DNA from: Micropruina sp.
GTDB taxonomy: Bacteria > Actinomycetota > Actinomycetes > Propionibacteriales > Propionibacteriaceae
Length of the DNA stretch: 59,643 bases
Reading direction: 5' to 3'
NCBI RefSeq assembly: GCF_027492755.1
Contig: NZ_JAPUED010000130.1
Span: forward strand, 1-59,643
Position numbers and translations under genes: made by a program. The notes under the pieces were generated by a model. The model had not been told where the DNA came from and did not search any database. It saw nothing but the letters and a program-made list of their open reading frames with translations. Numbering within the stretch: position 1 is the stretch's first letter; each line of letters opens with the position of its first letter. Of the stretch, positions 1-59,643 are shown piece after piece.

Positions 1-1505
1 CGGGCACGATGAACCCTTTCCAGCACGGTGAGGTGTTCGTCACCGAGGACGGCGCGGAGACCGATCTCGACATCGGCCACTACGAGCGCTTCCTCGACGT
101 CAACCTGAACGCCGATGCGAACGTGACCACCGGCAAGGTCTACTCCAACGTGATCGCCAAGGAGCGCCGCGGCGACTTCCTCGGCGACACCGTCCAGGTG
201 ATCCCGCACATCACCAACGAGATCAAGGACGAGATGCTGTCCATGGCGACTCGTGACGTGGACGTGGTGATCCACGAGATCGGCGGCACCGTGGGCGACA
301 TCGAGTCGCTGCCGTTCCTGGAGGCGGCCCGTCAGGTGCGCCGCGATGTCGGACGGGAGAACGTCTTCTTCCTGCACGTCTCGCTGGTGCCCTACCTGGG
401 GCCGTCCGGTGAGTTGAAGACCAAGCCGACCCAGCATTCGGTGGCCGCCTTGCGTCAGGTCGGCATCCAGCCCGACGCGATCGTCTGCCGCTCGAACCGG
501 GAGATCCCGGACGGCGTGAAGCGCAAGATCTCGCTGATGTGCGACGTCGACGAGGAGGCCGTGGTCTCCTGCGCGGACGCCCCGTCCATCTACGACATTC
601 CGAAGGTGCTGCACAACGAGGGCCTGGACGCCTACGTCGTCCGGCGGCTCGGGGTCAGCTTCCGCGACGTCCGGTGGAAGAAGTGGGACGACCTGCTCGA
701 CCGCGTGCACCACCCCAAGGAGGAGGTCACGATCGGGCTGGTCGGCAAGTACATCGACCTGCCGGACGCCTACCTGAGCGTCTCCGAGGCGCTCCGCGCG
801 GGTGGTTTCGCCAACCGCGCCAAGGTGAACGTGCGCTGGATCGCGTCCGACTCGTGCGAGACGCCGGCGGGTGCCGCCGAGCAGCTGGGTGACCTGGACG
901 GCATCGTGGTGCCTGGCGGTTTCGGCATCCGCGGCGTCGAGGGCAAGCTGGGTGCGCTGAAGTACGCCCGCGAGAACCAGATCCCGACCCTCGGCCTGTG
1001 CCTGGGTTTGCAGTGCATGGTGATCGAGGTGGCCCGCGACCTGTGCGGGCTGGAGGACGCGGCGTCCACCGAGTTCGAGCCGGACACCCAGGCGCCGGTG
1101 GTGGCGACGATGGCCGAGCAGGTCGCGCACGTCTCGGGCGAGGGTCAACTGGGCGCCACCATGCGGCTCGGTGCCTACCCGGCCGACCTGGTCAAGGGCT
1201 CGCTGGTGGCACGGCTGTACGGCAGCACCCGGGTGTCCGAGCGACACCGGCACCGCTACGAGGTGAACAACGCCTATCGCGACGAGCTGGAGGCTGCGGG
1301 GCTGCGCATCGTCGGCACCTCGCCGGACTCGACGCTCGTCGAGTTCGTCGAGTTCGATCCGGAGCGGCACCCGTTCTTCGTCGCCACCCAGGCTCACCCC
1401 GAGTTGAAGTCGCGGCCGACCAAGCCGCATCCGCTGTTCGCAGGCCTGGTCGCCGCGGCACTGCGGCGGAAGCTGTCGGCTCGGCTTCCGGTCGAGGAGG
1501 CCTGA
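1..1505 (+). CDS. pyrG: CTP synthase, 5'-truncated by the window edge
   Basis: Makes CTP from UTP, ATP and glutamine in the cytoplasm. The reading frame is open to the window edge and the first visible ATG falls at the internal [20 protein letters not shown] motif of the synthetase domain, so roughly 50-60 N-terminal residues are missing and position 9 is not the start. Visible: the synthetase core with KERRGD and [22 protein letters not shown], then a class I glutamine amidotransferase domain with GLCLGLQC (nucleophile Cys) and a C-terminal HPELKSRP carrying the catalytic His and Glu. The stop overlaps the next start (TGATG), so the NUDIX gene is probably translationally coupled. The pyrG-NUDIX-xerD order is common in actinobacteria. 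Confidence 0.97.
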
Positions 1506-2188
1506 TGTCGGCGCGGCTGCTCGGGCCGGGTGAGGCTGTCGACGTCCCCACCGAGTGGCCGATCCGGTCGCACGAGGTGCTCGGCGAGGGCGCCGTCTCC
1601 GACTATGTCGATGACGTGGTCGCCACCCCTGACGGCGCCGAGATGCACCGCCAGTACCTGCTGCATCCCGGCGCGGTCGCGGTGATCGCGCTCGACGAGG
1701 CGGACCGGGTGGTCGTGGTGCGGCAGTACCGGCACCCGGTCGGCTTCCAGCTGATCGAGCCGCCCGCCGGGCTGCTGGACGCGGACGGCGAATCCTGGCT
1801 GGCCGCCGCGCAGCGTGAACTCGCCGAAGAGGCGATGCTGGCCGCCGACGACTGGCGGCTGCTGATCGACATGTTCACCTCGCCCGGCTGCAACTCCGAA
1901 TCGATTCGGTTCTTCCTGGCCCGCGGTTTGCGCGACGTGCCCCGTCCGGACGGCTTCGTGGTCGAGCACGAGGAACTCGACATGGAGATCTGCCTGGTGC
2001 CGTTGGCCGACCTGCTGGACGGCATCTACGCCGGACGGGTGCAGAGTCCGACGGTGGTGGCCGGAGCGCTCGCCCTGGAAGCGGCGCGGCTGGGTGGACG
2101 GCTGGATTCGCTGCGCCCCGCGGACAGCCCGTGGCCGGCGCGTGAGGCCCGGACCCGGCACCTCGAGGCGATCGCCGGACTGGCCTGA
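1505..2188 (+). CDS. NUDIX hydrolase, ADP-ribose pyrophosphatase type
   Basis: A 227-aa cytoplasmic NUDIX protein. A beta-strand region with [17 protein letters not shown] precedes the box [10 protein letters not shown]...RELAEEA, as in ADP-ribose pyrophosphatases, which cut ADP-ribose to AMP and ribose 5-phosphate. The glycine usually found two residues after the EE pair is a methionine here (AEEAML), a small departure from the consensus; the metal-binding RE..EE core is kept. The ATG shares a base with the pyrG stop, fixing the start. xerD begins 5 nt after the stop. The exact nucleotide-sugar substrate cannot be read from the sequence. Confidence 0.9.
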
Positions 2189-2192
2189 GCCG

Positions 2193-3134
2193 ATGGCCGG
2201 GCAGGAGGCGCTGCCACGGGTGGTCGGCTCGTTCCTCGACCACCTGACCGTCGAGCGGGGTGCCTCTGCGCATACCGTCGCCGGCTACCGGCGCGATTTG
2301 GCCCGCTATGCGGATTTCCTGGCCGAACGCGGGGTGACCGAACTGTCGGCGGTGACCGAGGCCGACGTGACGGCCTTCTCCGCGGCACTGCACACCGGTG
2401 ATGCCGAGCGTCCGGCGCTGGCGCCCAGCAGTGTGGCGCGGGCGTTGAGTGCGGTGAAGTCGCTGCACCGCTTCGCCGTCGAGGACGGTGCGACGCTCGA
2501 CAACCCGGCGACCGGGGTGTCGCCGCCGAAGTCCGGACGCCGGTTGCCGAAGGCGCTCTCGCTCGACCAGGTGCAGGCGCTGCTGGCCGCCCCCGACCTG
2601 GATACGCCGATCGGTCTGCGGGACGCCGCGCTGCTGGAACTGCTGTACGGCACGGGTGCGCGGATCACCGAACTGGTCTCGCTCGACGTGGACGACGTCT
2701 CGCTGCTCACCCATGACCCGGACGCCGCACTGCGGCTGTTCGGCAAGGGCCGCAAGGAGCGCATCGTGCCGGTCGGCTCGTATGCCCGGGCCGCCCTGGA
2801 CGCCTGGCTGGTGCGTGGGCGTCCCGCGATGCTGGAGGGCGCCCGGGGCAGCACCCCGGCGCTGTTCGTGAACACCCGGGGCGCGCGGCTCAGCCGGCAG
2901 TCGGCCTGGGCGATGCTGCGAGAGCAGGCGGAGCGGGCCGGAATCACCGCCGAAATCGGTCCGCACACGATGCGGCACTCGTTCGCCACCCACCTGCTGG
3001 ACGGCGGCGCCGACGTCCGGGTGGTGCAGGAACTACTCGGGCACGCGTCCGTGGCGACGACACAGATCTACACCCTGGTCACCGTCGAGCATCTGCGCGA
3101 AGTGTTCCTGGCCGCGCATCCGCGTGCCCGCTGA
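2193..3134 (+). CDS. xerD: Tyrosine recombinase XerD
   Basis: A 313-aa site-specific recombinase that, with XerC, resolves chromosome dimers at dif. The N-terminal SAM-like core-binding domain is about residues 5-90 ([21 protein letters not shown]), followed by the catalytic domain with Arg in [16 protein letters not shown], Lys in [23 protein letters not shown] (HxxR), GHASVATT and the tyrosine nucleophile in QIYTLV. Length and position right after pyrG-NUDIX match the housekeeping XerD rather than a phage integrase. The frame is open further upstream, but ATG 2193 gives the normal N terminus and sits just after the NUDIX stop. Its 3' end lies 5 nt from the convergent DUF305 gene; no terminator fits between them. 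Confidence 0.93.
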
Positions 3135-3139
3135 CCCAC

Positions 3140-3712
3140 TCAGCCGTTCAGCAGCTTCTTCATCTGATCGATCTCGGCCTGCTGGCTGGTGATGATCGCC
3201 TCGGCGAGCTTCTTCACCTCGGGGTCGGAGCCCTTCGCCTGGACCTCCTTGGCCATCGCGACCGCGCCCTCGTGGTGCTGGATCATGCCGGTCAGGAACA
3301 GCTTCTCGGCCTCCTTGCCCTGGGCGGCTTTGAGGGCGTTCAACTCCTGCTCGCTCAACATGCCGTCCATGCCGGTGTGGCCGTGATGATCGCCGTGGTC
3401 GGAGGCGCCCCAGGCCTTCAGCCAGCCGCGCATCTGGTCGATCTCAGGCTGTTGGGCGTTCTTGATCTGGGTGGCGAGCGTGGTGACCTCGGCTGAGATG
3501 CCCTGCTTGGCCAGCATCGCGTCGCTCATCACCACGGCCTGCTCGTGGTGCGGGATCATCATCTGGGTGAACATCACATCGGCCGCGTTGGCGGCGCTCG
3601 ATGCGCTCGCGGATGTCGACGGAGTAGGGCTGGGGGTGGCTGCGGGGGACTGGCAGCCGGCCAGGGCAAGGCCGGCGGCAAGGGGAAGTGCAATGCGGGC
3701 GAGCTTCTTCAT
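3140..3712 (-). CDS. DUF305 lipoprotein, probably copper-related
   Basis: A 190-aa exported lipoprotein. From ATG 3712 it has MKKLARIALPLAAG, then LALAGC (lipobox), then a Ser/Thr/Pro/Ala linker. The DUF305 domain carries the two typical Met/His motifs MMIPHHEQAVVMSDAML and MIQHHEGAVAMAKE. Family knowledge: DUF305 proteins are periplasmic or surface ferritin-like four-helix proteins often found with copper-resistance genes. A CsoR-like inverted repeat overlaps the promoter 11 nt upstream, which supports a copper role. The frame is open upstream of 3712 but has no signal peptide there, and the extension would run through the promoter. No csoR or copA lies in the window. Confidence 0.88.
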   Translation of the reverse strand: MKKLARIALPLAAGLALAGCQSPAATPSPTPSTSASASSAANAADVMFTQMMIPHHEQAVVMSDAMLAKQGISAEVTTLATQIKNAQQPEIDQMRGWLKAWGASDHGDHHGHTGMDGMLSEQELNALKAAQGKEAEKLFLTGMIQHHEGAVAMAKEVQAKGSDPEVKKLAEAIITSQQAEIDQMKKLLNG

Positions 3713-3722
3713 AAGCAGGACT

Positions 3723-3739
3723 ATACCCCCCATGGGTAT
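3723..3739. promoter_or_regulatory. CsoR-like copper operator overlapping the DUF305 promoter
   Basis: A perfect 6-bp inverted repeat, ATACCC - 5 nt - GGGTAT, centred about 19 bp upstream of the DUF305 ATG. On the minus strand it runs into TATAGT, a plausible -10 box. Actinobacterial CsoR operators are GC-rich inverted repeats of TACCC/GGGTA type, so copper derepression is the likely logic. Family assignment is inference from motif shape and the target gene. Confidence 0.55.
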
Positions 3740-3765
3740 GCATCGCAGGCGTTCGCGATAGTTCG

Positions 3766-3909
3766 TCAGGGGTCGTTTGCGTCGGGTTTGTGGTCGCAGT
3801 CCCATAGGTGGTCGTCGAGGGCTTGTCGGTGGCGGTCGCCCGGGCCGAGTGTGCGGGTGCCGTGTGGGGTGACGCGGTATCGGTGGCCGGCGGGTGATTT
3901 CCAGGGGAC
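3766..3909 (-). pseudogene. Possible C-terminal remnant of a DUF222/HNH endonuclease
   Basis: The minus frame ending at 3766 reads about 47 residues that look like the tail of the DUF222/HNH endonucleases common in Propionibacteriaceae (VPWKSPAGHRYRVTPHGTRTLG, then a short acidic end). Upstream the frame becomes low-complexity Arg/Ser/Pro with no DUF222 or HNH core. If correct it is a decayed, possibly mobile, gene marking the edge of the inserted region. Recognition rests on a short segment, so this is tentative. Confidence 0.35.
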
Positions 3910-4269
3910 GGCTGATCGGGCGGAATCAACTGCCGAAGCGGGCCAGCGTCGACTCGTACTCGGCGTCGACACCGAGCTCGCGGAGCGGCACCGGGCAGTA
4001 CTGAGCAGACTGCCGGGTGTCGTCCCCGCGGCGAGACCGGGACTCCTCGCCGGGCGAGGGCGACGGGTGCGACCCGAGTTCGTCCGCGTCCGGCGGCACC
4101 CGAACGCGGCTGGCTGGCTCCCGCCACCGGACTGGCGCTCAGGGCCGATGAGCTGCCGGCAGGACGGGTTCGCCATTCTCGACCGGCTGAGAGCCTGGCT
4201 CCCGCCGACCCGCTCCGTCGAGCAGGAACGCATCGATCGGGAGTGGGCAGCGGGCGGCTCGGTTGACGA
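3910..4269. other. No recognisable gene
   Basis: About 360 bp between the possible HNH remnant and the GH32 gene. Frames are open on both strands because of high GC, but none has a recognisable domain. One plus-strand stretch around 4100-4260 (containing LDRLRAWLPP and VEQERIDREWAAGG) looks protein-like yet has no clear start or family; it may be another gene fragment. Confidence 0.5.
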
Positions 4270-5802
4270 TCACAGCCGTTCTGGCGCCCAGGCATCGTTC
4301 ATCGTCCAGGCCCGGACGGTCACGGTCGCTGAGCTGCCGATGCAACCCACGGCCAAAGGCGTCGTGGTGGTCTCCGGATGCACCCGAGCGCTCAGCGCGA
4401 CACCGTTGACGAACATCTCGAACGCCGAATGGTCGACGATGATGCGGACGTCGACCCGGCCGTGTTCGCCGACCGGGACGGATCCGCCCCGCAGGCCGGT
4501 CTCGATCCCGGCCACGTTGGTGGTCGATGAGCGGTCCAGTTGCACGCTGAGGACACCGGGTCCGGTCCGCACGATACGGACACTGGCGGCACCGACATAG
4601 CCGGCGCCGAGCTCGCTCCCGGGCAGCCGCAGCTTCAAGCCCGCGCCCGGCTCCAGCACAGTGCAGACCTCCAGATCGAACTGATCACCGGTGACTCCCG
4701 GATACAGGTGAGGCATCCCGGGGTCGATCGGCTCCGTGCTGTCAGCGATCGACTCGCCGCGCAGCAGCGCCACCTCGGGAACCGGGTTGAGCCGCAGCCG
4801 GCCATCGTCGGCCTCGGTGACCAGCCGAGGCAGGCTCATCACCCCTGCCCAGCCGGCCCCAACCGTGCGCACGACACTGAGGGCGTCCTGCATCCAACCG
4901 AACATGACCCGCCGCCCGGATTCGTCGCGATAGCTCTGTGGTGCGTAGAAGTACCGTCCGCCCAAGTCGAGGGGGTGCAGCCCGCTCGGCGCGAACTGGT
5001 CGCCCCGATATCGGCCCGACCAGTAGAGCGCGTGTTTGGTCACTCCTTCGTGCCAGGCCGAGAAGACCAGATAGTCGTTTCCGGGGCGGGTGCCGTCCAG
5101 CGGCACGTCCTTCCCGCCGGCCAGCCGGAACAGCTCGGCACACTCCCACATCGTGCCGGTCCAGGTGGCGTCGTCCTGAGCACGGTTGTAGGCCGAACCG
5201 CTCAGCATCGGACCTCGGTAGGTCCAGGAGCGCAGATCGGCCGACTCGTAGAGGGCGGCAAAGCCACCGACCTCACTCACCCCGGCGCCGATCAGCATCC
5301 TCCAGCGGTCGCCCTCACGCCACACACAGTGGTCCCGGAAGCCCGACAGGCCCGATCGCGGCGGCTCCGAGATCACCGGGTTGGCAGGGTCCTTCGTCCA
5401 GGTCAGCAGGTCCGCTGAGCCGGTGGCGAGACATGGCAGTTCGACGCCCGCGGCCCGACCCGAATAGACCAGGGTGGGTATGCCACCGTCATCGACCAGC
5501 ACACCCGACCAGCAGCCGTCCGCGTCGGGACCGTCCCCAGGACGCAACGCCACCGGCTGATCGGTCCAGTGGACCAGGTCGGAGCTGGTCGCATGTCCCC
5601 ACTGGATCCGGTCGTGAAAGCCGCCACCCGGGTTGTACTGGTAGAAGAGGTGATGAGTGCCGTCACGCTGGCACAGGCCGTTGGGATCGTTGAGCCACCC
5701 TGTCGGCGCAGTGAAATGGAAACGCGGACGGGCCGGGTCGCCGGCAATTCGCTCGAGCAACACCTCGGGATCCTCCGCAGGTGGAAGCCGTGGACCGGTC
5801 AT
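4270..5802 (-). CDS. GH32 beta-fructosidase / sucrose-6-phosphate hydrolase, cytoplasmic
   Basis: A 510-aa glycoside hydrolase family 32 enzyme without a signal peptide, so it acts inside the cell on imported fructo-oligosaccharides or sucrose. The three catalytic motifs are visible: WLNDPNG with nucleophile Asp39, FRDH with Asp157 (normally FRDP) and WECAELF with acid/base Glu220. IQWGH near residue 68 also fits the five-bladed propeller, and residues from about 350 form the C-terminal beta-sandwich (HSAFEMFVNG). It overlaps the upstream ABC ATPase gene by 4 nt, so it is the last gene of the importer operon. Exact specificity (sucrose, inulin or levan oligomers) is not decidable from sequence. 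Confidence 0.93.
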   Translation of the reverse strand: MTGPRLPPAEDPEVLLERIAGDPARPRFHFTAPTGWLNDPNGLCQRDGTHHLFYQYNPGGGFHDRIQWGHATSSDLVHWTDQPVALRPGDGPDADGCWSGVLVDDGGIPTLVYSGRAAGVELPCLATGSADLLTWTKDPANPVISEPPRSGLSGFRDHCVWREGDRWRMLIGAGVSEVGGFAALYESADLRSWTYRGPMLSGSAYNRAQDDATWTGTMWECAELFRLAGGKDVPLDGTRPGNDYLVFSAWHEGVTKHALYWSGRYRGDQFAPSGLHPLDLGGRYFYAPQSYRDESGRRVMFGWMQDALSVVRTVGAGWAGVMSLPRLVTEADDGRLRLNPVPEVALLRGESIADSTEPIDPGMPHLYPGVTGDQFDLEVCTVLEPGAGLKLRLPGSELGAGYVGAASVRIVRTGPGVLSVQLDRSSTTNVAGIETGLRGGSVPVGEHGRVDVRIIVDHSAFEMFVNGVALSARVHPETTTTPLAVGCIGSSATVTVRAWTMNDAWAPERL

Positions 5803-6824
5803 GACGCTGCCTTCTCAGGGGTCGCGGTGAGCGCATTGGCGCCGGCCATCGCCTCAGGCCGGTAGAGATGACAGCGCACGTAGTGCCGGGCGGACGCCTC
5901 ACCCACCCGGTGTCGCACCAGGGTCGTGGACGAGCAGGGGTTGTCGGAATCCCCGCCGAACCGGCACTCCTGAGCAGCCAGCACCTGCTGCCGCAGTTGC
6001 GCCCGGCGGACCGGGTCGTAGCTGCCGCTCCGCTCGGGGTCGGGAACCGCCGACACCAGCAGCTCGGTGTACGGGTGCGCCGGATGAGCCAGGATCTCCA
6101 TCGACTCGCCCTCCTCGACGATTTCACCGGCGAACATCACTGCGATCCGGTCCGCCAGATAGCGGGCGCTGGCCAGGTCGTGAGTGATGTAGATCATGGC
6201 GATGCCCTTGTCGTCGCGCAGCGACCGCATCAGGTTGAGTACGCCGATCCGGACCGAGACGTCGAGCATCGAGGTGGGCTCGTCGGCCAGTATCACCGAC
6301 GGATCCACTGCCAGCGCCCGGGCGATCGCCACCCGCTGGCGTTGACCGCCGGAGAGTTCGTGCGGATAGCTGGCCAGCATGTTGGCGTCCAGGTCGACGG
6401 TCGCCATCAGCTCCTCCAGCCGGTCCTGCAGCGCAGCCCCGGTCACCGGCTGATGGTTCCGCAGCGCCCGTTCCAGAAAGTGCGAGATCCGGTGGACAGG
6501 GTTGAGTGACCCGAACGGATCCTGGAAGACCATCTGGACGCGGCCGCGATACTCCCGGCTGGCGTGCCGCTTCTCGGTCTTCAGGACGTCGACCCCGTCG
6601 AGCAGGATCTCCCCGGAGGTGGGTTGCTCCAGCCTGGTCACGCAGCGCGCGATCGTGCTCTTACCCGAGCCCGATTCGCCGACCAGGGCGAGGATCTCGG
6701 ACGGGCGCAGGCTGAGGTTGACGCCACCGAGCGCCCGCAGCGTGCGACGGGCGAAGAATCCGCCCAGCGGGTACTCCTTGACCAGGGCGCGGGTCTCCAG
6801 AACCGGTGTGCTGGTGTCGGTCAT
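5799..6824 (-). CDS. ABC importer ATPase, OppF/DppF type
   Basis: A 341-aa cytoplasmic ATPase. Walker A GESGSGKST is near residue 50, the signature LSGGQRQRVAIARAL and Walker B VILADEPTSMLD follow, and the C terminus has the oligopeptide-type extension HPAHPYTELL...CRF...C...HYVRCHLY with cysteines that in this family can bind an Fe-S cluster. The ATGA overlap with the upstream OppD-type gene and the downstream GH32 gene shows one operon. Family-5 importers carry peptides but also oligosaccharides; the flanking GH32 genes point to fructo-oligosaccharide import here (inference). Confidence 0.93.
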   Translation of the reverse strand: MTDTSTPVLETRALVKEYPLGGFFARRTLRALGGVNLSLRPSEILALVGESGSGKSTIARCVTRLEQPTSGEILLDGVDVLKTEKRHASREYRGRVQMVFQDPFGSLNPVHRISHFLERALRNHQPVTGAALQDRLEELMATVDLDANMLASYPHELSGGQRQRVAIARALAVDPSVILADEPTSMLDVSVRIGVLNLMRSLRDDKGIAMIYITHDLASARYLADRIAVMFAGEIVEEGESMEILAHPAHPYTELLVSAVPDPERSGSYDPVRRAQLRQQVLAAQECRFGGDSDNPCSSTTLVRHRVGEASARHYVRCHLYRPEAMAGANALTATPEKAAS

Positions 6825-7765
6825 TGGGGGTCTCCTTCGGCTCCGATGCCCTGCGGTGTCAGTCGTTCACGGTCCTCATCGCTGATCGGTGCCGCCCAGT
6901 GACTGGGCCCGACCGGTTCGAGATCGGCGATCCGGGTGAGCCGGACTCCCTCGCCGAGCCCGCGCAGCGGCATCCGCGGCCCGGTGATCGGCGGGAAGGC
7001 GCCCATCAGCGCCCGGGTGTAGGCGTGCGCCGGGTTGTGGTGCAGCGTGGGCGCCGGACCCTGTTCGACGATGCGTCCGGCGTACATCACCGCCATCTGG
7101 TGGGACAGTTCGACCATCAGCGACATGTCATGGGTGATGAAGAGCACGGAGAAGCCGAGCTCGGCCTGCAGCGCCTTGATCTCGGCCATGATCTCCTGCT
7201 GCACCACGACGTCCAGGGCGGTGGTCGGCTCGTCGAGGATCAGCATCCGCGGACGCAACGCCACCGCCATCGCGATGACCACCCGCTGCCGCATGCCGCC
7301 GGAGAGTTGATGCGGGAACGACTTGAGCCGGTTGCGGTCGATCTGCACCATCTCGAGCAGCTCGCCGCAGCGCTTGTCGGCCTCCGTCTTGCTGACGTCG
7401 AGATGCGCCGTGAAGATGTCGCGCATCTGCTCGCCGATGGTGATCACCGGGTTCAGCGAGTTCATCGCCGACTGGAACACCATCGCCACGTCGCGCCAGC
7501 GGAACTGCCGCAACTCCTCGCCGCTCAGCGACAACACGTCGCGGCCGTCGAAGCGGATGCTGCCACCGGCCACTTCGGCCGGATACTTGAGCAGCCGCAG
7601 GATGGTGTTGGCGATGGTCGATTTGCCGCAGCCGGATTCGCCGGCCAGGCCGAAGATCTCGCCCGGCGCGATGCCGAAGCTGACGTGGTCGACTGCCGTC
7701 GTGGTGCGGACGTCGCCGCGATACTGCACGGTCAGGTCGTCGATCTCGAGAAGTCGATCGCTCAT
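6821..7765 (-). CDS. ABC importer ATPase, OppD/DppD type
   Basis: A 314-aa partner ATPase: Walker A GESGCGKST near residue 40, signature LSGGMRQRVVIAMA, Walker B MLILDEPTTALD and the OppD C-terminal segment HNPAHAYTRALMGAFP. The frame stays open upstream into oppC, but ATG 7765 gives MSDRLLEIDDLTV, the normal ATPase N terminus, and overlaps the oppC stop by 4 nt (ATGA). Forms a heterodimer with the OppF-type protein. Confidence 0.93.
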   Translation of the reverse strand: MSDRLLEIDDLTVQYRGDVRTTTAVDHVSFGIAPGEIFGLAGESGCGKSTIANTILRLLKYPAEVAGGSIRFDGRDVLSLSGEELRQFRWRDVAMVFQSAMNSLNPVITIGEQMRDIFTAHLDVSKTEADKRCGELLEMVQIDRNRLKSFPHQLSGGMRQRVVIAMAVALRPRMLILDEPTTALDVVVQQEIMAEIKALQAELGFSVLFITHDMSLMVELSHQMAVMYAGRIVEQGPAPTLHHNPAHAYTRALMGAFPPITGPRMPLRGLGEGVRLTRIADLEPVGPSHWAAPISDEDRERLTPQGIGAEGDPQ

Positions 7766-8712
7766 GTGGCGTCCTCCGTTCGGGACAGCGGTGCCGTGGC
7801 GGACCGCTTCTTGACGGTGCGCAGCCGCGGGTTGGTGACCTCGTCGACCGCGTAGTTGAACAGGCTCAGTGCGAAGGCGACCAGCGCGATGCACAGACCG
7901 GACGGCAGGAAGACCCACCAGCTTCCGGTCAGCAGGGCGCCCTCGTTGCCGGCCCAGTACAGGTTGGTGCCCCAGGAGACGGTCGAGGTGTCGCCGAGGC
8001 CGAGGAACTCCAGGCCGGCCTGGGCGCCGATGGCGCCGATGATGCAACCCAGCAGGGTGCCCATCACCACGGACGCCATGTTGGGCAGGATCTCGCGCCA
8101 CATGATCCAGCCGGCCCGGTCGCCGGTCACCTGCGAGGCTGCGACGAAGTCCTTGGAGCGGATCGACAGCGCCTGGCTGCGCAGCACCCGCGCCGAGCCG
8201 GCCCAGCCGGTGATGATCAGGACGAAGATGACGGTGCCGACGCCCGGCGGCATGAACGCCGCCAGGATGACCAGCAGCGGCAGCCCGGGGATGAGCAGGA
8301 AGATGTTGGTGACCACCGAGAGCGTCTCGTCGATGGCCCGGCCGAAGTACGCCGAGGTGAGGCCGACCAGGATGCCGATGATGGTCGACATGACCCCGGC
8401 GGCCAGGCCGACGAACAGCGACATCCGTGCTCCGTGGACGGTGAGGGCCAGCACATCCTGCCCCTTCGCCGTGGTGCCTAGCCAGTACTCGGCCGAGGGC
8501 TCCTGGGAGGCCATCGCGGTGATGCGGGATGGATTGCCCGGGAACAGCACCGGCGCCAGCAGCGCCAGCAGAATGAAGACGAGCAGGATGACAGCGCCGA
8601 CCATCGCCTTCCGGTTGGTCATCAGGCCGTGCAGCAGGCCGGAGCGCGAACGTCGCGACATGCGGGCCGGTTTGACGGCCTCGGCAGTGGCGGTCGTGAT
8701 TGGTGTAGACAT
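7762..8712 (-). CDS. ABC importer permease, OppC/DppC type
   Basis: A 316-aa inner-membrane subunit with a cytoplasmic N terminus (about 30 residues, RSRSGLLHGLMTNRKAM), a first TM segment FILLALLAPVLF and a MetI-type permease core of five further helices. The EAA-like loop is around AASQVTGDRAGWIMWREILPNM. DppC-type subunits have this extra N-terminal helix. It lies 8 nt after oppB and is coupled to oppD. Confidence 0.92.
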   Translation of the reverse strand: MSTPITTATAEAVKPARMSRRSRSGLLHGLMTNRKAMVGAVILLVFILLALLAPVLFPGNPSRITAMASQEPSAEYWLGTTAKGQDVLALTVHGARMSLFVGLAAGVMSTIIGILVGLTSAYFGRAIDETLSVVTNIFLLIPGLPLLVILAAFMPPGVGTVIFVLIITGWAGSARVLRSQALSIRSKDFVAASQVTGDRAGWIMWREILPNMASVVMGTLLGCIIGAIGAQAGLEFLGLGDTSTVSWGTNLYWAGNEGALLTGSWWVFLPSGLCIALVAFALSLFNYAVDEVTNPRLRTVKKRSATAPLSRTEDAT

Positions 8713-8720
8713 GATGCCCC

Positions 8721-9698
8721 TCAGTGAGTACGGACGCGGGGGTCGAGGCGGACGTAGACGATGTCGACCAGCAGGTTGGCCAGCAGCACCGCGCCGGTAA
8801 TGATCAGGAACAGGCCCTGCATCAGCGGGTAGTCCAGGCCCTGCACGGCGGTGAGCAGCTGATAGCCGACGCCGGGATAGGCGAACACCGTCTCGGTCAG
8901 CAGTGCGCCGCCGACCACGAAGCCGAGGCCCATGCCGAAGGAGGTCACCGAGGGCAGCATCGCGTTGCGGGCCGCGTAACGCAGCATGATCCGGCGCGAC
9001 CTGAGGCCCTTGGCCTCGGCCATCGTGATGTAGTCCTCGGAGTTGGTGGCGATCATCGTGTTGCGCATGCCGAGCATCCAGCCGCCGATGCTGACCAGCA
9101 CGATGGTCAGCGCGGGCAGGAACAGGTGGTAGGCCACGCTGCTGATGAACGCCCAGCTGAGGCCGGCGTCCAGTTCGGAATCGTAGGCGTGCCGCAGCGG
9201 GAACCAGCCGAGCACGATGCCGAACAGGTACAGCGCCCCCATGGCGAGCCAGAAGTAGGGGAACGAGCCGATGAAGATCAGGAACGGCGGCAGCGCCGAG
9301 TCGATCAGGCTGCCCCGGCGCCAGGCCGCCAGAATGCCGAGCAGATTGCCGATCAGCGCAGCGATGATCAGTGAGGTGGCACCGAGCAGCAGCGTCCAGC
9401 CGATCTGGGACGCGATGACTTCCGACACCGGGGTGGGGAAGCGCGAGATCGACACGCCCATGTTGCCGGTCAGGACATCGCCGATGTAGCTGACGTACTG
9501 CTGGATGAGGGGTCGGTCGTCCATGCCGAAGAGCTTCTGCAGCTGCAGTACCTGTTCGGCGGTCATCTTGTCCTGGCTGCGGGACAGCATCCGGGAGATC
9601 GGATCGCCCGGCATGAACCGGGGCAGCAGGAAGTTGAGGGTGATCGATACCCAGAATGCGATCAGGTAGAACCCGATCCTACGAAGAATGAAGCGCAC
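8721..9698 (-). CDS. ABC importer permease, OppB/DppB type
   Basis: A 325-aa inner-membrane permease starting MRFILRRIGFYLIAFWVSITLNFLLPR, the classic OppB N terminus, followed by GDPISRML and a MetI-type core with loop EAKGLRSRRIMLRYAARNAMLP. It pairs with the OppC-type subunit. A 98-bp gap with a strong hairpin separates it from the upstream binding-protein gene. Confidence 0.92.
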   Translation of the reverse strand: MRFILRRIGFYLIAFWVSITLNFLLPRFMPGDPISRMLSRSQDKMTAEQVLQLQKLFGMDDRPLIQQYVSYIGDVLTGNMGVSISRFPTPVSEVIASQIGWTLLLGATSLIIAALIGNLLGILAAWRRGSLIDSALPPFLIFIGSFPYFWLAMGALYLFGIVLGWFPLRHAYDSELDAGLSWAFISSVAYHLFLPALTIVLVSIGGWMLGMRNTMIATNSEDYITMAEAKGLRSRRIMLRYAARNAMLPSVTSFGMGLGFVVGGALLTETVFAYPGVGYQLLTAVQGLDYPLMQGLFLIITGAVLLANLLVDIVYVRLDPRVRTH

Positions 9699-9750
9699 GC
9701 GACTCTCCCGTCGAGGTCGTGGATTGGGCCCGCTGGGGACAGCCGTCCGC

Positions 9751-9781
9751 CCGGTGGACGCCAGTCAGCGGCGTCCACCGG
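9751..9781 (-). promoter_or_regulatory. Intercistronic hairpin between binding protein and permease
   Basis: A perfect 12-bp stem (CCGGTGGACGCC / GGCGTCCACCGG) with a 7-nt loop and no U-tract, 15 nt downstream of the binding-protein stop. Stem-loops here are known in binding-protein operons (e.g. malE-malF) to stabilise the upstream mRNA or reduce read-through, giving more binding protein than permease. Function is inference. Confidence 0.55.
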
Positions 9782-9796
9782 GGTCGGGAACGGTTG

Positions 9797-11488
9797 TCAG
9801 CCCTTGCGGGGCTCCAGGCTGGTGAGAATCAGCACGGTCTGCACCGAGCGTGCGCTCAGGCTCGCGTACGGATTCTGCTCGTTCGGCCACCCGGTGAAGC
9901 GGAGGTCGTTGTAGGCACCCCACTCGGGTCCGGGGAAAAGCGGAATGACCGGGGCGTTCTCGTCGAAGAGCTGCTGCAGCTGGTTGATGGCATCTTTCTG
10001 CGCCGCCTCGTCGCTGGTGCCGCTGAATTTGTCCAGCAGCGCGTCGGCCCGCGGATCGCCGAACCGCTGATAGTTCTCAGTGGCCTTCTTGCCGACCGGC
10101 TTGACCGTCCGGGTGCTCATCATCGCCGCGAAGTACTTGTACGGCGCGGGATCGTTGGGTGACCACACGATGCCCGAATCGAAGTCACCCTGCTCATAGC
10201 CGGCCACCACCTGCGCCCAGTCGGGTGAATCCACCTTGACCGTGACGCCGATCGCGTCCATGTTCTGCGCGATCACGTTGGCCACCGACAGCCAGTCGGA
10301 CGAGGTGGCGCCGACGGAGAACTTGAACTCGAACGGCTTGCCGTCCTTGAGCTTGCGCTTGCCGTCGGCGTCCTTGGTGTAACCGGCCTGGTCCAGCATC
10401 TGGTTGGCCTGCTCGACATTGAGTTTGGTCCACTCGCACTTGTCGCGCAGCGCGGTGTCCTTCCATTTCTCGTAGCTGCCCGACAGTCCGGTGCAGTCGG
10501 CGGGGCCGGTGTAGCCGTTCATGCCGATCTTGGTGACCTGGTCGCGGTCGACGGCCATGCTGAGCGCCTTGCGCACGACGGGATCGTTGAACGGCGCCTT
10601 GGTGGTGTTCAGCTGCCAGTTGATCATCGAACCTGTCGGCGGGAACCAGTAGTGCCGGTGCGCCGGATCCTTGCTCACGAAGGTCTTCTCGATATTGGGC
10701 ATGAACTGATCCGTCCAGTCCACGTCGCCGTTGACCGCGGCCAGATTCGCACCGTCGTTGCCCGAGAACGCCAGCATCTTGATGCCCGCGATCTTCTGCT
10801 TGTCCGGTTGCCAATAGTTCGAGTTCTTGCCGAGTTCGAAAGCCTGCGCGGCGAAGCGGGTGATCTCGGTGTACGGCCCACTGCCGACCGGCTTCTCGTT
10901 GGTGGCCTTTGCCGGGTCCTTGATCTCGGACCAGATGTGCTTGGGAATGATGATGTGCTGGCCGATCTCGAACAACGCCGGCGAATACGGCTTGTTGAAG
11001 GAGAACGTCACCTTGCCGTCGGCCGCGCTCACCTTATCGACATACTCGTATCCGCCGAGCAGCTTCTTCTGCAGTTCGAAGGTGTATACGACGTCGTCGG
11101 CGGTCAACGGTTCGCCGTCGGACCATTTGACACCCGGGCGAATGGTGAACTCGACGCTCTTGCCGTCAGTGCCCACCTTCCATTCGGTGGCCAGCCAGGG
11201 CGTGGTCTGGCCACTGGTCGCGCTGAAGATCAGCAGCGGCTCGTAGATCGCCTGCTGGGTCATCGGGGCCGCATTGGGTGAGAACGGGTTGAAGTTGCGG
11301 GTGAAGGTGCCCATGTCCTCGCGCGGCAGGGTGAGCGGCGTGTCGGAGTAGTCCTTCCCGTCACCGCCTCCGGCGGCCGGCGAACTCGGCTGCGTCGCGG
11401 GCTGACTGCATCCGGCCAGGGCCAGGGCTCCGGTGACCAGGGCGGCCGCTGCCAGGCGCAGGGGCTTCCATCGTTGTGGACGTGACAT
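9797..11488 (-). CDS. Family-5 extracellular solute-binding lipoprotein
   Basis: A 563-aa surface lipoprotein that captures substrate for the Opp-type importer. Signal: MSRPQRWKPLRLAAAALVTG, then LALAGC (lipobox). SBP_bac_5 features include PLTADDVVYTFELQKKL, RPGVKWSDG and VRKALSMAVDRDQV. I chose ATG 11488 over the in-frame ATG at 11509 because an AGAGGAAGAG ribosome-binding stretch lies just before it and nothing similar precedes 11509. The family covers peptides, nickel and oligosaccharides; GH32 neighbours and a LacI regulator argue for fructan oligomers. It lies 70 nt downstream of lacI in the same direction. Confidence 0.92.
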   Translation of the reverse strand: MSRPQRWKPLRLAAAALVTGALALAGCSQPATQPSSPAAGGGDGKDYSDTPLTLPREDMGTFTRNFNPFSPNAAPMTQQAIYEPLLIFSATSGQTTPWLATEWKVGTDGKSVEFTIRPGVKWSDGEPLTADDVVYTFELQKKLLGGYEYVDKVSAADGKVTFSFNKPYSPALFEIGQHIIIPKHIWSEIKDPAKATNEKPVGSGPYTEITRFAAQAFELGKNSNYWQPDKQKIAGIKMLAFSGNDGANLAAVNGDVDWTDQFMPNIEKTFVSKDPAHRHYWFPPTGSMINWQLNTTKAPFNDPVVRKALSMAVDRDQVTKIGMNGYTGPADCTGLSGSYEKWKDTALRDKCEWTKLNVEQANQMLDQAGYTKDADGKRKLKDGKPFEFKFSVGATSSDWLSVANVIAQNMDAIGVTVKVDSPDWAQVVAGYEQGDFDSGIVWSPNDPAPYKYFAAMMSTRTVKPVGKKATENYQRFGDPRADALLDKFSGTSDEAAQKDAINQLQQLFDENAPVIPLFPGPEWGAYNDLRFTGWPNEQNPYASLSARSVQTVLILTSLEPRKG

Positions 11489-11558
11489 GATGGTTCTCTT
11501 CCTCTTCATCTCGATGAAGTTGGAGGGATAGGGATTGCTGTTCGGAAGTTGATTGGCG

Positions 11559-12602
11559 TCAGACCGAGCAGCGTTCTAGCAACGGGCAGTCGACCATTTG
11601 CTGCATCGCGATGGTCGACTGTCCGGATGTGATTGCGTCGAGGGTCCGGACGCCGAGGGCGCCCATCTCTTCGAACGGAAGTGCGACGGTGGTGAGCCGG
11701 GGTCGTAGATAGCCCGAGATCACCTCCTGGTTGTCGAAACCGACCACGGCGATGTCGTGGGGGATTCGTAACCCGCGTTCTTTGATGGCGTCGTATGCAC
11801 CCATGGCCATGCGGTCAGTGGCGCAGAAGATCGCCGTCGGCGGCGCGCTGCGGTCGAGCAGCAGGCGCGCCCCCTCATAGCCACTGTCGGCGGTGCCGTC
11901 ACCGTCGACAGTGAGATCCTCGTGCGGCGTCAGGCCCGCGGCGAGGTGCGCCTCGCGCCAGCCCCGCAGTCGGCCCACCGCCGCCGGAATACGGGGATCG
12001 AGGTTGATGTATCCGATCCGCTCATGGCCGGCCCGGATGAGGCATTCGGTGGCATGCCGTCCGCCGCTGACCTCGTCCGGGACGATGCTGGGGAGTTCCC
12101 CTTTGGCGTCGAAGCAGTTCAGCAACACCGTGGGCAGTTCCCGCAGCAGATCGGGGACGTCGACCGCCCGGTGCCAGGTCGCCGCATACAGGACGCCGCC
12201 CACCCGCTGTTCCAGCAGCTTTTCCGCCGCCCGTTGCTCGAAGGCCCGGCGGGCCTTCGTCTCCTCGCCATCGGCGGAGGCGATCAGCAGGAACCGGTGC
12301 TGCCGCCACGCCTCGTTCTGTGCCCCCTGGACGAGGTGGCTGCCGAACGGGGACGTCACGATCTCGGTGATCAGGCCGTACCAGTCCGTGCTCTGGGCGG
12401 CCAGTGCACGGGCCAGGGCGTCCGGGCGGTAACCGAGTTCGCCGGCCGCTTCGCGCACCCGAATCTTGGTTGCCTCGGAGACATTGCCGGCGTGGTTGCC
12501 GTCGTTGAGGACGAACGACACCGTCGTCCGGCTCACCCCGGCGGCGCGCGCGACATCGCTCATGGTGACCCGGCTGCGGGTCGAGTGATGGGAACGAGCC
12601 AT
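11559..12602 (-). CDS. LacI-family transcriptional regulator of the fructan island
   Basis: A 347-aa repressor. The N-terminal helix-turn-helix [23 protein letters not shown] is near residues 12-34, followed by the periplasmic-binding-protein-like sensor domain ([23 protein letters not shown]..., [31 protein letters not shown]). ATG 12602 puts the HTH at the usual distance; the open frame upstream would run through the operator. An identical 14-bp palindrome lies upstream of this gene and of the secreted GH32 gene, so it probably represses itself, the ABC-GH32 genes downstream and the secreted enzyme, with a sugar as inducer. Confidence 0.92.
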
Positions 12603-12627
12603 GGAACTCCACCTTGAGAATCCGTCA

Positions 12628-12641
12628 GTAACGCGCGTTAC
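12628..12641. promoter_or_regulatory. LacI-type operator upstream of lacI and the ABC-GH32 operon
   Basis: A perfect 14-bp palindrome GTAACGCGCGTTAC with a central CG, as is usual for LacI-family operators, 25 bp upstream of the lacI ATG. The same 14 bp recurs at 14442-14455 before the secreted GH32 gene; I noticed no other copy. Confidence 0.75.
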
Positions 12642-12703
12642 GAGAAGAGGGTAAGCAGGTCGCGGTGGCAACGTCAAGTGCCTTCGGCCGGGCTGATTCA
12701 CAG

Positions 12704-14287
12704 TCAACGCATCCGGATCTCGCGAATCGTGAGCTCGCGGAAGGTCGCGCCGCCGTCGTAGGCGTAGAGCTGGATGCAGTCGTCACCGGGCAGCGGAAAG
12801 ACCCGGTGCGAATGCACCTGCCGTCCGTCCCCGACGAACAACTCGACGCTGGTCCGATCGACCAGCACACGTAGCTTCACCCGCCGCGCCGAGGCGTCGA
12901 ACGTCGTCTGGGACTCGCCCCCGGTCGGGTTCGCCGCCGGGCGGCGATTGACGTAGGCGTACGGCGCCGGCACGTAGACCCCGACGTCGACGTGGCGTCC
13001 TCCGCCGGGCGCGCGGCACACCTGGAACCCTGCGTTCGGCCGCACCCCCGACGCCCAAGTCAGCTCGCAGCTGAGTTCGTAGGACGATGACCTGATCGGC
13101 AGATTCTTCGAGCCCGACAGCGTGATGTCGCCCAATCGATGGGTTCGGACGACGTAGTCACGCAGTGCCGCCGTCGGCTCCGAGGCCAGGTAGTAGCCGT
13201 TCTTCGCGCGCCGCAGCCGAAGATCGCGGACGATCATGTCGTCGCCGTTGTAGCCGTCAGTGAACGAGGTGGGCGTGTTGTGCGGGTAGTCCCAGAAGTT
13301 CGCCCAGCCCAGGGCGCGGCGCAGCCGCCGATCCTCCCGTCCGGACCGGTCGTGATGCGGATAGGTCACCGCACCGTAGAAATCGAAGCCGTAGTCGAGC
13401 CACTGCGGCTCGTCGGTGTCCGGGGTGAAGCTGGTGCCGTCGAAATCGCCTACCCAGTAGGCGTAGGTGGCGGGAAGCCCGCGGCCCTTCCCGTTCGCGC
13501 TGGTCGCGAGCACCCAGTGCGAGGTGCCGTCCTGGGCGGTCATCTGGAAGAGGTCCGGGCACTCCAGGATGCCGATGTCGCTGCGTTCGAACTCGCCGAC
13601 GTAGGTCCAGGACCTGAGGTTGGGCGAGGCATAGAAGCCGAGCCGGTGGCCCTCGGCGTTGATCAGCAGCCAACGCTTGCGCGGGGTGTCCCAGATCACC
13701 TTCGGGTCGCGGAAATCGGGGACGCCGGGGTTGGGCAGGGCGGGCGAGGTGCTGCCCGCCCTGAACGAGCGCCCGCCGTCGGTGGAATACCACAGGTACT
13801 GGGCCTGCTTGCCGTCGGGAGCCTGGGTGACCAGCGCGATGACGGCACCCTTGCCGTAGCCGGCGGTGCCGTTGGCGTCGACCACCAGGCTGCCCGACCA
13901 GCAGTCACCGTTGGCGTTGGTGTTCTTCGGGATGGCCACGCCGCGGTCGCGGAATCGGACGTGGTCGCGGGTGCTTGCCAGTCGCCAGGCGGTGCCTCCG
14001 CCGCCGGTGAGGTAGTCGGCGTTGTACAGGTAGTAGTACAGGTATTCGCCGTTGACGAAGATGGGCCGCTGGGGGTCGTTCTTCCAGTTGTCGGGAACGC
14101 TGAAGTGGTATTCGGGCCGGCGGCTGCTCGGCCCGCGCCGGGCGCCCGGGCCGCCGAGCGGAGCGCCCTGGGCGCGGTCCGCGCCGAGACCGAGCGCGGC
14201 CGCGCCGAGGGTGGCGCCGCTGGCGCCCAATAGGAGGGCGCGCCTGGATGCGCCGCTGGATTCTGCCACTTGTCGTGCCTTTCTCAC
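12704..14287 (-). CDS. Tat-exported GH32 fructan hydrolase (levanase/inulinase-like)
   Basis: A 527-aa GH32 enzyme with a twin-arginine signal: SRRALLLGASGATLGAAALG around residues 14-33. Mature motifs: WKNDPQRP with nucleophile Asp71 (a variant of WMNDPNG), FRDPKVIW and ECPDLFQM with the acid/base Glu, then a C-terminal beta-sandwich (VDRTSVELFVGDG, HRVFPLPGDD). It should degrade levan or inulin outside the cell to oligomers for the neighbouring importer. The GTG at 14287 is the longest reasonable start; the in-frame GTG at 14269 has a better ribosome-binding site (GAGAAAGG, 8 nt upstream) and is a serious alternative. An operator lies about 155 bp upstream. Specificity is not decidable. Confidence 0.92.
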   Translation of the reverse strand: MRKARQVAESSGASRRALLLGASGATLGAAALGLGADRAQGAPLGGPGARRGPSSRRPEYHFSVPDNWKNDPQRPIFVNGEYLYYYLYNADYLTGGGGTAWRLASTRDHVRFRDRGVAIPKNTNANGDCWSGSLVVDANGTAGYGKGAVIALVTQAPDGKQAQYLWYSTDGGRSFRAGSTSPALPNPGVPDFRDPKVIWDTPRKRWLLINAEGHRLGFYASPNLRSWTYVGEFERSDIGILECPDLFQMTAQDGTSHWVLATSANGKGRGLPATYAYWVGDFDGTSFTPDTDEPQWLDYGFDFYGAVTYPHHDRSGREDRRLRRALGWANFWDYPHNTPTSFTDGYNGDDMIVRDLRLRRAKNGYYLASEPTAALRDYVVRTHRLGDITLSGSKNLPIRSSSYELSCELTWASGVRPNAGFQVCRAPGGGRHVDVGVYVPAPYAYVNRRPAANPTGGESQTTFDASARRVKLRVLVDRTSVELFVGDGRQVHSHRVFPLPGDDCIQLYAYDGGATFRELTIREIRMR

Positions 14288-14588
14288 CGAACTGCGTTGT
14301 TCTCTGGAATGTGCCGGCGATTCGGATCGAAGGCGCGCGGCAATGGTGCGGAAAAGGTCCCGTCCCGGATCCTCCCGGGCATGTCGAATCGATGGCCGAC
14401 TCGGCAGGGGATGGGTTCGCCCCGGTTTGTGCTATTCGTAAGTAACGCGCGTTACAAGATGTCCTTCGACACGCTAATAGGTGGCGTCTCCCGATGTCAA
14501 CGGTCCGCTCACTCAAAGTGTCGGGCGGCGTGCCGCGTCCGAGCCCGCGCCGGAGGCATTAGCCTCTTTGTCGACACTTGGAGGCTCC
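14288..14588. other. Divergent intergenic region between secreted GH32 and parA
   Basis: About 300 bp. It holds the second LacI-type palindrome (14442-14455), leaving an apparent 5' leader of roughly 150 nt for the minus-strand GH32 gene, and the upstream region of parA with TTGGAGG before GTG 14589. The parA frame is open upstream of 14589, but that part lacks ParA similarity. I see no further gene. Confidence 0.5.
14442..14455. promoter_or_regulatory. LacI-type operator upstream of the secreted GH32 gene
   Basis: GTAACGCGCGTTAC, identical over all 14 bp to the palindrome upstream of lacI. It sits 155 bp before the GH32 start, where a minus-strand promoter could lie. Confidence 0.72.
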
Positions 14589-15503
14589 GTGACCGACACC
14601 AGCACAGAGAACCCGGCCCTGTTCGAGGCCGCGTCCGCCCCCGTCCCCGATCCGGGACCCACCTTGGGGCCGACCGGACGGCCGTGGCCCGATCTGCCCG
14701 AACCGACCCCGCCCGCGCCGGGGAACCGGCGCGCGCTGATCGTGGCGATGTGCAACCAGAAGGGCGGCGTCGGCAAGACCACCACGACGATCAATCTGGG
14801 TGCCGCGCTCGCCGAGACCGGACGGCGGGTGCTGCTGGTCGACTTCGATCCGCAGGGCTCGCTGTCGGTTGGCCTGGGCATCAACCCGCACACGCTGGAG
14901 ACCAGCATCTACAACCTGCTGCTCACCCGCGACCACGACGTGCACGAGATCATCACCGACTCGGTCGTCGAGGGCCTGGACATCCTGCCCGCCAACATCG
15001 ACCTGTCAGCCGCCGAGGTGCAGCTGGTCTCCGAAGTGGCCCGCGAGCAGACCCTGAAGCGGGTGCTCGCCCAGGTGCGTGGCGAGTACGACATCATCCT
15101 GATCGACTGCGCGCCCTCGCTCGGCCTGCTGACGGTCAACGCGCTGACCGCTTCCGACCGGGTGATCATGCCGCTGGAATGCGAGTTCTTCGCGCTGCGC
15201 GGCCTCGCCCTGCTGAACGACACCATCGGCAAGGTGCAGGACCGGCTCAACCCCGAGCTGGAGATCCTCGGCATTCTCGGCACCATGTACGACGCCCGCA
15301 CCGTGCATTCCCGCGAGGTGCTCGAGCGGGTCGTCCAAGCCTTCGGTGACAAGGTCTTTCACACCGTCATCCGGCGGACCATCAAGTTCCCCGAGACCAC
15401 CGTCGCCGGCGAGCCGATCACCACCTACGCCACCAACTCCCCGGGCGCCGAGGCCTACCGGATGCTGGCGCGGGAGGTGTTGCAGCGATGCCCCGGCGCG
15501 TAA
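14589..15503 (+). CDS. ParA/Soj-family ATPase of the scpAB locus
   Basis: A 304-aa MinD/ParA-type ATPase. A Pro-rich N-terminal stretch of about 45 residues precedes the deviant Walker A KGGVGKTTTTINLGAALAE, Walker A' LLVDFDPQGSLSVGLG and Walker B IILIDCAPSLGLLTVNAL. It probably partitions DNA or positions the SMC machinery. It is the parA copy next to scpA-scpB (as Rv1708 in M. tuberculosis), not the oriC parAB pair; no ParB follows. GTG 14589 is preceded by TTGGAGG 4 nt away. The last 16 nt overlap the next gene. In relatives this gene directly follows xerD; here a fructan island intervenes. Confidence 0.92.
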   Translation: MTDTSTENPALFEAASAPVPDPGPTLGPTGRPWPDLPEPTPPAPGNRRALIVAMCNQKGGVGKTTTTINLGAALAETGRRVLLVDFDPQGSLSVGLGINPHTLETSIYNLLLTRDHDVHEIITDSVVEGLDILPANIDLSAAEVQLVSEVAREQTLKRVLAQVRGEYDIILIDCAPSLGLLTVNALTASDRVIMPLECEFFALRGLALLNDTIGKVQDRLNPELEILGILGTMYDARTVHSREVLERVVQAFGDKVFHTVIRRTIKFPETTVAGEPITTYATNSPGAEAYRMLAREVLQRCPGA

Positions 15504-15781
15504 CGCTGCCCGGCGCCCAGGAGCTCTTCCGCGCCACCGAACCGGTCGTCCAACCCGGACGGCGCCCGTCCGGCCGGGTCAAGCACGACGAGAAGATCAC
15601 CGTCTACGTCAGTGCCGAAGAACTGCTCGCCTTGGAACAAGCGAGGCTCACGTTGCGGGCCCGGCACGGCATCGCGGTCGACCGGGGCCGGATCGTCCGC
15701 GCCGCGGTGGCGCTGGCGGTCGCCGACCTCGAACTCAACGGCGACGACTCCGACCTGATCCGCCAGCTCGACCTGTCGTGA
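15488..15781 (+). CDS. Small RHH-like protein between parA and scpA
   Basis: A 97-aa basic protein. Residues about 34-80 read KITVYVSAEELLALEQARL, then RGRIVRAAVALAVADLE: a beta-strand followed by two helices, the pattern of ribbon-helix-helix DNA-binding proteins. It overlaps parA by 16 nt and scpA by 4 nt, so it is cotranslated with both. An RHH protein after a ParA ATPase could be its DNA-binding centromere partner or a repressor. The fold assignment is by eye. Confidence 0.8.
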   Translation: MPRRVTLPGAQELFRATEPVVQPGRRPSGRVKHDEKITVYVSAEELLALEQARLTLRARHGIAVDRGRIVRAAVALAVADLELNGDDSDLIRQLDLS

Positions 15782-16617
15782 CGCTCACCACCCCGGACGC
15801 CGTCCCCGGCTTCACCGTCCACCTGGGCAATTTCGAAGGTCCCTTCGACCTGCTGCTGCAGCTGATCTCGCGGCATCGGCTGGACATCACCGAAGTGGCG
15901 TTGTCGATCGTCACCGACGAGTTCATCGCCTACGTCAAACAGGGTCAGCAGCAACGCGGGCCGGGCAGCTGGGATCTCGAGCAGATCAGCCAGTTCATCG
16001 TGGTCGCCGCGACCCTGCTGGACCTGAAGGCGGCCCGGCTGCTGCCCCAGGGCGAGGTCGAGGACGCCGAAGACCTCGCGCTGCTCGAGGCCCGCGACCT
16101 GCTGTTCGCCCGGCTGCTGCAATACCGGGCGTTCAAAGAGGTCAGCCGCTGGATCGCGAGCACCCTGGCCACCGAAGGCCGGCGGTTCGCGCGTCCGGGC
16201 GGTCTGGAAGACCAGTTCAAAGCGCTGCTGCCGGAGTTGAAGTTCACCGCGACCGCCGACCAGTTGGCCTGGCTGGCGGCCCGGGCGTTCACCCCGCCCG
16301 AGGCCGAGCAGGTCTCGCTGAGCCACCTGCACCAGGCCAAGGTGAGCGTGCGCGAGCAGGCCGAGATCGTGGTGTCGGTGCTGCGCGAGCGCGGATCGCT
16401 GAGCTTTCGCGAGCTGACCGCCGACGCCGGCGAACGGCTGGTCGTGGTGGCCCGGTTCCTGGCACTGCTGGAGTTGTTCCGGGAACGCGCCGTTTCTTTC
16501 GAACAGCTCACGCCGCTGGGGGAGCTGCGAGTACGGTGGGTCGCCGGCGACGCGGACGCCGTCGAGATCTCCGCCGAATTCGACACCGAGGACACCCAGG
16601 AGGGCGCTGATGAGTGA
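15778..16617 (+). CDS. scpA: Segregation and condensation protein A
   Basis: A 279-aa kleisin that bridges the SMC heads. It begins VTLTTPDAVPGF, then the family signature VHLGNFEGPFDLLLQLISRHRLDITEVALS and FIVVAATLLDLKAARLLP; the C-terminal winged-helix contains VSVLRERGSLSFRELTADAG. GTG 15778 is coupled to the previous stop (GTGA) and gives the normal N terminus; the much longer open frame upstream is out of frame with parA and not used. It overlaps scpB by 8 nt. Confidence 0.95.
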   Translation: MTLTTPDAVPGFTVHLGNFEGPFDLLLQLISRHRLDITEVALSIVTDEFIAYVKQGQQQRGPGSWDLEQISQFIVVAATLLDLKAARLLPQGEVEDAEDLALLEARDLLFARLLQYRAFKEVSRWIASTLATEGRRFARPGGLEDQFKALLPELKFTATADQLAWLAARAFTPPEAEQVSLSHLHQAKVSVREQAEIVVSVLRERGSLSFRELTADAGERLVVVARFLALLELFRERAVSFEQLTPLGELRVRWVAGDADAVEISAEFDTEDTQEGADE

Positions 16618-17347
16618 GCCGTCCGACGTCGGGTTCCTCCCGGGCCTGGAAGACGCCGTTCCGGATGCCGCCGACCTGACCGGGCCGCTCGAGGCGCTGC
16701 TGCTGATGGCCACCGAGCCGATGCCGACCACGGAACTGGCGCAGGCCGTCCGGGCGCCGGTGGCTGTGGTCGAGGAGGCGTTGGGCTGGTTGGTCCGGTT
16801 CTACGACGAGACCGGACGCGGCTTCGAGCTGCGCAATGTGGGCGGTGGCTGGCGCTACTGGACGCGGGCCGAGCACGCCGACCTGATCGGCGCCTGGCTG
16901 GTCGAGGGCCAGCAGGCCCGGCTGTCGCAGGCCGCCCTGGAAACTCTGGCCGTGGTCGCCTACCTGCAGCCGATCTCGCGGGGACGGGTCTCCGCGGTGC
17001 GCGGCGTGAACGTGGACGGCGTGCTGCGCACCCTGGTCACCCGCGACCTGGTCCAGGAAGTCGATCGCGACTCCGAGACCGGGGCGATGCTGTTCGGCAC
17101 CACCGGGCAGTTCCTGGAGCGGCTCGGACTGGCCAGCCTGGACGACCTGCCGCCGATCGCACCACTGCTGCCGGACGCCGCGCTGCTGGAGGCCGAGCTG
17201 CGGGCCGCATCGTCGGTCGAGCTTGTCGCGACCCAGGACGATGAGGTTTCGACAAGCTCAACCAGCGGTGGTTTGGACGAGGTTTCGACAGGCTCAACCA
17301 GCAGTGGTCCAACCAACGACGTAGACGATGAGGAGAGCACCCGATGA
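16610..17347 (+). CDS. scpB: Segregation and condensation protein B with a repeat-derived tail
   Basis: A 245-aa winged-helix protein that binds ScpA in the SMC condensin complex. Typical: PLEALLLMATEPMPTTELAQA, GFELRNVGGGWRYWTR, QAALETLAVVAYLQPISRGRVSAVRGVNVDGVLRTLVTRDLV and MLFGTTGQFLERLGL. After about residue 200 the family domain ends, and the last 45 residues include two Ser/Thr-rich units (EVSTSSTSGG, EVSTGSTSSG) encoded by a class A dispersed repeat. Overlaps scpA by 8 nt and rluB by 4 nt. The tail is probably unstructured and dispensable (inference). Confidence 0.94.
   Translation: MSEPSDVGFLPGLEDAVPDAADLTGPLEALLLMATEPMPTTELAQAVRAPVAVVEEALGWLVRFYDETGRGFELRNVGGGWRYWTRAEHADLIGAWLVEGQQARLSQAALETLAVVAYLQPISRGRVSAVRGVNVDGVLRTLVTRDLVQEVDRDSETGAMLFGTTGQFLERLGLASLDDLPPIAPLLPDAALLEAELRAASSVELVATQDDEVSTSSTSGGLDEVSTGSTSSGPTNDVDDEESTR
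17213..17307. repeat. Class A dispersed inverted repeat inside scpB
   Basis: A left arm TCGGTCGAGCTTGTCG at 17213, then two tandem right arms (17245-17271 and 17281-17307) of the form GGTTTCGACAAGCTCAACCA; the second has two changes. All are read in frame in scpB. This is the only class A copy clearly inside a gene. Confidence 0.85.
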
Positions 17348-18075
17348 CCGAGGGCATCCGGCTGCAGAAGGTGCTGGCCGCGGCGGGATTGGGTTCCCGC
17401 CGGCACTGCGAAGAGCTGATCGAGGACGGCTTGGTGCAGGTGAACGGCCGGACGATCGACGCCCAGGGCGTCCGGGTCGACCCGCTGACCGACGTGATCC
17501 GGGTGGACGGTGCCCGCATCCCGCCGCCGCGCCGGCACCTCTACCTCGTCTTCCACAAGCCGCGCGGGGTGGTGTCGACGATGGACGACCCGCAGGGCCG
17601 CACCACCATCACCGACTACCTCGGACGCCGCTCGAAGGAGGGCCTGTTCCACGTCGGCCGGCTGGACACACCGACCGAGGGTTTGCTGCTGATCACCAAC
17701 GACGGCGATTTCGCCCAGCGGATGATGCATCCGTCCCATGAGATCAGCAAGACCTACGTGGCCGAGATCGAGGGCGTGATCGAGAACGTCACGCTGCGCA
17801 AGCTGAGTCGCGGGATCAAGCTCGACGACGGTCCGGTGCGCGCCGACGAGGTGAAACTGATCCAGCGCGGCGGCACCCGCAGCATCGTCCAGGTGGTACT
17901 GCACGAGGGCCGCAACCGGATCGTCCGGCGGATGTTCGACGCGGTCAACCATCCGGTCCGGCGGCTCACCCGCATCGCGGTGGGACCGGTCAAGCTGGGC
18001 CGGCTCAAGGTCGGCGAGCTGCGCGACCTGACCTCGGAGGAGCTGGGTGCGCTGATGGATCTGGCCGGGCTGTGA
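17344..18075 (+). CDS. rluB: 23S rRNA pseudouridine synthase, RluB family
   Basis: A 243-aa RNA-modifying enzyme that isomerises a uridine of 23S rRNA. An S4 RNA-binding domain occupies residues 1-60 (IRLQKVLAAAGLGSRRHCEELI, VQVNG), followed by the RsuA/RluB catalytic domain with FHKPRGVVST and HVGRLDTPTEGLLLITNDGD, where Asp of GRLD is catalytic, and EGRNRIVRRMFDAVNHPVRRLTRIAVGP. Translationally coupled to scpB (ATGA). scpA-scpB-rluB is a conserved bacterial order. Confidence 0.94.
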   Translation: MTEGIRLQKVLAAAGLGSRRHCEELIEDGLVQVNGRTIDAQGVRVDPLTDVIRVDGARIPPPRRHLYLVFHKPRGVVSTMDDPQGRTTITDYLGRRSKEGLFHVGRLDTPTEGLLLITNDGDFAQRMMHPSHEISKTYVAEIEGVIENVTLRKLSRGIKLDDGPVRADEVKLIQRGGTRSIVQVVLHEGRNRIVRRMFDAVNHPVRRLTRIAVGPVKLGRLKVGELRDLTSEELGALMDLAGL

Positions 18076-18078
18076 CCC

Positions 18079-19518
18079 ATGCCGCGGATCGTCGGGGTTG
18101 AGACCGAGTACGGGCTGTCCGCCCGCACCCCGGACGGCGGCCGCGGCGTCCGGCTGAGCGGGGGAGAGGCGGCCCAGCGGCTGTTCACACCGCTGGAGCG
18201 GGAGCACGCCAGTTCGAACGTCTTCCTGCCCAATGGGGGACGGCTGTACCTCGATGTCGGTTCGCATCCCGAGTACGCGACGGCCGAGTGCGCGAGTCTG
18301 GACGACCTGCTGGCGCACGAGCGGGCCGGTGACGAGTTGCTGGTGCGACTGGCGCAGCGCGCCGAGGCCGAGGGCGCGGCGTCCGGGCAGCCGGTGCGGT
18401 TCCGGCTGCTGAAGAACAACGTCGACGCGCACGGCAACTCCTACGGCTGCCACGAGAACTACTGCATCGGCCGGGGTCTCGATCTGCCGGGGCTGGCGGC
18501 GGCGCTGACCCCCTTCCTGGTCACCCGGCAGGTGCTGTGCGGTTCCGGCCACTGGCGCCCGGACGGCTTCGCGATCAGCCAGCGGGCCGAGGTGCTGCAC
18601 GACGAACTGTCCTCGCTGACCACCCGGACCCGTCCGCTGATCAACACCCGCGACGAGCCGCTGGCCGACCCGTCCCGGTTCCGCCGGCTGCACGTGATCT
18701 CGGGCGACTCGAACCTGTCCGAGCCGTCCGCGGCGCTGAAGGTCGGGTCGCTGCTCGGCGTGCTGGACGCCCTCGAAGCAGCAGCCACCGGCGCGGGACC
18801 GGCCTTGCCCGACCTGGCATTGGCCGATGTGGCCGGCTCGCTACGGGCGGTGGCCCACGATCCCCGGGCGGTGCTGCGGTTGGCGTCCGGACGGACCATC
18901 GGCGCCCTCGACGTGCAGCGCGAATACCTGGCGGTGGCCGGTTCGTCGCCGGTCTCATCCCGGTGGGCACGGGTGCTCGATCTGCTGGAAGCCGGACGCG
19001 AGGACGAGCTGGACGGCGAGGTGGAGTGGGTCGCCAAGCGGTCATTGCTGCGCCGCTACGCCGACACCCGCGGCATCGGCTGGGACGACCGGCGGCTGGC
19101 CCAGGTCGACCTGGCTTTCCACGAGATCACCCGCGACGACGATGGCACCCCGCGGGGGCTGTTCCGGCTGCTCGAATCCCGGGGCGCTGCCGTCCGGATC
19201 ACCGACCCGGAGGCCGTCGCGCGGGCGACCGAGCGGCCGCCGTCCGATACCCGGGCAGTGTTGCGAGGACGGTTGATCGCCGCTGCCCGCGCAATCGGCG
19301 TCCGATACAGCGTGGACTGGACCCAGTTCACCGCGCACGACCTGCCGGACGACGCCGGTGAGCAGGCCGACCGCGAGGTGAGGCTGCCCGATCCGCTGGC
19401 GGTTGCCGACCAGGCGGTCGATGATCTGCTGGCGGTGCTCGGGTCGACTACAGTCAGGGAGTGCCTTTCGCCTCCGCCAAGACCGCAGCCGTCGCCCTCT
19501 GCGCTGCCGCCCTGCTGA
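18079..19518 (+). CDS. pafA: Proteasome accessory factor PafA (Pup ligase)
   Basis: A 479-aa ligase that joins the C-terminal glutamate of Pup to substrate lysines, using ATP. Diagnostic: IVGVETEYGL at the N terminus, SSNVFLPNGGRLYLDVGSHPEYATAEC, KNNVDAHGNSYGCHENY, RPLINTRDEPLADP, HVISGDSNLSEPS, LDVQREYL. These match PafA, not the related deamidase Dop. The PafA domain ends near residue 456; the last 23 residues (TTVREC, then Pro/Ser-rich) overlap the next gene and look fortuitous. It starts 3 nt after rluB. Pup, Dop, Mpa/ARC and the 20S subunits are not in the window. Confidence 0.95.
   Translation: MPRIVGVETEYGLSARTPDGGRGVRLSGGEAAQRLFTPLEREHASSNVFLPNGGRLYLDVGSHPEYATAECASLDDLLAHERAGDELLVRLAQRAEAEGAASGQPVRFRLLKNNVDAHGNSYGCHENYCIGRGLDLPGLAAALTPFLVTRQVLCGSGHWRPDGFAISQRAEVLHDELSSLTTRTRPLINTRDEPLADPSRFRRLHVISGDSNLSEPSAALKVGSLLGVLDALEAAATGAGPALPDLALADVAGSLRAVAHDPRAVLRLASGRTIGALDVQREYLAVAGSSPVSSRWARVLDLLEAGREDELDGEVEWVAKRSLLRRYADTRGIGWDDRRLAQVDLAFHEITRDDDGTPRGLFRLLESRGAAVRITDPEAVARATERPPSDTRAVLRGRLIAAARAIGVRYSVDWTQFTAHDLPDDAGEQADREVRLPDPLAVADQAVDDLLAVLGSTTVRECLSPPPRPQPSPSALPPC
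19449..19454 (+). promoter_or_regulatory. -10 box of a likely leaderless FKBP transcript
   Basis: TACAGT, 6 nt before GTG 19461, placing the transcription start at the start codon. It lies inside the 3' end of pafA. No Shine-Dalgarno at proper spacing. Confidence 0.5.
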
Positions 19519-20468
19519 CCGTCACCGCCTGCGGGCAGTCCGCGAACCCGTCCGCGTCGCCCTCGGAGGCGACGCCGTCGGCGTCCACCTCGGCTTCGCC
19601 GTCGCCGAGCGCGTCCCCCACGGCGACGATCAAGCCGTCCACCAACCTCAACGGCATCACGGTGACGCCGGAGAAGTTCGGTAGCAAGAAGCCGACCGTG
19701 ACGGTGAAGGCGCCGTGGGCCATCGACAAGACCCAGACCAAGGTGCTCACCCAGGGCAAGGGGCCTGTCGTGAACCCTTCCTACGTGTGGCTGCACTACC
19801 TCGGCGTCAACGCACGCACCGGCAAGGTGTTCGATACCAACTTCGGCAAGGACGCGACCATGATGCCGCTGGACCAAATGGTGCCCGGCTTCAAGAAGGG
19901 CGTGGAAGGGCACAAGGTCGGCTCGCGTCTCCTGATCGCGATGCCTGGCCCCGACGGCTACGACTCCTCCGGAGGCAACGCCCAGATCGACGTCAAGGTC
20001 GGCGACACCCTGATCTTCGTGGTGGACGTCGTCGACACCGTGCTCACCGGACCGACCGGGAAGCCCATCACGCCGCCGTCAGGACTGCCGACCGTCACTG
20101 AGAAGGACGGCAAGCCGGTCATCACCATCCCGAAGGCGGATCCGCCGGCCAAGATGGTCGCGCAGCCGCTGACCACGGGCACTGGCCGCACGGTGGGCGC
20201 CAAGGACGTCATCGCCGTGCACTACCTCGGCGTCTCGTGGAAGACCGGCAAGGTCATCGAGGACAAGATGTCCGGCATCGACGGCGGTCTGCTCTCCAGC
20301 ACCATCCCGGGCTGGCAGAAGGGCCTGGTCGGCAAGAAGGTCGGCCAGCGGGTACTGCTGGTGCTGCCGCCCGCGGACGGCTACCCCAAGGGCAGCAACA
20401 ACCCGCCCGTCGAGGCCGGCGACACCGTGGTCTACGTCGTCGACATCCTCTACGCCGGCAAGGGCTGA
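19461..20468 (+). CDS. Tandem FKBP-type peptidyl-prolyl isomerase lipoprotein
   Basis: A 335-aa exported protein. Signal MPFASAKTAAVALCAAALL with lipobox TVTAC, a Ser/Pro/Thr linker to about residue 60, then two FKBP domains (about 95-195 and 225-333). Each carries VHYLGV-type strands (VWLHYLGV, AVHYLGV), MVPGFKKGVEGHKVGSRLLIAMP or IPGWQKGLVGKKVGQRVLLVLPP, and GDTLIFVVDV or GDTVVYVVDI. It should speed proline isomerisation of exported proteins. An FKBP gene after pafA is common in actinobacteria. It overlaps pafA by 58 nt and has a leaderless-type promoter. Confidence 0.92.
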   Translation: MPFASAKTAAVALCAAALLTVTACGQSANPSASPSEATPSASTSASPSPSASPTATIKPSTNLNGITVTPEKFGSKKPTVTVKAPWAIDKTQTKVLTQGKGPVVNPSYVWLHYLGVNARTGKVFDTNFGKDATMMPLDQMVPGFKKGVEGHKVGSRLLIAMPGPDGYDSSGGNAQIDVKVGDTLIFVVDVVDTVLTGPTGKPITPPSGLPTVTEKDGKPVITIPKADPPAKMVAQPLTTGTGRTVGAKDVIAVHYLGVSWKTGKVIEDKMSGIDGGLLSSTIPGWQKGLVGKKVGQRVLLVLPPADGYPKGSNNPPVEAGDTVVYVVDILYAGKG

Positions 20469-20510
20469 TCGCCGACGTCGTCCCGGGCTTGGGGTCTCGA
20501 GTGACCCGTT

Positions 20511-20575
20511 CACCGGTGGTCGAGCTTGTCGAGACCCCTACTGACCTGGTTTCGACAAGCTCAACCAGCGGTGGG
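20511..20575. repeat. Class A dispersed inverted repeat
   Basis: CACCGGTGGTCGAGCTTGTC at the left and GGTTTCGACAAGCTCAACCA plus GCGGTG at the right, about 20 nt apart, form a near-perfect inverted repeat. It fills most of the gap between the convergent FKBP and gluQ-RS genes and may act as a bidirectional terminator. Confidence 0.88.
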
Positions 20576-20580
20576 CCGGA

Positions 20581-21465
20581 CTATGTCACTACCCAGGGAG
20601 TTCGGGGCAGTGTGTCCGGATCAAACCGGGTCAAGAGTTGCTCCGGGGTGACCGGTTCGCCCGCGCCGGCCAACTCCAACGAGTGCGCCAGCCGGGTGAG
20701 CACCTGCGCGGTAGTCACACCGGCCGAAGCCAGGTCGGTCAGGGTGACGGCGCCGTCGCGCTTGGCGAGCCGCCGTCCGTCGGTATTGACGGCCAGCGGC
20801 ACGTGCGCGTACTCGGGCACCATTCCGCCGAGTTGCCGGGTCAGCCAGGCCTGCCGGGGCGAACTCGACAGAAGATCATCGCCGCGCACCACCTGATCGA
20901 CGCCCTGCGCCACGTCGTCGACCACCACCGCCAAGTTGTAGGCGGGCACCCCGTCGTTGCGGACCACCACGAAATCGTCGACGACGCCGGTGACCTCGCC
21001 CGCCCACCGATCGGTGACCGTCTGTGTCGCGCCGTCCGCGCGCACCCGGATGGCCGGCGGACGCGTCCGGCGGCGTTGAGCGCGTTCGCCTTCGCTCAGG
21101 TTGCGGCAGGTGCCGGGGTAGGGGCGATAGCCGTCGGCGTGCGGTGCGGACGCGGCCTCGGCGATCTCGCGGCGGGTGCAGAAGCACTCGTAGCTGTCGA
21201 GTCGGTCGACCGCCCGCGCGTAGCTCGCCAAGCGCTCGGATTGCCAGACCGGTTCACCGTCGAAGTCCAGCCCGATCGCGGTCAGGTCGGCGATCTGCCG
21301 CGCCGCCACTTCGGGCGCGGCGGTGACCCGCTGGGTGTCGAGATCCTCGATGCGCAACAGGAAGTCTCGGCCCGATCCGCGGGCGAACAGCCAGGCGAGC
21401 AGCGCCGTCCGCAGATTCCCCAGATGCAGGTCTGAGGTGGGAGAGGGTGCGAACCGGCCGGCCAT
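20581..21465 (-). CDS. gluQ: Glutamyl-Q tRNA(Asp) synthetase
   Basis: A 294-aa paralogue of the GluRS catalytic domain that glutamylates queuosine in tRNA(Asp). It lacks the anticodon-binding domain, as expected from its length. Visible: GRFAPSPTSDLHLGNLRTALLAW (HIGH-type), LLRIEDLDTQR, zinc-type cysteines ECFC and GTC, and RLAKRDGAVTL in place of KMSKS, typical of GluQ-RS. I chose ATG 21465 because GGGAG lies 9 nt upstream; the in-frame ATG at 21483 lacks such a site. Known as yadB in E. coli. Confidence 0.92.
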   Translation of the reverse strand: MAGRFAPSPTSDLHLGNLRTALLAWLFARGSGRDFLLRIEDLDTQRVTAAPEVAARQIADLTAIGLDFDGEPVWQSERLASYARAVDRLDSYECFCTRREIAEAASAPHADGYRPYPGTCRNLSEGERAQRRRTRPPAIRVRADGATQTVTDRWAGEVTGVVDDFVVVRNDGVPAYNLAVVVDDVAQGVDQVVRGDDLLSSSPRQAWLTRQLGGMVPEYAHVPLAVNTDGRRLAKRDGAVTLTDLASAGVTTAQVLTRLAHSLELAGAGEPVTPEQLLTRFDPDTLPRTPWVVT

Positions 21466-21701
21466 GCCGCGATTCTCCCGCATTCACCCGGTTGGCCTGG
21501 GGATCGCACCGACTGGGTAAACGAGAACCGCGGTCCAGTTCGACAAACGGCGGCGTGCCGCGCGCTCCGTGGCTGACTGGCCCGCGGATTTCGGCATCAT
21601 CCGCGGACACCCCGCGACACCGAAGGCGGGTGCGGAGATCGTGGCGCCCGCTTGGTAGCCTCACCCGGCAGGCACATCCTCGAGGCAGGGCGGGAGGTCC
21701 G

Positions 21702-22646
21702 ATGGCGCCACGCAAGTCCGAGCGCATCATGAACCTCGCCATCTGCCTGCTGATGGCCCGGCGCTTCCTGGACAAGAACCACATCCGCGAGGTCGTCGAA
21801 GGCTACGCCGGCCTGTCGGACGCCGCGTTCGAGCGCACCTTCGAACGCGACAAGGACGATCTGCGGGCGATGGGCGTCCCGGTCGAGACCGGCAGCAACT
21901 CCTCGCTCTTCCCCGACGACATCGGCTACCGGATCCGCCGCCAGGACTTCGAGCTGCCGCCGATCGACTTCACCGCCGCCGAAGCCACCGCCCTCGGCCT
22001 GGCCAGCCAGGTGTGGGGCACTGCCACCTTGGCCGAGCAGACGGTCAGCGCGCTGGCCAAGCTGCGCGCCGCCGGCATCGACCCGGACGCCTCCCGGCTG
22101 CCCGGCGTCAGCCCCAGCATCGGTGCCAAGGAGCCGGCGTTCGAACCGCTCTGGCAAGCCACGATGACCCGGACGGTGGTCGGCTTCGGCTATCGCGGCG
22201 TCCGGCGCGAAGTGGAGCCGTGGGTGCTCACCTACCGGCGCGGCTCCTGGTATCTCGCCGGCTTCGACCGCACCCGGGGAGCCGCGCGGCTGTTCAAGCT
22301 GGCCCGCCTCGAGGACGCTCCGCGCACCATCGGCAAGCCCGGTGCCTACGAGCTGCCCGAGAACATGGACCTGACCGAACTGACCCGGCCGCTCGAGCCC
22401 GCCCCGGCCGCCGCCGAAGCCGTCGTCGCCATCCGTGGCGACAAGGCGCCCGACCTGCGGCGTCGGGGCCTCCCGGTTGACGACGCCGCACCGCTCCCGC
22501 CCGGATTCGCGGCGTGGCGCGTCCCGTACACCAGCGATCGCGAGTTCGTCACCGAGGTGTGCGGGTACGGCCCGGCCGTGCTGGTGCTGGAACCCGCCGC
22601 GCTGCGACGCCAGGTGATCGGCCGGCTGGCGGCGGTGGCACGATGA
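21702..22646 (+). CDS. pafB: PafB, WYL-domain transcriptional activator
   Basis: A 314-aa protein with an N-terminal winged HTH (KSERIMNLAICLLMARRFLDKNHIREVVEGY) and a WYL domain containing YRRGSWYLAGFDRTRGAARLFKLARL near residues 185-215, plus the C-terminal WCX extension. With PafC it activates the DNA-damage regulon in mycobacteria, binding single-stranded DNA through WYL. ATG 21702 has GGGAGG upstream; the open frame before it overlaps the divergent gluQ-RS gene. The pafC start overlaps its stop (ATGA). Confidence 0.93.
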   Translation: MAPRKSERIMNLAICLLMARRFLDKNHIREVVEGYAGLSDAAFERTFERDKDDLRAMGVPVETGSNSSLFPDDIGYRIRRQDFELPPIDFTAAEATALGLASQVWGTATLAEQTVSALAKLRAAGIDPDASRLPGVSPSIGAKEPAFEPLWQATMTRTVVGFGYRGVRREVEPWVLTYRRGSWYLAGFDRTRGAARLFKLARLEDAPRTIGKPGAYELPENMDLTELTRPLEPAPAAAEAVVAIRGDKAPDLRRRGLPVDDAAPLPPGFAAWRVPYTSDREFVTEVCGYGPAVLVLEPAALRRQVIGRLAAVAR

Positions 22647-23626
22647 GTACGTCGCTGGATCAGGTGTCCCGGCTGCTCGCGCTGGTGCCCTACCTGCAGG
22701 CCCACCCGGACGCCGACCTGGCCGCCACCGCGCAGGCCTTCGGCGTCACCCCCCGTCGGCTGCTGGCCGACCTGGAGGTGTTGTGGTTCGTCGGCCTCCC
22801 CGGCGGAATGCCGGGCGACCTGATCGACATCGACATGGACGCCGTCCAGGAGCAGGGCCGGATCAGCCTCAGCAACGCCGACTACCTGTCGCGTCCGATG
22901 CGGTTCACCATCGAAGAGGTGACCAGCCTGATCGTGGCGCTGCGCGCCGTCCGGGAGGTCACCGGTGGTGCCGCCGGCGAGGCGGTCGACTCGGCGCTGG
23001 CCAAACTGTCCAAGGTGGCCGGCGCGCAGGAGAGCAAGCGGGTCGGTTTCGCGGTCGCCACTTCGGAGAGCGCGGTGCGGGAACGGCTGGCGGCCGCGAT
23101 CGCCGCCCGCCGAGCGGTGCGGCTCAGCTACGACGGGTTCACCCGCGCCGAAACCACCACGCCGGTGGTCGAGCCGCACCGGCTGAGCGTGCGTGACGGT
23201 TACGTCTACCTGGAGGGCTGGAGCCGCGACCGGGACGCCTGGCGCACCTTCCGGCTGGACCGGATCGCGTCGGTCGATCCCGCCGAGGGCGGCGTCGCCG
23301 ATCGGGGCGAACCGCCGCCCTTCGACGGAGGCTGGCTCGAGGTGCGGCCCGAGGCGGCGCTGGTCACACTGACCGTCACCGATCGGGCGCACTGGATCAG
23401 CGAGTACTACCCGGTCCGCTCGGTGGAGCGGTTCCGCCGCGGCTGGCGGGTGCAGCTGCTGGTCGCCGATCCGGCCTGGCTGCGCTCCCTGCTGCTGCGG
23501 CTCGGTCCCGAGGTGCGTGCCGTCGATCCGCCCGAGGCGGCCGAGTCGGCCCGTGCCGCCGCCTCCGAAGCTCTGGAGCTGTATGCGGAACTCCTCGGGT
23601 CGGGATCGGTTAGTCTCGCTCCATGA
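22643..23626 (+). CDS. pafC: PafC, WYL-domain transcriptional activator
   Basis: A 327-aa partner of PafB with the same layout: N-terminal HTH (DQVSRLLALVPYLQAHPDADLAATAQAFGVTPRRLLADLEVLWF) and WYL domain with VSVRDGYVYLEGWSRDRDAWRTFRLDRI (here written LSVRDGYVYLEGW in the protein) near residues 190-220, then a WCX domain. The two form a heterodimer acting with RNA polymerase at damage-inducible promoters. Coupled to pafB and to the next small gene by ATGA overlaps. Confidence 0.92.
   Translation: MSTSLDQVSRLLALVPYLQAHPDADLAATAQAFGVTPRRLLADLEVLWFVGLPGGMPGDLIDIDMDAVQEQGRISLSNADYLSRPMRFTIEEVTSLIVALRAVREVTGGAAGEAVDSALAKLSKVAGAQESKRVGFAVATSESAVRERLAAAIAARRAVRLSYDGFTRAETTTPVVEPHRLSVRDGYVYLEGWSRDRDAWRTFRLDRIASVDPAEGGVADRGEPPPFDGGWLEVRPEAALVTLTVTDRAHWISEYYPVRSVERFRRGWRVQLLVADPAWLRSLLLRLGPEVRAVDPPEAAESARAAASEALELYAELLGSGSVSLAP
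23611..23616 (+). promoter_or_regulatory. -10 box before the small membrane protein gene
   Basis: TAGTCT, 6 nt before ATG 23623, inside the 3' end of pafC. It would give a leaderless transcript for the 59-aa protein and tatA. Confidence 0.4.
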
Positions 23627-23802
23627 TGTGGGTGTGGATCTTCGTCGGCATCGCGGTGGCCGGGCTGATCACCGTGGGTTCCTACGCGGTCTGGCTGGCC
23701 CACAAGGTGTCCGATCTGTTCAGCGAACTGCAGATGCTCGGCAAGCGGGCCGAAGAACTCGCCGATCTGGTCTCGCAGGTCCAGATCCCCAGCACTGAGT
23801 AG
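23623..23802 (+). CDS. 59-aa single-span membrane protein between pafC and tatA
   Basis: A small gene whose ATG overlaps the pafC stop (ATGA). The product begins MMWVWIFVGIAVAGLITVGS, one TM helix at about residues 3-27, then an amphipathic helix with KVSDLFSELQMLGKRAEELADLV. Codon third positions are strongly G/C, as in the neighbours. N-out or N-in is not decidable. Function unknown; position between pafBC and tatAC and an amphipathic helix after one TM segment recall Tat subunits, but the sequence is not TatA or TatB by motif. ATG 23626 is an alternative start. Confidence 0.75.
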   Translation: MMWVWIFVGIAVAGLITVGSYAVWLAHKVSDLFSELQMLGKRAEELADLVSQVQIPSTE

Positions 23803-23838
23803 ACTCGCGGAGTTACTCGCAACGAAGGAGCACAGCGC

Positions 23839-24096
23839 ATGTTCGGCCTGCCTGGCGGTATGGAATGGGTCATCCTGGCGATCATCGCCCTGCTCGTGTT
23901 CGGCGGCAGCCGGCTCGCGAACGCGGGTAAGAACGCCGGCAAAGCGATCCGTGAGTTCAAGGAAGAGACGTCCTCGCTGAAGAAGACCGACACCCCGCCC
24001 GCGGTTCCGCCGTCCAGGCCGGTCGCCGAGCCGGAGGGCATCGTGCACGAGGGCGAGATCGTCCCCGATGAGAAGGACAAGGGCCAGCGGGCCTGA
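23839..24096 (+). CDS. tatA: Sec-independent translocase subunit TatA
   Basis: An 85-aa protein with a short N-terminal TM helix (MEWVILAIIALLVFGGSRL), hinge, amphipathic helix (GKNAGKAIREFKEE) and an acidic C-terminal tail. TatA oligomers form the pathway for folded twin-arginine precursors, with TatC. GAAGGAG precedes the ATG at good spacing. A client encoded in this window is the secreted GH32 enzyme. Confidence 0.94.
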   Translation: MFGLPGGMEWVILAIIALLVFGGSRLANAGKNAGKAIREFKEETSSLKKTDTPPAVPPSRPVAEPEGIVHEGEIVPDEKDKGQRA

Positions 24097-24102
24097 TCGA
24101 TC

Positions 24103-24933
24103 GTGGCCCGACGGTTCAGCCTCGGGTGGCTCAAACCGCCCCCCAAATCACCGGACGGGGTGATGTCGCTCGGCGACCACCTGCGTGAGTTGCGCTACCG
24201 CGTCATCTTCTCGCTGGTCTGGATCGTGCTCGGCATGATCGTCATCGCCGTCTTCTACAACCAGGTGTACGGCTTTCTCACCCAGCCCTGGCTGCAGGCT
24301 CGCGACATGCTCAGCGAAACCAATCCCGAACTCAGCACGCAGATGGTGCTGTCCGGCGTCACCACGCCGCTGATCCTGGCGATGAAGATCTGTGGTGTCG
24401 GCGGACTCATCCTGGCGTCGCCGATCTGGCTGTACCAGATCTGGGCCTACATCGTTCCGGCGCTGCTGGCCAAAGAGAAGCGCTGGGCGCTCACCTTCCT
24501 CGCCGCCGCGCTGCCGCTGTTCCTCGCCGGTGTTGCGGTCGGGTACCTGGTGCTGCCCCAGGGCATCTCGGTGATGATGTCGTTCACGCCCGAGTCGGTG
24601 CCGATCACCAACCTGATCGAGATCGACAAATTCCTCGAACTGATGCTGCAGCTGATGGTGGTCTTCGGGCTCGGCTTCCTGATGCCGGTCGTCGTGGTGG
24701 GCGCCAACATGGTCGGCGTGGTGAAGGCATCGCAGCTGGCGAAGGCCCGCACCTATGTGATCTTCGGCACCTTCGTCTTCGGCGCCGCTGCCACGCCGTC
24801 GACGGACCCGTTCTCAATGTGTGCGTTGGCGATCCCGATGTCGCTGCTGTTCATCGTGGCCGAACTGATCTGCCGGGCCAATGACAAGCGGAAGGCCCGC
24901 CGCGAGGCTGCCGCGGAACTCGCCACGTCGTGA
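24103..24933 (+). CDS. tatC: Sec-independent translocase subunit TatC
   Basis: A 276-aa polytopic membrane protein with six helices. It starts at GTG 24103 with a basic cytoplasmic N terminus, then MSLGDHLRELRYRVIFSL, the TatC motif binding twin-arginine signals (conserved HLxELR), and FLMPVVVVGANMVGVVKASQLAKARTYVIF. A basic C-terminal tail ends it. 6 nt after tatA; the next gene overlaps its stop by 4 nt. Confidence 0.95.
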   Translation: MARRFSLGWLKPPPKSPDGVMSLGDHLRELRYRVIFSLVWIVLGMIVIAVFYNQVYGFLTQPWLQARDMLSETNPELSTQMVLSGVTTPLILAMKICGVGGLILASPIWLYQIWAYIVPALLAKEKRWALTFLAAALPLFLAGVAVGYLVLPQGISVMMSFTPESVPITNLIEIDKFLELMLQLMVVFGLGFLMPVVVVGANMVGVVKASQLAKARTYVIFGTFVFGAAATPSTDPFSMCALAIPMSLLFIVAELICRANDKRKARREAAAELATS

Positions 24934-25826
24934 GCGACGGCGCGCGGCGCGTCCACCTCGTCGTCAACCCGACCGCCGGACGCGGACGTGCCCGCCGTCT
25001 GCTGCCCAAGGTCGCCGAAGCCCTGGGTGCCGCGCTGCCGTCCGATGCGTTGCGGATCGTGGAGGCCGCGGACGCCGAGCACGCCGAGGCAGCTTGTCGC
25101 GCGGCGGCCGCCGAAGCGGATGTGCTGCTGGTGATGGGCGGCGACGGCATGGCACACCTCGGCCTGAACGCGTGCGCCGGAACGCCGGTGCCGCTGGGCG
25201 TGCTGCCCGCGGGCACCGGCAACGACCTGTGCCGAGGGCTCGGGCTGCCGCTGGGCGTCCGGGACGCCGTCGTCGCGGTGACGCAGGGACGCCGGCGCAG
25301 GGTCGACCTGGCTCAGGTGACCAAACCGGACGGCACCACCCGCTGGGTGGGCTGCGTCGTCTCCAGCGGGTTCGATTCCCGGGTGGCGTTGCGGGCCGCT
25401 GCATTGCGGGTGCCGCTCGGTCCGTTGGCCTACGCGGTCTGCGCGCTGGCCGAACTGCGCACCTTCCGTCCGCTGCGCTACCGGCTGAGGGTTGACGGCG
25501 TCCCGCGCGAACTGGATTCGATGGCGATCTTCGTGGCCAACGCCGAGTTCTTCGGCGGCGGCATGCGGGCCGCGCCCGGCGCGGACGTCCACGACGGACT
25601 GCTCGACGTCACCGTCATCCACCCCGTCGGACGGGCGACGCTGCTGCGGCTGCTGCCGTCGCTGTACTCGGGCGGATTCGTCCGGCACCCCGCCATCGAG
25701 CGGTTCCGGGCGTCCGAGGTGGTGGTGGACGGCGACGGCCTGATCGGCAGCGGCGACGGCGAGGCGCTGGGCGACGTGCCGCTGCGGGTGGCGTCCGTGT
25801 CGAACGCGCTGCACGTCCTCGGCTGA
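24930..25826 (+). CDS. Diacylglycerol kinase family lipid kinase
   Basis: A 298-aa protein of the YegS/BmrU/DgkB type. The DAGK catalytic domain shows LVVNPTAGRGRA, LLVMGGDGMAHLGLNA (GGDG nucleotide loop) and GVLPAGTGNDLCRGLG; a second beta-sandwich domain includes IFVANAEFFGGGMRAAPGADVHDGLLDV. It likely phosphorylates diacylglycerol or a related lipid. GTG 24930 overlaps the tatC stop (GTGA). A lipid kinase between tatC and helY is common in actinobacteria. Confidence 0.9.
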   Translation: MSDGARRVHLVVNPTAGRGRARRLLPKVAEALGAALPSDALRIVEAADAEHAEAACRAAAAEADVLLVMGGDGMAHLGLNACAGTPVPLGVLPAGTGNDLCRGLGLPLGVRDAVVAVTQGRRRRVDLAQVTKPDGTTRWVGCVVSSGFDSRVALRAAALRVPLGPLAYAVCALAELRTFRPLRYRLRVDGVPRELDSMAIFVANAEFFGGGMRAAPGADVHDGLLDVTVIHPVGRATLLRLLPSLYSGGFVRHPAIERFRASEVVVDGDGLIGSGDGEALGDVPLRVASVSNALHVLG

Positions 25827-25828
25827 GT

Positions 25829-25938
25829 GGTACGCGGGGACGGTTCTTTTCGTTCCACAACTGGTACGGAGGGACGGTTCTTTTCGTTCCAAGAGTGACC
25901 AAGAGAACCGTCCCCGGTGACCGGGAGAACCGTCCCCT
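25829..25938. repeat. Class B dispersed inverted repeat
   Basis: Two direct copies of GGGGACGGTTCTTTTCGTTCC-like sequence (the second GAGGGACGG...) are followed by two inverted arms, AGAGAACCGTCCCCGGTGACC and GGGAGAACCGTCCCC. The whole can fold into a long double hairpin. It fills the gap before helY and carries no gene. Confidence 0.85.
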
Positions 25939-25957
25939 CGCACCGGACGGGGCGCGG

Positions 25958-25963
25958 TAGGTT
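25958..25963 (+). promoter_or_regulatory. -10 box of a likely leaderless helY transcript
   Basis: TAGGTT, 7 nt before ATG 25971, with no Shine-Dalgarno between them. Confidence 0.5.
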
Positions 25964-25970
25964 GGCGGCG

Positions 25971-28703
25971 ATGAACACCGACACCGGGAACCTGTTGCGA
26001 GCCTTCGCCTCCGGCTACGGCTTTCCCCTGGACACCTACCAGTTGGACGCCTGCCGGTATGTCGAGGACGGCTCGGGGGTGCTGGTCGCGGCGCCCACCG
26101 GGGCCGGCAAGACGGTGGTGGGGGAGTTCGCGGTATTCCTCGCCCTGCAGCGCGGCACCAAGTGCTTCTACACCACGCCGATCAAGGCGCTGAGCAACCA
26201 GAAGTACCACGACCTGGTCGAGCGGCACGGGGCCGAGAACGTCGGGCTGCTGACCGGCGACGTGACGATCAACGGTGAGGCGTCGGTGGTGGTGATGACC
26301 ACCGAGGTGCTGCGCAACATGATCTACGCCAACTCACCGACGCTGCGCCGACTGGGTTTCGTGGTGATGGACGAGGTGCACTACCTGGCCGACCGGTTCC
26401 GCGGCGCGGTCTGGGAAGAGGTGATCATCGGGCTGGCCGAATCGGTCCAGGTGGTCTCGCTGAGTGCCACCGTGAGCAACGCCGAGGAGTTCGGGGCTTG
26501 GCTCGACGAGGTCCGGGGCGATGTGAAGATCGTGGTGTCCGAGCGGCGTCCGGTGCCGCTGTTCCAGCACGTGATGGCCGGACGCCGGCTCTACGACCTG
26601 TTCGACGCCGAGGCACCCACCGCGACACCGCTGCCCGCCGGCCAGGTCGACGTGAACCCGGAGTTGCTGCGGCTGGCGAAAGAGGAGTCGCGCAACGTCC
26701 GCGACGACTCCCGGAAGATGCGCAACCGGCGCACCCGCAACGCGATCGAGAAGCGGAGCCCGCGCTCGTCGCTGGTGCCCCGCCGGGACGCCACCGTCGA
26801 GCGGCTGGACGCCGAGGGCCTGCTGCCGGCGATCTTCTTCATCTTCAGCCGGGCCGGCTGTGACGCGGCCGTCGGCCAGTTGATGCACTCCGGGCTCCGG
26901 CTGACCAATTCCGCCGAACGTCGCGAACTCGAGGCGATCGCCGCCACCCACATCGAGGGCTTGTCGCCGTCCGATCTGGACGCCCTCGACTACGGGAGCT
27001 TCCTGTCGGCGTTCCGCAACGGCATCGCAGCCCACCATGCGGGGCTGCTGCCCGCCTTCAAGGAGTGCGTCGAGGAGGCGTTCGTCCGCGGCCTGGTCAA
27101 GGTGGTGTTCGCCACCGAAACCCTGGCGCTGGGCATCAACATGCCGGCTCGCAGCGTGGTGCTGGAACGGCTGGTCAAGTACAACGGCGAGAGCCACGCC
27201 CCGATCACGCCCGGCGAATACACCCAGCTGACCGGACGCGCCGGACGCCGCGGCATCGACGTCGAGGGCCACGCGGTGGTGCTGTGGCAGACCGGAATGG
27301 ATCCGCGTGCCGTCGCCGGCCTGGCCTCCCGGCGCACCTATCCGCTGCGCTCGTCGTTCGCGCCCACCTACAACATGGCGGTCAACCTGGTCGGATCGGT
27401 CGGACGCGAACGCGCCCGAGTGCTGCTGGAACAGTCGTTCGCCCAGTACCAGTCGGATCGCGGGGTGGTCGGACTCGCCCGCTCCATCGCCCGGACCAAC
27501 GAACAGATCGCCGGCTACCTGGCCCAAGCCGCCTGTGACAAGGGCGATTTCGTGGAGTACGCCCGGCTGCGTGCCGAGATCTCCGCACTGGAGGCCGAGG
27601 CGGCCCGCAGCCGCAAGGCGGATCGCCGCGCCGAGTCGCTCAGTGTGCTGCTCGAGTTGCGACCCGGCGACATCCTGCGGGTGCCGTCCGGACGGCACAC
27701 CGGCTGGGCGGTGGTGGTCGATCCTGGCCTGGCCAAGGGCGATCCGAGCCCGATGGTGATGACCGAGCAACGCCAGTTGAAGCGGCTGTCGCTGGTCGAC
27801 TTCCCGACCCCGCCGGTGGTGGCCGGACGGATGCGGGTGCCGAAGCACTTCGACCCCCGCCAGCCGGCGTCCCGGCGCAACCTGTCGGCGGCGTTCCGCT
27901 CCAAGCTGGCCGAGATCGACCTGACCCAGCCCCGCTACTCGCCGTCCGCCATGGACGAAGAGGTGGCCGGCCGGATCGCCGATCTGCGCGCCCAGCTGAA
28001 GGCGCACCCCTGCCACGACTGCCCGGACCGCGAGAACCACGCCCGCTGGGCCGAGCAGGCGCTGCGGCTGGAGCGGGAGAACGCCGGACGGCAACGCCAG
28101 GCCGACCGTCGCACCAACACCATCGCGGTGCGGTTCGACCGGATCTGTTCGGTGCTGGAGTCGCTGGGCTACCTGACCGAAGGCGGCACCGAGGTCACCG
28201 ACGCCGGACGGAAACTGGCCCGGATCTACGCCGAACTCGACCTGGTCAGCGCCGAATGCATCCGTGCCGGCGTCTTCGACGGGCTCTCGGCGCCACAGCT
28301 GGCGGCCGTGCTGTCGTCAGTCGTCTTCGAGGCCCGGGGCGGCGACCGGCGCCGTCCGCCCCGAATGCCCGACCGGGCGTCCGAGGTGGCGCAACAGGAA
28401 CTCCGCCGGGTCTGGCGCGACGTGGGACTGACCGAACGCGATCACCGCCTGGAGCGTGGTCCCGAACCCGACATCGGCTTCGCCGAGCCGATCCACGGCT
28501 GGGCGTCCGGACGCCCGCTCGGCGACGTGCTGGACGAATCCGGGCTCACCGCCGGCGACTTCGTCCGCTGGGCCCGCCAGGTGGTCGACTTCGCCGGCCA
28601 GGTCGCCCAAGCGGCCGGACCCGGGCCGCTGCGCACCACCTGCCGCGAGGTGATCGATCGGGTCCGCCGTGGGGTGGTGGACGCCGCACCGCTGGAGGAC
28701 TGA
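25971..28703 (+). CDS. helY: Ski2-like DEVH-box RNA helicase HelY
   Basis: A 910-aa superfamily 2 helicase. Motifs: Walker A VAAPTGAGKTVVGEFA near residue 38, YTTPIKALSNQKYHDL (Ia), VVMDEVHYLADRFRG (DEVH), VSLSATVSN (III), the second RecA domain with HHAGLLPAFKE, VVFATETLALGINMPARSVV and TGRAGRRGIDVEG. The C terminus has the Ski2/Mtr4-type insertion and helical DSHCT domain (FVRWARQVVDF). Family knowledge: it resembles mycobacterial HelY (Rv2092c), thought to act in RNA turnover. The same tatAC-helY order occurs there. Confidence 0.94.
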   Translation: MNTDTGNLLRAFASGYGFPLDTYQLDACRYVEDGSGVLVAAPTGAGKTVVGEFAVFLALQRGTKCFYTTPIKALSNQKYHDLVERHGAENVGLLTGDVTINGEASVVVMTTEVLRNMIYANSPTLRRLGFVVMDEVHYLADRFRGAVWEEVIIGLAESVQVVSLSATVSNAEEFGAWLDEVRGDVKIVVSERRPVPLFQHVMAGRRLYDLFDAEAPTATPLPAGQVDVNPELLRLAKEESRNVRDDSRKMRNRRTRNAIEKRSPRSSLVPRRDATVERLDAEGLLPAIFFIFSRAGCDAAVGQLMHSGLRLTNSAERRELEAIAATHIEGLSPSDLDALDYGSFLSAFRNGIAAHHAGLLPAFKECVEEAFVRGLVKVVFATETLALGINMPARSVVLERLVKYNGESHAPITPGEYTQLTGRAGRRGIDVEGHAVVLWQTGMDPRAVAGLASRRTYPLRSSFAPTYNMAVNLVGSVGRERARVLLEQSFAQYQSDRGVVGLARSIARTNEQIAGYLAQAACDKGDFVEYARLRAEISALEAEAARSRKADRRAESLSVLLELRPGDILRVPSGRHTGWAVVVDPGLAKGDPSPMVMTEQRQLKRLSLVDFPTPPVVAGRMRVPKHFDPRQPASRRNLSAAFRSKLAEIDLTQPRYSPSAMDEEVAGRIADLRAQLKAHPCHDCPDRENHARWAEQALRLERENAGRQRQADRRTNTIAVRFDRICSVLESLGYLTEGGTEVTDAGRKLARIYAELDLVSAECIRAGVFDGLSAPQLAAVLSSVVFEARGGDRRRPPRMPDRASEVAQQELRRVWRDVGLTERDHRLERGPEPDIGFAEPIHGWASGRPLGDVLDESGLTAGDFVRWARQVVDFAGQVAQAAGPGPLRTTCREVIDRVRRGVVDAAPLED

Positions 28704-28730
28704 ACGGCTCGACCTCTCCACGCCGCGGAG

Positions 28731-28739
28731 TTATCCACA
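28731..28739 (+). other. Isolated DnaA-box-like nonamer
   Basis: TTATCCACA, an exact match to the E. coli-type DnaA box, in the 110-bp gap after helY. There is no cluster, AT-rich element or origin gene nearby, so it is not an origin. A single match may be chance. Confidence 0.3.
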
Positions 28740-28813
28740 GCCGACAGGGCTGGAACCGGTCGACAACGCCATCGACATCTACGGTAAGGGCTCCCCGAAC
28801 GAGGAGGCTCGTC

Positions 28814-29443
28814 ATGCGCATTCTGCTGTCCACCCTGGTTGCCTGCCTGCTCCCGCTGGCCGGCTGCACGATCGGCAACACACCGAGCCAGTCGCCAGCC
28901 GCCAGCGAGTCGACAGCACCAGAGACCGCGACCCCGGCGACCACGGCCAGCGCCCCGCCGAGTTCGACTGCGGGCGAGCTTCCGGTGATCGAGGTCCGGA
29001 AGGGAACCGCAAACTCGGAGCCGGCCACGATCGCACTCAACGAGGTCGCCGTCCGCGATGGCGTCACGAATGTCACCTTCACGCTGACCAACGCGTATGC
29101 GTCGACAGGCACCGCGGACCGTCACAAGATCCAGTTGAAGGCGGGCATGTTCGGAGACGGACAGGCAGCCACCGATCCGGCCACCGGCGAGGCGATGACG
29201 GACGACCGGTACACCGTCGATGGGGTCTACCTGATCGACGGGGTGAACAAGCTGCGCTATCTGCCGGCCCGCGATTCTTCCGGCATCTGTGTCTGTTCAA
29301 GGGCGGACTCGTCCACGTTTCTCGCGCCCGGCCAGTCGTACACCTTCAGCGTCACGTTCAAAGCCATCCCCGAAGGGGTCGAGACCGTCGGTGTGAGCAT
29401 TCCGATCGCAGGCACCTTCAGCAAGGTTCCGGTGCAACGGTGA
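28814..29443 (+). CDS. Lipoprotein of unknown function, partner of an OmpA-domain gene
   Basis: A 209-aa exported lipoprotein: MRILLSTLVACLL, lipobox PLAGC, a Ser/Thr/Pro/Ala linker to about residue 58, and a beta-rich C-terminal domain (VAVRDGVTNVTFTLTNAY, TFLAPGQSYTFSVTFKAIP, VGVSIPIAG) containing CVCS. I do not recognise the family; the fold looks like an immunoglobulin-type domain. GAGGAGG before ATG 28814 fixes the start. The next gene overlaps its stop by 4 nt, so they are cotranslated. Confidence 0.85.
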   Translation: MRILLSTLVACLLPLAGCTIGNTPSQSPAASESTAPETATPATTASAPPSSTAGELPVIEVRKGTANSEPATIALNEVAVRDGVTNVTFTLTNAYASTGTADRHKIQLKAGMFGDGQAATDPATGEAMTDDRYTVDGVYLIDGVNKLRYLPARDSSGICVCSRADSSTFLAPGQSYTFSVTFKAIPEGVETVGVSIPIAGTFSKVPVQR

Positions 29444-29961
29444 GGCGCCCGGTCGTCGGTCTGATCGTGGTGCTGCTGCTCCCGGTGACGGGGGCCCGGG
29501 CGGAGACCACGGCACCCACGCCCGAGCCCGGCACGGCCGGTCAGGCACTGCCGATGGAGCTACCCACCCGCGAGATCACCTTTCCGGTGGCGAGCCTGGA
29601 CGGCTCGATGGTCGAGAACGGCCGCACCATCACGCTGCGGGCGGATGTCTTCTTCGCCTACAACAAGGCGACGCTGAACGCCAAGGCCGGCTCGGCACTG
29701 CGGCGGGCAGCGGCGAAGCTGGACGAACTCGGCGCGATCAAGGTCAGGGTTGCCGGGCACACCGACAGCAAGGGCAGCGCGAGCTACAACCGAAGGCTGT
29801 CCCAGCGCCGCGCCGAAGCCGTCCGCACAGCACTGCTGGCGCGGTTGCCGCAGCTGGCCGTCACGGCGAAGGGCTACGGGGAGAGCAAACCGGTCGCGAC
29901 CAACGAGACCGGCAAGGGCCGGGCTCTCAACCGCCGGGTGGTCATCACCGTCACCGACTGA
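29440..29961 (+). CDS. Exported OmpA/MotB-domain protein
   Basis: A 173-aa protein with a signal peptide ([21 protein letters not shown]) and, from about residue 70, an OmpA C-terminal domain: [58 protein letters not shown] and [25 protein letters not shown]. These residues bind diaminopimelate in peptidoglycan. Overlap with the upstream lipoprotein gene (GTGA) suggests a cell-envelope pair, the lipoprotein in the membrane and this protein on the wall. No lipobox is seen here. Confidence 0.9.
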
Positions 29962-29979
29962 ACGCTGCGCGGGTCCCGC

Positions 29980-29985
29980 TACGCT
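29980..29985 (+). promoter_or_regulatory. -10 box of a likely leaderless hisF transcript
   Basis: TACGCT, 7 nt before ATG 29993. Confidence 0.45.
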
Positions 29986-29992
29986 GCCTGTC

Positions 29993-30772
29993 ATGAGCGT
30001 CGCCATCCGAGTCATCCCCTGCCTCGACGTCCACGACGGCCGGGTGGTGAAGGGCGTCAACTTCCTCAACCTGCGGGACGCCGGCGACCCGGTCGAGTTG
30101 GCCGCCGCCTACGGCGAACAGGGTGCCGACGAGTTGACCTTCCTGGACATCTCCGCGTCGGCGCAGGGCCGGGAAACCACCCACGACATGGTGCGCCGCA
30201 CCGCCGAGACGGTGTTCATTCCGCTGTGCGTGGGTGGGGGAGTGCGCGGTGTCGACGACGTCGACGTGCTGCTGCGCACCGGCGCGGACAAGGTCGGCAT
30301 CAACACCGGCGCGATCAGCCGTCCGCAGGCGATCGACGAGATCACCCAGCGGTTCGGCAACCAGGTGCTGGTGCTCTCCCTGGACGCCCGCCGCGAGGCC
30401 GGGCAGCCGTCCGGCTTCGGCGTCACCACGCACGGCGGACGGAAATCCGCCGGCCTGGACGCCATCGCCTGGGTCAAGGAGGCCGTCGACCGCGGTGCGG
30501 GGGAGATCCTGCTCAACTCGATGGACGCCGACGGCACCACCGCCGGCTTCGACCTGGAGATGATCGAGGCCGTCCGCAAGGTGGTGGACGTCCCGGTGAT
30601 CGCCTCGGGCGGCGCCGGCACCGTCGAGCATTTCGTGGACGCCGCCCGGGCCGGCGCGGACGCGGTGCTCGCCGCGTCCGTGTTCCACTACGGCACGCTC
30701 AGCATCGCCGAGGTGAAGCAGGCGCTCGCCGAAGCCGGCTTCCCGGTGCGACTGCCGATCAACGCCGGCTGA
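29993..30772 (+). CDS. hisF: Imidazole glycerol phosphate synthase cyclase subunit
   Basis: A 259-aa TIM barrel that, with HisH, makes imidazole glycerol phosphate and AICAR from PRFAR and ammonia. Visible: [18 protein letters not shown] with catalytic Asp, [45 protein letters not shown] (second catalytic Asp), [27 protein letters not shown]. It stands alone here; no other his gene is present. It appears to have its own leaderless promoter. Confidence 0.95.
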
Positions 30773-30775
30773 GCT

Positions 30776-30836
30776 CGCTCGTCGGCTGAGCATGTCGAAA
30801 CCCTGAGGATCTCGACAAGCTCGATCAACGGTGGCA
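30776..30836. repeat. Class A dispersed repeat, degenerate
   Basis: GTCGGCTGAGCATGTCGAAA at the left and ATCTCGACAAGCTCGATCAA plus CGGTGG at the right: an inverted repeat with mismatches in the left arm. Lies between hisF and the HIT gene. Confidence 0.75.
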
Positions 30837-30837
30837 C

Positions 30838-30843
30838 TAGATT
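30838..30843 (+). promoter_or_regulatory. -10 box of a likely leaderless HIT transcript
   Basis: TAGATT, 6 nt before ATG 30850 and directly after the class A element, whose right arm would lie in the -35 region. Confidence 0.45.
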
Positions 30844-30849
30844 CGCCCT

Positions 30850-31245
30850 ATGGCCTGCCTGTTCTGCTCCATCGTCGCCGGCGACATTCCGGCCCGCCGG
30901 ATCTACGAAGACGACAAGGCGATCGCCTTTCTCGACATCAACCCGTGGAAGCGCGGGCACACCCTGGTCATCCCACGTCGGCACGTCGACGACCTGCTGA
31001 GCGCCGACGAGGCGCTCACCGAGATCGCGCCGGCCGTCACCGCCACCGCCCGGCTGCTCACCGAGCGGCTCGGTGCGGACGGGATGAACCTGCTCTCCAA
31101 CGCCGGTGCGGTCGCCGGCCAGGAGGTCTTCCACCTGCATCTGCACCTGGTGCCGCGCTACGCCGACGACCCGGGCATGCGCGCCCTGTTCGACCGGGAC
31201 ACCACGATCGACCTCGACGAGGTGCAGGCGGCTCTCAGCTCCTGA
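30850..31245 (+). CDS. HIT-family nucleotide hydrolase/transferase
   Basis: A 131-aa Hint-type protein. CLFCSIVAGDIPARRIYEDDKAIAFLDINP at the N terminus, then GHTLVIPRRHV and the histidine triad HLHLHLVPRY, whose middle His attacks the alpha phosphate of AMP-linked substrates. Two N-terminal cysteines (C3, C6) may bind zinc with downstream histidines. Likely a purine nucleoside phosphoramidase; the in vivo substrate is unknown. Confidence 0.92.
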   Translation: MACLFCSIVAGDIPARRIYEDDKAIAFLDINPWKRGHTLVIPRRHVDDLLSADEALTEIAPAVTATARLLTERLGADGMNLLSNAGAVAGQEVFHLHLHLVPRYADDPGMRALFDRDTTIDLDEVQAALSS

Positions 31246-31304
31246 CCCGGTGACCAGCCGGAACGCCGAATCCGGTCCACATCCTGAAAACGCTGGTCCG
31301 AGAG

Positions 31305-31334
31305 TTGACACAGTCGGGCCCGCGGGCGAAAACT
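31305..31334 (+). promoter_or_regulatory. Promoter of the ilvBNC leader
   Basis: A perfect -35 box TTGACA (31305-31310), an 18-nt spacer and a weak -10 AAAACT (31329-31334). The predicted start of transcription is 6-7 nt on, at the GTG of the leader peptide. Confidence 0.55.
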
Positions 31335-31340
31335 GTCCAC

Positions 31341-31370
31341 GTGCGGATCTTCTTCCTCGTACTTTCGTGA
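31341..31370 (+). CDS. Candidate ilvB leader peptide, nine residues
   Basis: GTG CGG ATC TTC TTC CTC GTA CTT TCG TGA encodes MRIFFLVLS, with Ile, Leu, Val and Leu in nine residues, all end products of the pathway the operon serves. It lacks a ribosome-binding site but begins where transcription should start, so it is likely a leaderless control peptide. It is followed by a possible pause hairpin (31371-31400) and a terminator (31401-31432). Confidence 0.6.
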   Translation: MRIFFLVLS

Positions 31371-31400
31371 GCGTGTCAGCCGACTAGTCGACCGACACGC
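31371..31400 (+). promoter_or_regulatory. Hairpin after the leader peptide, possible pause structure
   Basis: GCGTGTC and GACACGC form an outer 7-bp stem around CGACTAGTCG, itself a 10-bp palindrome. It starts at the base after the leader stop codon, where an attenuator's first hairpin is expected. Confidence 0.5.
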
Positions 31401-31432
31401 ACCCTCGCCTGCCGACGCAGCGAGGGTTTTTT
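31401..31432 (+). terminator. Intrinsic terminator/attenuator before ilvB
   Basis: Perfect stem ACCCTCGC / GCGAGGGT with an 11-nt loop, ending in a run of six T. It ends 47 nt before the ilvB start. A U-tract terminator is unusual in this window and, with the leader peptide, indicates attenuation by charged Ile/Leu/Val tRNA supply. Confidence 0.75.
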
Positions 31433-31478
31433 CATGCAAGAGGAACCGCGACCAAACACCCGCAGAAAGGGGACTGAG

Positions 31479-33227
31479 ATGTCCGACACCATCGCACCAC
31501 CACTGCTGACCGGGGCCGAATCCCTTGTCGAGTCCTTGGAGCGGGTGGGTGTAGAGGTCATCTTCGGCATCCCCGGCGGCGCGATCCTGCCCGCCTACGA
31601 TCCGCTCGGTCAGTCCAAGCTGATCCGGCACATCCTGGTCCGCCACGAGCAGGGCGCGGGCCATGCCGCCGAGGGCTACGCCCTGGCCACCGGCAGGGTC
31701 GGGGTCTGCATGGCGACGTCCGGCCCGGGCGCGACCAACCTGGTCACCGCCATCGCCGACGCCTACATGGACTCCGTCCCGATCGTCGCGATCACCGGCC
31801 AGGTGGCCAGCGCCGCGATCGGCACCGACGCCTTCCAGGAAGCCGACATCCGCGGCATCACCTTTCCGGTCACCAAGCACAGCTTCCTGGTCACCCACGC
31901 CGAGGACATCCCCGGCGCGATCGCAGCCGCCTTCCACATCGCCAAGTCCGGACGCCCCGGCCCCGTCCTGGTCGACATCGCCAAGGACGCTCTGTCCAAC
32001 ACCGCGCCGTTCAACTGGCCCGAGGTGATCGACCTGCCCGGCTACCACCCGGTCACCCAGCCGCACGTCAAGCAGATCCGCGAAGCCGCCCGGCTGATCG
32101 CCGAGTCCAGCCGGCCCGTGCTCTACGTGGGCGGCGGCGTGGTCAAGGCCGAAGCCGCCGAGGACCTGGCGAAGCTGGTCGAGATCACCGGCGTCCCGGT
32201 GGTCACCACCCTGATGGCCCGCGGCGTGTTCCCGGACAGCCACGAGCTGCACATGGGCATGCCCGGCATGCACGGTTCGGTCTCGGCCGTCGGTGCGCTG
32301 CAGAAGGCCGACCTGCTGGTCGCTCTGGGCACCCGTTTCGACGACCGGGTCACCGGCCGGCTGGACTCGTTCGCGCCCGGCGCCAAGGTCATCCACGCCG
32401 ACATCGACCCGGCCGAGATCTCCAAGAACCGGATCGCCGACGTCCCGATCGTGGGCGACGTGAAGCAGGTGATCGCCGAGCTGAACGGCGTCCTGCGCGG
32501 CGCCGACCTGCCCGACTTCGGCGCCTGGCAGCGCTACCTGATCGGCATCAAGGAGAAGTACCGGGTGCCGACCGAGCCGACCCACGAGGGCATGCTCTCG
32601 CCCGAGTACGTGATCAAGCGGGTCGGTGAGCTGACCGGACCGGACGCCTACTACGCCGCCGGCGTCGGCCAGCACCAGATGTGGGCCGCGCACCTGCTGC
32701 CGTTCGAGAAGCCGGGCCGCTGGCTGAACTCCGGCGGTGCCGGAACGATGGGCTACTGCGTCCCGGCCGCGATGGGCGCCCAGGTGGGCCGTCCGGACGC
32801 GGTGGTGTGGGGCATCGACGGCGACGGCTGCTTCCAGATGACCAACCAGGAGCTGGTCACCTGTGCCCTGGAGGGCATCCCGATAAAGATCGCCGTGATC
32901 AACAACCAGAGCCTGGGCATGGTGCGGCAGTGGCAGACCCTGTTCTACGGGCAGCGCTACTCCAACACCGACCTGAAGACGCTGCGCGTCCCGGACTTCC
33001 AGAAGCTTGCCGAGGCGATGGGCGCGGTCGGTCTGCGCGCTGAGCATCCCAGCGAGGTGGACGCCGTGATCAACAAGGCGCTGTCGATCACCGACCGGCC
33101 CGTCGTGGTCGAGTTCGTGGTGCACAAGGACGCCATGGTCTGGCCGATGGTGGCCGCCGGCACCAGCAACGACGACATCAAGATCGCCAAGGACCTGGCG
33201 CCCGACTGGGAGGAAGAAGAACTGTGA
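31479..33227 (+). CDS. ilvB: Acetolactate synthase large subunit
   Basis: A 582-aa thiamine-diphosphate enzyme that makes acetolactate or acetohydroxybutyrate, the first common step to Val/Leu and Ile. N-terminal [40 protein letters not shown] (catalytic Glu within this helix region), central FAD-type domain with [15 protein letters not shown], and the ThDP motif [18 protein letters not shown]...[16 protein letters not shown] 31479 has AGAAAGGGGA upstream and yields the normal start; the in-frame ATG 31434 lies right after the attenuator. Overlaps ilvN by 4 nt. Confidence 0.96.
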
Positions 33228-33760
33228 GGACGCACACGCTGAGCGTGCTGGTCGAGAACAAGCCGGGTGTCCTGGCCCGGATCGCCGGCCTGTTCGCTCG
33301 TCGCGGCTACAACATCGAGTCGCTGGCGGTCGGGCAGACCGAGCGTCCCGAGCTGTCCCGGATCACCCTGCAGGTCGGTGTCGAGAACCAGCAGTTCCTG
33401 GAGCAGATCACCAAGCAGCTGAACAAGCTGGTCGAGGTGCTGAAGATCGTCGAACTCGAAGAGAGCGCGGTGCGCCGCGAGCTGGTGCTGATCAAGCTGA
33501 AGGCCGATCCGGTCAGCCGCAGCCAGATCATCGAGATCGTCCAGCTGTTCCGCGGCAAGACGGTCGACGTCCAGAACGAGTCGCTGACCATCGAGGCCAC
33601 CGGTTCGCCTGACAAGCTGGAGGCATTGCTCGAAATGCTCAAGCCCTACGGCGTGCGGGAGCTCGTCCAGTCCGGCCTGGTCGCCCTCGGGCGGGGCAGC
33701 AAGTCACTCACCGACCGGTCCAAATCCGACAAGACCCGCACCCCGGTGCGCAACAACTAG
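33224..33760 (+). CDS. ilvN: Acetolactate synthase small regulatory subunit
   Basis: A 178-aa regulatory subunit that binds valine and activates IlvB. N-terminal ACT domain: [34 protein letters not shown]; second domain [34 protein letters not shown] 33224 overlaps the ilvB stop (GTGA). Length is typical for actinobacteria. Confidence 0.95.
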
Positions 33761-33767
33761 TCAGTAA

Positions 33768-34805
<1,038 letters not shown>

Positions 34806-34843
34806 TCGAAGACTTGCCTCCCGGCCAACCGCGGGACGCATGA

Positions 34844-34883
34844 GGAACGGGCGTCGCTCCCCACAAGGGAGCCGGCGCCCGTT
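34844..34883 (+). terminator. Hairpin downstream of ilvC
   Basis: GAACGGGCG pairs with CGCCCGTTC and, inside a small internal loop, GCTCCC pairs with GGGAGC over a 5-nt loop. No clear U-tract. Likely ends the ilvBNC transcript. Confidence 0.55.
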
Positions 34884-34898
34884 CTGGATTCCGGGCCG

Positions 34899-34995
34899 AA
34901 CGTCGGGGGACGGTTCTCTCGCGTGCGTTTTTCACACGTCGGGGGACGGTTCTTGGGCGTGCGTTTTTCGAACGCCGGAGAACCGTCCCCGGGGG
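34899..34995. repeat. Class B dispersed repeat
   Basis: Two direct units, each GTCGGGGGACGGTTCT plus a GCGTGCGTTTTTC-type spacer, are followed by the inverted arm GGAGAACCGTCCCC. Lies between ilvC and the PHO box; with the preceding terminator it accounts for the roughly 300-bp gap. Confidence 0.85.
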
Positions 34996-35071
34996 TGCGA
35001 GTCCGGTCGGGGGCGGACGCTCGGGGGCCGGCACCGGATTTGGCCGAGCCGACCGGCTGATGACACCTTCC

Positions 35072-35104
35072 GTTAACCTTCGGCGGGCCACTTGTTCACC
35101 CGGG
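35072..35104 (+). promoter_or_regulatory. PHO-box-like direct repeats upstream of pit
   Basis: Three consecutive 11-nt units: GTTAACCTTCG, GCGGGCCACTT and GTTCACCCGGG. The first and last match the GTTCACC core of the PhoP direct-repeat units known from Streptomyces; the middle one is degenerate. The 11-nt spacing and the phosphate-transporter target fit PhoR-PhoP control. Confidence 0.5.
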
Positions 35105-35122
35105 GGCGTGAGGCTTCCCGAT

Positions 35123-36358
35123 GTGACACTCGAGTTACTTCTGCTGATCCTGGTTATCGGCACCGCCATTGCGTTCGACTTCACCAATGGCTTCCACGAC
35201 ACCGGCAACGCCATGGCGACCTCGATCGCCACCGGCGCACTCAAGCCGAAAACCGCCGTCGGACTGTCGGCGGTCCTGAACCTGGTCGGCGCGTTCCTCT
35301 CCGTCGAGGTCGCACTCACGGTCACCAACGCGGTGGTGAGGCTGCAGAGCTCGAGCGGCGCGCCGAATCCCGAGCTTCTCGCCAACAACGGCCATGAACT
35401 GCTGATGATCGTCTTCTGCGGACTCATCGGCGGCATCCTGTGGAACCTGCTCACCTGGCTGCTGGGCCTGCCGTCCAGCTCGTCGCACGCCCTGTTCGGC
35501 GGTTTGATCGGCTCCACCGCTGCTGCCCTGGGCTTCAGCGGCGTCAACTGGATGGGCGACGGCACCAAGCTGGACGGCGTGGTCGGCAAGGTCATCCTGC
35601 CGGCCTTCGCGTCCCCGGTCGTCGCAGCACTGGTCGCCACCATCGGCACCTGGCTGGTCTACAAGATCACCACCGGTGTGGCCGAGCGCTACGCCGAGGG
35701 CGGTTTCCGCTGGGGCCAGATCGGCACCGCCTCGCTGGTCTCGCTCGCGCACGGCACGAACGACGCCCAGAAGACGATGGGTGTGATCACGCTGGCGCTG
35801 ATCGCCTACGGCGTCCAGACCGACACCACCACGGTGCCGCTGTGGGTCAAGTTCGCCTGCGCCTTCGCCATCGCGGCCGGCACCTACACCGGCGGCTGGC
35901 GGATCATCCGCACCCTGGGCAAGGGCTTGGTCGAGATCTCGGCTCCGCAGGGCATGGCCGCCGAGGCCTCCTCGGCCGCGGTCATCCTGACCTCGAGCCA
36001 CCTGGGCTTCGCGCTCTCCACCACCCACGTCGCCACCGGCTCGATCCTCGGCTCGGGGCTGGGCAAGCGTGGCGCGGACGTCCGCTGGGGCGTCGCGATG
36101 CGCATGGTGCTGGCCTGGTTCATCACCCTGCCGGCGGCGGGTCTGGTCGGCGCGGTCTGCTTCTGGCTCGGCAACGGCATCGGCGGCTACGCGGGCGTCC
36201 TGATCGTCTTCGGTGCGCTGGTCGCGCTGACCTTCTGGATGATCGCGCACTCGCGCAAGACCGCGGTGCATGCCGGCAACGTCAACGATGAGTGGCAGCC
36301 CGATGCCACGCCGGGCGCGTCCGTCGCGTCGGACGAGACCATCGGCGCCAAGGCCTGA
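35123..36358 (+). CDS. pit: Inorganic phosphate transporter, PiT family
   Basis: A membrane protein of about 411 aa that takes up metal-phosphate driven by protons. Both PHO-4 signature copies are visible: FDFTNGFHDTGNAMATSIATG near the N terminus and LAHGTNDAQKTMGVITLAL near residue 210, separated by paired TM bundles. The frame opens at 35060, but GTG 35123 (VTLELLLLILV) gives the usual N terminus, has GTGAGG 9 nt upstream and lies after the PHO box; GTG 35108 is also possible. Followed by a small TM gene and a DUF3349 gene, as in Rv0545c-Rv0543c. Confidence 0.93.
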   Translation: MTLELLLLILVIGTAIAFDFTNGFHDTGNAMATSIATGALKPKTAVGLSAVLNLVGAFLSVEVALTVTNAVVRLQSSSGAPNPELLANNGHELLMIVFCGLIGGILWNLLTWLLGLPSSSSHALFGGLIGSTAAALGFSGVNWMGDGTKLDGVVGKVILPAFASPVVAALVATIGTWLVYKITTGVAERYAEGGFRWGQIGTASLVSLAHGTNDAQKTMGVITLALIAYGVQTDTTTVPLWVKFACAFAIAAGTYTGGWRIIRTLGKGLVEISAPQGMAAEASSAAVILTSSHLGFALSTTHVATGSILGSGLGKRGADVRWGVAMRMVLAWFITLPAAGLVGAVCFWLGNGIGGYAGVLIVFGALVALTFWMIAHSRKTAVHAGNVNDEWQPDATPGASVASDETIGAKA

Positions 36359-36371
36359 AGGGGGCAACGAC

Positions 36372-36662
36372 ATGTTTCAACTGTTCGGTAGCGCAATCGG
36401 CCAGGTCGTGGCCGTCTCGATCGTCATCGGCGCCGGCCTGCCGGCACTGTTCGCCTTCGGCGTGCGCGCGCTCGCCCAGGGTGCCGGAGGTTCGGCCGAG
36501 GTCAGCGGCGAAGCGGGCAAGCCGATGATGAAGATCGTCGCCTGGATCACCTTCGCCGTGGTGCTGGCGGTGATCGCCATCGGACTGGCGATCATCATCT
36601 CGTCCGGGTTCGGCTACAAGGTCTCGTTCGAGCACATCTTCCCGACGTTCATCAAGAAGTAG
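36372..36662 (+). CDS. Small membrane protein of the pit operon
   Basis: A 96-aa protein with two TM helices: about residues 7-32 (GQVVAVSIVIGAGLPALFAFGV) and 52-76 (IVAWITFAVVLAVIAIGLAIII), joined by a polar Gly/Ala/Glu loop. It lies 13 nt after pit. The same position in M. tuberculosis holds Rv0544c, a conserved membrane protein. Function unknown; a role with the phosphate transporter is inferred from synteny. Confidence 0.85.
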   Translation: MFQLFGSAIGQVVAVSIVIGAGLPALFAFGVRALAQGAGGSAEVSGEAGKPMMKIVAWITFAVVLAVIAIGLAIIISSGFGYKVSFEHIFPTFIKK

Positions 36663-36676
36663 GAGCAGCACACCCC

Positions 36677-37342
36677 ATGGCTGACCGAACCGGATTGTTC
36701 GAGCGGATTCTGCAGTGGCTGCGCGCGGGCTACCCCGACGGGGTTCCGCAGCATGACTACGTGGCCCTGCTGGGCATCCTGCGGCGGTCGCTGACCGAGT
36801 CGGAGGTCCAGCAACTGGCCCGCCAGTTGCAGTCCTCGGCCGGGACCGGCGACACCGAGGAGCAGATCAGGGAACTGATCAGGGAAACAGCATTGGAGGA
36901 GCCGTCGGAGTCGGACGTGCGTCGAGTCGCCGGTAGACTCGCCCAAGCAGGCTGGCCGTTGGAGGCGTCGGTGGCGGCGCCAACCAGCCAGGAGGGTAGA
37001 GGCCAAACCGAGATGTCACGAATCGAGCGAATCGTGAACTGGCTCAAAGGGGGCTATCCGCAGGGAATACCCGAGGCGGACTACGTCCCGCTGCTCGCCG
37101 TGCTCCGTCGCAGGCTCAGCCAGGAAGAGATCGACGAACTCGCCGATCGGATCGTCCGCGACGGCCTGGTGCCGGCGGAACGCATCGACGTCGGCGCCGA
37201 GTTCCTGCGGGTGACCAACGAGCTGCCCAGTGAAACGGAACTGCAGCGGATCAGCGAGAAGCTGGCCGACCTGGGCATCGATGTGAGCTACGTGCCGCCG
37301 GAGTGGGTGCGTTCGAGCCCATCGGCGAATGGCGACGGGTAG
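36677..37342 (+). CDS. Protein with two DUF3349 domains
   Basis: A 221-aa cytoplasmic protein with an internal duplication. Unit 1 (about 5-90) has LFERILQWLRAGYPDGVPQHDYVALLGILRR; unit 2 (about 112-200) has RIERIVNWLKGGYPQGIPEADYVPLLAVLRRRLS. Each ends in an ETAL- or ELPSE-type helix pair. The single-domain homologue Rv0543c follows pitA and a TM gene in mycobacteria. The domain is small and helical, of unknown function. 15 nt after the TM gene, so in the same operon; a strong hairpin follows. Confidence 0.88.
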   Translation: MADRTGLFERILQWLRAGYPDGVPQHDYVALLGILRRSLTESEVQQLARQLQSSAGTGDTEEQIRELIRETALEEPSESDVRRVAGRLAQAGWPLEASVAAPTSQEGRGQTEMSRIERIVNWLKGGYPQGIPEADYVPLLAVLRRRLSQEEIDELADRIVRDGLVPAERIDVGAEFLRVTNELPSETELQRISEKLADLGIDVSYVPPEWVRSSPSANGDG

Positions 37343-37363
37343 CCAACAGCATCACTTGTGCAG

Positions 37364-37401
37364 CGCAGCGGGGACGGGTCAGTTGACCCGTCCCCGTTGC
37401 G
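37364..37401. terminator. Strong hairpin after the DUF3349 gene
   Basis: CGCAGCGGGGACGGGTCA pairs with TGACCCGTCCCCGTTGCG (17 of 18 positions) across a tiny loop. No U-run. It separates the pit operon from ctpE. The GGGGACGG core resembles class B elements, but the flanks differ. Confidence 0.6.
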
Positions 37402-37455
37402 CCGTCGGCGGTGAAGGTGCCGCTCCGCGGGTATGGCAGGCTGTCTGAGGTGACC

Positions 37456-39858
37456 ATGGAGACGCGGGCGGCCAACCCTGGACTCAGCCCGGACGAGGTC
37501 GCCGACCGGGTCGCCCGGGGGCAGCGCAACGACCTTCCCCCTCGTTCCGGGCGGAGCGCCGCCGACATCGTCAGGGCCAACGTGTTCACCCGGATCAACG
37601 GCATCCTGGCCGCACTGCTGATCTGCGTGCTGGCCACCGGCTCCTGGATCAACGCCGCGTTCGGTCTGCTGATCATCGCCAACTCCGCGATCGGCATCAT
37701 CCAGGAGCTGCGCGCCAAGAAGACCCTCGACAGCCTCGCCGTGGTGGGAGAGGCCCGTCCGCGCATCCGCCGGGAGGGCAGTGCCCGCGAGTACGGCCGC
37801 GAGGAGATCGTCCTCGACGACCTGATCGAGGTAGGGCCCGGCGACCAGATCGTGGTCGACGGTGTGGTGGCCGAGTCGGACTACCTGGAGGTCGACGAGT
37901 CGCTGCTGACCGGGGAATCCGACCCGGAGCCGAAGCCGCCGGGCAGTGAGGTCCTGTCCGGCAGCTTCGTGGTCTCGGGCAGCGGCACGTACCGTGCGAC
38001 CAAGGTCGGCAGCGCCTCGTACGCCGCACAGCTGACCGCCGAAGCCGCCCGATTCACCCTGGTGAAGTCGGAGCTCACCCAGGGCATCAACCAGATCCTC
38101 AAGGTGATCACCTGGGTGCTGGTGCCGGTGGGCCTGGCGACCGTGTGGGTGCAGCTGTTCCAGGCCGGGCACGACTGGCGGCGCGCCATGCTGGCGATGG
38201 CCGGGGCGCTGGTGCCGATGGTCCCCGAAGGGCTGGTGCTGCTGACCGCCGTCGCTTTCGCGCTGGGCGTCGTCCGGCTCGGGCAGCGCAAGTGCCTGGT
38301 GCAGGAACTGCCGGCCATCGAGGGCCTGGCCCGGGTGGACGTGGTGTGCGCCGACAAGACCGGCACGCTGACCGAGAACGGCATGAGCTACGGCGAGCTG
38401 CGGCTCATCGACGGTGCCGCGGCGTCCGAGGTCGAGGAGGGGCTGCGGCAGTTGGCGGCGTCCGATCCGCGTCCGAACGCGTCGATGCAGGCCGTCGCCG
38501 CCGTGTTCCCACCGGCGCAGGACAGCTGGCCGGTGCTCGCCAAGGCGCCGTTCACATCGGCGAAGAAGTGGTCCGGTGCCACCTTCGTCGGTCCGGACGG
38601 CGCGGCCGTCAGCTGGGTGATCGGCGCCCCGGACGTGTTGGCCGCGCCCGACTCGGCGGCGGCGTCGGAGGCCGAGCAACTCGCCGCCGGCGGGCTGCGG
38701 GTGCTGCTGGTGGGCACGGCCGAGCATCCCGTCGATGATCCGGCGGCGCCTGGAGCGGTGACCGGGCAGGCGCTGGTGGTGCTCAATCAGCGGGTTCGCC
38801 CGGACGCCGCCGAGACGCTCGCCTACTTCGCCGACCAGGGCGTGGCGCTGAAGGTGATCTCCGGCGACAATGCCGCCTCGGTGGGCGCGGTGACCAGTTC
38901 GCTCGGGGTGGTGTCCGAGTATGCAATCGACGCCCGTACCCTGCCCGCCGACCCCGGCGCGTTCGCCGAGGCCGTCGAGCACAACGACGTCTTCGGACGC
39001 GTCACGCCGCACCAGAAGCGTGCCATGGTGGGCGCGTTGCAGGAGCGCGGGCACACGGTGGCGATGACCGGTGACGGCGTCAACGACGTGCTGGCATTGA
39101 AGGACGCGGACCTCGGTGTTGCGATGGGCTCGGGATCGCCGGCCACCAGGGCGGTCGCCAAGATCGTCCTGCTCGATGACCGGTTCGCCACCCTGCCGCA
39201 CGTGGTGGCCGAGGGCCGCCGGGTGATCGGCAACATCGAGCGGGTGGCGAACCTGTTCCTCACCAAGACCATCTATTCGGCACTGCTGGCGTTGTTCGTG
39301 GTGCTGTGGCGGGTGCCGTTCCCGTACCTGCCGATCCACATCACGATCACCGGCTGGTTCACCATCGGCATCCCGGCCTTCCTGCTGTCCCTGGCGCCGA
39401 ACACGGAGCGAGCCCGTCCCGGCTTCGTCGAGCGGGTGCTGCGGCTCGGCATCCCGGCCGGGGTGATCGTCGCGGTGGCGACCTTCGTCACCTACCTGCT
39501 GGTGCTGCCGGCGCCCGGAGCGGGTGAGGTGGCGTCGCGGCAGGCCACGACCGCGACGCTGGCCTGCATGATCGTCGCCGCCACCTGGGTGCTGGCGGTG
39601 GTGGCGCGTCCCTACCAATGGTGGAAGGTGGCGCTGGTGCTGGTCTCCGGGCTGGCCTATCTGCTGATCTTCAGTTGGCCGTTCACCCAGTCGCTGTTCC
39701 TGCTCGATGTCGGCAACGCCGGCGCTCTTCGGACGGGTCTGGTCGCCGGGCTGATCGGCGCGGTGTTGATCGAGTTGACCTGGTGGCTGCGCGGCCGGTT
39801 CTTCGGTGAGCCGCTGCGGCTGTGGTACCGACGCGAACCGGACGCCCCGGCGTCCTGA
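37456..39858 (+). CDS. ctpE: CtpE-like P-type ATPase, probable calcium transporter
   Basis: An 800-aa cation pump. Motifs in order: actuator LLTGESDP (TGES), [24 protein letters not shown] (TM4 PEGL), phosphorylation site [14 protein letters not shown] (Asp), nucleotide-binding KKWSGA, hinge [26 protein letters not shown]. About ten TM helices. The N terminus ([43 protein letters not shown]) closely recalls mycobacterial CtpE, reported to import Ca2+. ATG 37456 has GAGG 5 nt upstream; ATG 37411 is an unlikely longer start. Ion specificity is inferred from the family. Confidence 0.9.
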
Positions 39859-39880
39859 GTGCCTGCGCCGCTCCCGTAGG

Positions 39881-39941
39881 GCCCTCCCTAACTAGTTCTG
39901 CCCTCCCGTCGACGGCAGGGCTGAAGTAGTTAGGCAGGGGG
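39881..39941. repeat. Class C hairpin element, imperfect copy
   Basis: CCCTCCCTAACTAGTTCTGCC with GGCAGGGCTGAAGTAGTTAG and a G-rich end: an inverted repeat with several mismatches around GTCGAC, related to the perfect copy at 43254-43311. Follows ctpE and may terminate it. Confidence 0.75.
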
Positions 39942-39987
39942 TTTCTGGTCGAGAAGGGCGAGTGCGGGTGGCTGATAGGTTCGGTTG

Positions 39988-40000
39988 CTCAGAGGTCTGA
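39988..40000. promoter_or_regulatory. Candidate autoregulatory operator of the GntR gene
   Basis: CTCAGAGGTCTGA, identical over 13 nt to part of the palindrome before the DUF1537 gene. It lies 12 bp before ATG 40013, just upstream of the GGAGAGG ribosome-binding site and downstream of TAGGTT. Confidence 0.5.
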
Positions 40001-40012
40001 GGAGAGGACGCG

Positions 40013-40723
40013 ATGCGCAGCCGGGTCGACGAGGTGATCGAGTTCATCCTTGCCGCGATCGAGTCCGGGCGGTTCACGATCGACGGGCGGCTGCCCGCCG
40101 AGGACGAGTTGGCGCAGCAGGCCGGCGCCAGTCGGTTGACGGTGCGGGAGGCGGTCAAGATCCTGGCCGCGCAGCGGGTTTTGAACCCGGTGCACGGCCG
40201 CGGCACGTTCGTGAACCCGATCGGTGCGTGGCTGTCGATCGAGGCGCTGGTGCGGGTGAACCAGGGGAGTCCGGTGGACGTCCTGCTGCAGCTCGTCGAG
40301 GTGCGCGGCTACATCGAGATCGGCGCCGCCGAGCATTTCGCACTGGTGGCCACCGACGAACAACTGGCCCGGCTCCGCGCGCATCTCGACGCGATGGTCG
40401 CCGCCCACGACGCCACCGATGTGCCGGCGATGGTCGCCGCCGACCTCGCCTTCCACCAGCTCATCCTGGACGGCTGTGACAATCCGTTCATCGCCGCCAC
40501 CATGCAGCCGCTGAGCCGGGCGTTGGTGGCCGCCCGTCGCGAGACTTCGGCGATCCCGCAGATGCGCGACCACGCGATCGAGGAGCATCGCATGGTGCTC
40601 GAGGCGTTGGAGCGACGTGACCCGCGGGCGGCACGCAAGGCGATGCGTTCCCATATGCGGCAGACCGCCGACGACACCCGGACCTACTTCGGCCAGGCCG
40701 CCGACAAGGCGTCCATCGCCTGA
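40013..40723 (+). CDS. GntR-family regulator, FadR/FCD subfamily
   Basis: A 236-aa repressor. The winged HTH at residues 1-70 reads IEFILAAIESGRFTIDGRLPAEDELAQQAGASRLTVREAVKILAAQRVL, HGRGTFV. The all-helical FCD domain has metal-type residues in DLAFHQLILDG and EEHRMVLEALERRD. It likely senses an acid sugar or its metabolite and controls the next two genes: a 23-bp palindrome containing the same GAGGTCTGA element lies before the kinase gene, with a partial copy before itself. GGAGAGG precedes the ATG. Confidence 0.92.
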   Translation: MRSRVDEVIEFILAAIESGRFTIDGRLPAEDELAQQAGASRLTVREAVKILAAQRVLNPVHGRGTFVNPIGAWLSIEALVRVNQGSPVDVLLQLVEVRGYIEIGAAEHFALVATDEQLARLRAHLDAMVAAHDATDVPAMVAADLAFHQLILDGCDNPFIAATMQPLSRALVAARRETSAIPQMRDHAIEEHRMVLEALERRDPRAARKAMRSHMRQTADDTRTYFGQAADKASIA

Positions 40724-40724
40724 A

Positions 40725-40805
40725 CGGGCACGAACAATCGGGCACGAACAATCGGGGACGGTTCTTCGGCGTGCGATTTCCGAACGTGAGAGAACCGTCC
40801 CCGAT
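40725..40805. repeat. Class B dispersed repeat preceded by a tandem duplication
   Basis: CGGGCACGAACAAT is repeated twice in tandem, then ATCGGGGACGGTTCT (40750) and the inverted arm AGAGAACCGTCCCCGA form a hairpin around a GTGCGATTTC-type spacer. Lies between the regulator and its target gene. Confidence 0.82.
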
Positions 40806-40829
40806 GCTCCGTCCCAACGGTCCAAACCC

Positions 40830-40859
40830 TTGTCCTCAGCGCGGAGGCGTTGTTACAGT
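40830..40859 (+). promoter_or_regulatory. Promoter of the acid-sugar kinase operon
   Basis: -35 TTGTCC (40830-40835), an 18-nt spacer and -10 TACAGT (40854-40859). Transcription would start about 40866, inside the operator. Confidence 0.5.
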
Positions 40860-40863
40860 CAGC

Positions 40864-40886
40864 TATCAGACCTCAGAGGTCTGATA
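40864..40886. promoter_or_regulatory. GntR operator before the acid-sugar operon
   Basis: A perfect inverted repeat of 11 bp arms, TATCAGACCTC and GAGGTCTGATA, around one central base. It begins 5 nt after the -10 box and ends 5 nt before the ribosome-binding region, so bound repressor would block initiation. Confidence 0.75.
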
Positions 40887-40905
40887 CTCACCAACGGAGG
40901 TGTGG

Positions 40906-42324
40906 ATGATTTCCAGGGACGAACTGCTCGCCGGCCTTCCGCCGGCACGTCCGATCAGCCCTGAGGATGTCCGGACGGCACGGACGCAGGGAGCGCGTCC
41001 GCTCATCGTTCTGGACGACGACCCGACCGGTACGCAGTCGGTTGCCGACCTTCCGGTGCTGAACGCGTGGGCGCCGGACGACCTGGAATGGGCCCTCGGC
41101 ACCGGTGCGGCCGCCGTCTATGTGATGACCAACTCACGCTCCCTGGACCCCGGAGCGGCCGCCCGCTGCAACGTCGAGGTCGTCTCGGCAGCACTCGAGG
41201 CGGCTGAGCGGCTCGGCATCGAGGTCGACATCGTCTCCCGCGGCGACTCCACGCTGCGCGGCCACTTTCCGCTCGAACCCGACACCATCCGGATGACGCT
41301 CGCCGAGCACGGCATCGGCGTCGACGGCGTCGTCGTGGTGCCCGCCTTCGGCGATGCAGGGCGGATCACGGTGAACTCGGTGCATTACGCCGGCAGTGAT
41401 GCCGCCGGCTACCTGCCGGTGGGGGAGACCGAGTTCGCCCGCGACGCCACCTTCGGCTACCGCAGTTCCGACCTGCGCGACTGGGTGGCCGAGAAGACCC
41501 GCGGACGTGTTCCGGCCGATCAGGTGGCCACGATCACGCTGAGTGAGCTCCGGTTGGCGTCCGAGTCCGTGGCGGCCACTCTCGACGGTCTGAGCGATGG
41601 GCGTCCAGTGGTGGTCGACATCGTGGAGGAGGCCGATCTGCGGGCATTGGCGCTGGCACTGCTGGAGGCACAGGCCCGTGGCAAGCGGTTCGTGTTCCGG
41701 GTCGGGCCGCCGTTCGTCCGCGCCATGATCGGCCAAGCCGTCCGTGAACCGCTCACCGCCGAGGATGTCGCGTCGATCCGCCCCGCCGAGTCGGCCAACG
41801 GCGGCTTGATCGTGGTCGGCTCGCATGTCGGACTGACCACCCGCCAGCTGGACGCCCTACGCGAACGCCGGGCCCCCGCCGAGTTCGAGATCGATGTGGC
41901 CACCGTGCTCACCGACGCTCGCGACGCCCACCTGTCGGACGTGATCGATGCCGTCAGCGATGCGCTGACCAGGGGAAACGCGGTGGTCAGGACCAGCCGG
42001 ATGCTGGTCGAGGGCGCCGACGGCGACGATTCGCTGCGGATCGCCCGGGCCGTTTCGGACGCCGTGGTGCAGGTGGTGCGCACGGTCCTCGACCGGACGC
42101 CGCCACGCTTCGTCATCGCCAAGGGCGGGATCACCTCCTCCGATGTCGCGGCGCGCGGCCTGGAGATCGGCCGGGCGATCGTCCGCGGCCCGATGCTGCC
42201 CGGCATCGTTTCGTTGTGGGAACCGATCACCGGACCGGCCCGCGGCGTCCCCTACATCGTCTTCGCCGGCAACGTCGGCGGCGACCAGTCCCTCGCCGAC
42301 GTGGCCGACAAACTCTCCGACTGA
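40906..42324 (+). CDS. Four-carbon acid sugar kinase (DUF1537)
   Basis: A 472-aa kinase of the OtnK/DtnK family, which phosphorylates 3-oxo-tetronate or erythronate-type acids. N-terminal domain: LIVLDDDPTGTQSVADLPVL, TNSRSLDP, VSRGDSTLRGHFPLEPD (substrate-binding), VPAFGDAGRITVNSVHY. C-terminal nucleotide-binding domain: GGLIVVGSHVGLTTRQLDAL, FVIAKGGITSSDVAARGLEI, MLPGIVSLWEPITGPARGVPYIVFAGNVGGDQSL. I prefer ATG 40906 (GGAGG 5 nt upstream) to GTG 40900. It lies 12 nt before a dehydrogenase, the usual partner. Confidence 0.9.
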   Translation: MISRDELLAGLPPARPISPEDVRTARTQGARPLIVLDDDPTGTQSVADLPVLNAWAPDDLEWALGTGAAAVYVMTNSRSLDPGAAARCNVEVVSAALEAAERLGIEVDIVSRGDSTLRGHFPLEPDTIRMTLAEHGIGVDGVVVVPAFGDAGRITVNSVHYAGSDAAGYLPVGETEFARDATFGYRSSDLRDWVAEKTRGRVPADQVATITLSELRLASESVAATLDGLSDGRPVVVDIVEEADLRALALALLEAQARGKRFVFRVGPPFVRAMIGQAVREPLTAEDVASIRPAESANGGLIVVGSHVGLTTRQLDALRERRAPAEFEIDVATVLTDARDAHLSDVIDAVSDALTRGNAVVRTSRMLVEGADGDDSLRIARAVSDAVVQVVRTVLDRTPPRFVIAKGGITSSDVAARGLEIGRAIVRGPMLPGIVSLWEPITGPARGVPYIVFAGNVGGDQSLADVADKLSD

Positions 42325-42336
42325 ACAGGAATCAAC

Positions 42337-43239
42337 ATGAACAACCCCGTGATCGCCGTCCTCGGCCTCGGTGCGATGGGCCTGCCGATGGCCACCCGTC
42401 TCGCCGAGAAGTTCACCGTGCGCGGCTTCGACATCAACCCTGAGCGGCTGAGCCTCGGTGCCTCGGCCGGCGTCGCCGCTACCGCGTCCGCTCAGCAGGC
42501 GGCGACCGGTGCCGACATCGTCCTGCTCGCGGTGCGCAACAAGGCACAACTCGAGGACGCCCTGTACGGGCCGAACGGTGTCGCCGCCGTGCTGGCACCC
42601 GGATCGACGATCCTGCTCACCTCGACGGTCGGCATCGACGCCGTCCGCGAGGTCGCCGGCCGGCTGGCCGCCGACGGACTGCACCTGGTCGACGCGCCGA
42701 TCTCCGGCGGCCCCGTCCGGGCCGGCACCGGCGACCTGCTGATCACCGTCGGCGCCACCGACGAGGCCTACGCGCTGACGCTCGGCGCGCTCGAGCAGCT
42801 GTCCTCGACCCTGGTCCGGATCGGTGCCAAGCCCGGCGATGGCCAGGCGATGAAGACCGTCAACCAGCTGCTCTGCGGGGTGCATATCGCCGCCGGCGCC
42901 GAGGCGCTGGCGCTGGCCGACGCCCTCGGGCTCGACACCAAGGTCGCCCTGGAGACCCTCGGGGCAGGTGCCGCCGCGTCCTTCATGCTGGGGGATCGCG
43001 GCCCGCGGATGCTGCAGGCCTACGACGAGGGTGGTGCCGAGGTGCGCAGCCGGATCGACATCTTCACCAAGGACATGGGCATCGTCAACGGCGCCGCCCG
43101 TTCGGCCGGCCTGGCCACCCCGATCGCCGCCGCCGCCGAAGGACTGTTCCTGATCGCCCAAGCCGCCGGCCAGGCCGCGATGGACGACTCGTCGGTGATC
43201 CGGGTGATCGCCCCTGAACGCAAGGGTGGCCGCGGCTGA
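42337..43239 (+). CDS. LtnD-type NAD-dependent 3-hydroxyacid dehydrogenase
   Basis: A 300-aa beta-hydroxyacid dehydrogenase. Rossmann motif VIAVLGLGAMGLPMATRL, substrate signature LVDAPISGGPVRAGTGDL, catalytic Lys in KTVNQLLCGVHIAAGAEALAL, and FTKDMGIVNGAARSAGL. Next to a DUF1537 kinase such enzymes (LtnD) oxidise L-threonate or D-erythronate to the 3-oxo acid (Zhang et al. family work). The decarboxylase (OtnC) and isomerase (OtnI) that complete the route are not in the window. Plain 3-hydroxyisobutyrate dehydrogenase activity is the alternative. Confidence 0.88.
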   Translation: MNNPVIAVLGLGAMGLPMATRLAEKFTVRGFDINPERLSLGASAGVAATASAQQAATGADIVLLAVRNKAQLEDALYGPNGVAAVLAPGSTILLTSTVGIDAVREVAGRLAADGLHLVDAPISGGPVRAGTGDLLITVGATDEAYALTLGALEQLSSTLVRIGAKPGDGQAMKTVNQLLCGVHIAAGAEALALADALGLDTKVALETLGAGAAASFMLGDRGPRMLQAYDEGGAEVRSRIDIFTKDMGIVNGAARSAGLATPIAAAAEGLFLIAQAAGQAAMDDSSVIRVIAPERKGGRG

Positions 43240-43253
43240 CCCCGCCCATGAAA

Positions 43254-43311
43254 CCCTCCCTAACTACTTCAGCCCTCCCACATGCGGGAGGGCTGAAGTA
43301 GTTAGGGAGGG
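43254..43311. repeat. Class C hairpin element, perfect copy
   Basis: Two perfectly complementary 26-nt arms (43254-43279 and 43286-43311, beginning CCCTCCCTAACTACTTCAG) around a 6-nt loop. Lies between convergent ltnD-type and leuB genes and can terminate both. Related to the imperfect copy at 39881-39941. Confidence 0.88.
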
Positions 43312-43328
43312 CTATACCGGGTAGGCGT

Positions 43329-44378
43329 TCAGCTCACGCGGGCGGCGATGGCGTCGCCGACCTCGGAGGTGGAGCGCTTGGCAGCACCGCGCGAGGCGAT
43401 GTCGGCGTCCACGGCGGCGTCGATCCGGGCGGCGTCGTCGCGGCGTCCGAGGTGATCGAGCAGCAGCGCCATCGACGAGATGGTCGCGGTCGGGTCGGCG
43501 ATGCCCTGGCCGGCGATGTCCGGGGCCGAGCCGTGCACCGGCTCGAACATGGACGGGAACGCGCCTGAGGGGTTGATGTTGGCCGAAGCGGCCAGGCCGA
43601 TGCCGCCGGTGACCGCGGCGGCCAGGTCGGTGACGATGTCGCCGAACAGGTTGTCGGTGACGATCACGTCGAAGCGCTGCGGATCCTGCACCAGCATGAT
43701 CATCGTGGCGTCGACGTGCAGGTAGTCGGTGGTGACCTCCGGGTACTCGGCGGCGACCGCGGTGAAGATCCGGTTCCACAGGCCGCCGGCGTTCACCAGC
43801 ACGTTGTGCTTGTGCACCAGGGTGACCTTCTTGCGGCGCCGCATGGCCCGCTCGAAGGCGTCCCGGACGACCCGCTCGACACCGCGGGCGGTGTTCACCG
43901 AAACCTCGTTGGCCACCTCGAACTCGGTTCCGGTCTGCATCGAACCGCCGACCCCGCAGTACAGGCCCTCGGTGCCCTCACGGACCACGACGAAGTCGAT
44001 CGGGCCGCGGGCGACCACGGCGTCCGACAGGGGAGTGGTGATGCCCGGGTAGAGCTTGGACGGCCGCAGGTTGACGTAGTGGTCGAAGGCGAAGCGGAGC
44101 TTCAGCAGCAGGCCGCGCTCCAGCAGTCCGGACGGGATCGCCTTCGAACCGGGGGCGGCACCCACCGCGCCGAGGATCAGGGCGTCGGCCTGGGCCAGCT
44201 CGGCCAGCACCGACTCGGGCAGCACCTCGCCGGTGCGCTGCCAGCGCTCGGCGCCCAGGTCGTAGTGGGTGAAGTCGAAGGCATCGTCCCCGACGACGGC
44301 CTTGAGGACCTTCAGGCCTTCGGTGACGACCTCGGGACCGATCCCGTCACCGGGGATCACAGCGATGTTCTGCGGCAT
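43329..44378 (-). CDS. leuB: 3-isopropylmalate dehydrogenase
   Basis: A 349-aa NAD-dependent oxidative decarboxylase, third step of leucine synthesis; homologues also act on methylmalate in the citramalate route to isoleucine. Visible: [121 protein letters not shown]. It is transcribed alone, from a leaderless-type promoter with a 16-bp palindrome upstream. Confidence 0.95.
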
Positions 44379-44384
44379 GGCGTC

Positions 44385-44390
44385 ACTGTA
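44385..44390 (-). promoter_or_regulatory. -10 box of a likely leaderless leuB transcript
   Basis: TACAGT on the minus strand, 6 nt before ATG 44378. Confidence 0.5.
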
Positions 44391-44407
44391 GAAGTCCGCC
44401 CACTGGT

Positions 44408-44423
44408 TGAGACGCGCGTCTCA
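44408..44423. promoter_or_regulatory. 16-bp palindrome upstream of leuB, candidate operator
   Basis: TGAGACGCGCGTCTCA, perfect dyad symmetry, in the -35 region of the leuB promoter. It may bind a leucine-gene regulator (actinobacteria have IclR-type LtbR/NdgR regulators of leu genes), but I cannot confirm that motif from memory. The class A repeat begins a few bases further on. Confidence 0.45.
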
Positions 44424-44429
44424 GGGAAC

Positions 44430-44533
44430 CCACCGTTGGTCGAGCTTGTCGAGACCCGTTTCGGCTCAGAGGTGAGATCTCGACAAGCTCGATCGACGGG
44501 GTCGGAGGAATCTCGACAAGCTCGATCAGCGGT
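44430..44533. repeat. Class A dispersed repeat, extended copy
   Basis: Left arm CACCGTTGGTCGAGCTTGTC followed by GAGACC; right arms ATCTCGACAAGCTCGATCGA and ATCTCGACAAGCTCGATCAG in tandem, each followed by a CGG-type end. It fills the gap between leuB and the Clp_N gene, whose stop codon sits at its right edge. Confidence 0.85.
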
Positions 44534-45486
44534 CACTCCGGTTGCCGGTCGGCGATCTCCATTCCGATCCGGTGCGCGGCGTAGAGCATGCCCAACCCGG
44601 CGAACCTGGCCGACGCCGGGCCGACGATCCGGCCCAGGAAGCCGAAGCTGCGTTGGCCGGCGGTGTGCACCAACTCGGCGCCGCCGGTCGCGGGCACGAT
44701 CTCGAAACGGTCGTAGCGCAGGGGCTGCCCGGCGTGCCGGCCGTCCACCATTTCGTGGATCCAGGTGACAACCTCCGATGCGTCCTCAGTCCGGCGGACG
44801 TGGTGCATCCGCAGGGTGAGTTCCTTGCGGCCGCGGCGGTGGCGGACGGTCTCGCCGTCCGCGCTCACCTCGGATCGGTGCGGGTCATAGGCCCAGACCG
44901 CGAGCAGCGCCGGATCGGCGAGCGCATCCGCGACCACCCGCGGCGGGGCCGACAGGTAGTGCCGGATCCGGTTCGCACTCGACGGCGGCGGCAGCAGGGC
45001 GGGGTCGGCGTCGACTCGCTCGACCGCGGCTGTCTCGGGTGCGGACGTCGCCAGTTCGGTGCGCAACTCGTCGGGATCGACGCCGTCGGCGGCGAGCAGT
45101 CGCCGGACGACTCCCGAAGGCTCCTCGATCAACGCGCCCAAGGCGGCGGCGGTGCCGTCGCGAAGCGGTGCGTGGTTGACCAGTTCGTGGGCGCGGTCGG
45201 TGGCCCGCCAGTCGGCGATGTCGATGTCGCGCGCGGCCCGGGGCGGAGGCAGAACGGACTCGGCGGCGGCGAGGCCGAGCGCGTCCAGGTCGCTGGCCAG
45301 TGATTCGCGGACGCGTCGCCGGGCGGTGCTGAGTGAGACGCCGTGCCGTCCGAGGATGCGGGCCGCCTGACCGCCGACAGCGAGCAGGCCCAGGTAGAGA
45401 TGGTCGATGTCGATCTCGGACACCCGGGTCCGGGCCGCCTCGAGTTGCGCGGCGCCGGCCCATCGACTGGTCAGCAGCATGGTCAT
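44533..45486 (-). CDS. Clp N-domain plus SRPBCC fusion protein
   Basis: A 317-aa protein without TM segments. Residues about 1-145 carry Clp repeat (ClpA/ClpC N-domain) features: AARTRVSEIDIDHLYLGLLAVGGQAARIL, HELVNHAPLRDGTAAALGALIEEPSGVVRRLLAADGVDPDEL. From about 165 a START/SRPBCC-like domain follows (IRHYLSAPPRVVADALADPALLAVWAYDP, RYDRFEIVPATGGAELVHTAG). No AAA+ domain is present, so it is not a chaperone; it may be an adaptor or ligand sensor. Coupled by ATGA overlap to the HTH gene upstream. Such pairing is seen in other actinobacteria; the role is unknown. Confidence 0.82.
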   Translation of the reverse strand: MTMLLTSRWAGAAQLEAARTRVSEIDIDHLYLGLLAVGGQAARILGRHGVSLSTARRRVRESLASDLDALGLAAAESVLPPPRAARDIDIADWRATDRAHELVNHAPLRDGTAAALGALIEEPSGVVRRLLAADGVDPDELRTELATSAPETAAVERVDADPALLPPPSSANRIRHYLSAPPRVVADALADPALLAVWAYDPHRSEVSADGETVRHRRGRKELTLRMHHVRRTEDASEVVTWIHEMVDGRHAGQPLRYDRFEIVPATGGAELVHTAGQRSFGFLGRIVGPASARFAGLGMLYAAHRIGMEIADRQPE

Positions 45487-45725
45487 CGGTTCGTCCTTCC
45501 CCGTAGTTCGGCCGCGACTCTGCGCGCGTACTTCTTGTGCACCGCCTGCCGGGTGACCCCGAGTGCGGCCGCGATCTCGGGCCAGCCGTGGCCCGCCCGC
45601 AGTGCCTCCTCGACCTGGGTCAGCTCGAGCATGTCGGTGACCCGGCGCAGCGACGCCACCGCGCGCAGCCCGGACATCGGGTCACTGGTGTCGGACGCGG
45701 TACGCGCCACCTCAACGGCAATCAT
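45483..45725 (-). CDS. Small helix-turn-helix regulator paired with the Clp_N protein
   Basis: An 80-aa DNA-binding protein. The HTH covers about residues 32-68: MLELTQVEEALRAGHGWPEIAAALGVTRQAVHKKYARRV. No sensor domain, so signals may come through the partner Clp_N-SRPBCC protein encoded 4 nt overlapping downstream. Upstream is a strong promoter (TTGACA/TAAGTT) covered by a long inverted repeat, suggesting tight autorepression. ATG 45725 lies 6 nt after the -10 box, so the mRNA is probably leaderless. Confidence 0.85.
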   Translation of the reverse strand: MIAVEVARTASDTSDPMSGLRAVASLRRVTDMLELTQVEEALRAGHGWPEIAAALGVTRQAVHKKYARRVAAELRGRTNR

Positions 45726-45729
45726 GTGA

Positions 45730-45770
45730 GCAACTTAGGTTGACATCGCCCGATTGTCAACCCAGGTTGC
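45730..45770 (-). promoter_or_regulatory. Promoter covered by a 16-bp inverted repeat (HTH/Clp_N operon)
   Basis: On the minus strand: -35 TTGACA (45760-45755), 17-nt spacer, -10 TAAGTT (45737-45732), then 6 nt to ATG. The arms GCAACTTAGGTTGACA and TGTCAACCCAGGTTGC match in 14 of 16 paired positions with a 9-nt spacer, so the repeat includes both promoter boxes. ilvE reads divergently 47 nt beyond. Confidence 0.72.
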
Positions 45771-45803
45771 TTCATGGGGCGTCGGGCGGCGGCGCTGCGC
45801 GAG

Positions 45804-45809
45804 TATTGT
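45804..45809 (+). promoter_or_regulatory. -10 box of a likely leaderless ilvE transcript
   Basis: TATTGT, 7 nt before ATG 45817. Its -35 region lies close to the divergent HTH operator. Confidence 0.5.
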
Positions 45810-45816
45810 CCTGCCC

Positions 45817-46902
45817 ATGCCGTTGACCTTTCCGCTGACCCGCAACGCCGCACCCGCCAGCACGGAGCGGATCGCCGAGATCCACGCCGACCCCGGCTTC
45901 GGGGTGTACTTCACCGACCACATGGCGGTCGCGACCTGGCGGCAGGACGGCGGCTGGGGCGAGGACGGCGTGGTGCCCTACGCACCGTTCCAACTCGACC
46001 CGTCCTGCGCGGTGCTGCACTACGCGCAGGAGGTGTTCGAAGGACTCAAGGCGTACCGGCACGCCGACGGCTCGATCTGGCTGTTCCGTCCCGAACGCAA
46101 CGCCCAGCGGCTCCAGGCCTCGGCTCGGCGGCTGATGCTGCCCGAGTTGCCGGTGGAGGACTTCCTCACCTCGATCGAGCAGCTGGTGCGCGTCGACGCC
46201 GCCTGGACGCCGGACGCCGCGGGCGGCGAGGCCAGCCTGTACATCCGGCCGTTCATGTTCGCCAACGAACCGTTCCTGGGCGTGCGGGCCGCGCAGCGGG
46301 TCACCTATTCGGTGATCGCCAGCCCGGTCGGACCGTACTTCCCCGGCGGGGTGAAGCCGGTGAACATCTGGGTCACCGACGAGTACAGCCGGGCCGGCAA
46401 GGGCGGCACCGGGGCGGCCAAGTGCGGCGGCAACTACGCCTCGTCGCTGATCGCCCAGTATGAGGGCGCCGAGCACGGCTGTTCGCAGGTGCTCTTCGCC
46501 GACGCCGGCACCGGGGTGAACACCGAAGAGCTCGGCGGCATGAACATCATGGTGATCACCGCCGACGGCGAGCTGATCACGCCGGCGCTCACCGGGACCA
46601 TCCTGGAGGGCGTCACCCGGGACTCGATCCTGACCGTGGCGTCCGATCTCGGGCTTCGTCCGGTGGCCCGGACGATCACCCTCGCCGAGATCTTCGATCG
46701 GGTGGACTCCGGCGACATCGTCGAGGCCTTCGCCTGCGGCACGGCCGCGGTGCTGACCCCGGTGGCAGAGTTCCGCTCCCGGGAGGGCAACCACGTGGTG
46801 GGGTCGGAGCCGGGGGAGCGGACACTGCAGATCCGGGCGGCCATCCTCGACCTTCAGTACGGCCGCGCCGAGGACACCCACGGCTGGCTGCGCCGGGTCT
46901 GA
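45817..46902 (+). CDS. ilvE: Branched-chain amino acid aminotransferase
   Basis: A 361-aa class IV PLP enzyme for the last step of Ile, Leu and Val synthesis. Visible: FGVYFTDHMAVATW, LHYAQEVFEGLKAYRHADGSIWLFRPERNAQRLQASARRL, LYIRPFMFA, PVNIWVTDEYSRAGKGGTGAAKCGGNYASSL with the PLP lysine, EELGGMNI, ITPALTGTILEGVTRDSIL, EAFACGTAAVLTPV. ATG 45817 gives the family N terminus; the open frame before it crosses the promoter region. Divergent from the HTH/Clp_N operon. Confidence 0.95.
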   Translation: MPLTFPLTRNAAPASTERIAEIHADPGFGVYFTDHMAVATWRQDGGWGEDGVVPYAPFQLDPSCAVLHYAQEVFEGLKAYRHADGSIWLFRPERNAQRLQASARRLMLPELPVEDFLTSIEQLVRVDAAWTPDAAGGEASLYIRPFMFANEPFLGVRAAQRVTYSVIASPVGPYFPGGVKPVNIWVTDEYSRAGKGGTGAAKCGGNYASSLIAQYEGAEHGCSQVLFADAGTGVNTEELGGMNIMVITADGELITPALTGTILEGVTRDSILTVASDLGLRPVARTITLAEIFDRVDSGDIVEAFACGTAAVLTPVAEFRSREGNHVVGSEPGERTLQIRAAILDLQYGRAEDTHGWLRRV

Positions 46903-46940
46903 AGCGGCGTCCGCGCTGGTTAAGCCTGCCGTCCCGCCTC

Positions 46941-47042
46941 AACGCTGGTTGAACTCATCGACCCGACCACCGCTGGTTGAGCTTGTCGAAACCCTCTTTT
47001 GTCAGTACTTGGTTTGAGGTCTCGACAAGCTCGACCGACGGA
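46941..47042. repeat. Class A dispersed repeat, extended copy
   Basis: Left units AACGCTGGTTGAACTCATCG and CACCGCTGGTTGAGCTTGTC (plus GAAACC); right arm GGTCTCGACAAGCTCGACCG plus ACGG. It lies between convergent ilvE and EamA genes and runs into the 3' end of the latter, supplying its last codons. Confidence 0.85.
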
Positions 47043-47940
47043 TTCGCCCTCGGGTTCCGGCGATCAGGACGCCGGCCAGTACCGCAGCCAGGCCCGTCCA
47101 CTGCATCGTGGTGAGGGCCTCACTCAGCACGACGACGCCCAGGGTGGCCGCGGTGATCGGCTCGGCCAGGCCGAGGGTGACCGCGGTCGAGGCAGTCAGG
47201 GTGCGCAGCGCCGTCCCCATCAACAGGTAGGCCGCCACCACGGTCACTGGTCCCAGCCAGAACGCCATCGCCAGCCCGGACGGCTCGGCCAGCCAACTCG
47301 TGTCCACGAACGGCAGGATGGCGGCGGCGATCACCCCGCTCGTGCCGAGAATGGCGGTGGTCGCGATCAGCGCATGAGTGCCTTGTCGCAGCAGGGTTGC
47401 TGCCGCCACGGCGTAGCCGGCGTAGGACGCTCCGGCCACGATCGAGAGCAACAGGCCCAGCGGATCGGGGGCCGATGTCGACCCGAGCGCACCCGACAGC
47501 AACACCAGGCCGGCGACCGCGACCAGGGTGGCGACCAGCCAGCGCCGGCTGGGTGGACGTCCGGCCAGCCACTCGAACAGGCCGGCGAACAGCGGGCTGG
47601 AACCGAGCGCGACGACCGTTCCGACAGCGACCCCGTTGGCCTGCGTGCCGGCGAAGAAGGTGGCCTGGAAAGCCATGATCGAGGCGCCGCCGAGCAGCAC
47701 CCAGCCGATTTTGACGCTCGGACGGGGTCGGCGGGCACCCTCGCGGCGCATCCAGGCGATGACGCCGACCAGGGCCAGGATCAGCCCGCCGCTGACCTGC
47801 CGGACGGCACCGACGCTGAGTGGATCCATCCCGTCCGGACCCAGTGCCTGCGCGGTCCCCGTGGTGCCGAACAGAACGCCGGCACCCAGCATCAACACCG
47901 AGGCCAGCGGCGTGCTCGGCGAATGCTGCGGAGTGGGCAC
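47002..47940 (-). CDS. EamA/DMT-superfamily transporter
   Basis: A 312-aa integral membrane protein with ten hydrophobic segments in two EamA repeats (about residues 12-140 and 155-298). Visible: SVLMLGAGVLFGTTGTAQAL, PLSVGAVRQVSGGLILAL, ALGSSPLFAGLFEWLAGR, and LGLAEPITAATLGVVVLSEALTTMQWTGLAAVLAGV. Family members export amino acids or other metabolites; substrate unknown. GTG 47940 is the start. The last 12 residues (SSLSRPQTKY region) are encoded by the class A repeat. Confidence 0.88.
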   Translation of the reverse strand: MPTPQHSPSTPLASVLMLGAGVLFGTTGTAQALGPDGMDPLSVGAVRQVSGGLILALVGVIAWMRREGARRPRPSVKIGWVLLGGASIMAFQATFFAGTQANGVAVGTVVALGSSPLFAGLFEWLAGRPPSRRWLVATLVAVAGLVLLSGALGSTSAPDPLGLLLSIVAGASYAGYAVAAATLLRQGTHALIATTAILGTSGVIAAAILPFVDTSWLAEPSGLAMAFWLGPVTVVAAYLLMGTALRTLTASTAVTLGLAEPITAATLGVVVLSEALTTMQWTGLAAVLAGVLIAGTRGRIRRSSLSRPQTKY

Positions 47941-48010
47941 GGCCGACAGGGTAGCGCCGGCCCGCCGAACCCTCAGTCAGGCACGGCCTTCGGATTCCGA
48001 GGCGTCCGCA

Positions 48011-48063
48011 CGTCCCCGGTGACCAGGAGACCCGTCCCCGGTGACCAAAAGAACCGTCCCCGC
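48011..48063. repeat. Class B dispersed repeat
   Basis: Arms CGTCCCCGGTGACCAGGAGA, CCGTCCCCGGTGACCAAAAG and AACCGTCCCCGCGTACC in direct order, equivalent to the inverted half of the copy at 25829-25938 including the GGTGACCAAGAGAACCGTCC-type spacer. The opposite-strand half is absent, so this copy cannot form the full hairpin. Confidence 0.8.
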
Positions 48064-48095
48064 GTACCGGGATCCGGCACGCGGGGAGGAAAGGG

Positions 48096-48599
48096 TCAGG
48101 ACAGGGCGGCAACCGCGGCGTCGTAGTCCGGCTCGTCGCTGGTGCTCTCGGTGATCTGCACGTGCCGGACGACGCCGTCGGCGCCGGCGACGATCACCGT
48201 CCGGGCGAGCAGGCCGCGCATCACGCTGTCGGTCAGGGTGAGGCCGTAGTCCTGGCCGAAGCTGGACCGGAACGCCGACGCCACCACGACGTTCTCGATG
48301 CCCTCGGCGCCGCAGAAGCGTCCGAGCGCGAACGGGAGGTCGTGCGAGACGCACAACACGGTGGTGTCCGGCAGTCCGGCGGCGAGTTCGTTGAACCGTC
48401 GCACGGTCAGCGCGCACACCCGGGTGTCGATGCTGGGAAAGATGTTGAAGACCAGGTTCCGCCCGGCGTAGTCGTCAAGCGTCACGTCCGACAGATCGGG
48501 CAGGGTCAAGGTGAGCGGCGGCAGCGGCGAGCCGACGGCGGGAGGATCGCCGGCGGTTGCGACAGGGTTGCCCCGGACAATTGTGATGGCCATGGGCAT
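48096..48599 (-). CDS. tpx: Thiol peroxidase, Tpx-type peroxiredoxin
   Basis: A 167-aa atypical 2-Cys peroxiredoxin that reduces peroxides with thioredoxin. Visible: GSPLPPLTLTLPDLSDVTLDDYAGRNLVFNIFPSIDTRVCALTVRRFNE with the peroxidatic Cys in DTRVC, SHDLPFALGRFCGAEGIENVV with the resolving Cys, and YGLTLTDSVMRGLLARTVIV. GGAG lies 6 nt before ATG 48599. Confidence 0.94.
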   Translation of the reverse strand: MPMAITIVRGNPVATAGDPPAVGSPLPPLTLTLPDLSDVTLDDYAGRNLVFNIFPSIDTRVCALTVRRFNELAAGLPDTTVLCVSHDLPFALGRFCGAEGIENVVVASAFRSSFGQDYGLTLTDSVMRGLLARTVIVAGADGVVRHVQITESTSDEPDYDAAVAALS

Positions 48600-48644
48600 G
48601 TCTTACTCCGTGCCGCCGCCGCGTCCCAAGAGCGGGCACCAGGG

Positions 48645-48659
48645 TCTCAGTGCCTGAGA
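48645..48659. promoter_or_regulatory. Short inverted repeat upstream of citramalate synthase
   Basis: TCTCAG - TGC - CTGAGA, 90 bp before the start. It shares GTCTCA/TGAGA half-sites with the palindrome before leuB but in a different arrangement. Weak candidate operator. Confidence 0.3.
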
Positions 48660-48748
48660 TCAACTCTCCGCGACGACTCCCCGAGCGGCACACTCACTTG
48701 GTTATCGCGTATCGCCGCGCGACCTCCCACTCACCGTTAGAGGGCACA

Positions 48749-50332
48749 ATGTCGAGCTTTCCTGCCGCGCCGGACACCTTCCATGTCTTCGACACCACGC
48801 TGCGCGACGGTGCGCAGCAGGAGGGGCTGAGCCTGTCGGTCGCCGACAAGCTCAAGATCGCGGGCTTTCTCGACGAACTCGGCGTCGACTTCATCGAGGG
48901 CGGCTGGCCGGGTGCCAACCCGAACGACACGGCCTTCTTCGCCGCCGCGGCCGATGGCGAGCTGACGCTGCAGCACGCTGAACTGGTCGCCTTCGGATTC
49001 ACCCGCCGGGTGGGGACGACCGCGGCCGCCGACCCGCTCGTCCAGGCGCTGATCGACGCCCGCACGCCGGTGGTCTGCATCGTGGCGAAGAGCCATTCCG
49101 AGCATGTCTTCCGGGCACTGCACACCACTTTGGAAGAGAACCTGGAGATGATCCGCGACACCGTCAGCCACCTGGTTGCTGCCGGACGCCGGGTGTTCGT
49201 CGACTGCGAGCACTTCTTCGACGGCTACCAGCTGAACCCGAGCTACGCGCTGGAGTGCGTCCGGGCGGCGGCTGAGGCCGGTGCCGAGGTGGTGGTGCTG
49301 TGCGATACCAACGGGGGCATGCTGCCCTCGCAGATGGGTGACGTGGTGACTGCAGCCAGTGCGATCGGGGTCGACCTCGGCGTCCACTGCCACAACGACA
49401 CCGGCTGCGCGGTCGCCAACACCCTGGCGGCGGTGGATGCCGGCGTCATGCATATCCAGGGCACGGTCAACGGCCACGGTGAGCGCACCGGGAACGCCAA
49501 CATCATCACCCTGATCGCCAACCTGCAGCTCAAGTACGGCTGGTCGCTGGTGCCGGAGTCGGCGCTGCGCGACGCGACCCGGCTCAGCCACGCCATCGCC
49601 GGCGTCACCAACGTGCCCCCGAACACCAAGCAGCCCTACGTCGGTATCTCGGCGTTCGCCCACAAGGCCGGGCTGCACGCGTCCGCGATCAAGGTGGACG
49701 CCAACCTCTACCAGCACATCGACCCGACCCTGGTCGGCAACGACATGCGCATGCTGGTCTCGGACATGGCCGGCCGGGCGAACATCCAGCTCAAGGGCGA
49801 AGAACTGGGCTACGACCTCTCGGATCGTGAGCTTGCCGGCCGGATCACCGACACCGTGAAGCAGCGCGAGATGGACGGCTACAGCTACGAGTCCGCGGAC
49901 GCCAGCTTCGAGCTGCTGTTGCGTGGCGAGCTGGGCATGGCCGACGAGTTCTTCGAGGTGCTGACCTGGCGGGTGTTCACCCAGCACGAGGTGAAGCCGG
50001 AGGGCGATTCGGAGGCGACCGTGAAGCTGCGGGCGCGCGGCGAGAACCTCGCCTACGTCGGGGAGGGACATGGTCCGCTCAACGCCCTCGACCACGCCCT
50101 GCGGACGGCACTGAAGCAGGCCTACCCGCACGTCGACGACTTCGAGCTGACCGACTACCGGGTGCGCATCCTCGACCAGGGGCACGGCACCGACGCCATC
50201 GTCCGGACGCTGATCGACACCACCGACGGCCAGCGCACCTGGACCACGGTTGGCGTCGGCACGAACGTGATCGAAGCCAGCTGGGAGGCGCTCTACGATG
50301 CCTACCGCTGGGGGCTCACCAAGCACAACTGA
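48749..50332 (+). CDS. cimA: (R)-citramalate synthase
   Basis: A 527-aa enzyme that condenses pyruvate and acetyl-CoA to citramalate, starting threonine-independent isoleucine synthesis. TIM-barrel motifs: FDTTLRDGAQQEGLSLSVADKLKIA, VDFIEGGWPGANPND, VFVDCEHFFDGY, LCDTNGGMLPSQ, LGVHCHNDTGCAVANTLAAVDAGV, IQGTVNGHGERTGNANI; C-terminal LeuA regulatory domain (NALDHALRTAL, DYRVRIL). Length and the GGWPGANPND motif separate it from isopropylmalate synthase. AGAGGG precedes ATG 48749; the open frame upstream is longer but starts at no conserved residue. Confidence 0.93.
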   Translation: MSSFPAAPDTFHVFDTTLRDGAQQEGLSLSVADKLKIAGFLDELGVDFIEGGWPGANPNDTAFFAAAADGELTLQHAELVAFGFTRRVGTTAAADPLVQALIDARTPVVCIVAKSHSEHVFRALHTTLEENLEMIRDTVSHLVAAGRRVFVDCEHFFDGYQLNPSYALECVRAAAEAGAEVVVLCDTNGGMLPSQMGDVVTAASAIGVDLGVHCHNDTGCAVANTLAAVDAGVMHIQGTVNGHGERTGNANIITLIANLQLKYGWSLVPESALRDATRLSHAIAGVTNVPPNTKQPYVGISAFAHKAGLHASAIKVDANLYQHIDPTLVGNDMRMLVSDMAGRANIQLKGEELGYDLSDRELAGRITDTVKQREMDGYSYESADASFELLLRGELGMADEFFEVLTWRVFTQHEVKPEGDSEATVKLRARGENLAYVGEGHGPLNALDHALRTALKQAYPHVDDFELTDYRVRILDQGHGTDAIVRTLIDTTDGQRTWTTVGVGTNVIEASWEALYDAYRWGLTKHN

Positions 50333-50367
50333 GCCACGGACGGCTTGCCGGACGCCGCAGCCGTGGC
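50333..50367 (+). terminator. Hairpin after citramalate synthase
   Basis: GCCACGG pairs with CCGTGGC and the inner CGGC with GCCG. No U-tract. It lies directly after the stop codon and before the next promoter. Confidence 0.45.
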
Positions 50368-50371
50368 CCCG

Positions 50372-50377
50372 TAGGAT
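50372..50377 (+). promoter_or_regulatory. -10 box of a likely leaderless DUF1707 transcript
   Basis: TAGGAT, 6 nt before ATG 50384. Confidence 0.5.
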
Positions 50378-50383
50378 CGCTGC

Positions 50384-51052
50384 ATGAGCGAGAGCAATGC
50401 GCACCTGCGGGCCGGCAACGCCGAGCGGGACGCCGCCGTCGCCGAACTGCAGCGCGCCGCCCAGGACGGCAAGCTGACGCCGGACGAACTCGCCGATCGC
50501 GCCGCCGCGGCCGCGGCGGCGCGCACCTACGGCGACCTGGACGCCCTGCTGGCCGATCTGCGGCCGCCCGCGGACGCCGCGCCCGTCCGGCTGCAACAGG
50601 TGGAGGCCTACCCGCCGGCGCCGATGTATCAGCGCACGCCCACCCCGCCGGGCACGGCGCGGCCGGGCTTCTCGCTCGCCGATCCGCTGATCCTCAATGC
50701 GGGCTTCAGCGGCGCCAAGCGCACCGGGCCCTGGGAGGTGCCGCCGTTCCTGCGGGTCCAGGCGTTGGCCGACACCGTCCGGCTGGACTGCCTGCAGGCA
50801 ACGGCCGGCAGCGAGGTGATCGACCTCGAGGTACTGCCCGGCGCCGCCACGGTGCTGGTGATCGTCCCCGAAGGTTGGGGTGTGCAGTGCGATCGGCTCG
50901 GCAAGACCTGGGGCACGATCACCAGCAAGGTGCCCAGCCAGGCGGCCTGGGGCAATCCGCTGATCGTGGCCCGAGGATCGGTCGGCCTCGGCACCTTCAA
51001 GGCGCGCGGTGCGAATTGGTTCGATCGACGGCGTCTTGGGCAGGATCGCTGA
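50384..51052 (+). CDS. DUF1707 domain protein with LiaF-like C terminus
   Basis: A 222-aa protein. Residues about 6-60 form the DUF1707 domain (LRAGNAERDAAVAELQRAAQDGKLTPDELADRAAAAAAARTYGDLDALLADL); after a Pro-rich linker, residues about 120-215 form a beta-repeat region (VRLDCLQATAGSEVIDLEVLPGAATVLVIVPEGWGVQCD) like the cell-wall-stress LiaF/DUF2154 fold. No TM segment is visible. Function unknown. Its 3' end overlaps the convergent channel gene by 56 nt. Confidence 0.85.
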   Translation: MSESNAHLRAGNAERDAAVAELQRAAQDGKLTPDELADRAAAAAAARTYGDLDALLADLRPPADAAPVRLQQVEAYPPAPMYQRTPTPPGTARPGFSLADPLILNAGFSGAKRTGPWEVPPFLRVQALADTVRLDCLQATAGSEVIDLEVLPGAATVLVIVPEGWGVQCDRLGKTWGTITSKVPSQAAWGNPLIVARGSVGLGTFKARGANWFDRRRLGQDR

Positions 51053-51776
51053 CCCCGGACTCCATGAACTGCTGAAGGGTGGCGGTCAACGCAGCCACTT
51101 CGGTCTTCAGTTCCTCGATGGACCGTTCGCTCTCGTCCTTGCTGGGACTCGATACCCGTTGCACCAGCCATGCGGCGACGGTGGCGGTGACGACACCGAT
51201 CAGCGCGATGCCGGCGATCATCAGCACCGCCGCCACCAGGCGTCCCTCAATGGTCACCGGGTAGTGGTCGCCGTAGCCGACGGTGGTGATCGTGGTCAGC
51301 GCCCACCACAGGGCCGTGCCGAAGTCGGTGATGTTCGCGCCCGGTGCGTCCCGTTCGGCGGCGAATTCGGCCAGGGCGCCGGTGTAGAGCAGCAGCGCCG
51401 TGGACACCAGCACGTAGCTGGCGACACGGCCCTGCAGTGAGGTCGCCGCCCGTCGCTCGATGAAGCGCAACAGCACCAGGAGTCGCAGCAGTCGCAGGGG
51501 TTGCAGCAGGGGCAGCACCACGATCAGAAGATCGGGGATGTGCCGTCCGAGGTAACGCCAGCGCTGCTTGGCCAGGTACACCCGCGCCACATAGTCGAGC
51601 GCGAACACCGCCCACGTGACGTAGTCGACCAACTGCAGGGTGACCTGCCAGGGTCGTGACAGGCCGGTGTCCAGAATCTCCCACGAGTACGCGATCAGGA
51701 ACACGACGGCGGCGATGGCGAGTGGCCAGGCCGCCGTCCGGTTCCAGCGTGCGATCGTCCAGCCGTGCTGCGCCAT
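50997..51776 (-). CDS. Voltage-gated-type potassium channel
   Basis: A 259-aa membrane protein of the six-helix Kv type. S1-S3 span about 15-90; S4 carries spaced arginines (LLQPLRLLRLLVLLRFIERR, about 92-112); the pore has TTITTVGYGDHYPVT, the K+ selectivity filter, near residue 160; S6 is IALIGVVTATVAAWL. A C-terminal coiled coil (SIEELKTEVAALTATLQQFME) likely drives tetramerisation. Convergent with and overlapping the DUF1707 gene by 56 nt. Confidence 0.92.
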   Translation of the reverse strand: MAQHGWTIARWNRTAAWPLAIAAVVFLIAYSWEILDTGLSRPWQVTLQLVDYVTWAVFALDYVARVYLAKQRWRYLGRHIPDLLIVVLPLLQPLRLLRLLVLLRFIERRAATSLQGRVASYVLVSTALLLYTGALAEFAAERDAPGANITDFGTALWWALTTITTVGYGDHYPVTIEGRLVAAVLMIAGIALIGVVTATVAAWLVQRVSSPSKDESERSIEELKTEVAALTATLQQFMESGVSDPAQDAVDRTNSHRAP

Positions 51777-51863
51777 GAGCGCCAGTGTGCACCCGGACGA
51801 TCGGACGCCGAAGCGGGGTCGCTGGGTGAGTCGGACCGGAGGCGAGCCGCCGGCCCGCTCAGT

Positions 51864-52154
51864 TCACTTCGCGGGGGCGAGGATGACGCTGGCGCCGGCG
51901 TCGACGAAGTCGGCGTCCTGGTCGTCGAACCACTGGCCGTTCTCGCCGAGGTAACGGAACGCGACGATGTAATCGGACGGCAGGGTGACGGTGGCGCTCA
52001 TGGTGCCGTTGGAGCGCTTCTTCAGCAGGTCGGTGCCGGGGGTCCAGTCGTTGAAATTGCCCACCACGGACACCTTGCCGGCCGGGTGATCGGACGGCAG
52101 CGCGAAGGTGATCTTGCGGGTGGCGGACTTCCGGGAGCCGGTCAGCTTCAGCAT
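51864..52154 (-). CDS. Stand-alone CBM48/AMPK-type glycogen-binding protein
   Basis: A 96-aa single-domain protein: TRKITFALPSDHPAGKVSVVGNFNDWTPGTDLLKKRSNGTMSATVTLPSDYIVAFRYLGENGQWFDDQDADF. The GNFNDW and FRYL motifs are the sugar-binding tryptophan and strand of CBM48 domains of glycogen-metabolism enzymes and AMPK beta. No catalytic domain. ATG 52154 (MLKLTGSRK) is the start typical of the family; an in-frame GTG at 52202 would add 16 residues. Probably a glycogen-associated scaffold or regulator (inference). Confidence 0.85.
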   Translation of the reverse strand: MLKLTGSRKSATRKITFALPSDHPAGKVSVVGNFNDWTPGTDLLKKRSNGTMSATVTLPSDYIVAFRYLGENGQWFDDQDADFVDAGASVILAPAK

Positions 52155-52332
52155 CGGGGTTTCAAGCCTTTCGATTCGTGCAAAGGAGTTCTCAGTGGGC
52201 ACCGAGAGGGGGGAAGGCTGCCCACGGCCAAGTCTGACAGCTATTAGTTGATGTGACTATTTCGGGCGTGTCCGCTCATGGAGCCGGCGGTGCTCCCGGT
52301 ACCGTGGCTCGATTGGGGAAGCGCTGAGCTTC

Positions 52333-52402
52333 GTTGGTCGAGCTTGTCGAGACCTGGACATGCGCGCCCGCAAGAGGTTTCGGCAAGCTCAACCAGCGAT
52401 GG
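52333..52402. repeat. Class A dispersed repeat
   Basis: Left arm GTTGGTCGAGCTTGTCGAGA plus CC; right arm GAGGTTTCGGCAAGCTCAAC plus CAGCGATGG. Inverted repeat with a few mismatches, between the CBM48 gene and the convergent 3' end of deoA. The rest of 52203-52418 holds no recognisable gene. Confidence 0.85.
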
Positions 52403-52418
52403 ACGGCGTTGCCAAACC

Positions 52419-53699
52419 TCAGTCGATCCGCTCCAGCACCAGCGGCTGTGGCGGCCCGGCATCCTCGCCGATCTCCCAGCCGCCCGCCAACGCCTGCTCG
52501 GCCCGCGCGAACCGCTCCGGGGTGTCGGTCAGCAGGGTGAACAAGGGCTGTCCGGCGGCGACCTCCTCGCCGGCGCCGGCGTGCCAGCGGACGCCGGCCG
52601 CCGCCTGCACCGGGTCGCCCTGGCGGGCCCGTCCGGCGCCGAGCCGCCAGGCCGCCACACCGACCGCGTAGGCGTCCAACCTGGTCAGCACGCCGGAACG
52701 CGGTGCGGCGATCACCTGCTGATGCCGGGCCCTCGGCAGCGGCGCGTCCGGATCGCCACCCTGGCCGCGGATCATTGCCCGCCACACCTCGAGCGCCCGA
52801 CCGGAGCGCAGCGCCTCCGCCGGGTCGGCCTCGATGCCGGCCAGATGCAGCATCTCCCGGGCCAGGGTGAGGGTCAGTTCGACGACATCGGCCGGGCCGC
52901 GTCCGTTCAGCACCTCGACGGCCTGTTCCACCTCGATCGCGTTGCCGGCCGCCCGTCCGAGCGGAGCCTCCATCGCGCTCACGTAGGCAACGGTCGCCAC
53001 CCCGGCGGACCGGCCCAGCCCGACCATGGTGCGGGCCAGTTCGACCGCGCGCTCCCGTTCCCGCATGAAGGCACCCGAGCCGGTCTTGACGTCGAGCACC
53101 AGCGCGGGGGTGCCCTCGGCGATCTTCTTGCTCATGATCGAGGACGCGATCAGCGGGATCGACTCCACGGTGCCGGTGACGTCGCGCAGCGCGTAGAGCT
53201 TCCGGTCCGCCGGGGCCAGGCCCGGGCCGGGGGAGCAGATCACCGCGCCCACCTCGTCCAGCAGGTGCAGCATCTCCGCGGGCGCCAGGTCGGCGCGCCA
53301 GCCGGGGATCGCCTCCAGCTTGTCCAGGGTGCCGCCGGTGTGGCCCAGGCCGCGTCCGGACAGTTGCGGGACGGCCGCCCCGCAGGCGGCGACGATCGGC
53401 GCCAGCGGCAGGGTGATCATGTCGCCGACACCACCGGTGGAGTGCTTGTCGACGACCGGACGCCGTAACGCCGAGAAGTCCATCCGCTCGCCGGTGTCGA
53501 TCATCGCCGCGGTCCAGGTGCTCAACTCGCCGGCGTCCAGGCCGCGGAAGACGATCGCCATCGCCAGTGCGGCCATCTGGTCGTCGCCGACCGCGCCGTC
53601 GGTATAGGCGCGGATCAGCCAGTCGATCTCGGCATCGCCGAGCCGGCGTCCGTCACGCTTGGCCCGGATCAGGTCGACCATGTCGAAGGTGCTGCCCAT
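52419..53699 (-). CDS. deoA: Thymidine/pyrimidine-nucleoside phosphorylase
   Basis: A 426-aa enzyme that splits thymidine or other pyrimidine nucleosides with phosphate. Visible: MVDLIRAKRDGRRLGDAEIDWLIRAYTDG, VVDKHSTGGVGDMITLPLAPIVAACGA (phosphate-binding), SGRGLGHTGGTLDKLEAIPG, IPLIASSIMSKKIAEGTPALVLDVKTGSGAFM, and a C-terminal domain (APRSGVLTRLDAYAVG). ATG 53699 gives the family N terminus; the open frame further upstream would overlap the divergent FAH-family gene. Confidence 0.94.
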   Translation of the reverse strand: MGSTFDMVDLIRAKRDGRRLGDAEIDWLIRAYTDGAVGDDQMAALAMAIVFRGLDAGELSTWTAAMIDTGERMDFSALRRPVVDKHSTGGVGDMITLPLAPIVAACGAAVPQLSGRGLGHTGGTLDKLEAIPGWRADLAPAEMLHLLDEVGAVICSPGPGLAPADRKLYALRDVTGTVESIPLIASSIMSKKIAEGTPALVLDVKTGSGAFMRERERAVELARTMVGLGRSAGVATVAYVSAMEAPLGRAAGNAIEVEQAVEVLNGRGPADVVELTLTLAREMLHLAGIEADPAEALRSGRALEVWRAMIRGQGGDPDAPLPRARHQQVIAAPRSGVLTRLDAYAVGVAAWRLGAGRARQGDPVQAAAGVRWHAGAGEEVAAGQPLFTLLTDTPERFARAEQALAGGWEIGEDAGPPQPLVLERID

Positions 53700-53743
53700 G
53701 GGCCGAGTATGACGGCCGGGGTGGAGCGGTAACAGTGGGCCAC

Positions 53744-53749
53744 TAGGCT
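53744..53749 (+). promoter_or_regulatory. -10 box of a likely leaderless FAH-family transcript
   Basis: TAGGCT, 7 nt before ATG 53757, in the 57-bp gap between deoA and the divergent gene. Confidence 0.5.
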
Positions 53750-53756
53750 GCCACCC

Positions 53757-54560
53757 ATGCGCATCGCCCGTTACGTCGCCGATGGCGGCGACCCCAGCTA
53801 CGGCATCGTCGAACTGGCCGAGGACGCCGGACAGCACCCCGACACCGTCGCGGCGATCAGCGGCGATCCGCTGGCCGGCCCGGTCAAGTACACCGGTGAG
53901 CGGCACCTGCTGGACGACGTCCGGCTGGTCAGCCCGGTCATCCCGCGCAGCAAGATCGTCGCCATCGGCAAGAACTATGCGGCGCACGCCGCCGAGTTCA
54001 ACTCCTCGGTGCCGGACGAGCCGCTGGTCTTCCTCAAGCCGAACACCTCGGTGATCGGGCCGGGGGAGCCGATCGTCTACCCGCCCGAGACCGAGAACCT
54101 GCATTTCGAGGGCGAGTTGGCGGTCGTCATCAGCCGGATCTGCCGCCGGGTGCCGGCCGAGCGGGCCGCCGACGTGATCTTCGGTTACACGATCGCGAAC
54201 GACGTCACCTGCCGCGACCTGCAGGCCAAGGACAAGCAGTGGAGCCGGGCCAAGGGCTACGACTCGTTCTGCCCGCTGGGCCCGTGGATCTCCACCCACC
54301 TCAGCATCGAGGAGGCCGGACGCCTCGACATCGCCACCACGCTCAACGGCGAGGCCCGGCAGGAGTCGAACACCGCGCAGATGGTCTACTCGATCCCGCG
54401 GCTGATCGAGTTCGTCACCAGCTTCACCACGCTGCTGCCCGGTGACGTGCTGCTGACCGGGACGCCGAAGGGTGTCGGCCCGATGCTGCCGGGCGATTCG
54501 GTGTCGGTGCGGGTGGCGGGACTCGGGACGCTGACCAATCCGGTCGTCGCGGAGGACTGA
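53757..54560 (+). CDS. Fumarylacetoacetate hydrolase family protein
   Basis: A 267-aa metal-dependent hydrolase/isomerase/decarboxylase. IVAIGKNYAAHAAEFNSSVPDEPLVFLKPNTSVIGPGEPIVYP, HFEGELAVVISRICRRV with metal-binding Glu residues, GYTIANDVTCRDLQ, KGYDSFCPLGPWI, LLPGDVLLTGTPKGVGPM. Members act on 2-hydroxyhepta-dienedioate, acylpyruvates or oxaloacetate; substrate not decidable. A CPBP protease gene starts 2 nt after it. Confidence 0.9.
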   Translation: MRIARYVADGGDPSYGIVELAEDAGQHPDTVAAISGDPLAGPVKYTGERHLLDDVRLVSPVIPRSKIVAIGKNYAAHAAEFNSSVPDEPLVFLKPNTSVIGPGEPIVYPPETENLHFEGELAVVISRICRRVPAERAADVIFGYTIANDVTCRDLQAKDKQWSRAKGYDSFCPLGPWISTHLSIEEAGRLDIATTLNGEARQESNTAQMVYSIPRLIEFVTSFTTLLPGDVLLTGTPKGVGPMLPGDSVSVRVAGLGTLTNPVVAED

Positions 54561-54561
54561 G

Positions 54562-55506
54562 GTGGCGGCGTCCGGGCGCTCCTGGGTGGACGCCTTCGCC
54601 AACGAGGCCACGCCCGGCGGCGTCCGGTACGACCAGATCCTGACCGGTGCCGCCGACCAGCAGAAGCTGCGCTCGGTGGTCGGCATCCTCACCGGCGTGC
54701 TGCTGTTCTTCTTCGGTGCCAGCCTGGTCTCCCAGCTGCTCGGCGGGCTGGGCTGGCTGCTGCTCAGCCCGGGCGGCGACTTCGCCGACTGGCTGCGTGC
54801 GCTGAGCCGGTTCGACAATCCGTGGGGCATGCTGTCGGGACACCTCGCGCTGGCGACGCTGATCCCGATCAGCTTCGGTGTGGTGCTGTTCGTGCACCAC
54901 CGCCGTCCGCGCTGGCTGGGGTCGGTGCGGCCCTGGTTCCGCTGGCGCTATCTGCTGCTGAGCATGCTGCTGGCGCTCGTGCTGTTCAACCTGGTGCTGT
55001 TCGTGCAACACCTCGGCGCCTCGTTCCCGACCCTGCAACCGCAGGCCGACTACTGGGTCTTCCTGGTGGTGATCCTGCTCACCTCGCCGCTGCAGGCCGC
55101 CGCCGAGGAGTTCTTCTTCCGCGGCTACCTGCTGCAGGCGTTCCAGACGCTGGTGCCGCGGACCCCCTGGTTCGGGGTGGTCTGCTCGGCGCTGCTGTTC
55201 GCGCTGTTCCACGGCACCCAGAACCTGCCGCTGTTCCTGGACCGGTTCGCCTTCGGCCTGCTGGCCGGTGCCCTGGTGGTGCGCACCGGCGGTCTCGAGG
55301 CAGCGATCGGTGCACATGTGGTCAACAACCTGATGGCGTTCAGCTACGCCGGTCTGTACTCGACGATCGCCGAGGTGAAGGCCACCCAGACCATCGGCTG
55401 GATCGACCTGGTCTGGGATCTCGCCGGCTTCGGCCTGTTCACGGTGCTCGCGATCCTGCTCGGACGCCGGCTGCGGCTCGACGTCACCACGCCCGCGCGG
55501 CCCTGA
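54562..55506 (+). CDS. CPBP-family intramembrane metalloprotease
   Basis: A 314-aa protein with about eight TM helices and the three CPBP/type II CAAX protease motifs: QAAAEEFFFRGYLLQAF (EExxxR) near residue 183, LFALFHGTQN (FxxxH) and HVVNNLMAFSYA (HxxxN). It starts at GTG 54562, 2 nt after the FAH-family stop. Bacterial members act in bacteriocin self-immunity or protein maturation; no bacteriocin is visible here. Substrate unknown. Confidence 0.9.
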   Translation: MAASGRSWVDAFANEATPGGVRYDQILTGAADQQKLRSVVGILTGVLLFFFGASLVSQLLGGLGWLLLSPGGDFADWLRALSRFDNPWGMLSGHLALATLIPISFGVVLFVHHRRPRWLGSVRPWFRWRYLLLSMLLALVLFNLVLFVQHLGASFPTLQPQADYWVFLVVILLTSPLQAAAEEFFFRGYLLQAFQTLVPRTPWFGVVCSALLFALFHGTQNLPLFLDRFAFGLLAGALVVRTGGLEAAIGAHVVNNLMAFSYAGLYSTIAEVKATQTIGWIDLVWDLAGFGLFTVLAILLGRRLRLDVTTPARP

Positions 55507-55568
55507 TTTGGAAGCGACGGTGGGCATTCGGTAACGTTGCACCTCGCTGGCCCGACAAGGGTCAGCGA

Positions 55569-55640
55569 TGGGGTATGGGGTAATTGGCAGCCCGCCGGAT
55601 TCTGGTTCCGTCAGTCTAGGTTCGAGTCCTAGTACCCCAG
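55569..55640 (+). tRNA. tRNA-Gln (anticodon CUG)
   Basis: 72 nt. Acceptor TGGGGTA pairs with TACCCCA; anticodon stem CGGA/TCCG with loop TTCTGGT (CTG); T arm CTAGG-TTCGAGT-CCTAG; discriminator G. CCA is not encoded. It reads the CAG codon, common in this genome, and a tRNA-Glu follows. Confidence 0.95.
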
Positions 55641-55707
55641 CGCAGAGGATTCGCTTGAGCTGTGCTGGCTTTGGTAATCTTCGACAGTCGCTTCGTGCGA
55701 CCGCTAG

Positions 55708-55780
55708 GGCCCCGTTGTGTAGCGGCCTAGCACGCCGCCCTCTCAAGGCGGTAGCGCGGGTTCGAATCCCGTCGGGGCTG
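55708..55780 (+). tRNA. tRNA-Glu (anticodon CUC)
   Basis: 73 nt. Acceptor GGCCCCG/CGGGGCT (first pair G-U), anticodon stem CCGCC/GGCGG with loop CTCTCAA (CTC), T arm GCGGG-TTCGAAT-CCCGT, discriminator G. CCA not encoded. It decodes GAG. The tRNA-Gln/tRNA-Glu pair probably forms one transcript ended by the hairpin downstream. Confidence 0.95.
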
Positions 55781-55787
55781 CAAAGTA

Positions 55788-55829
55788 CCGAACGGCCCAG
55801 CCGGATGTGAATCCAGCTGGGCCGTTCGG
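55788..55829. terminator. Bidirectional hairpin between tRNA-Glu and the HU gene
   Basis: Perfect 14-bp stem CCGAACGGCCCAGC / GCTGGGCCGTTCGG with a 14-nt loop, followed by GCGTTTGT. It sits between the plus-strand tRNAs and the minus-strand HU gene and can end both. Confidence 0.72.
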
Positions 55830-55847
55830 CGTTTGTCGGTGGTGTGG

Positions 55848-56129
55848 TCAGGGACGCCCGTCCACTCGCTCCCGGAAGGCGCTGGACGGACGGAAGACCG
55901 GCACCCGCCGCGCGGCGACGGTGATCGGTTCGCCGGTGCGCGGATCGCGTCCGGCTCGGGCGGCCCGGTGTCGGGCCTCGAAGACGCCGAAGCGCGGCAG
56001 CGTGACCTTGTCGCCGTCGGTCACCTCGGTCGCGATCAGGTCGAGAAGTGTGCTGACGGTGTCCTCGGCGACCGTGCGGGTCAGGCCGGTGCGGGCCGCC
56101 AGGGCGGCGGCGAGATCCTGGGTGTTCAT
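55848..56129 (-). CDS. HU-family DNA-binding protein
   Basis: A 93-aa nucleoid protein: MNTQDLAAALAARTGLTRTVAEDTVSTLLDLIATEV (helical dimer core), GDKVTLPRFGVFEARHRAARAGRDPRTGEPITVAARRVPVFRPSSAF (beta-arms; RxGRNPxTGE signature as RAGRDPRTGE). It lacks the long Lys/Ala-rich tail of mycobacterial HupB. GGAGAAC precedes ATG 56129. It lies 70 bp after the Zur-type operon, in the same direction. Confidence 0.94.
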   Translation of the reverse strand: MNTQDLAAALAARTGLTRTVAEDTVSTLLDLIATEVTDGDKVTLPRFGVFEARHRAARAGRDPRTGEPITVAARRVPVFRPSSAFRERVDGRP

Positions 56130-56199
56130 GGGTGTTCTCCGTTTCGTTCGGGTCAGCGGGCGGTACGGGGAGTTGTCGGACTGTGCTGCGCGGGCGGGG

Positions 56200-57303
56200 C
56201 TATGACCACTCCTGGATGCCGATCCCGCCGCGGACCGGTCCCAGCCACGGCTCCAGGCCGTCGGAGGCGACCTCCCAGTAGCGGCCGCGTTCGGCGAGTT
56301 CGGCGTCGGTGAGCAGGCAGGAGTGGAACGCCTCGGCGAGCTTCTCGCGGTCGTCATCGACACCCACGATCACGATCCGGGTGAGCGGGCCGGCCTCGTC
56401 CCAGACATGCTCGGGGCCGATGCTCACCATGCCGCCGGCGCCGTCCCAGCGGCACACCTGGGTGGGCCGGCTGGGTAGCCAGAAGCAGCCGCGCGAGCGT
56501 CGGTGGCCACGTCCGAGGGCTTCGATCCGCTGCTGCAGCCGTTCGGGGTGGAACGGTCGCTCGGAACTGAAGTCCAGCACCCAGGCCTTGCCGTCGGTGC
56601 GGGTGGGCAGCGGACCGCGCCGGACGGCCTGCACCCAGTCCTCGCTGTGGTCGTGCCGGTGCACGCCGGGCAGCAACACCCGGGCGTCGACCTCGGACGC
56701 CGAGCCGGCGACCCGGGCGTCCGGACGGGCGATCGCGGCGAGCAGGTCGCGTCCGTCGTCATCGAGATCGTGGGCGATCACCAGGTCGGCGTACTCGACC
56801 ATCGCCGACGCGGTCTCGGCGACCCCGCGAAGGTCGTCGTCGCGGACCGGCAGACCCCGCTCGACCAGCAGGTCGTCGCCGAGCAGATCGGTGCGCAACG
56901 TGGATCCCTCCAGCGCGACCAGGGCGGCCGCGATGCGCAGGTGCGGTGCGGCGTCCGGTTGATAGCCGAGCACTCGGCACACCTGGGTGGCCTCGGCGCT
57001 CACCGGAAGGTGCGCGATGATCGCCTCCCAGCTGCCGGCGGCGGCCAGCCGCTCCAGGGTCGGGACGACGTCCTCGCGGATCGCGCAGCTGACGCAGGCG
57101 TGGGCGACGTCGATCTCGACCCGGTCGATCAGGCCGTCGGCGTCCGAGACGGTGCGGATCAGCACCTCGCGGGCAGGGTCGATCTCATGCCGGACGGCCA
57201 CCGCCGTCGGCAGGTCCCACTGCAGGGCGGCGGTGACGGTGAACATCGGGGCGTCGGCGATACCGCTGACCAAGACGACGGGGACGCGGTCGTGCGGGTT
57301 CAC
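56200..57303 (-). CDS. CobW/G3E-like zinc-homeostasis protein lacking Walker A
   Basis: A 367-aa protein with the G3E/COG0523 layout: N-terminal domain starting [20 protein letters not shown], a metal motif [18 protein letters not shown] (for CxCC..RxD/E), and the CobW C-terminal domain [30 protein letters not shown]...CRWDGAGG. The expected GxxGxGKT Walker A is absent, so GTP binding by the normal mode is doubtful. It overlaps the L31 gene by 4 nt behind a Zur box, so it likely acts in zinc shortage, perhaps as a metallochaperone or zinc store. [10 protein letters not shown] histidine stretch could bind metal. Confidence 0.88.
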
Positions 57304-57554
57304 TGGGCGGCTCCTCGGCGTCCGTAGCGGCGGTTGAATCGCTCCACCCGGCCCTCGGTGTCCACGAGCCGGTCACGGCCGGTCCAGAACGGGTGGCTGG
57401 CGCTGGAGATCTCGACGTCCACCAAGGGATAGCGGGCGCCTTCGTAGTCGATGGTCCGGGTGGCCTGCGCCGTCGGACGGGTCAGGAGAACGAGTCCGGC
57501 CGACTTGTCGCGAAAGACGACCGGACGATAGTCGGGATGCTGGTGCTTGGTCAT
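57300..57554 (-). CDS. rpmE2: 50S ribosomal protein L31 type B (zinc-free)
   Basis: An 84-aa L31 paralogue: [63 protein letters not shown]. It lacks the CxxC zinc pair of RpmE, so it can replace that protein when zinc is short and free its zinc. A Zur-type box lies 18 bp upstream and a CobW-like gene is coupled downstream. Its -10 is likely TAAGCT (57569-57564, minus strand), leaving a leader of a few nt. Confidence 0.95.
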
Positions 57555-57571
57555 GGTGCCGTCAGCTTAGA

Positions 57572-57586
57572 TGAAAACGATTCTCA
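57572..57586. promoter_or_regulatory. Zur box
   Basis: TGAAAACGATTCTCA: each end matches the TGAxAATxATTxTCA-type actinobacterial Zur palindrome (reverse complement TGAGAATCGTTTTCA). It overlaps the promoter of rpmE2, the standard site for zinc-dependent repression. Confidence 0.82.
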
Positions 57587-57662
57587 ATACGAGTCAGGTG
57601 TGCTCCATGTCGCGCGTCTGCCAGGTCACCGGTGCCCGTCCAGGCTTCGGGATCCGGAGCGG

Positions 57663-58547
57663 ATGGCGCCGCGCAGATACGACCCGATCATCCGGCGGCA
57701 TGTGGAGTTCAAGGAGACTCGGCGAGTGCCCATCCGCCCGGCCGGCGACGTCCTGGACAAGTCGAAGCCCGACTTGGGACAAAGTGGGGCGATGGACATC
57801 GTCACCCTGCAACGGCTCTGCGCCCGCAGCTGGCCCGGTCTCGAGCAGGACTGGCTAGGGGAGTGGGAGCTGCGCGCCGCCGACGGCTTCACCGGACGGG
57901 CCAACTCCGCGCTGCCGCTCGGCGACGCGGGCCTGCCGGTACCGGAGGCCCTGGATCGCGTCGTGGAGTGGTACACGGCACGCGGGCTCACGCCCAGGCT
58001 GCAGGTGCCGGCGGCGCGGCCCGGTGTCTCCGACGGTGATCCGGCGTCCGGAGTGGCCGCGCTGTGTGACGCCCGGGGTTGGGCGGCGGAGCCGTGGACC
58101 CTGGTGATGCTGCGGAGTGCGGCGCCGTCGGCCACGGCCGGCGTCCAGACGGCTGCACTGCGCTGGTCGGACGAGCCGGACGACGCCTGGCTGAGCCTCT
58201 ACCACCGGGCCGGTGCGCAGCTGCCGTCGGTGGCTCGGCGAGTGATCACGGCGGCACCGGCGCAGTACCTGTCGGTGCGGCTGGACGGCGATGCCGTCGG
58301 GATCGGCCGGGTCGCCCTCGTCGAGGAGTTGGCGGTGCTGACCGCGATCGAGGTGACTGCTCGAGAGCGTCGGCACGGCCTCGGCACACTGATCACGGAG
58401 GCGCTGACCGCGCGGGCAGCGGACGACGGCGCGCGGCTGACCGCGTTGCAGGTGTTCGCCGACAATGCCGCCGCGGTGCGGCTGTATCGGCGGTTGGGGT
58501 TCCGCACGCATCATCAGTACCGGTATCGGTCCTTGTCCGACGGCTGA
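57663..58547 (+). CDS. GNAT-family N-acetyltransferase
   Basis: A protein of 294 aa from ATG 57663, or 251 aa from ATG 57792 (MDIVTLQRL). The core has LCARSWPGLEQDWLGEWELRAADGFTGRANSALPLGD, and the C-terminal GNAT acetyl-CoA fold shows LAVLTAIEVTARERRHGLGTLITEALTARA and LQVFADNAAAVRLYRRLGFRTHHQYRYR. The 43 extra residues (HVEFKETRRVPIRPAGDVLD region) are rich in G/C third positions and resemble the N-terminal SH3-like part of actinobacterial homologues, so I lean to the longer form. Substrate unknown. Confidence 0.85.
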   Translation: MAPRRYDPIIRRHVEFKETRRVPIRPAGDVLDKSKPDLGQSGAMDIVTLQRLCARSWPGLEQDWLGEWELRAADGFTGRANSALPLGDAGLPVPEALDRVVEWYTARGLTPRLQVPAARPGVSDGDPASGVAALCDARGWAAEPWTLVMLRSAAPSATAGVQTAALRWSDEPDDAWLSLYHRAGAQLPSVARRVITAAPAQYLSVRLDGDAVGIGRVALVEELAVLTAIEVTARERRHGLGTLITEALTARAADDGARLTALQVFADNAAAVRLYRRLGFRTHHQYRYRSLSDG

Positions 58548-58604
58548 GCCGGGCATGTCTCAGGACGCGCGCGGAGGGTGGTCGGAGCATGCCGCCGAAA
58601 CCGG

Positions 58605-58610
58605 TAGAAT
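58605..58610 (+). promoter_or_regulatory. -10 box before the L,D-transpeptidase gene
   Basis: TAGAAT, with transcription expected near 58617 and a short leader containing GGAAGG before the start codon. Confidence 0.4.
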
Positions 58611-58642
58611 GTTCCCAGTTTCAACTTTCTGGAAGGACCGTG

Positions 58643-59557
58643 GTGAGACCAGCCCACCCCAACCTCGCCGCTCGCACTACCGCTCCACCCCATCAGGGCG
58701 CTCGACGTGGCGCCGCCGTCGTCGTGTCGCTGCTCCTGCTGGGCGGCTGCGCCGCAGCACCCACTGCCGGCCCCGCACCCGCAGGGGGCGAATCGGCACC
58801 CGCGCCGCAGCCGAGCGTTTCGACGTCCACTCCGCCCGCGACTCCCCCGCCGCCGCCCGATCCGCTGGCGCATCTGAGCGCCAAGAAGCGCAAGCAGTTC
58901 AAGGCCTGCCTGCCCAAGACGGTGCGCGCCGGGTCGTCCGGCGACTGTGTGACGCTGCTGCAGAGCGAGCTGAAAGAGGCCGGCTTCTACCCGTGGTCGA
59001 AGACCCGCTATGTCGGCGTGGCTGGTGCGAACGCGATCCTGAACTACCAGCGCTCCCGCGGTTTGGACGCCGACGGCTGGGTGGGCAAGTCGACCTGGCT
59101 GGCGCTGGCCACCAACGCTCCCACGGTCTCCAAGGAACTGCCGAAGACCTGCTACACCAAGGGCGTCGTGCTCTGCGTCGACCAGGCGCACCGCACCCTC
59201 ACCTGGCTGAAGGACGGCAAGGTGGTGAAGAAGTTCAAGGTCCGGCTCGGTGGCTACGCCCAGCATGCGAAGACCCACATCTGGCGCAACTTCCCGACCG
59301 CGAACGGCACCTGGAAGGTCTACGACAAGCAGGTCAACCCGTACTCGGAGAACTACGGCTCCGGTGCCATGCCGTACAGCACGATGTTCTACCCGGACAT
59401 GTACGTGCACTATTCGCCCGGCTTCAGCAGCCAGGGCTACTCCCAGTCCAGCCACGGCTGCGTGAACATCCGCAAGCTCAGCGACGCGATCTGGATCTTC
59501 AAGAACACCCCGATCGGCGCCAAGGTGCACATCTTCTCCCCGAAGGCCACCGCCTGA
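58643..59557 (+). CDS. L,D-transpeptidase lipoprotein with peptidoglycan-binding domain
   Basis: A 304-aa cell-wall enzyme that cross-links or caps peptidoglycan by 3-3 transpeptidation. Signal with AAVVVSLLLL and lipobox LGGC, a Pro/Ser/Thr linker to about residue 70, a PG_binding_1-like domain (VTLLQSELKEAGFYPW, AILNYQRSRGLDADGWVGKSTW) and a YkuD domain ending YSQSSHGCVNIRKLSDA, where His and Cys of SHGCVN are catalytic. GTG 58643 has GGAAGG 6 nt upstream; GTG 58640 is adjacent and in frame. Confidence 0.92.
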   Translation: MRPAHPNLAARTTAPPHQGARRGAAVVVSLLLLGGCAAAPTAGPAPAGGESAPAPQPSVSTSTPPATPPPPPDPLAHLSAKKRKQFKACLPKTVRAGSSGDCVTLLQSELKEAGFYPWSKTRYVGVAGANAILNYQRSRGLDADGWVGKSTWLALATNAPTVSKELPKTCYTKGVVLCVDQAHRTLTWLKDGKVVKKFKVRLGGYAQHAKTHIWRNFPTANGTWKVYDKQVNPYSENYGSGAMPYSTMFYPDMYVHYSPGFSSQGYSQSSHGCVNIRKLSDAIWIFKNTPIGAKVHIFSPKATA

Positions 59558-59643
59558 GGGTGGGGACGGTTCTCCCTCGTGCGATTTCCGCACGTCGGGG
59601 GACGGTTCTTCCAGATTCCAAATTCGCACGTCCGGGGACGGTT
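59558..59643. repeat. Class B dispersed repeat, cut by the window end
   Basis: Three direct units of GGGGACGGTT with TCT and GTGCGATTTCCGCACGTC-type spacers. The inverted arm expected in the other copies would lie beyond the window. Confidence 0.82.

Follow-up and report, generated by a model that had tools for sequence, protein, structure and literature searches.

The ilvBNC genes in the window, as we call the whole 59,643-nucleotide stretch of Micropruina sp. DNA that was analyzed, are very probably preceded by a translation-dependent, leaderless, codon-reading transcription attenuator, as judged from the sequence and its relatives. This confidence refers to the attenuator as such; the steric step by which we suggest that termination is avoided is graded separately below, and far more tentatively. 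The attenuator is not new in kind, the leaders of Corynebacterium glutamicum, Streptomyces lividans, and Mycobacterium tuberculosis being already known, and it extends the known control of branched-chain amino acid (BCAA) synthesis to one more lineage. The pattern across the family could matter in its own right: a single rare Val codon is kept together with two fixed distances, without a visible antiterminator. This gives a sharp test both for an old "paradoxical" result in Streptomyces coelicolor and for the way in which ribosomes of actinobacteria, once stalled, keep transcription from terminating.

In the mechanism we propose, transcription would begin on a GTG, and a ribosome would load on the leaderless 5' end and translate the peptide MRIFFLVLS. 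With charged BCAA tRNAs in ample supply, the ribosome would reach the stop codon and cover the 5' arm of a hairpin, P1, and a terminator would end transcription at its U tract. When BCAA-tRNAs are short, and in particular the minor Val-tRNA that serves GUA, we infer that the ribosome would stall at CUC-GUA, that P1 would fold at its leading edge, and that RNA polymerase would read through into ilvB. The genes that would be so controlled were identified by NCBIfam matches and, like all features described here, lie on the forward strand: ilvB, the acetolactate synthase large subunit (31479 to 33227, ATG start; NF005860 at 1026 bits, TIGR00118), ilvN, the small subunit (33224 to 33760; TIGR00119), and ilvC, ketol-acid reductoisomerase (33777 to 34805; TIGR00465). 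A Shine-Dalgarno-like AGAAAGGGG precedes ilvB at 31464 to 31472.

Sampling of ilvB leaders

We sampled ilvB loci from 27 relatives and 80 named genomes, and added 67 further loci (mostly one per genus) and then 23 more. A leader was defined as a short BCAA-containing ORF followed by a T run no more than 110 nt on, with no requirement for GUA, and this rule picked one in 178 of 198 loci, a few of the picks being doubtful (e.g., that at L186). Among the loci without a pick, at least one, L023, has a leader that is visible by eye and was missed by the T-run rule. The set was condensed to 121 units, roughly genera. Compared in this way, the sequences bear out the promoter geometry, the leader frame, the selection of GUA, P1, and the terminator.

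Promoter and predicted leaderless start

The initial annotation had reported a perfect -35, and TTGACA can indeed be read directly at 31305 to 31310. Its first T lies 36 nt before the start codon, which is the modal distance among 109 genus-level leaders with a clear -35; in 101 of these, the distance is 35 to 37 nt. A -10-like hexamer, AAAACT (31329 to 31334), follows TTGACA after an 18-nt spacer and keeps A2 and T6 of TAnnnT. Across the family, the -10 occupies positions -12 to -7 from the start codon, with A at -11 in 72% and T at -7 in 73%. A Shine-Dalgarno-like core is found at -18 to -4 in just 23 of 120 leaders, and that stretch overlaps the -10 anyway. Because the -35/-10 geometry is fixed and few leaders have such a core, transcription should begin on the start codon itself or no more than one to two bases away. 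The leaderless start is thus predicted from promoter geometry, in agreement with the transcription start that the annotation predicted on the GTG at 31341 and with the earlier suggestion that the peptide is translated without a Shine-Dalgarno sequence. A generic promoter and terminator scanner with strict rules missed both elements in the window, and support for them therefore comes from comparison. In the naked window leader (31341 to 31362), base pairing is possible between GUGCG at the start codon and CGUAC, which spans the control codons, and would hide the GTG.

Comparable starts are known from other actinobacteria. In C. glutamicum, the transcription start and the start codon are a single nucleotide apart (PMC11857589), and Morbach et al. 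(2000), as cited in PMC10272879, announce in their title that the ilvBNC leader peptide is formed without a ribosome binding site. The S. lividans IlvL peptide MRTRILVLGKRVG was found by measurement in 2021 to be transcribed leaderless (PMC8079986). The mycobacterial polycysteine ORFs (Canestrari 2020, as presented in PMC13236596) resemble the window in being short leaderless ORFs that read amino acid supply; they differ in reading cysteine and in being described there as translation attenuation.

Control codons of the leader

The leader ORF (31341 to 31370) has its start codon on the predicted transcription start and ends with TGA at 31368 to 31370, its codons being GTG CGG ATC TTC TTC CTC GTA CTT TCG TGA. 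BCAAs make up four of the nine residues of MRIFFLVLS (I, L, V, L), in line with the annotation of an Ile/Leu/Val-rich peptide, and there are two Phe in addition. The conserved control codons, CTC-GTA (Leu-Val), lie at 31356 to 31361, with GTA as the anchor. The annotation had proposed comparing leaders of related genomes for conserved BCAA codons, and we found GUA in frame in 117 of the 121 genus-level leaders. GUA accounts for 59.6% of Val codons in leaders (146 of 245, with 6.9 expected from ilvB usage) vs. 1.6% in ilvB of the same loci, and the window's own ilvBNC has GTA as only one of 110 Val codons. Other A/T-ending BCAA codons are also enriched in the leaders of these GC-rich genomes, namely CTT (34% vs. 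2.6%) and ATT (55% vs. 6.7%). Taken together, the sequence comparisons support selection on the BCAA codons of the leader. GUU is much rarer than GUA in leaders although it is equally unstructured, and the preference therefore suggests a role for the tRNA decoding GUA. We also considered GUA as a signal at the DNA level. In 100 of 121 units, GUA is the codon 6 to 8 nt before P1, and most of the remainder have a different Val or Leu codon in that place; this retention favors codon reading over a DNA signal.

Set against CTTCGTGAGCG of L014, a single additional T follows CTT (31362 to 31371) in the window and its nearest relatives. In the window's genus, this insertion probably created the early TGA, the nine-codon peptide, and the 9-nt spacer between GUA and P1. 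Three relatives (L005, L006, and L007) also have a short peptide, ended in their case by TAG at nearly the same position.

The P1 hairpin and the terminator

P1, located with a stem finder, occupies 31371 to 31400 directly after the stop codon (GCGTGTC/GACACGC plus inner pairs), and an intrinsic terminator lies flush with it at 31401 to 31432, comprising a hairpin (31401 to 31427) and a T6 run (31427 to 31432). Both had been annotated from the window alone, as a hairpin after the stop and a U-tract terminator before ilvB, and both gain from the family, in which P1 shows compensatory changes and the terminator stem covaries. The leader from 31341 to 31434 has a minimum free energy of -38.6 kcal/mol, whereas shuffled sequences reach -26.7 ± 3.4 (z = -3.6) and none of 200 folds equally well; minimum free energies, like the partition functions used below, ignore kinetics. 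Among 39 aligned leaders, two-sided changes occur in six of the seven pairs of the P1 stem; the covariation score is matched in 0 of 500 shuffles and is lost when the register is shifted. Arms picked blind to pairing, one at a fixed distance after GUA and the other as the last nucleotides before the terminator, also pair far better with each other inside one genome than with arms from other genera (7.00 vs. a permutation maximum of 5.94).

Two distances are held nearly constant around this hairpin. In 95 of 117 units, GUA is followed by the first base of P1 at a distance of 7 or 8 nt, which is the same whether the stop codon precedes P1 or falls inside it. The first P1 pair of the window is 9 nt after GTA, compared with 7 to 8 in most relatives and about 8 in S. 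lividans, whose ilvL has 13 codons and its stop inside P1, whereas the nine codons of the window end just before it. The gap between P1 and the terminator is 0 to 2 nt in 113 of 119 units (gaps of 0 to 15 were allowed), and P1 itself spans 24 to 50 nt (5th to 95th percentile). Negative design of the P1 loop through depletion of G was also weighed, but the depletion is modest, with 26% G vs. 29 to 33% in neighboring stretches.

The folding of P1 is predicted to depend on ribosome position. With an 8-nt ribosome shadow, its probability is 0.92 when GUA occupies the A site; it falls to 0.42 once the ribosome has advanced by one codon, to 0.03 after a second codon, and to 0.01 at the stop. With a shadow of 11 to 12 nt, P1 forms at GUA half the time or less and forms fully only one codon earlier, at CUC; for the window, whose spacer is 9 nt long, the probability at GUA is still 0.80 at an 11-nt shadow.

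Alternatively, the leader ORF may be incidental, with a protein or promoter strength controlling the genes and the terminator merely lowering basal expression. Codon substitutions in the S. coelicolor ilvB leader were reportedly without effect (Craster 1999, cited in PMC1262725), a result that counts against a codon-reading attenuator. We nevertheless regard an incidental ORF as very improbable, given the in-frame GUA of nearly all leaders, the A/T-ending BCAA codons of GC-rich genomes, and a P1 spacing that ignores the position of the stop. In M. tuberculosis, moreover, changing LVVI to AAAA in the ilvB1 leader abolished induction (2026; PMC13236596). The same locus yields an abundant short transcript and has ribosome footprints in its uORF (PMC13236596), and together these data give independent support for the logic of stalling and readthrough. 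The ilvB1 leader shares with the window a BCAA uORF with GUA as the regulatory codon; the terminated short RNA and attenuation measured in M. tuberculosis are, in the window, predicted.

How termination might be prevented

How a stalled ribosome would keep the terminator from acting is a separate matter. The base of the terminator is predicted to form with a probability of 0.92 in the naked leader, 0.93 with a ribosome at GUA, and 0.96 with a ribosome at the stop. Across ribosome shadows of 7 to 13 nt, the terminator is predicted in every ribosome position, with a mean probability of 0.90 to 0.95. In these models, the antitermination step is therefore without a base-pairing explanation. In this respect, the description of the element as a "complete attenuator" went too far. 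A classical (trp-type) antiterminator, which would compete with the terminator for bases, was revealed neither by thermodynamics nor by a covariation test that took in part of the P1 loop.

Because P1 and the terminator abut yet have no bases in common, our preferred reading of this step is steric exclusion: the edge of the ribosome, P1, and the terminator would be packed with almost no slack, such that the base of the terminator could not close. Actinobacterial ilvB leaders would then switch by geometry (7 to 8 nt, then 0 to 2 nt), without a base-paired antiterminator. We offer this tentatively, as a proposal that is, on its own, rather unlikely to be correct.

The main rival of the steric step is classical three-state attenuation through an antiterminator that we missed, in which an arm of the terminator pairs with upstream RNA either transiently or in particular lineages. 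It would change only the last step of the mechanism, and for that step we consider it a quite conceivable account, if short of a probable one. C. glutamicum ilvBNC (the ilvB-II motif) resembles the window in its leader peptide without a ribosome binding site, its Leu-Val(GUA) codons, and its P1-like hairpin followed by a terminator; it differs in that an antiterminator overlapping the terminator has been described and tested there (PMC11857589), whereas we found none in the window. For M. tuberculosis ilvB1, an anti-terminator and a terminator are proposed in PMC13236596 to be mutually exclusive. Earlier, Seliverstov et al. (2005) had described ilvB leader peptides and terminators in Corynebacterium, Mycobacterium, and Streptomyces, with antiterminators for trp and only terminators for ilv (PMC1262725). 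The window offers one candidate, since P1 can be extended by GUGA/UCGC into the 5' arm of the terminator while the terminator is unfinished. We rejected it, as the extension was seen in the closest relatives of the window alone, and it would lie under a ribosome stalled at GUA. With a ribosome at GUA, upstream RNA holds the 5' arm of the terminator before the 3' arm is made in only four of 117 leaders (21 of 117 without a ribosome). A block alignment of 92 units, anchored on GUA, P1, and the terminator, showed no prominent helices besides P1 and the terminator and gave a best third helix of 0.31, below the 95% null of 0.33 from row-permuted blocks, in a covariation test that took in the variable parts of the P1 loop only partly.

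Two further pairings with the 3' arm of the terminator were set aside. Pairing with CUCGUA depends on the ACGAG found in Streptomyces, and many other genera keep CUCGUA without ACGAG. Pairing with the P1 loop, as proposed for ilvB-II, would occur in the wrong condition, the loop being free with a ribosome at the stop.

As an alternative last step, P1 might act mainly as a pause hairpin that holds RNA polymerase for the ribosome, with regulation by timing. The 5' arm of the terminator ends about 11 nt past P1, at a possible hairpin-stabilized pause site, and such a role has been proposed for H1 in C. glutamicum (PMC11857589). No pause consensus was recognized there by eye, however, and a pause alone explains neither the fixed distance between GUA and P1 nor readthrough on starvation; we therefore think this role decidedly unlikely.

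Distribution of the leader

The same type of leader stands upstream of ilvB in more than 100 actinobacterial genera, and alignment and paired changes place the window leader with the ilvB attenuators of the Streptomyces, Mycobacterium, and Corynebacterium type. Like the window, S. lividans ilvL has a leaderless BCAA leader ORF, hairpins, and a U-tailed terminator before ilvB, and a peptide identical to it, with CTCGTACTT, is present in the sampled Streptomyces loci. Within the Propionibacteriaceae, the family of Granulicoccus phenolivorans, the window's leader is shared by L011 and L031. Searches with Rfam at the gathering score found no family for the leader and matched tRNAs alone in the window; below the cut-off, there was a weak antisense match to Bp2_287 (24.6 bits vs. 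a cut-off of 70).

A covariance model trained on 39 leaders, the window's own included, found a single copy in the window's genome, before ilvB (57.6 bits, E = 1.6e-9). The model places the element before ilvB in 35 of 37 relatives, and genomes outside its training set, Streptomyces among them, also match. Strong copies are found mainly inside the class, and matches outside it are mostly weak, the best being G405:C5:41226-41307 (E 8e-6) and G284:C3:200885-200949 (E 5e-5). One genome of the same family, G008, has extra weak matches away from ilvB (C1:100982-101061, E 2e-4, and C1:825658-825739, E 3e-3), which may represent other terminators or further genes under attenuation. The fragmented genome G007 has two ilvB-like stretches, L027 and L028, each with its own leader of the type described here, MHCGTSILVLDKRVG and MQQIQILVVTRRVA, and its assembly could be a mixture of two species.

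Follow-up and report, generated by a model that had tools for sequence, protein, structure and literature searches.

The window analysed here, a 59,643-nucleotide stretch of Micropruina sp. DNA, carries a closely coupled pair of genes on its minus strand. The upstream gene, an entry in the list of open reading frames, encodes an 80-aa helix-turn-helix (HTH) protein (45483-45725), and its last 4 nt are shared with the beginning of a gene for a 317-aa partner (44533-45486) in which a Clp_N region is followed by an SRPBCC/START-like domain, with no AAA+ module. HTH and Clp_N therefore lie on two separate ORFs rather than on one polypeptide; the small protein is the putative DNA-reading half of the pair and the partner the putative sensor half. 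Neither protein reaches any family cut-off in NCBIfam, and a search of a phage collection for a phage origin of the pair returned no match.

The HTH protein gives a weak match to Pfam HTH_23 and is tri-helical in its predicted model (residues 16-43, 48-55, and 59-79), with the predicted recognition helix at approximately residues 59-79 (TRQAVHKKYARR...). Of 198 genomes sampled from the class, 135 contain a match to this HTH. In the PDB, a profile built from standalone HTH proteins, with fused ones left out, matched RelI (3e-7) and, at 1.1e-3, 8ADA, an N-terminal piece of Mycobacterium tuberculosis ClpC2. The same profile, run against genomes, recovered seven ClpC2-like proteins at 1e-11 to 1e-15, in which HTH and Clp_N are fused in single chains of 240-245 aa. 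By both the 8ADA match and the fused proteins (≈1e-11), the HTH is of the same type as the HTH/dimerisation domain at the N terminus of ClpC2. When the HTH model was compared with known folds, it matched only generic HTH structures (Z up to 6.5), and neither RelI nor 8ADA was among the 50 matches listed, so the link to RelI and ClpC2 is one of sequence.

In the partner, Clp_N is matched in two stretches above the Pfam cut-off (E = 3.4e-11), spanning residues ≈13-147; the second repeat is degenerate. A Pfam search of all 317 aa for AAA+ found no match, which leaves a Clp_N double repeat free of AAA+ modules, as in ClpC2. The C-terminal domain (residues ≈167-308) matches Polyketide_cyc2 weakly when the window partner is taken alone (E = 0.024, below the Pfam cut-off); six homologous partners of the same layout (L010, L011, L048, L049, L051, and L055) pass that cut-off. 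An AlphaFold model of the partner predicts nine helices and then elements in the order beta-alpha-alpha-beta(6)-alpha, and its residues 167-308 match START-like structures in the PDB with Z up to 10.5. Because overall confidence in this model is low (it draws on two sequences and has a mean pLDDT of 52), we used it only alongside the sequence evidence from relatives, and the two lines together, the Pfam matches of the relatives and the predicted helix-grip fold, make the assignment to the SRPBCC superfamily secure through those relatives. In fold and sequence, the C-terminal domain of the relatives resembles known SRPBCC/START-like domains (Polyketide_cyc2, AHSA1, and the PR-10/PYL folds); it differs from them in being fused behind Clp_N.

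Upstream of the HTH gene lies an inverted repeat of two 16-bp arms (45730-45745 and 45755-45770) that are complementary at 14 of 16 positions and separated by 9 nt. Comparison with relatives resolves each arm into a pseudo-palindrome of its own, CAAC-N4-GTTG, so that two operators stand in tandem with centres 27 bp apart. On the minus strand, operator O1 (45755-45770; GCAACCTGGGTTGACA) contains a perfect consensus -35 box, TTGACA (45755-45760). Operator O2 (45730-45745; TGTCAACCTAAGTTGC) stops 4 nt short of the start codon and contains a -10-like hexamer, TAAGTT (45732-45737), that lies 17 nt from the -35 box and agrees with the consensus at three of six positions. A consensus promoter scan found nothing at this promoter because the -10 is weak. 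Only 6 nt separate the -10-like hexamer from the ATG, from which the mRNA of the operon is probably leaderless. The preliminary description of this DNA had proposed an 80-aa HTH regulator coupled to a protein that joins a Clp N-domain to a START-like fold without ATPase modules, under a 16-bp inverted repeat covering both promoter boxes, and this anatomy is borne out.

The genome of the window, 3.74 Mb in size, contains the motif GCAACN4GTTGAC exactly three times, two of them at this operator, and a 41-bp operator pattern has four matches in 57 genomes, all upstream of such an HTH gene, with none for a reversed-pattern control. Given this rarity and these hits, the inverted repeat is not a product of chance. 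The near-uniqueness of the motif also suggests that the regulon is probably this promoter alone, and it is consistent with autoregulation as the sole function of the operator. Across HTH loci, paired operators were found within the stretch searched at 52 of 64, against 0.06 expected from mononucleotide shuffles, the 64 loci being partly related. Six of the 12 loci lacking paired sites encode fused proteins, for which the search had been anchored too far downstream, and a second look at the fused loci located two sites at 7/7. Half-site spacing separates the two forms: N4 in the split systems and N5 at all fused loci.

The pairing noted in the preliminary description holds across genomes. A Clp_N gene lies immediately downstream of the HTH gene in 53 of 58 non-redundant standalone HTH loci, and, viewed from the other side, 297 genomes sampled from the class yielded nine SRPBCC-type partners of full length, eight of them adjoined by HTH and operator; loci were chosen by best score, and these fractions hold for clear members. 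The five HTH loci with other neighbours are the weakest HTH matches. Four of these five (L039-L043) still have paired N4 operators. The one SRPBCC-type partner without an adjoining HTH (L116) is encoded at 2581-3525 on the minus strand, downstream, as judged by eye, of a gene for a CPBP-like membrane protease. The same gene pair and the same operator architecture recur in uncharacterised actinomycete operons that encode an HTH protein and a "Clp protease N-terminal domain-containing protein." Partners in these other operons are mostly 160-220 aa and lack SRPBCC, whereas the window partner has it. The literature searched, with most subscription papers lying outside it, contained no earlier description of a split Clp_N/HTH pair.

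The pair also moves as a unit. In the window and in two relatives of the same genus, it sits between ilvE and leuB; in three other relatives of the genus and one other member of the family, leuB and ilvE are divergent and adjacent at this place, with no such insert. In more distant relatives, the pair lies elsewhere. We considered a regulatory link to leuB and ilvE and set it aside because these genes stay adjacent without the pair and distant copies are found at other sites. HTH gene, partner gene, and operator together make up a self-contained, portable cassette. They are found, operator included, on plasmid pSU1 of the gammaproteobacterium Agarilytica rhodophyticola (L123), which suggests transfer between phyla.

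The closest characterized system is ClpC2 (Rv2667), a mycobacterial autorepressor with HTH and Clp_N in one chain that senses and binds cyclomarin A (PMC10030653). Its paired operator, CGTCAAC-n5-GTTGACG, overlaps the -35 and -10 elements of an apparently leaderless gene; ClpC2 binds this operator, cyclomarin A disturbs the binding, and occupation of the Clp_N half by cyclomarin lifts repression of its own promoter (PMC10030653). The window pair shares with ClpC2 a homologous HTH-containing domain, a Clp_N double repeat without ATPase, and a pair of palindromic operators that cover the -35 and -10 boxes of its own promoter, likewise apparently leaderless. It differs in being two proteins, in its extra SRPBCC domain, and in its half-sites, two copies of which stand in the same place before the start codon but with N4 spacing instead of the GTCAAC-N5-GTTGAC of ClpC2. 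A second known relative is the RelI antitoxin (Rv2664; PDB 9SDC), which belongs to the same family and is likewise a small HTH protein that stands alone, and the RelI study noted an HTH region common to RelI and ClpC2 (PMC13284704). Unlike RelI, which is partnered by a Rel-type toxin, the window HTH has Clp_N-SRPBCC as its neighbour.

The residues through which ClpC2 contacts its ligand and its DNA set the window partner further apart. F172 and E181 of the cyclomarin site are absent from the window partner and two genus relatives, the stretch containing R185 and R189 is deleted in the alignment of the same three proteins, and F96, another cyclomarin-contact residue, falls in a column that is unaligned in the window partner. 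The columns for F172, E181, R185, and R189 are aligned with some doubt because the second Clp_N repeat is degenerate; with that reserve, E181 occurs in 0/10 SRPBCC-tailed partners versus 25/43 untailed ones. Many split partners lacking SRPBCC retain F172, E181, and R185, and the fused protein L082 has R57, Q94, F96, F172, E181, R185, and R189 exactly at the published ClpC2 positions. Cyclomarin is thus an unlikely ligand of the window partner, F172 and E181 not being conserved in it. In a tree of the HTH and Clp_N columns (228 columns, a quick search, one long branch), the 10 SRPBCC-tailed partners, drawn from four actinobacterial families, fall into a single clade with SH-aLRT support of 98-99, and the seven fused proteins make up another, supported at 99.

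Overall, we favor with reasonable confidence a reading of the pair as a self-contained, autorepressing two-protein sensor, related to mycobacterial ClpC2 but split in two and extended by an SRPBCC tail. By its separate chains, N4 spacing, and lost contact residues it is not a ClpC2, yet it most likely works like one. In this scheme, the HTH protein would bind the two adjacent pseudo-palindromic operators over the -35 and -10 boxes, probably as a dimer per site, and would thereby keep expression of both genes low, a role with which the operator layout agrees. Translated from the same transcript, the Clp_N-SRPBCC protein would be the responsive half and would contact the HTH protein, much as the corresponding domains of ClpC2 are linked in a single chain. 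Repression would be released when a ligand or Clp-type client occupied the Clp_N groove or the SRPBCC pocket, so that more partner is made and the trigger is sensed and possibly sequestered. The data above establish the anatomy, the homologies, the conservation of pair and operator, and the cassette nature; that the HTH binds DNA, that the two proteins touch, which way the switch turns, and what ligand it answers to are inferences. Against this reading stand the L116 partner with no HTH beside it, the five weaker HTH loci with no Clp_N, and the missing counterparts of R185 and R189, to which DNA contact in ClpC2 was partly assigned, within its Clp_N half, on the basis of R185A/R189A mutants (PMC10030653); with those positions missing from its alignment, the window partner cannot use them to contact DNA. 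The preliminary description had suggested a two-part signalling switch in which the partner either delivers the regulator to Clp protease or senses a ligand. The switch itself is well supported by co-conservation, by the ClpC2-like fusions, and by an operator that travels with the pair. Ligand sensing gains support by analogy with cyclomarin on the Clp_N of ClpC2, where repression is lifted (PMC10030653), and delivery to the protease finds no support.

Other explanations fit part of these data. The induced Clp_N protein could act chiefly as a sponge that soaks up Clp-directed toxic peptides, the HTH merely keeping it off at rest. A sponge against cyclomarin is the published role of ClpC2 (PMC10030653), and the retention of F172, E181, and R185 by many SRPBCC-less split partners agrees with it. 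We nevertheless think this unlikely for the window pair: its partner and two genus relatives lack F172 and E181, the SRPBCC-type partners have no E181 in an alignment that is uncertain here, and the M. tuberculosis ClpC2 response is triggered only by cyclomarin, not by ecumicin or ilamycin (PMC12913811). Somewhat more improbable is a pair that has the same promoter and no physical interaction, in which HTH autorepression answers to another effector; the five weaker HTH homologs with other neighbours speak for it. The tight gene order, the 53/58 co-occurrence, and the existence of ClpC2-like proteins that unite both domains in one chain make it very improbable.

Clp_N is the docking domain of ClpC for adaptors and substrates. 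As an adaptor or decoy, the partner could accordingly determine how stable the HTH protein is towards ClpC-ClpP, with derepression by proteolysis of the HTH, and ClpC is indeed found in relatives of the same genus. This has a low probability in our estimation, as the partner lacks an AAA+ part, no sequence feature points to degradation, and in ClpC2 the two domains together make up a single autorepressor, not a substrate that is delivered (PMC10030653). In the 85%-complete assembly to which the window belongs, ClpC was not found, the search returning only a ClpB-like protein and the window partner; five genomes of the same genus have ClpC, and its absence here is probably a matter of missing sequence. 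Homology to RelI (3e-7) could also be read as a toxin-antitoxin-like pair in which the HTH neutralises the partner as RelI neutralises RelS. The partner is Clp_N-SRPBCC rather than a Rel-type RNase, and no toxicity is described for ClpC2, which unites these two domains in a single chain; we find this reading scarcely credible.

The reading of the pair as an autorepressing sensor can be carried back to ClpC2 itself, here only tentatively. Two-protein Clp_N/HTH sensors could form a large family in actinomycetes, of which ClpC2 would represent the fused minority. If in that family the small HTH alone reads DNA, the N-terminal domain of ClpC2, rather than mainly its Clp_N half, would do so as well, and in the clade of the window the sensing input would have passed from the Clp_N peptide groove to a newly gained SRPBCC domain. 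The N-terminal crystal fragment of ClpC2 comprises residues 4-72, ending at 72 after proteolysis, and the homologous recognition helix starts at residue 73, a position checked on L082. This does not overturn the R185A/R189A mutants, which could act through a dimer or domain interface. The split, SRPBCC-tailed form places mycobacterial ClpC2, which senses and soaks up a Clp-directed antibiotic, in a wide family of portable sensor cassettes, makes testable which half of ClpC2 reads DNA, and offers a natural experiment in which a Clp_N sensor has gained a second domain of a ligand-binding type.

Two further observations concern the surroundings of these genes. Between the Clp_N-SRPBCC gene and leuB (44432-44533), copies of TCTCGACAAGCTCGAT stand in direct and inverted orientation, an intergenic palindromic repeat that is perhaps a terminator or a repeat element. 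On Streptomyces collinus pSCO1 (L124), the HTH and Clp_N genes are followed by those for an ABC transporter ATPase and permease; the arrangement resembles an inducible efflux operon, and cassettes of this kind may serve efflux in addition to sequestration.
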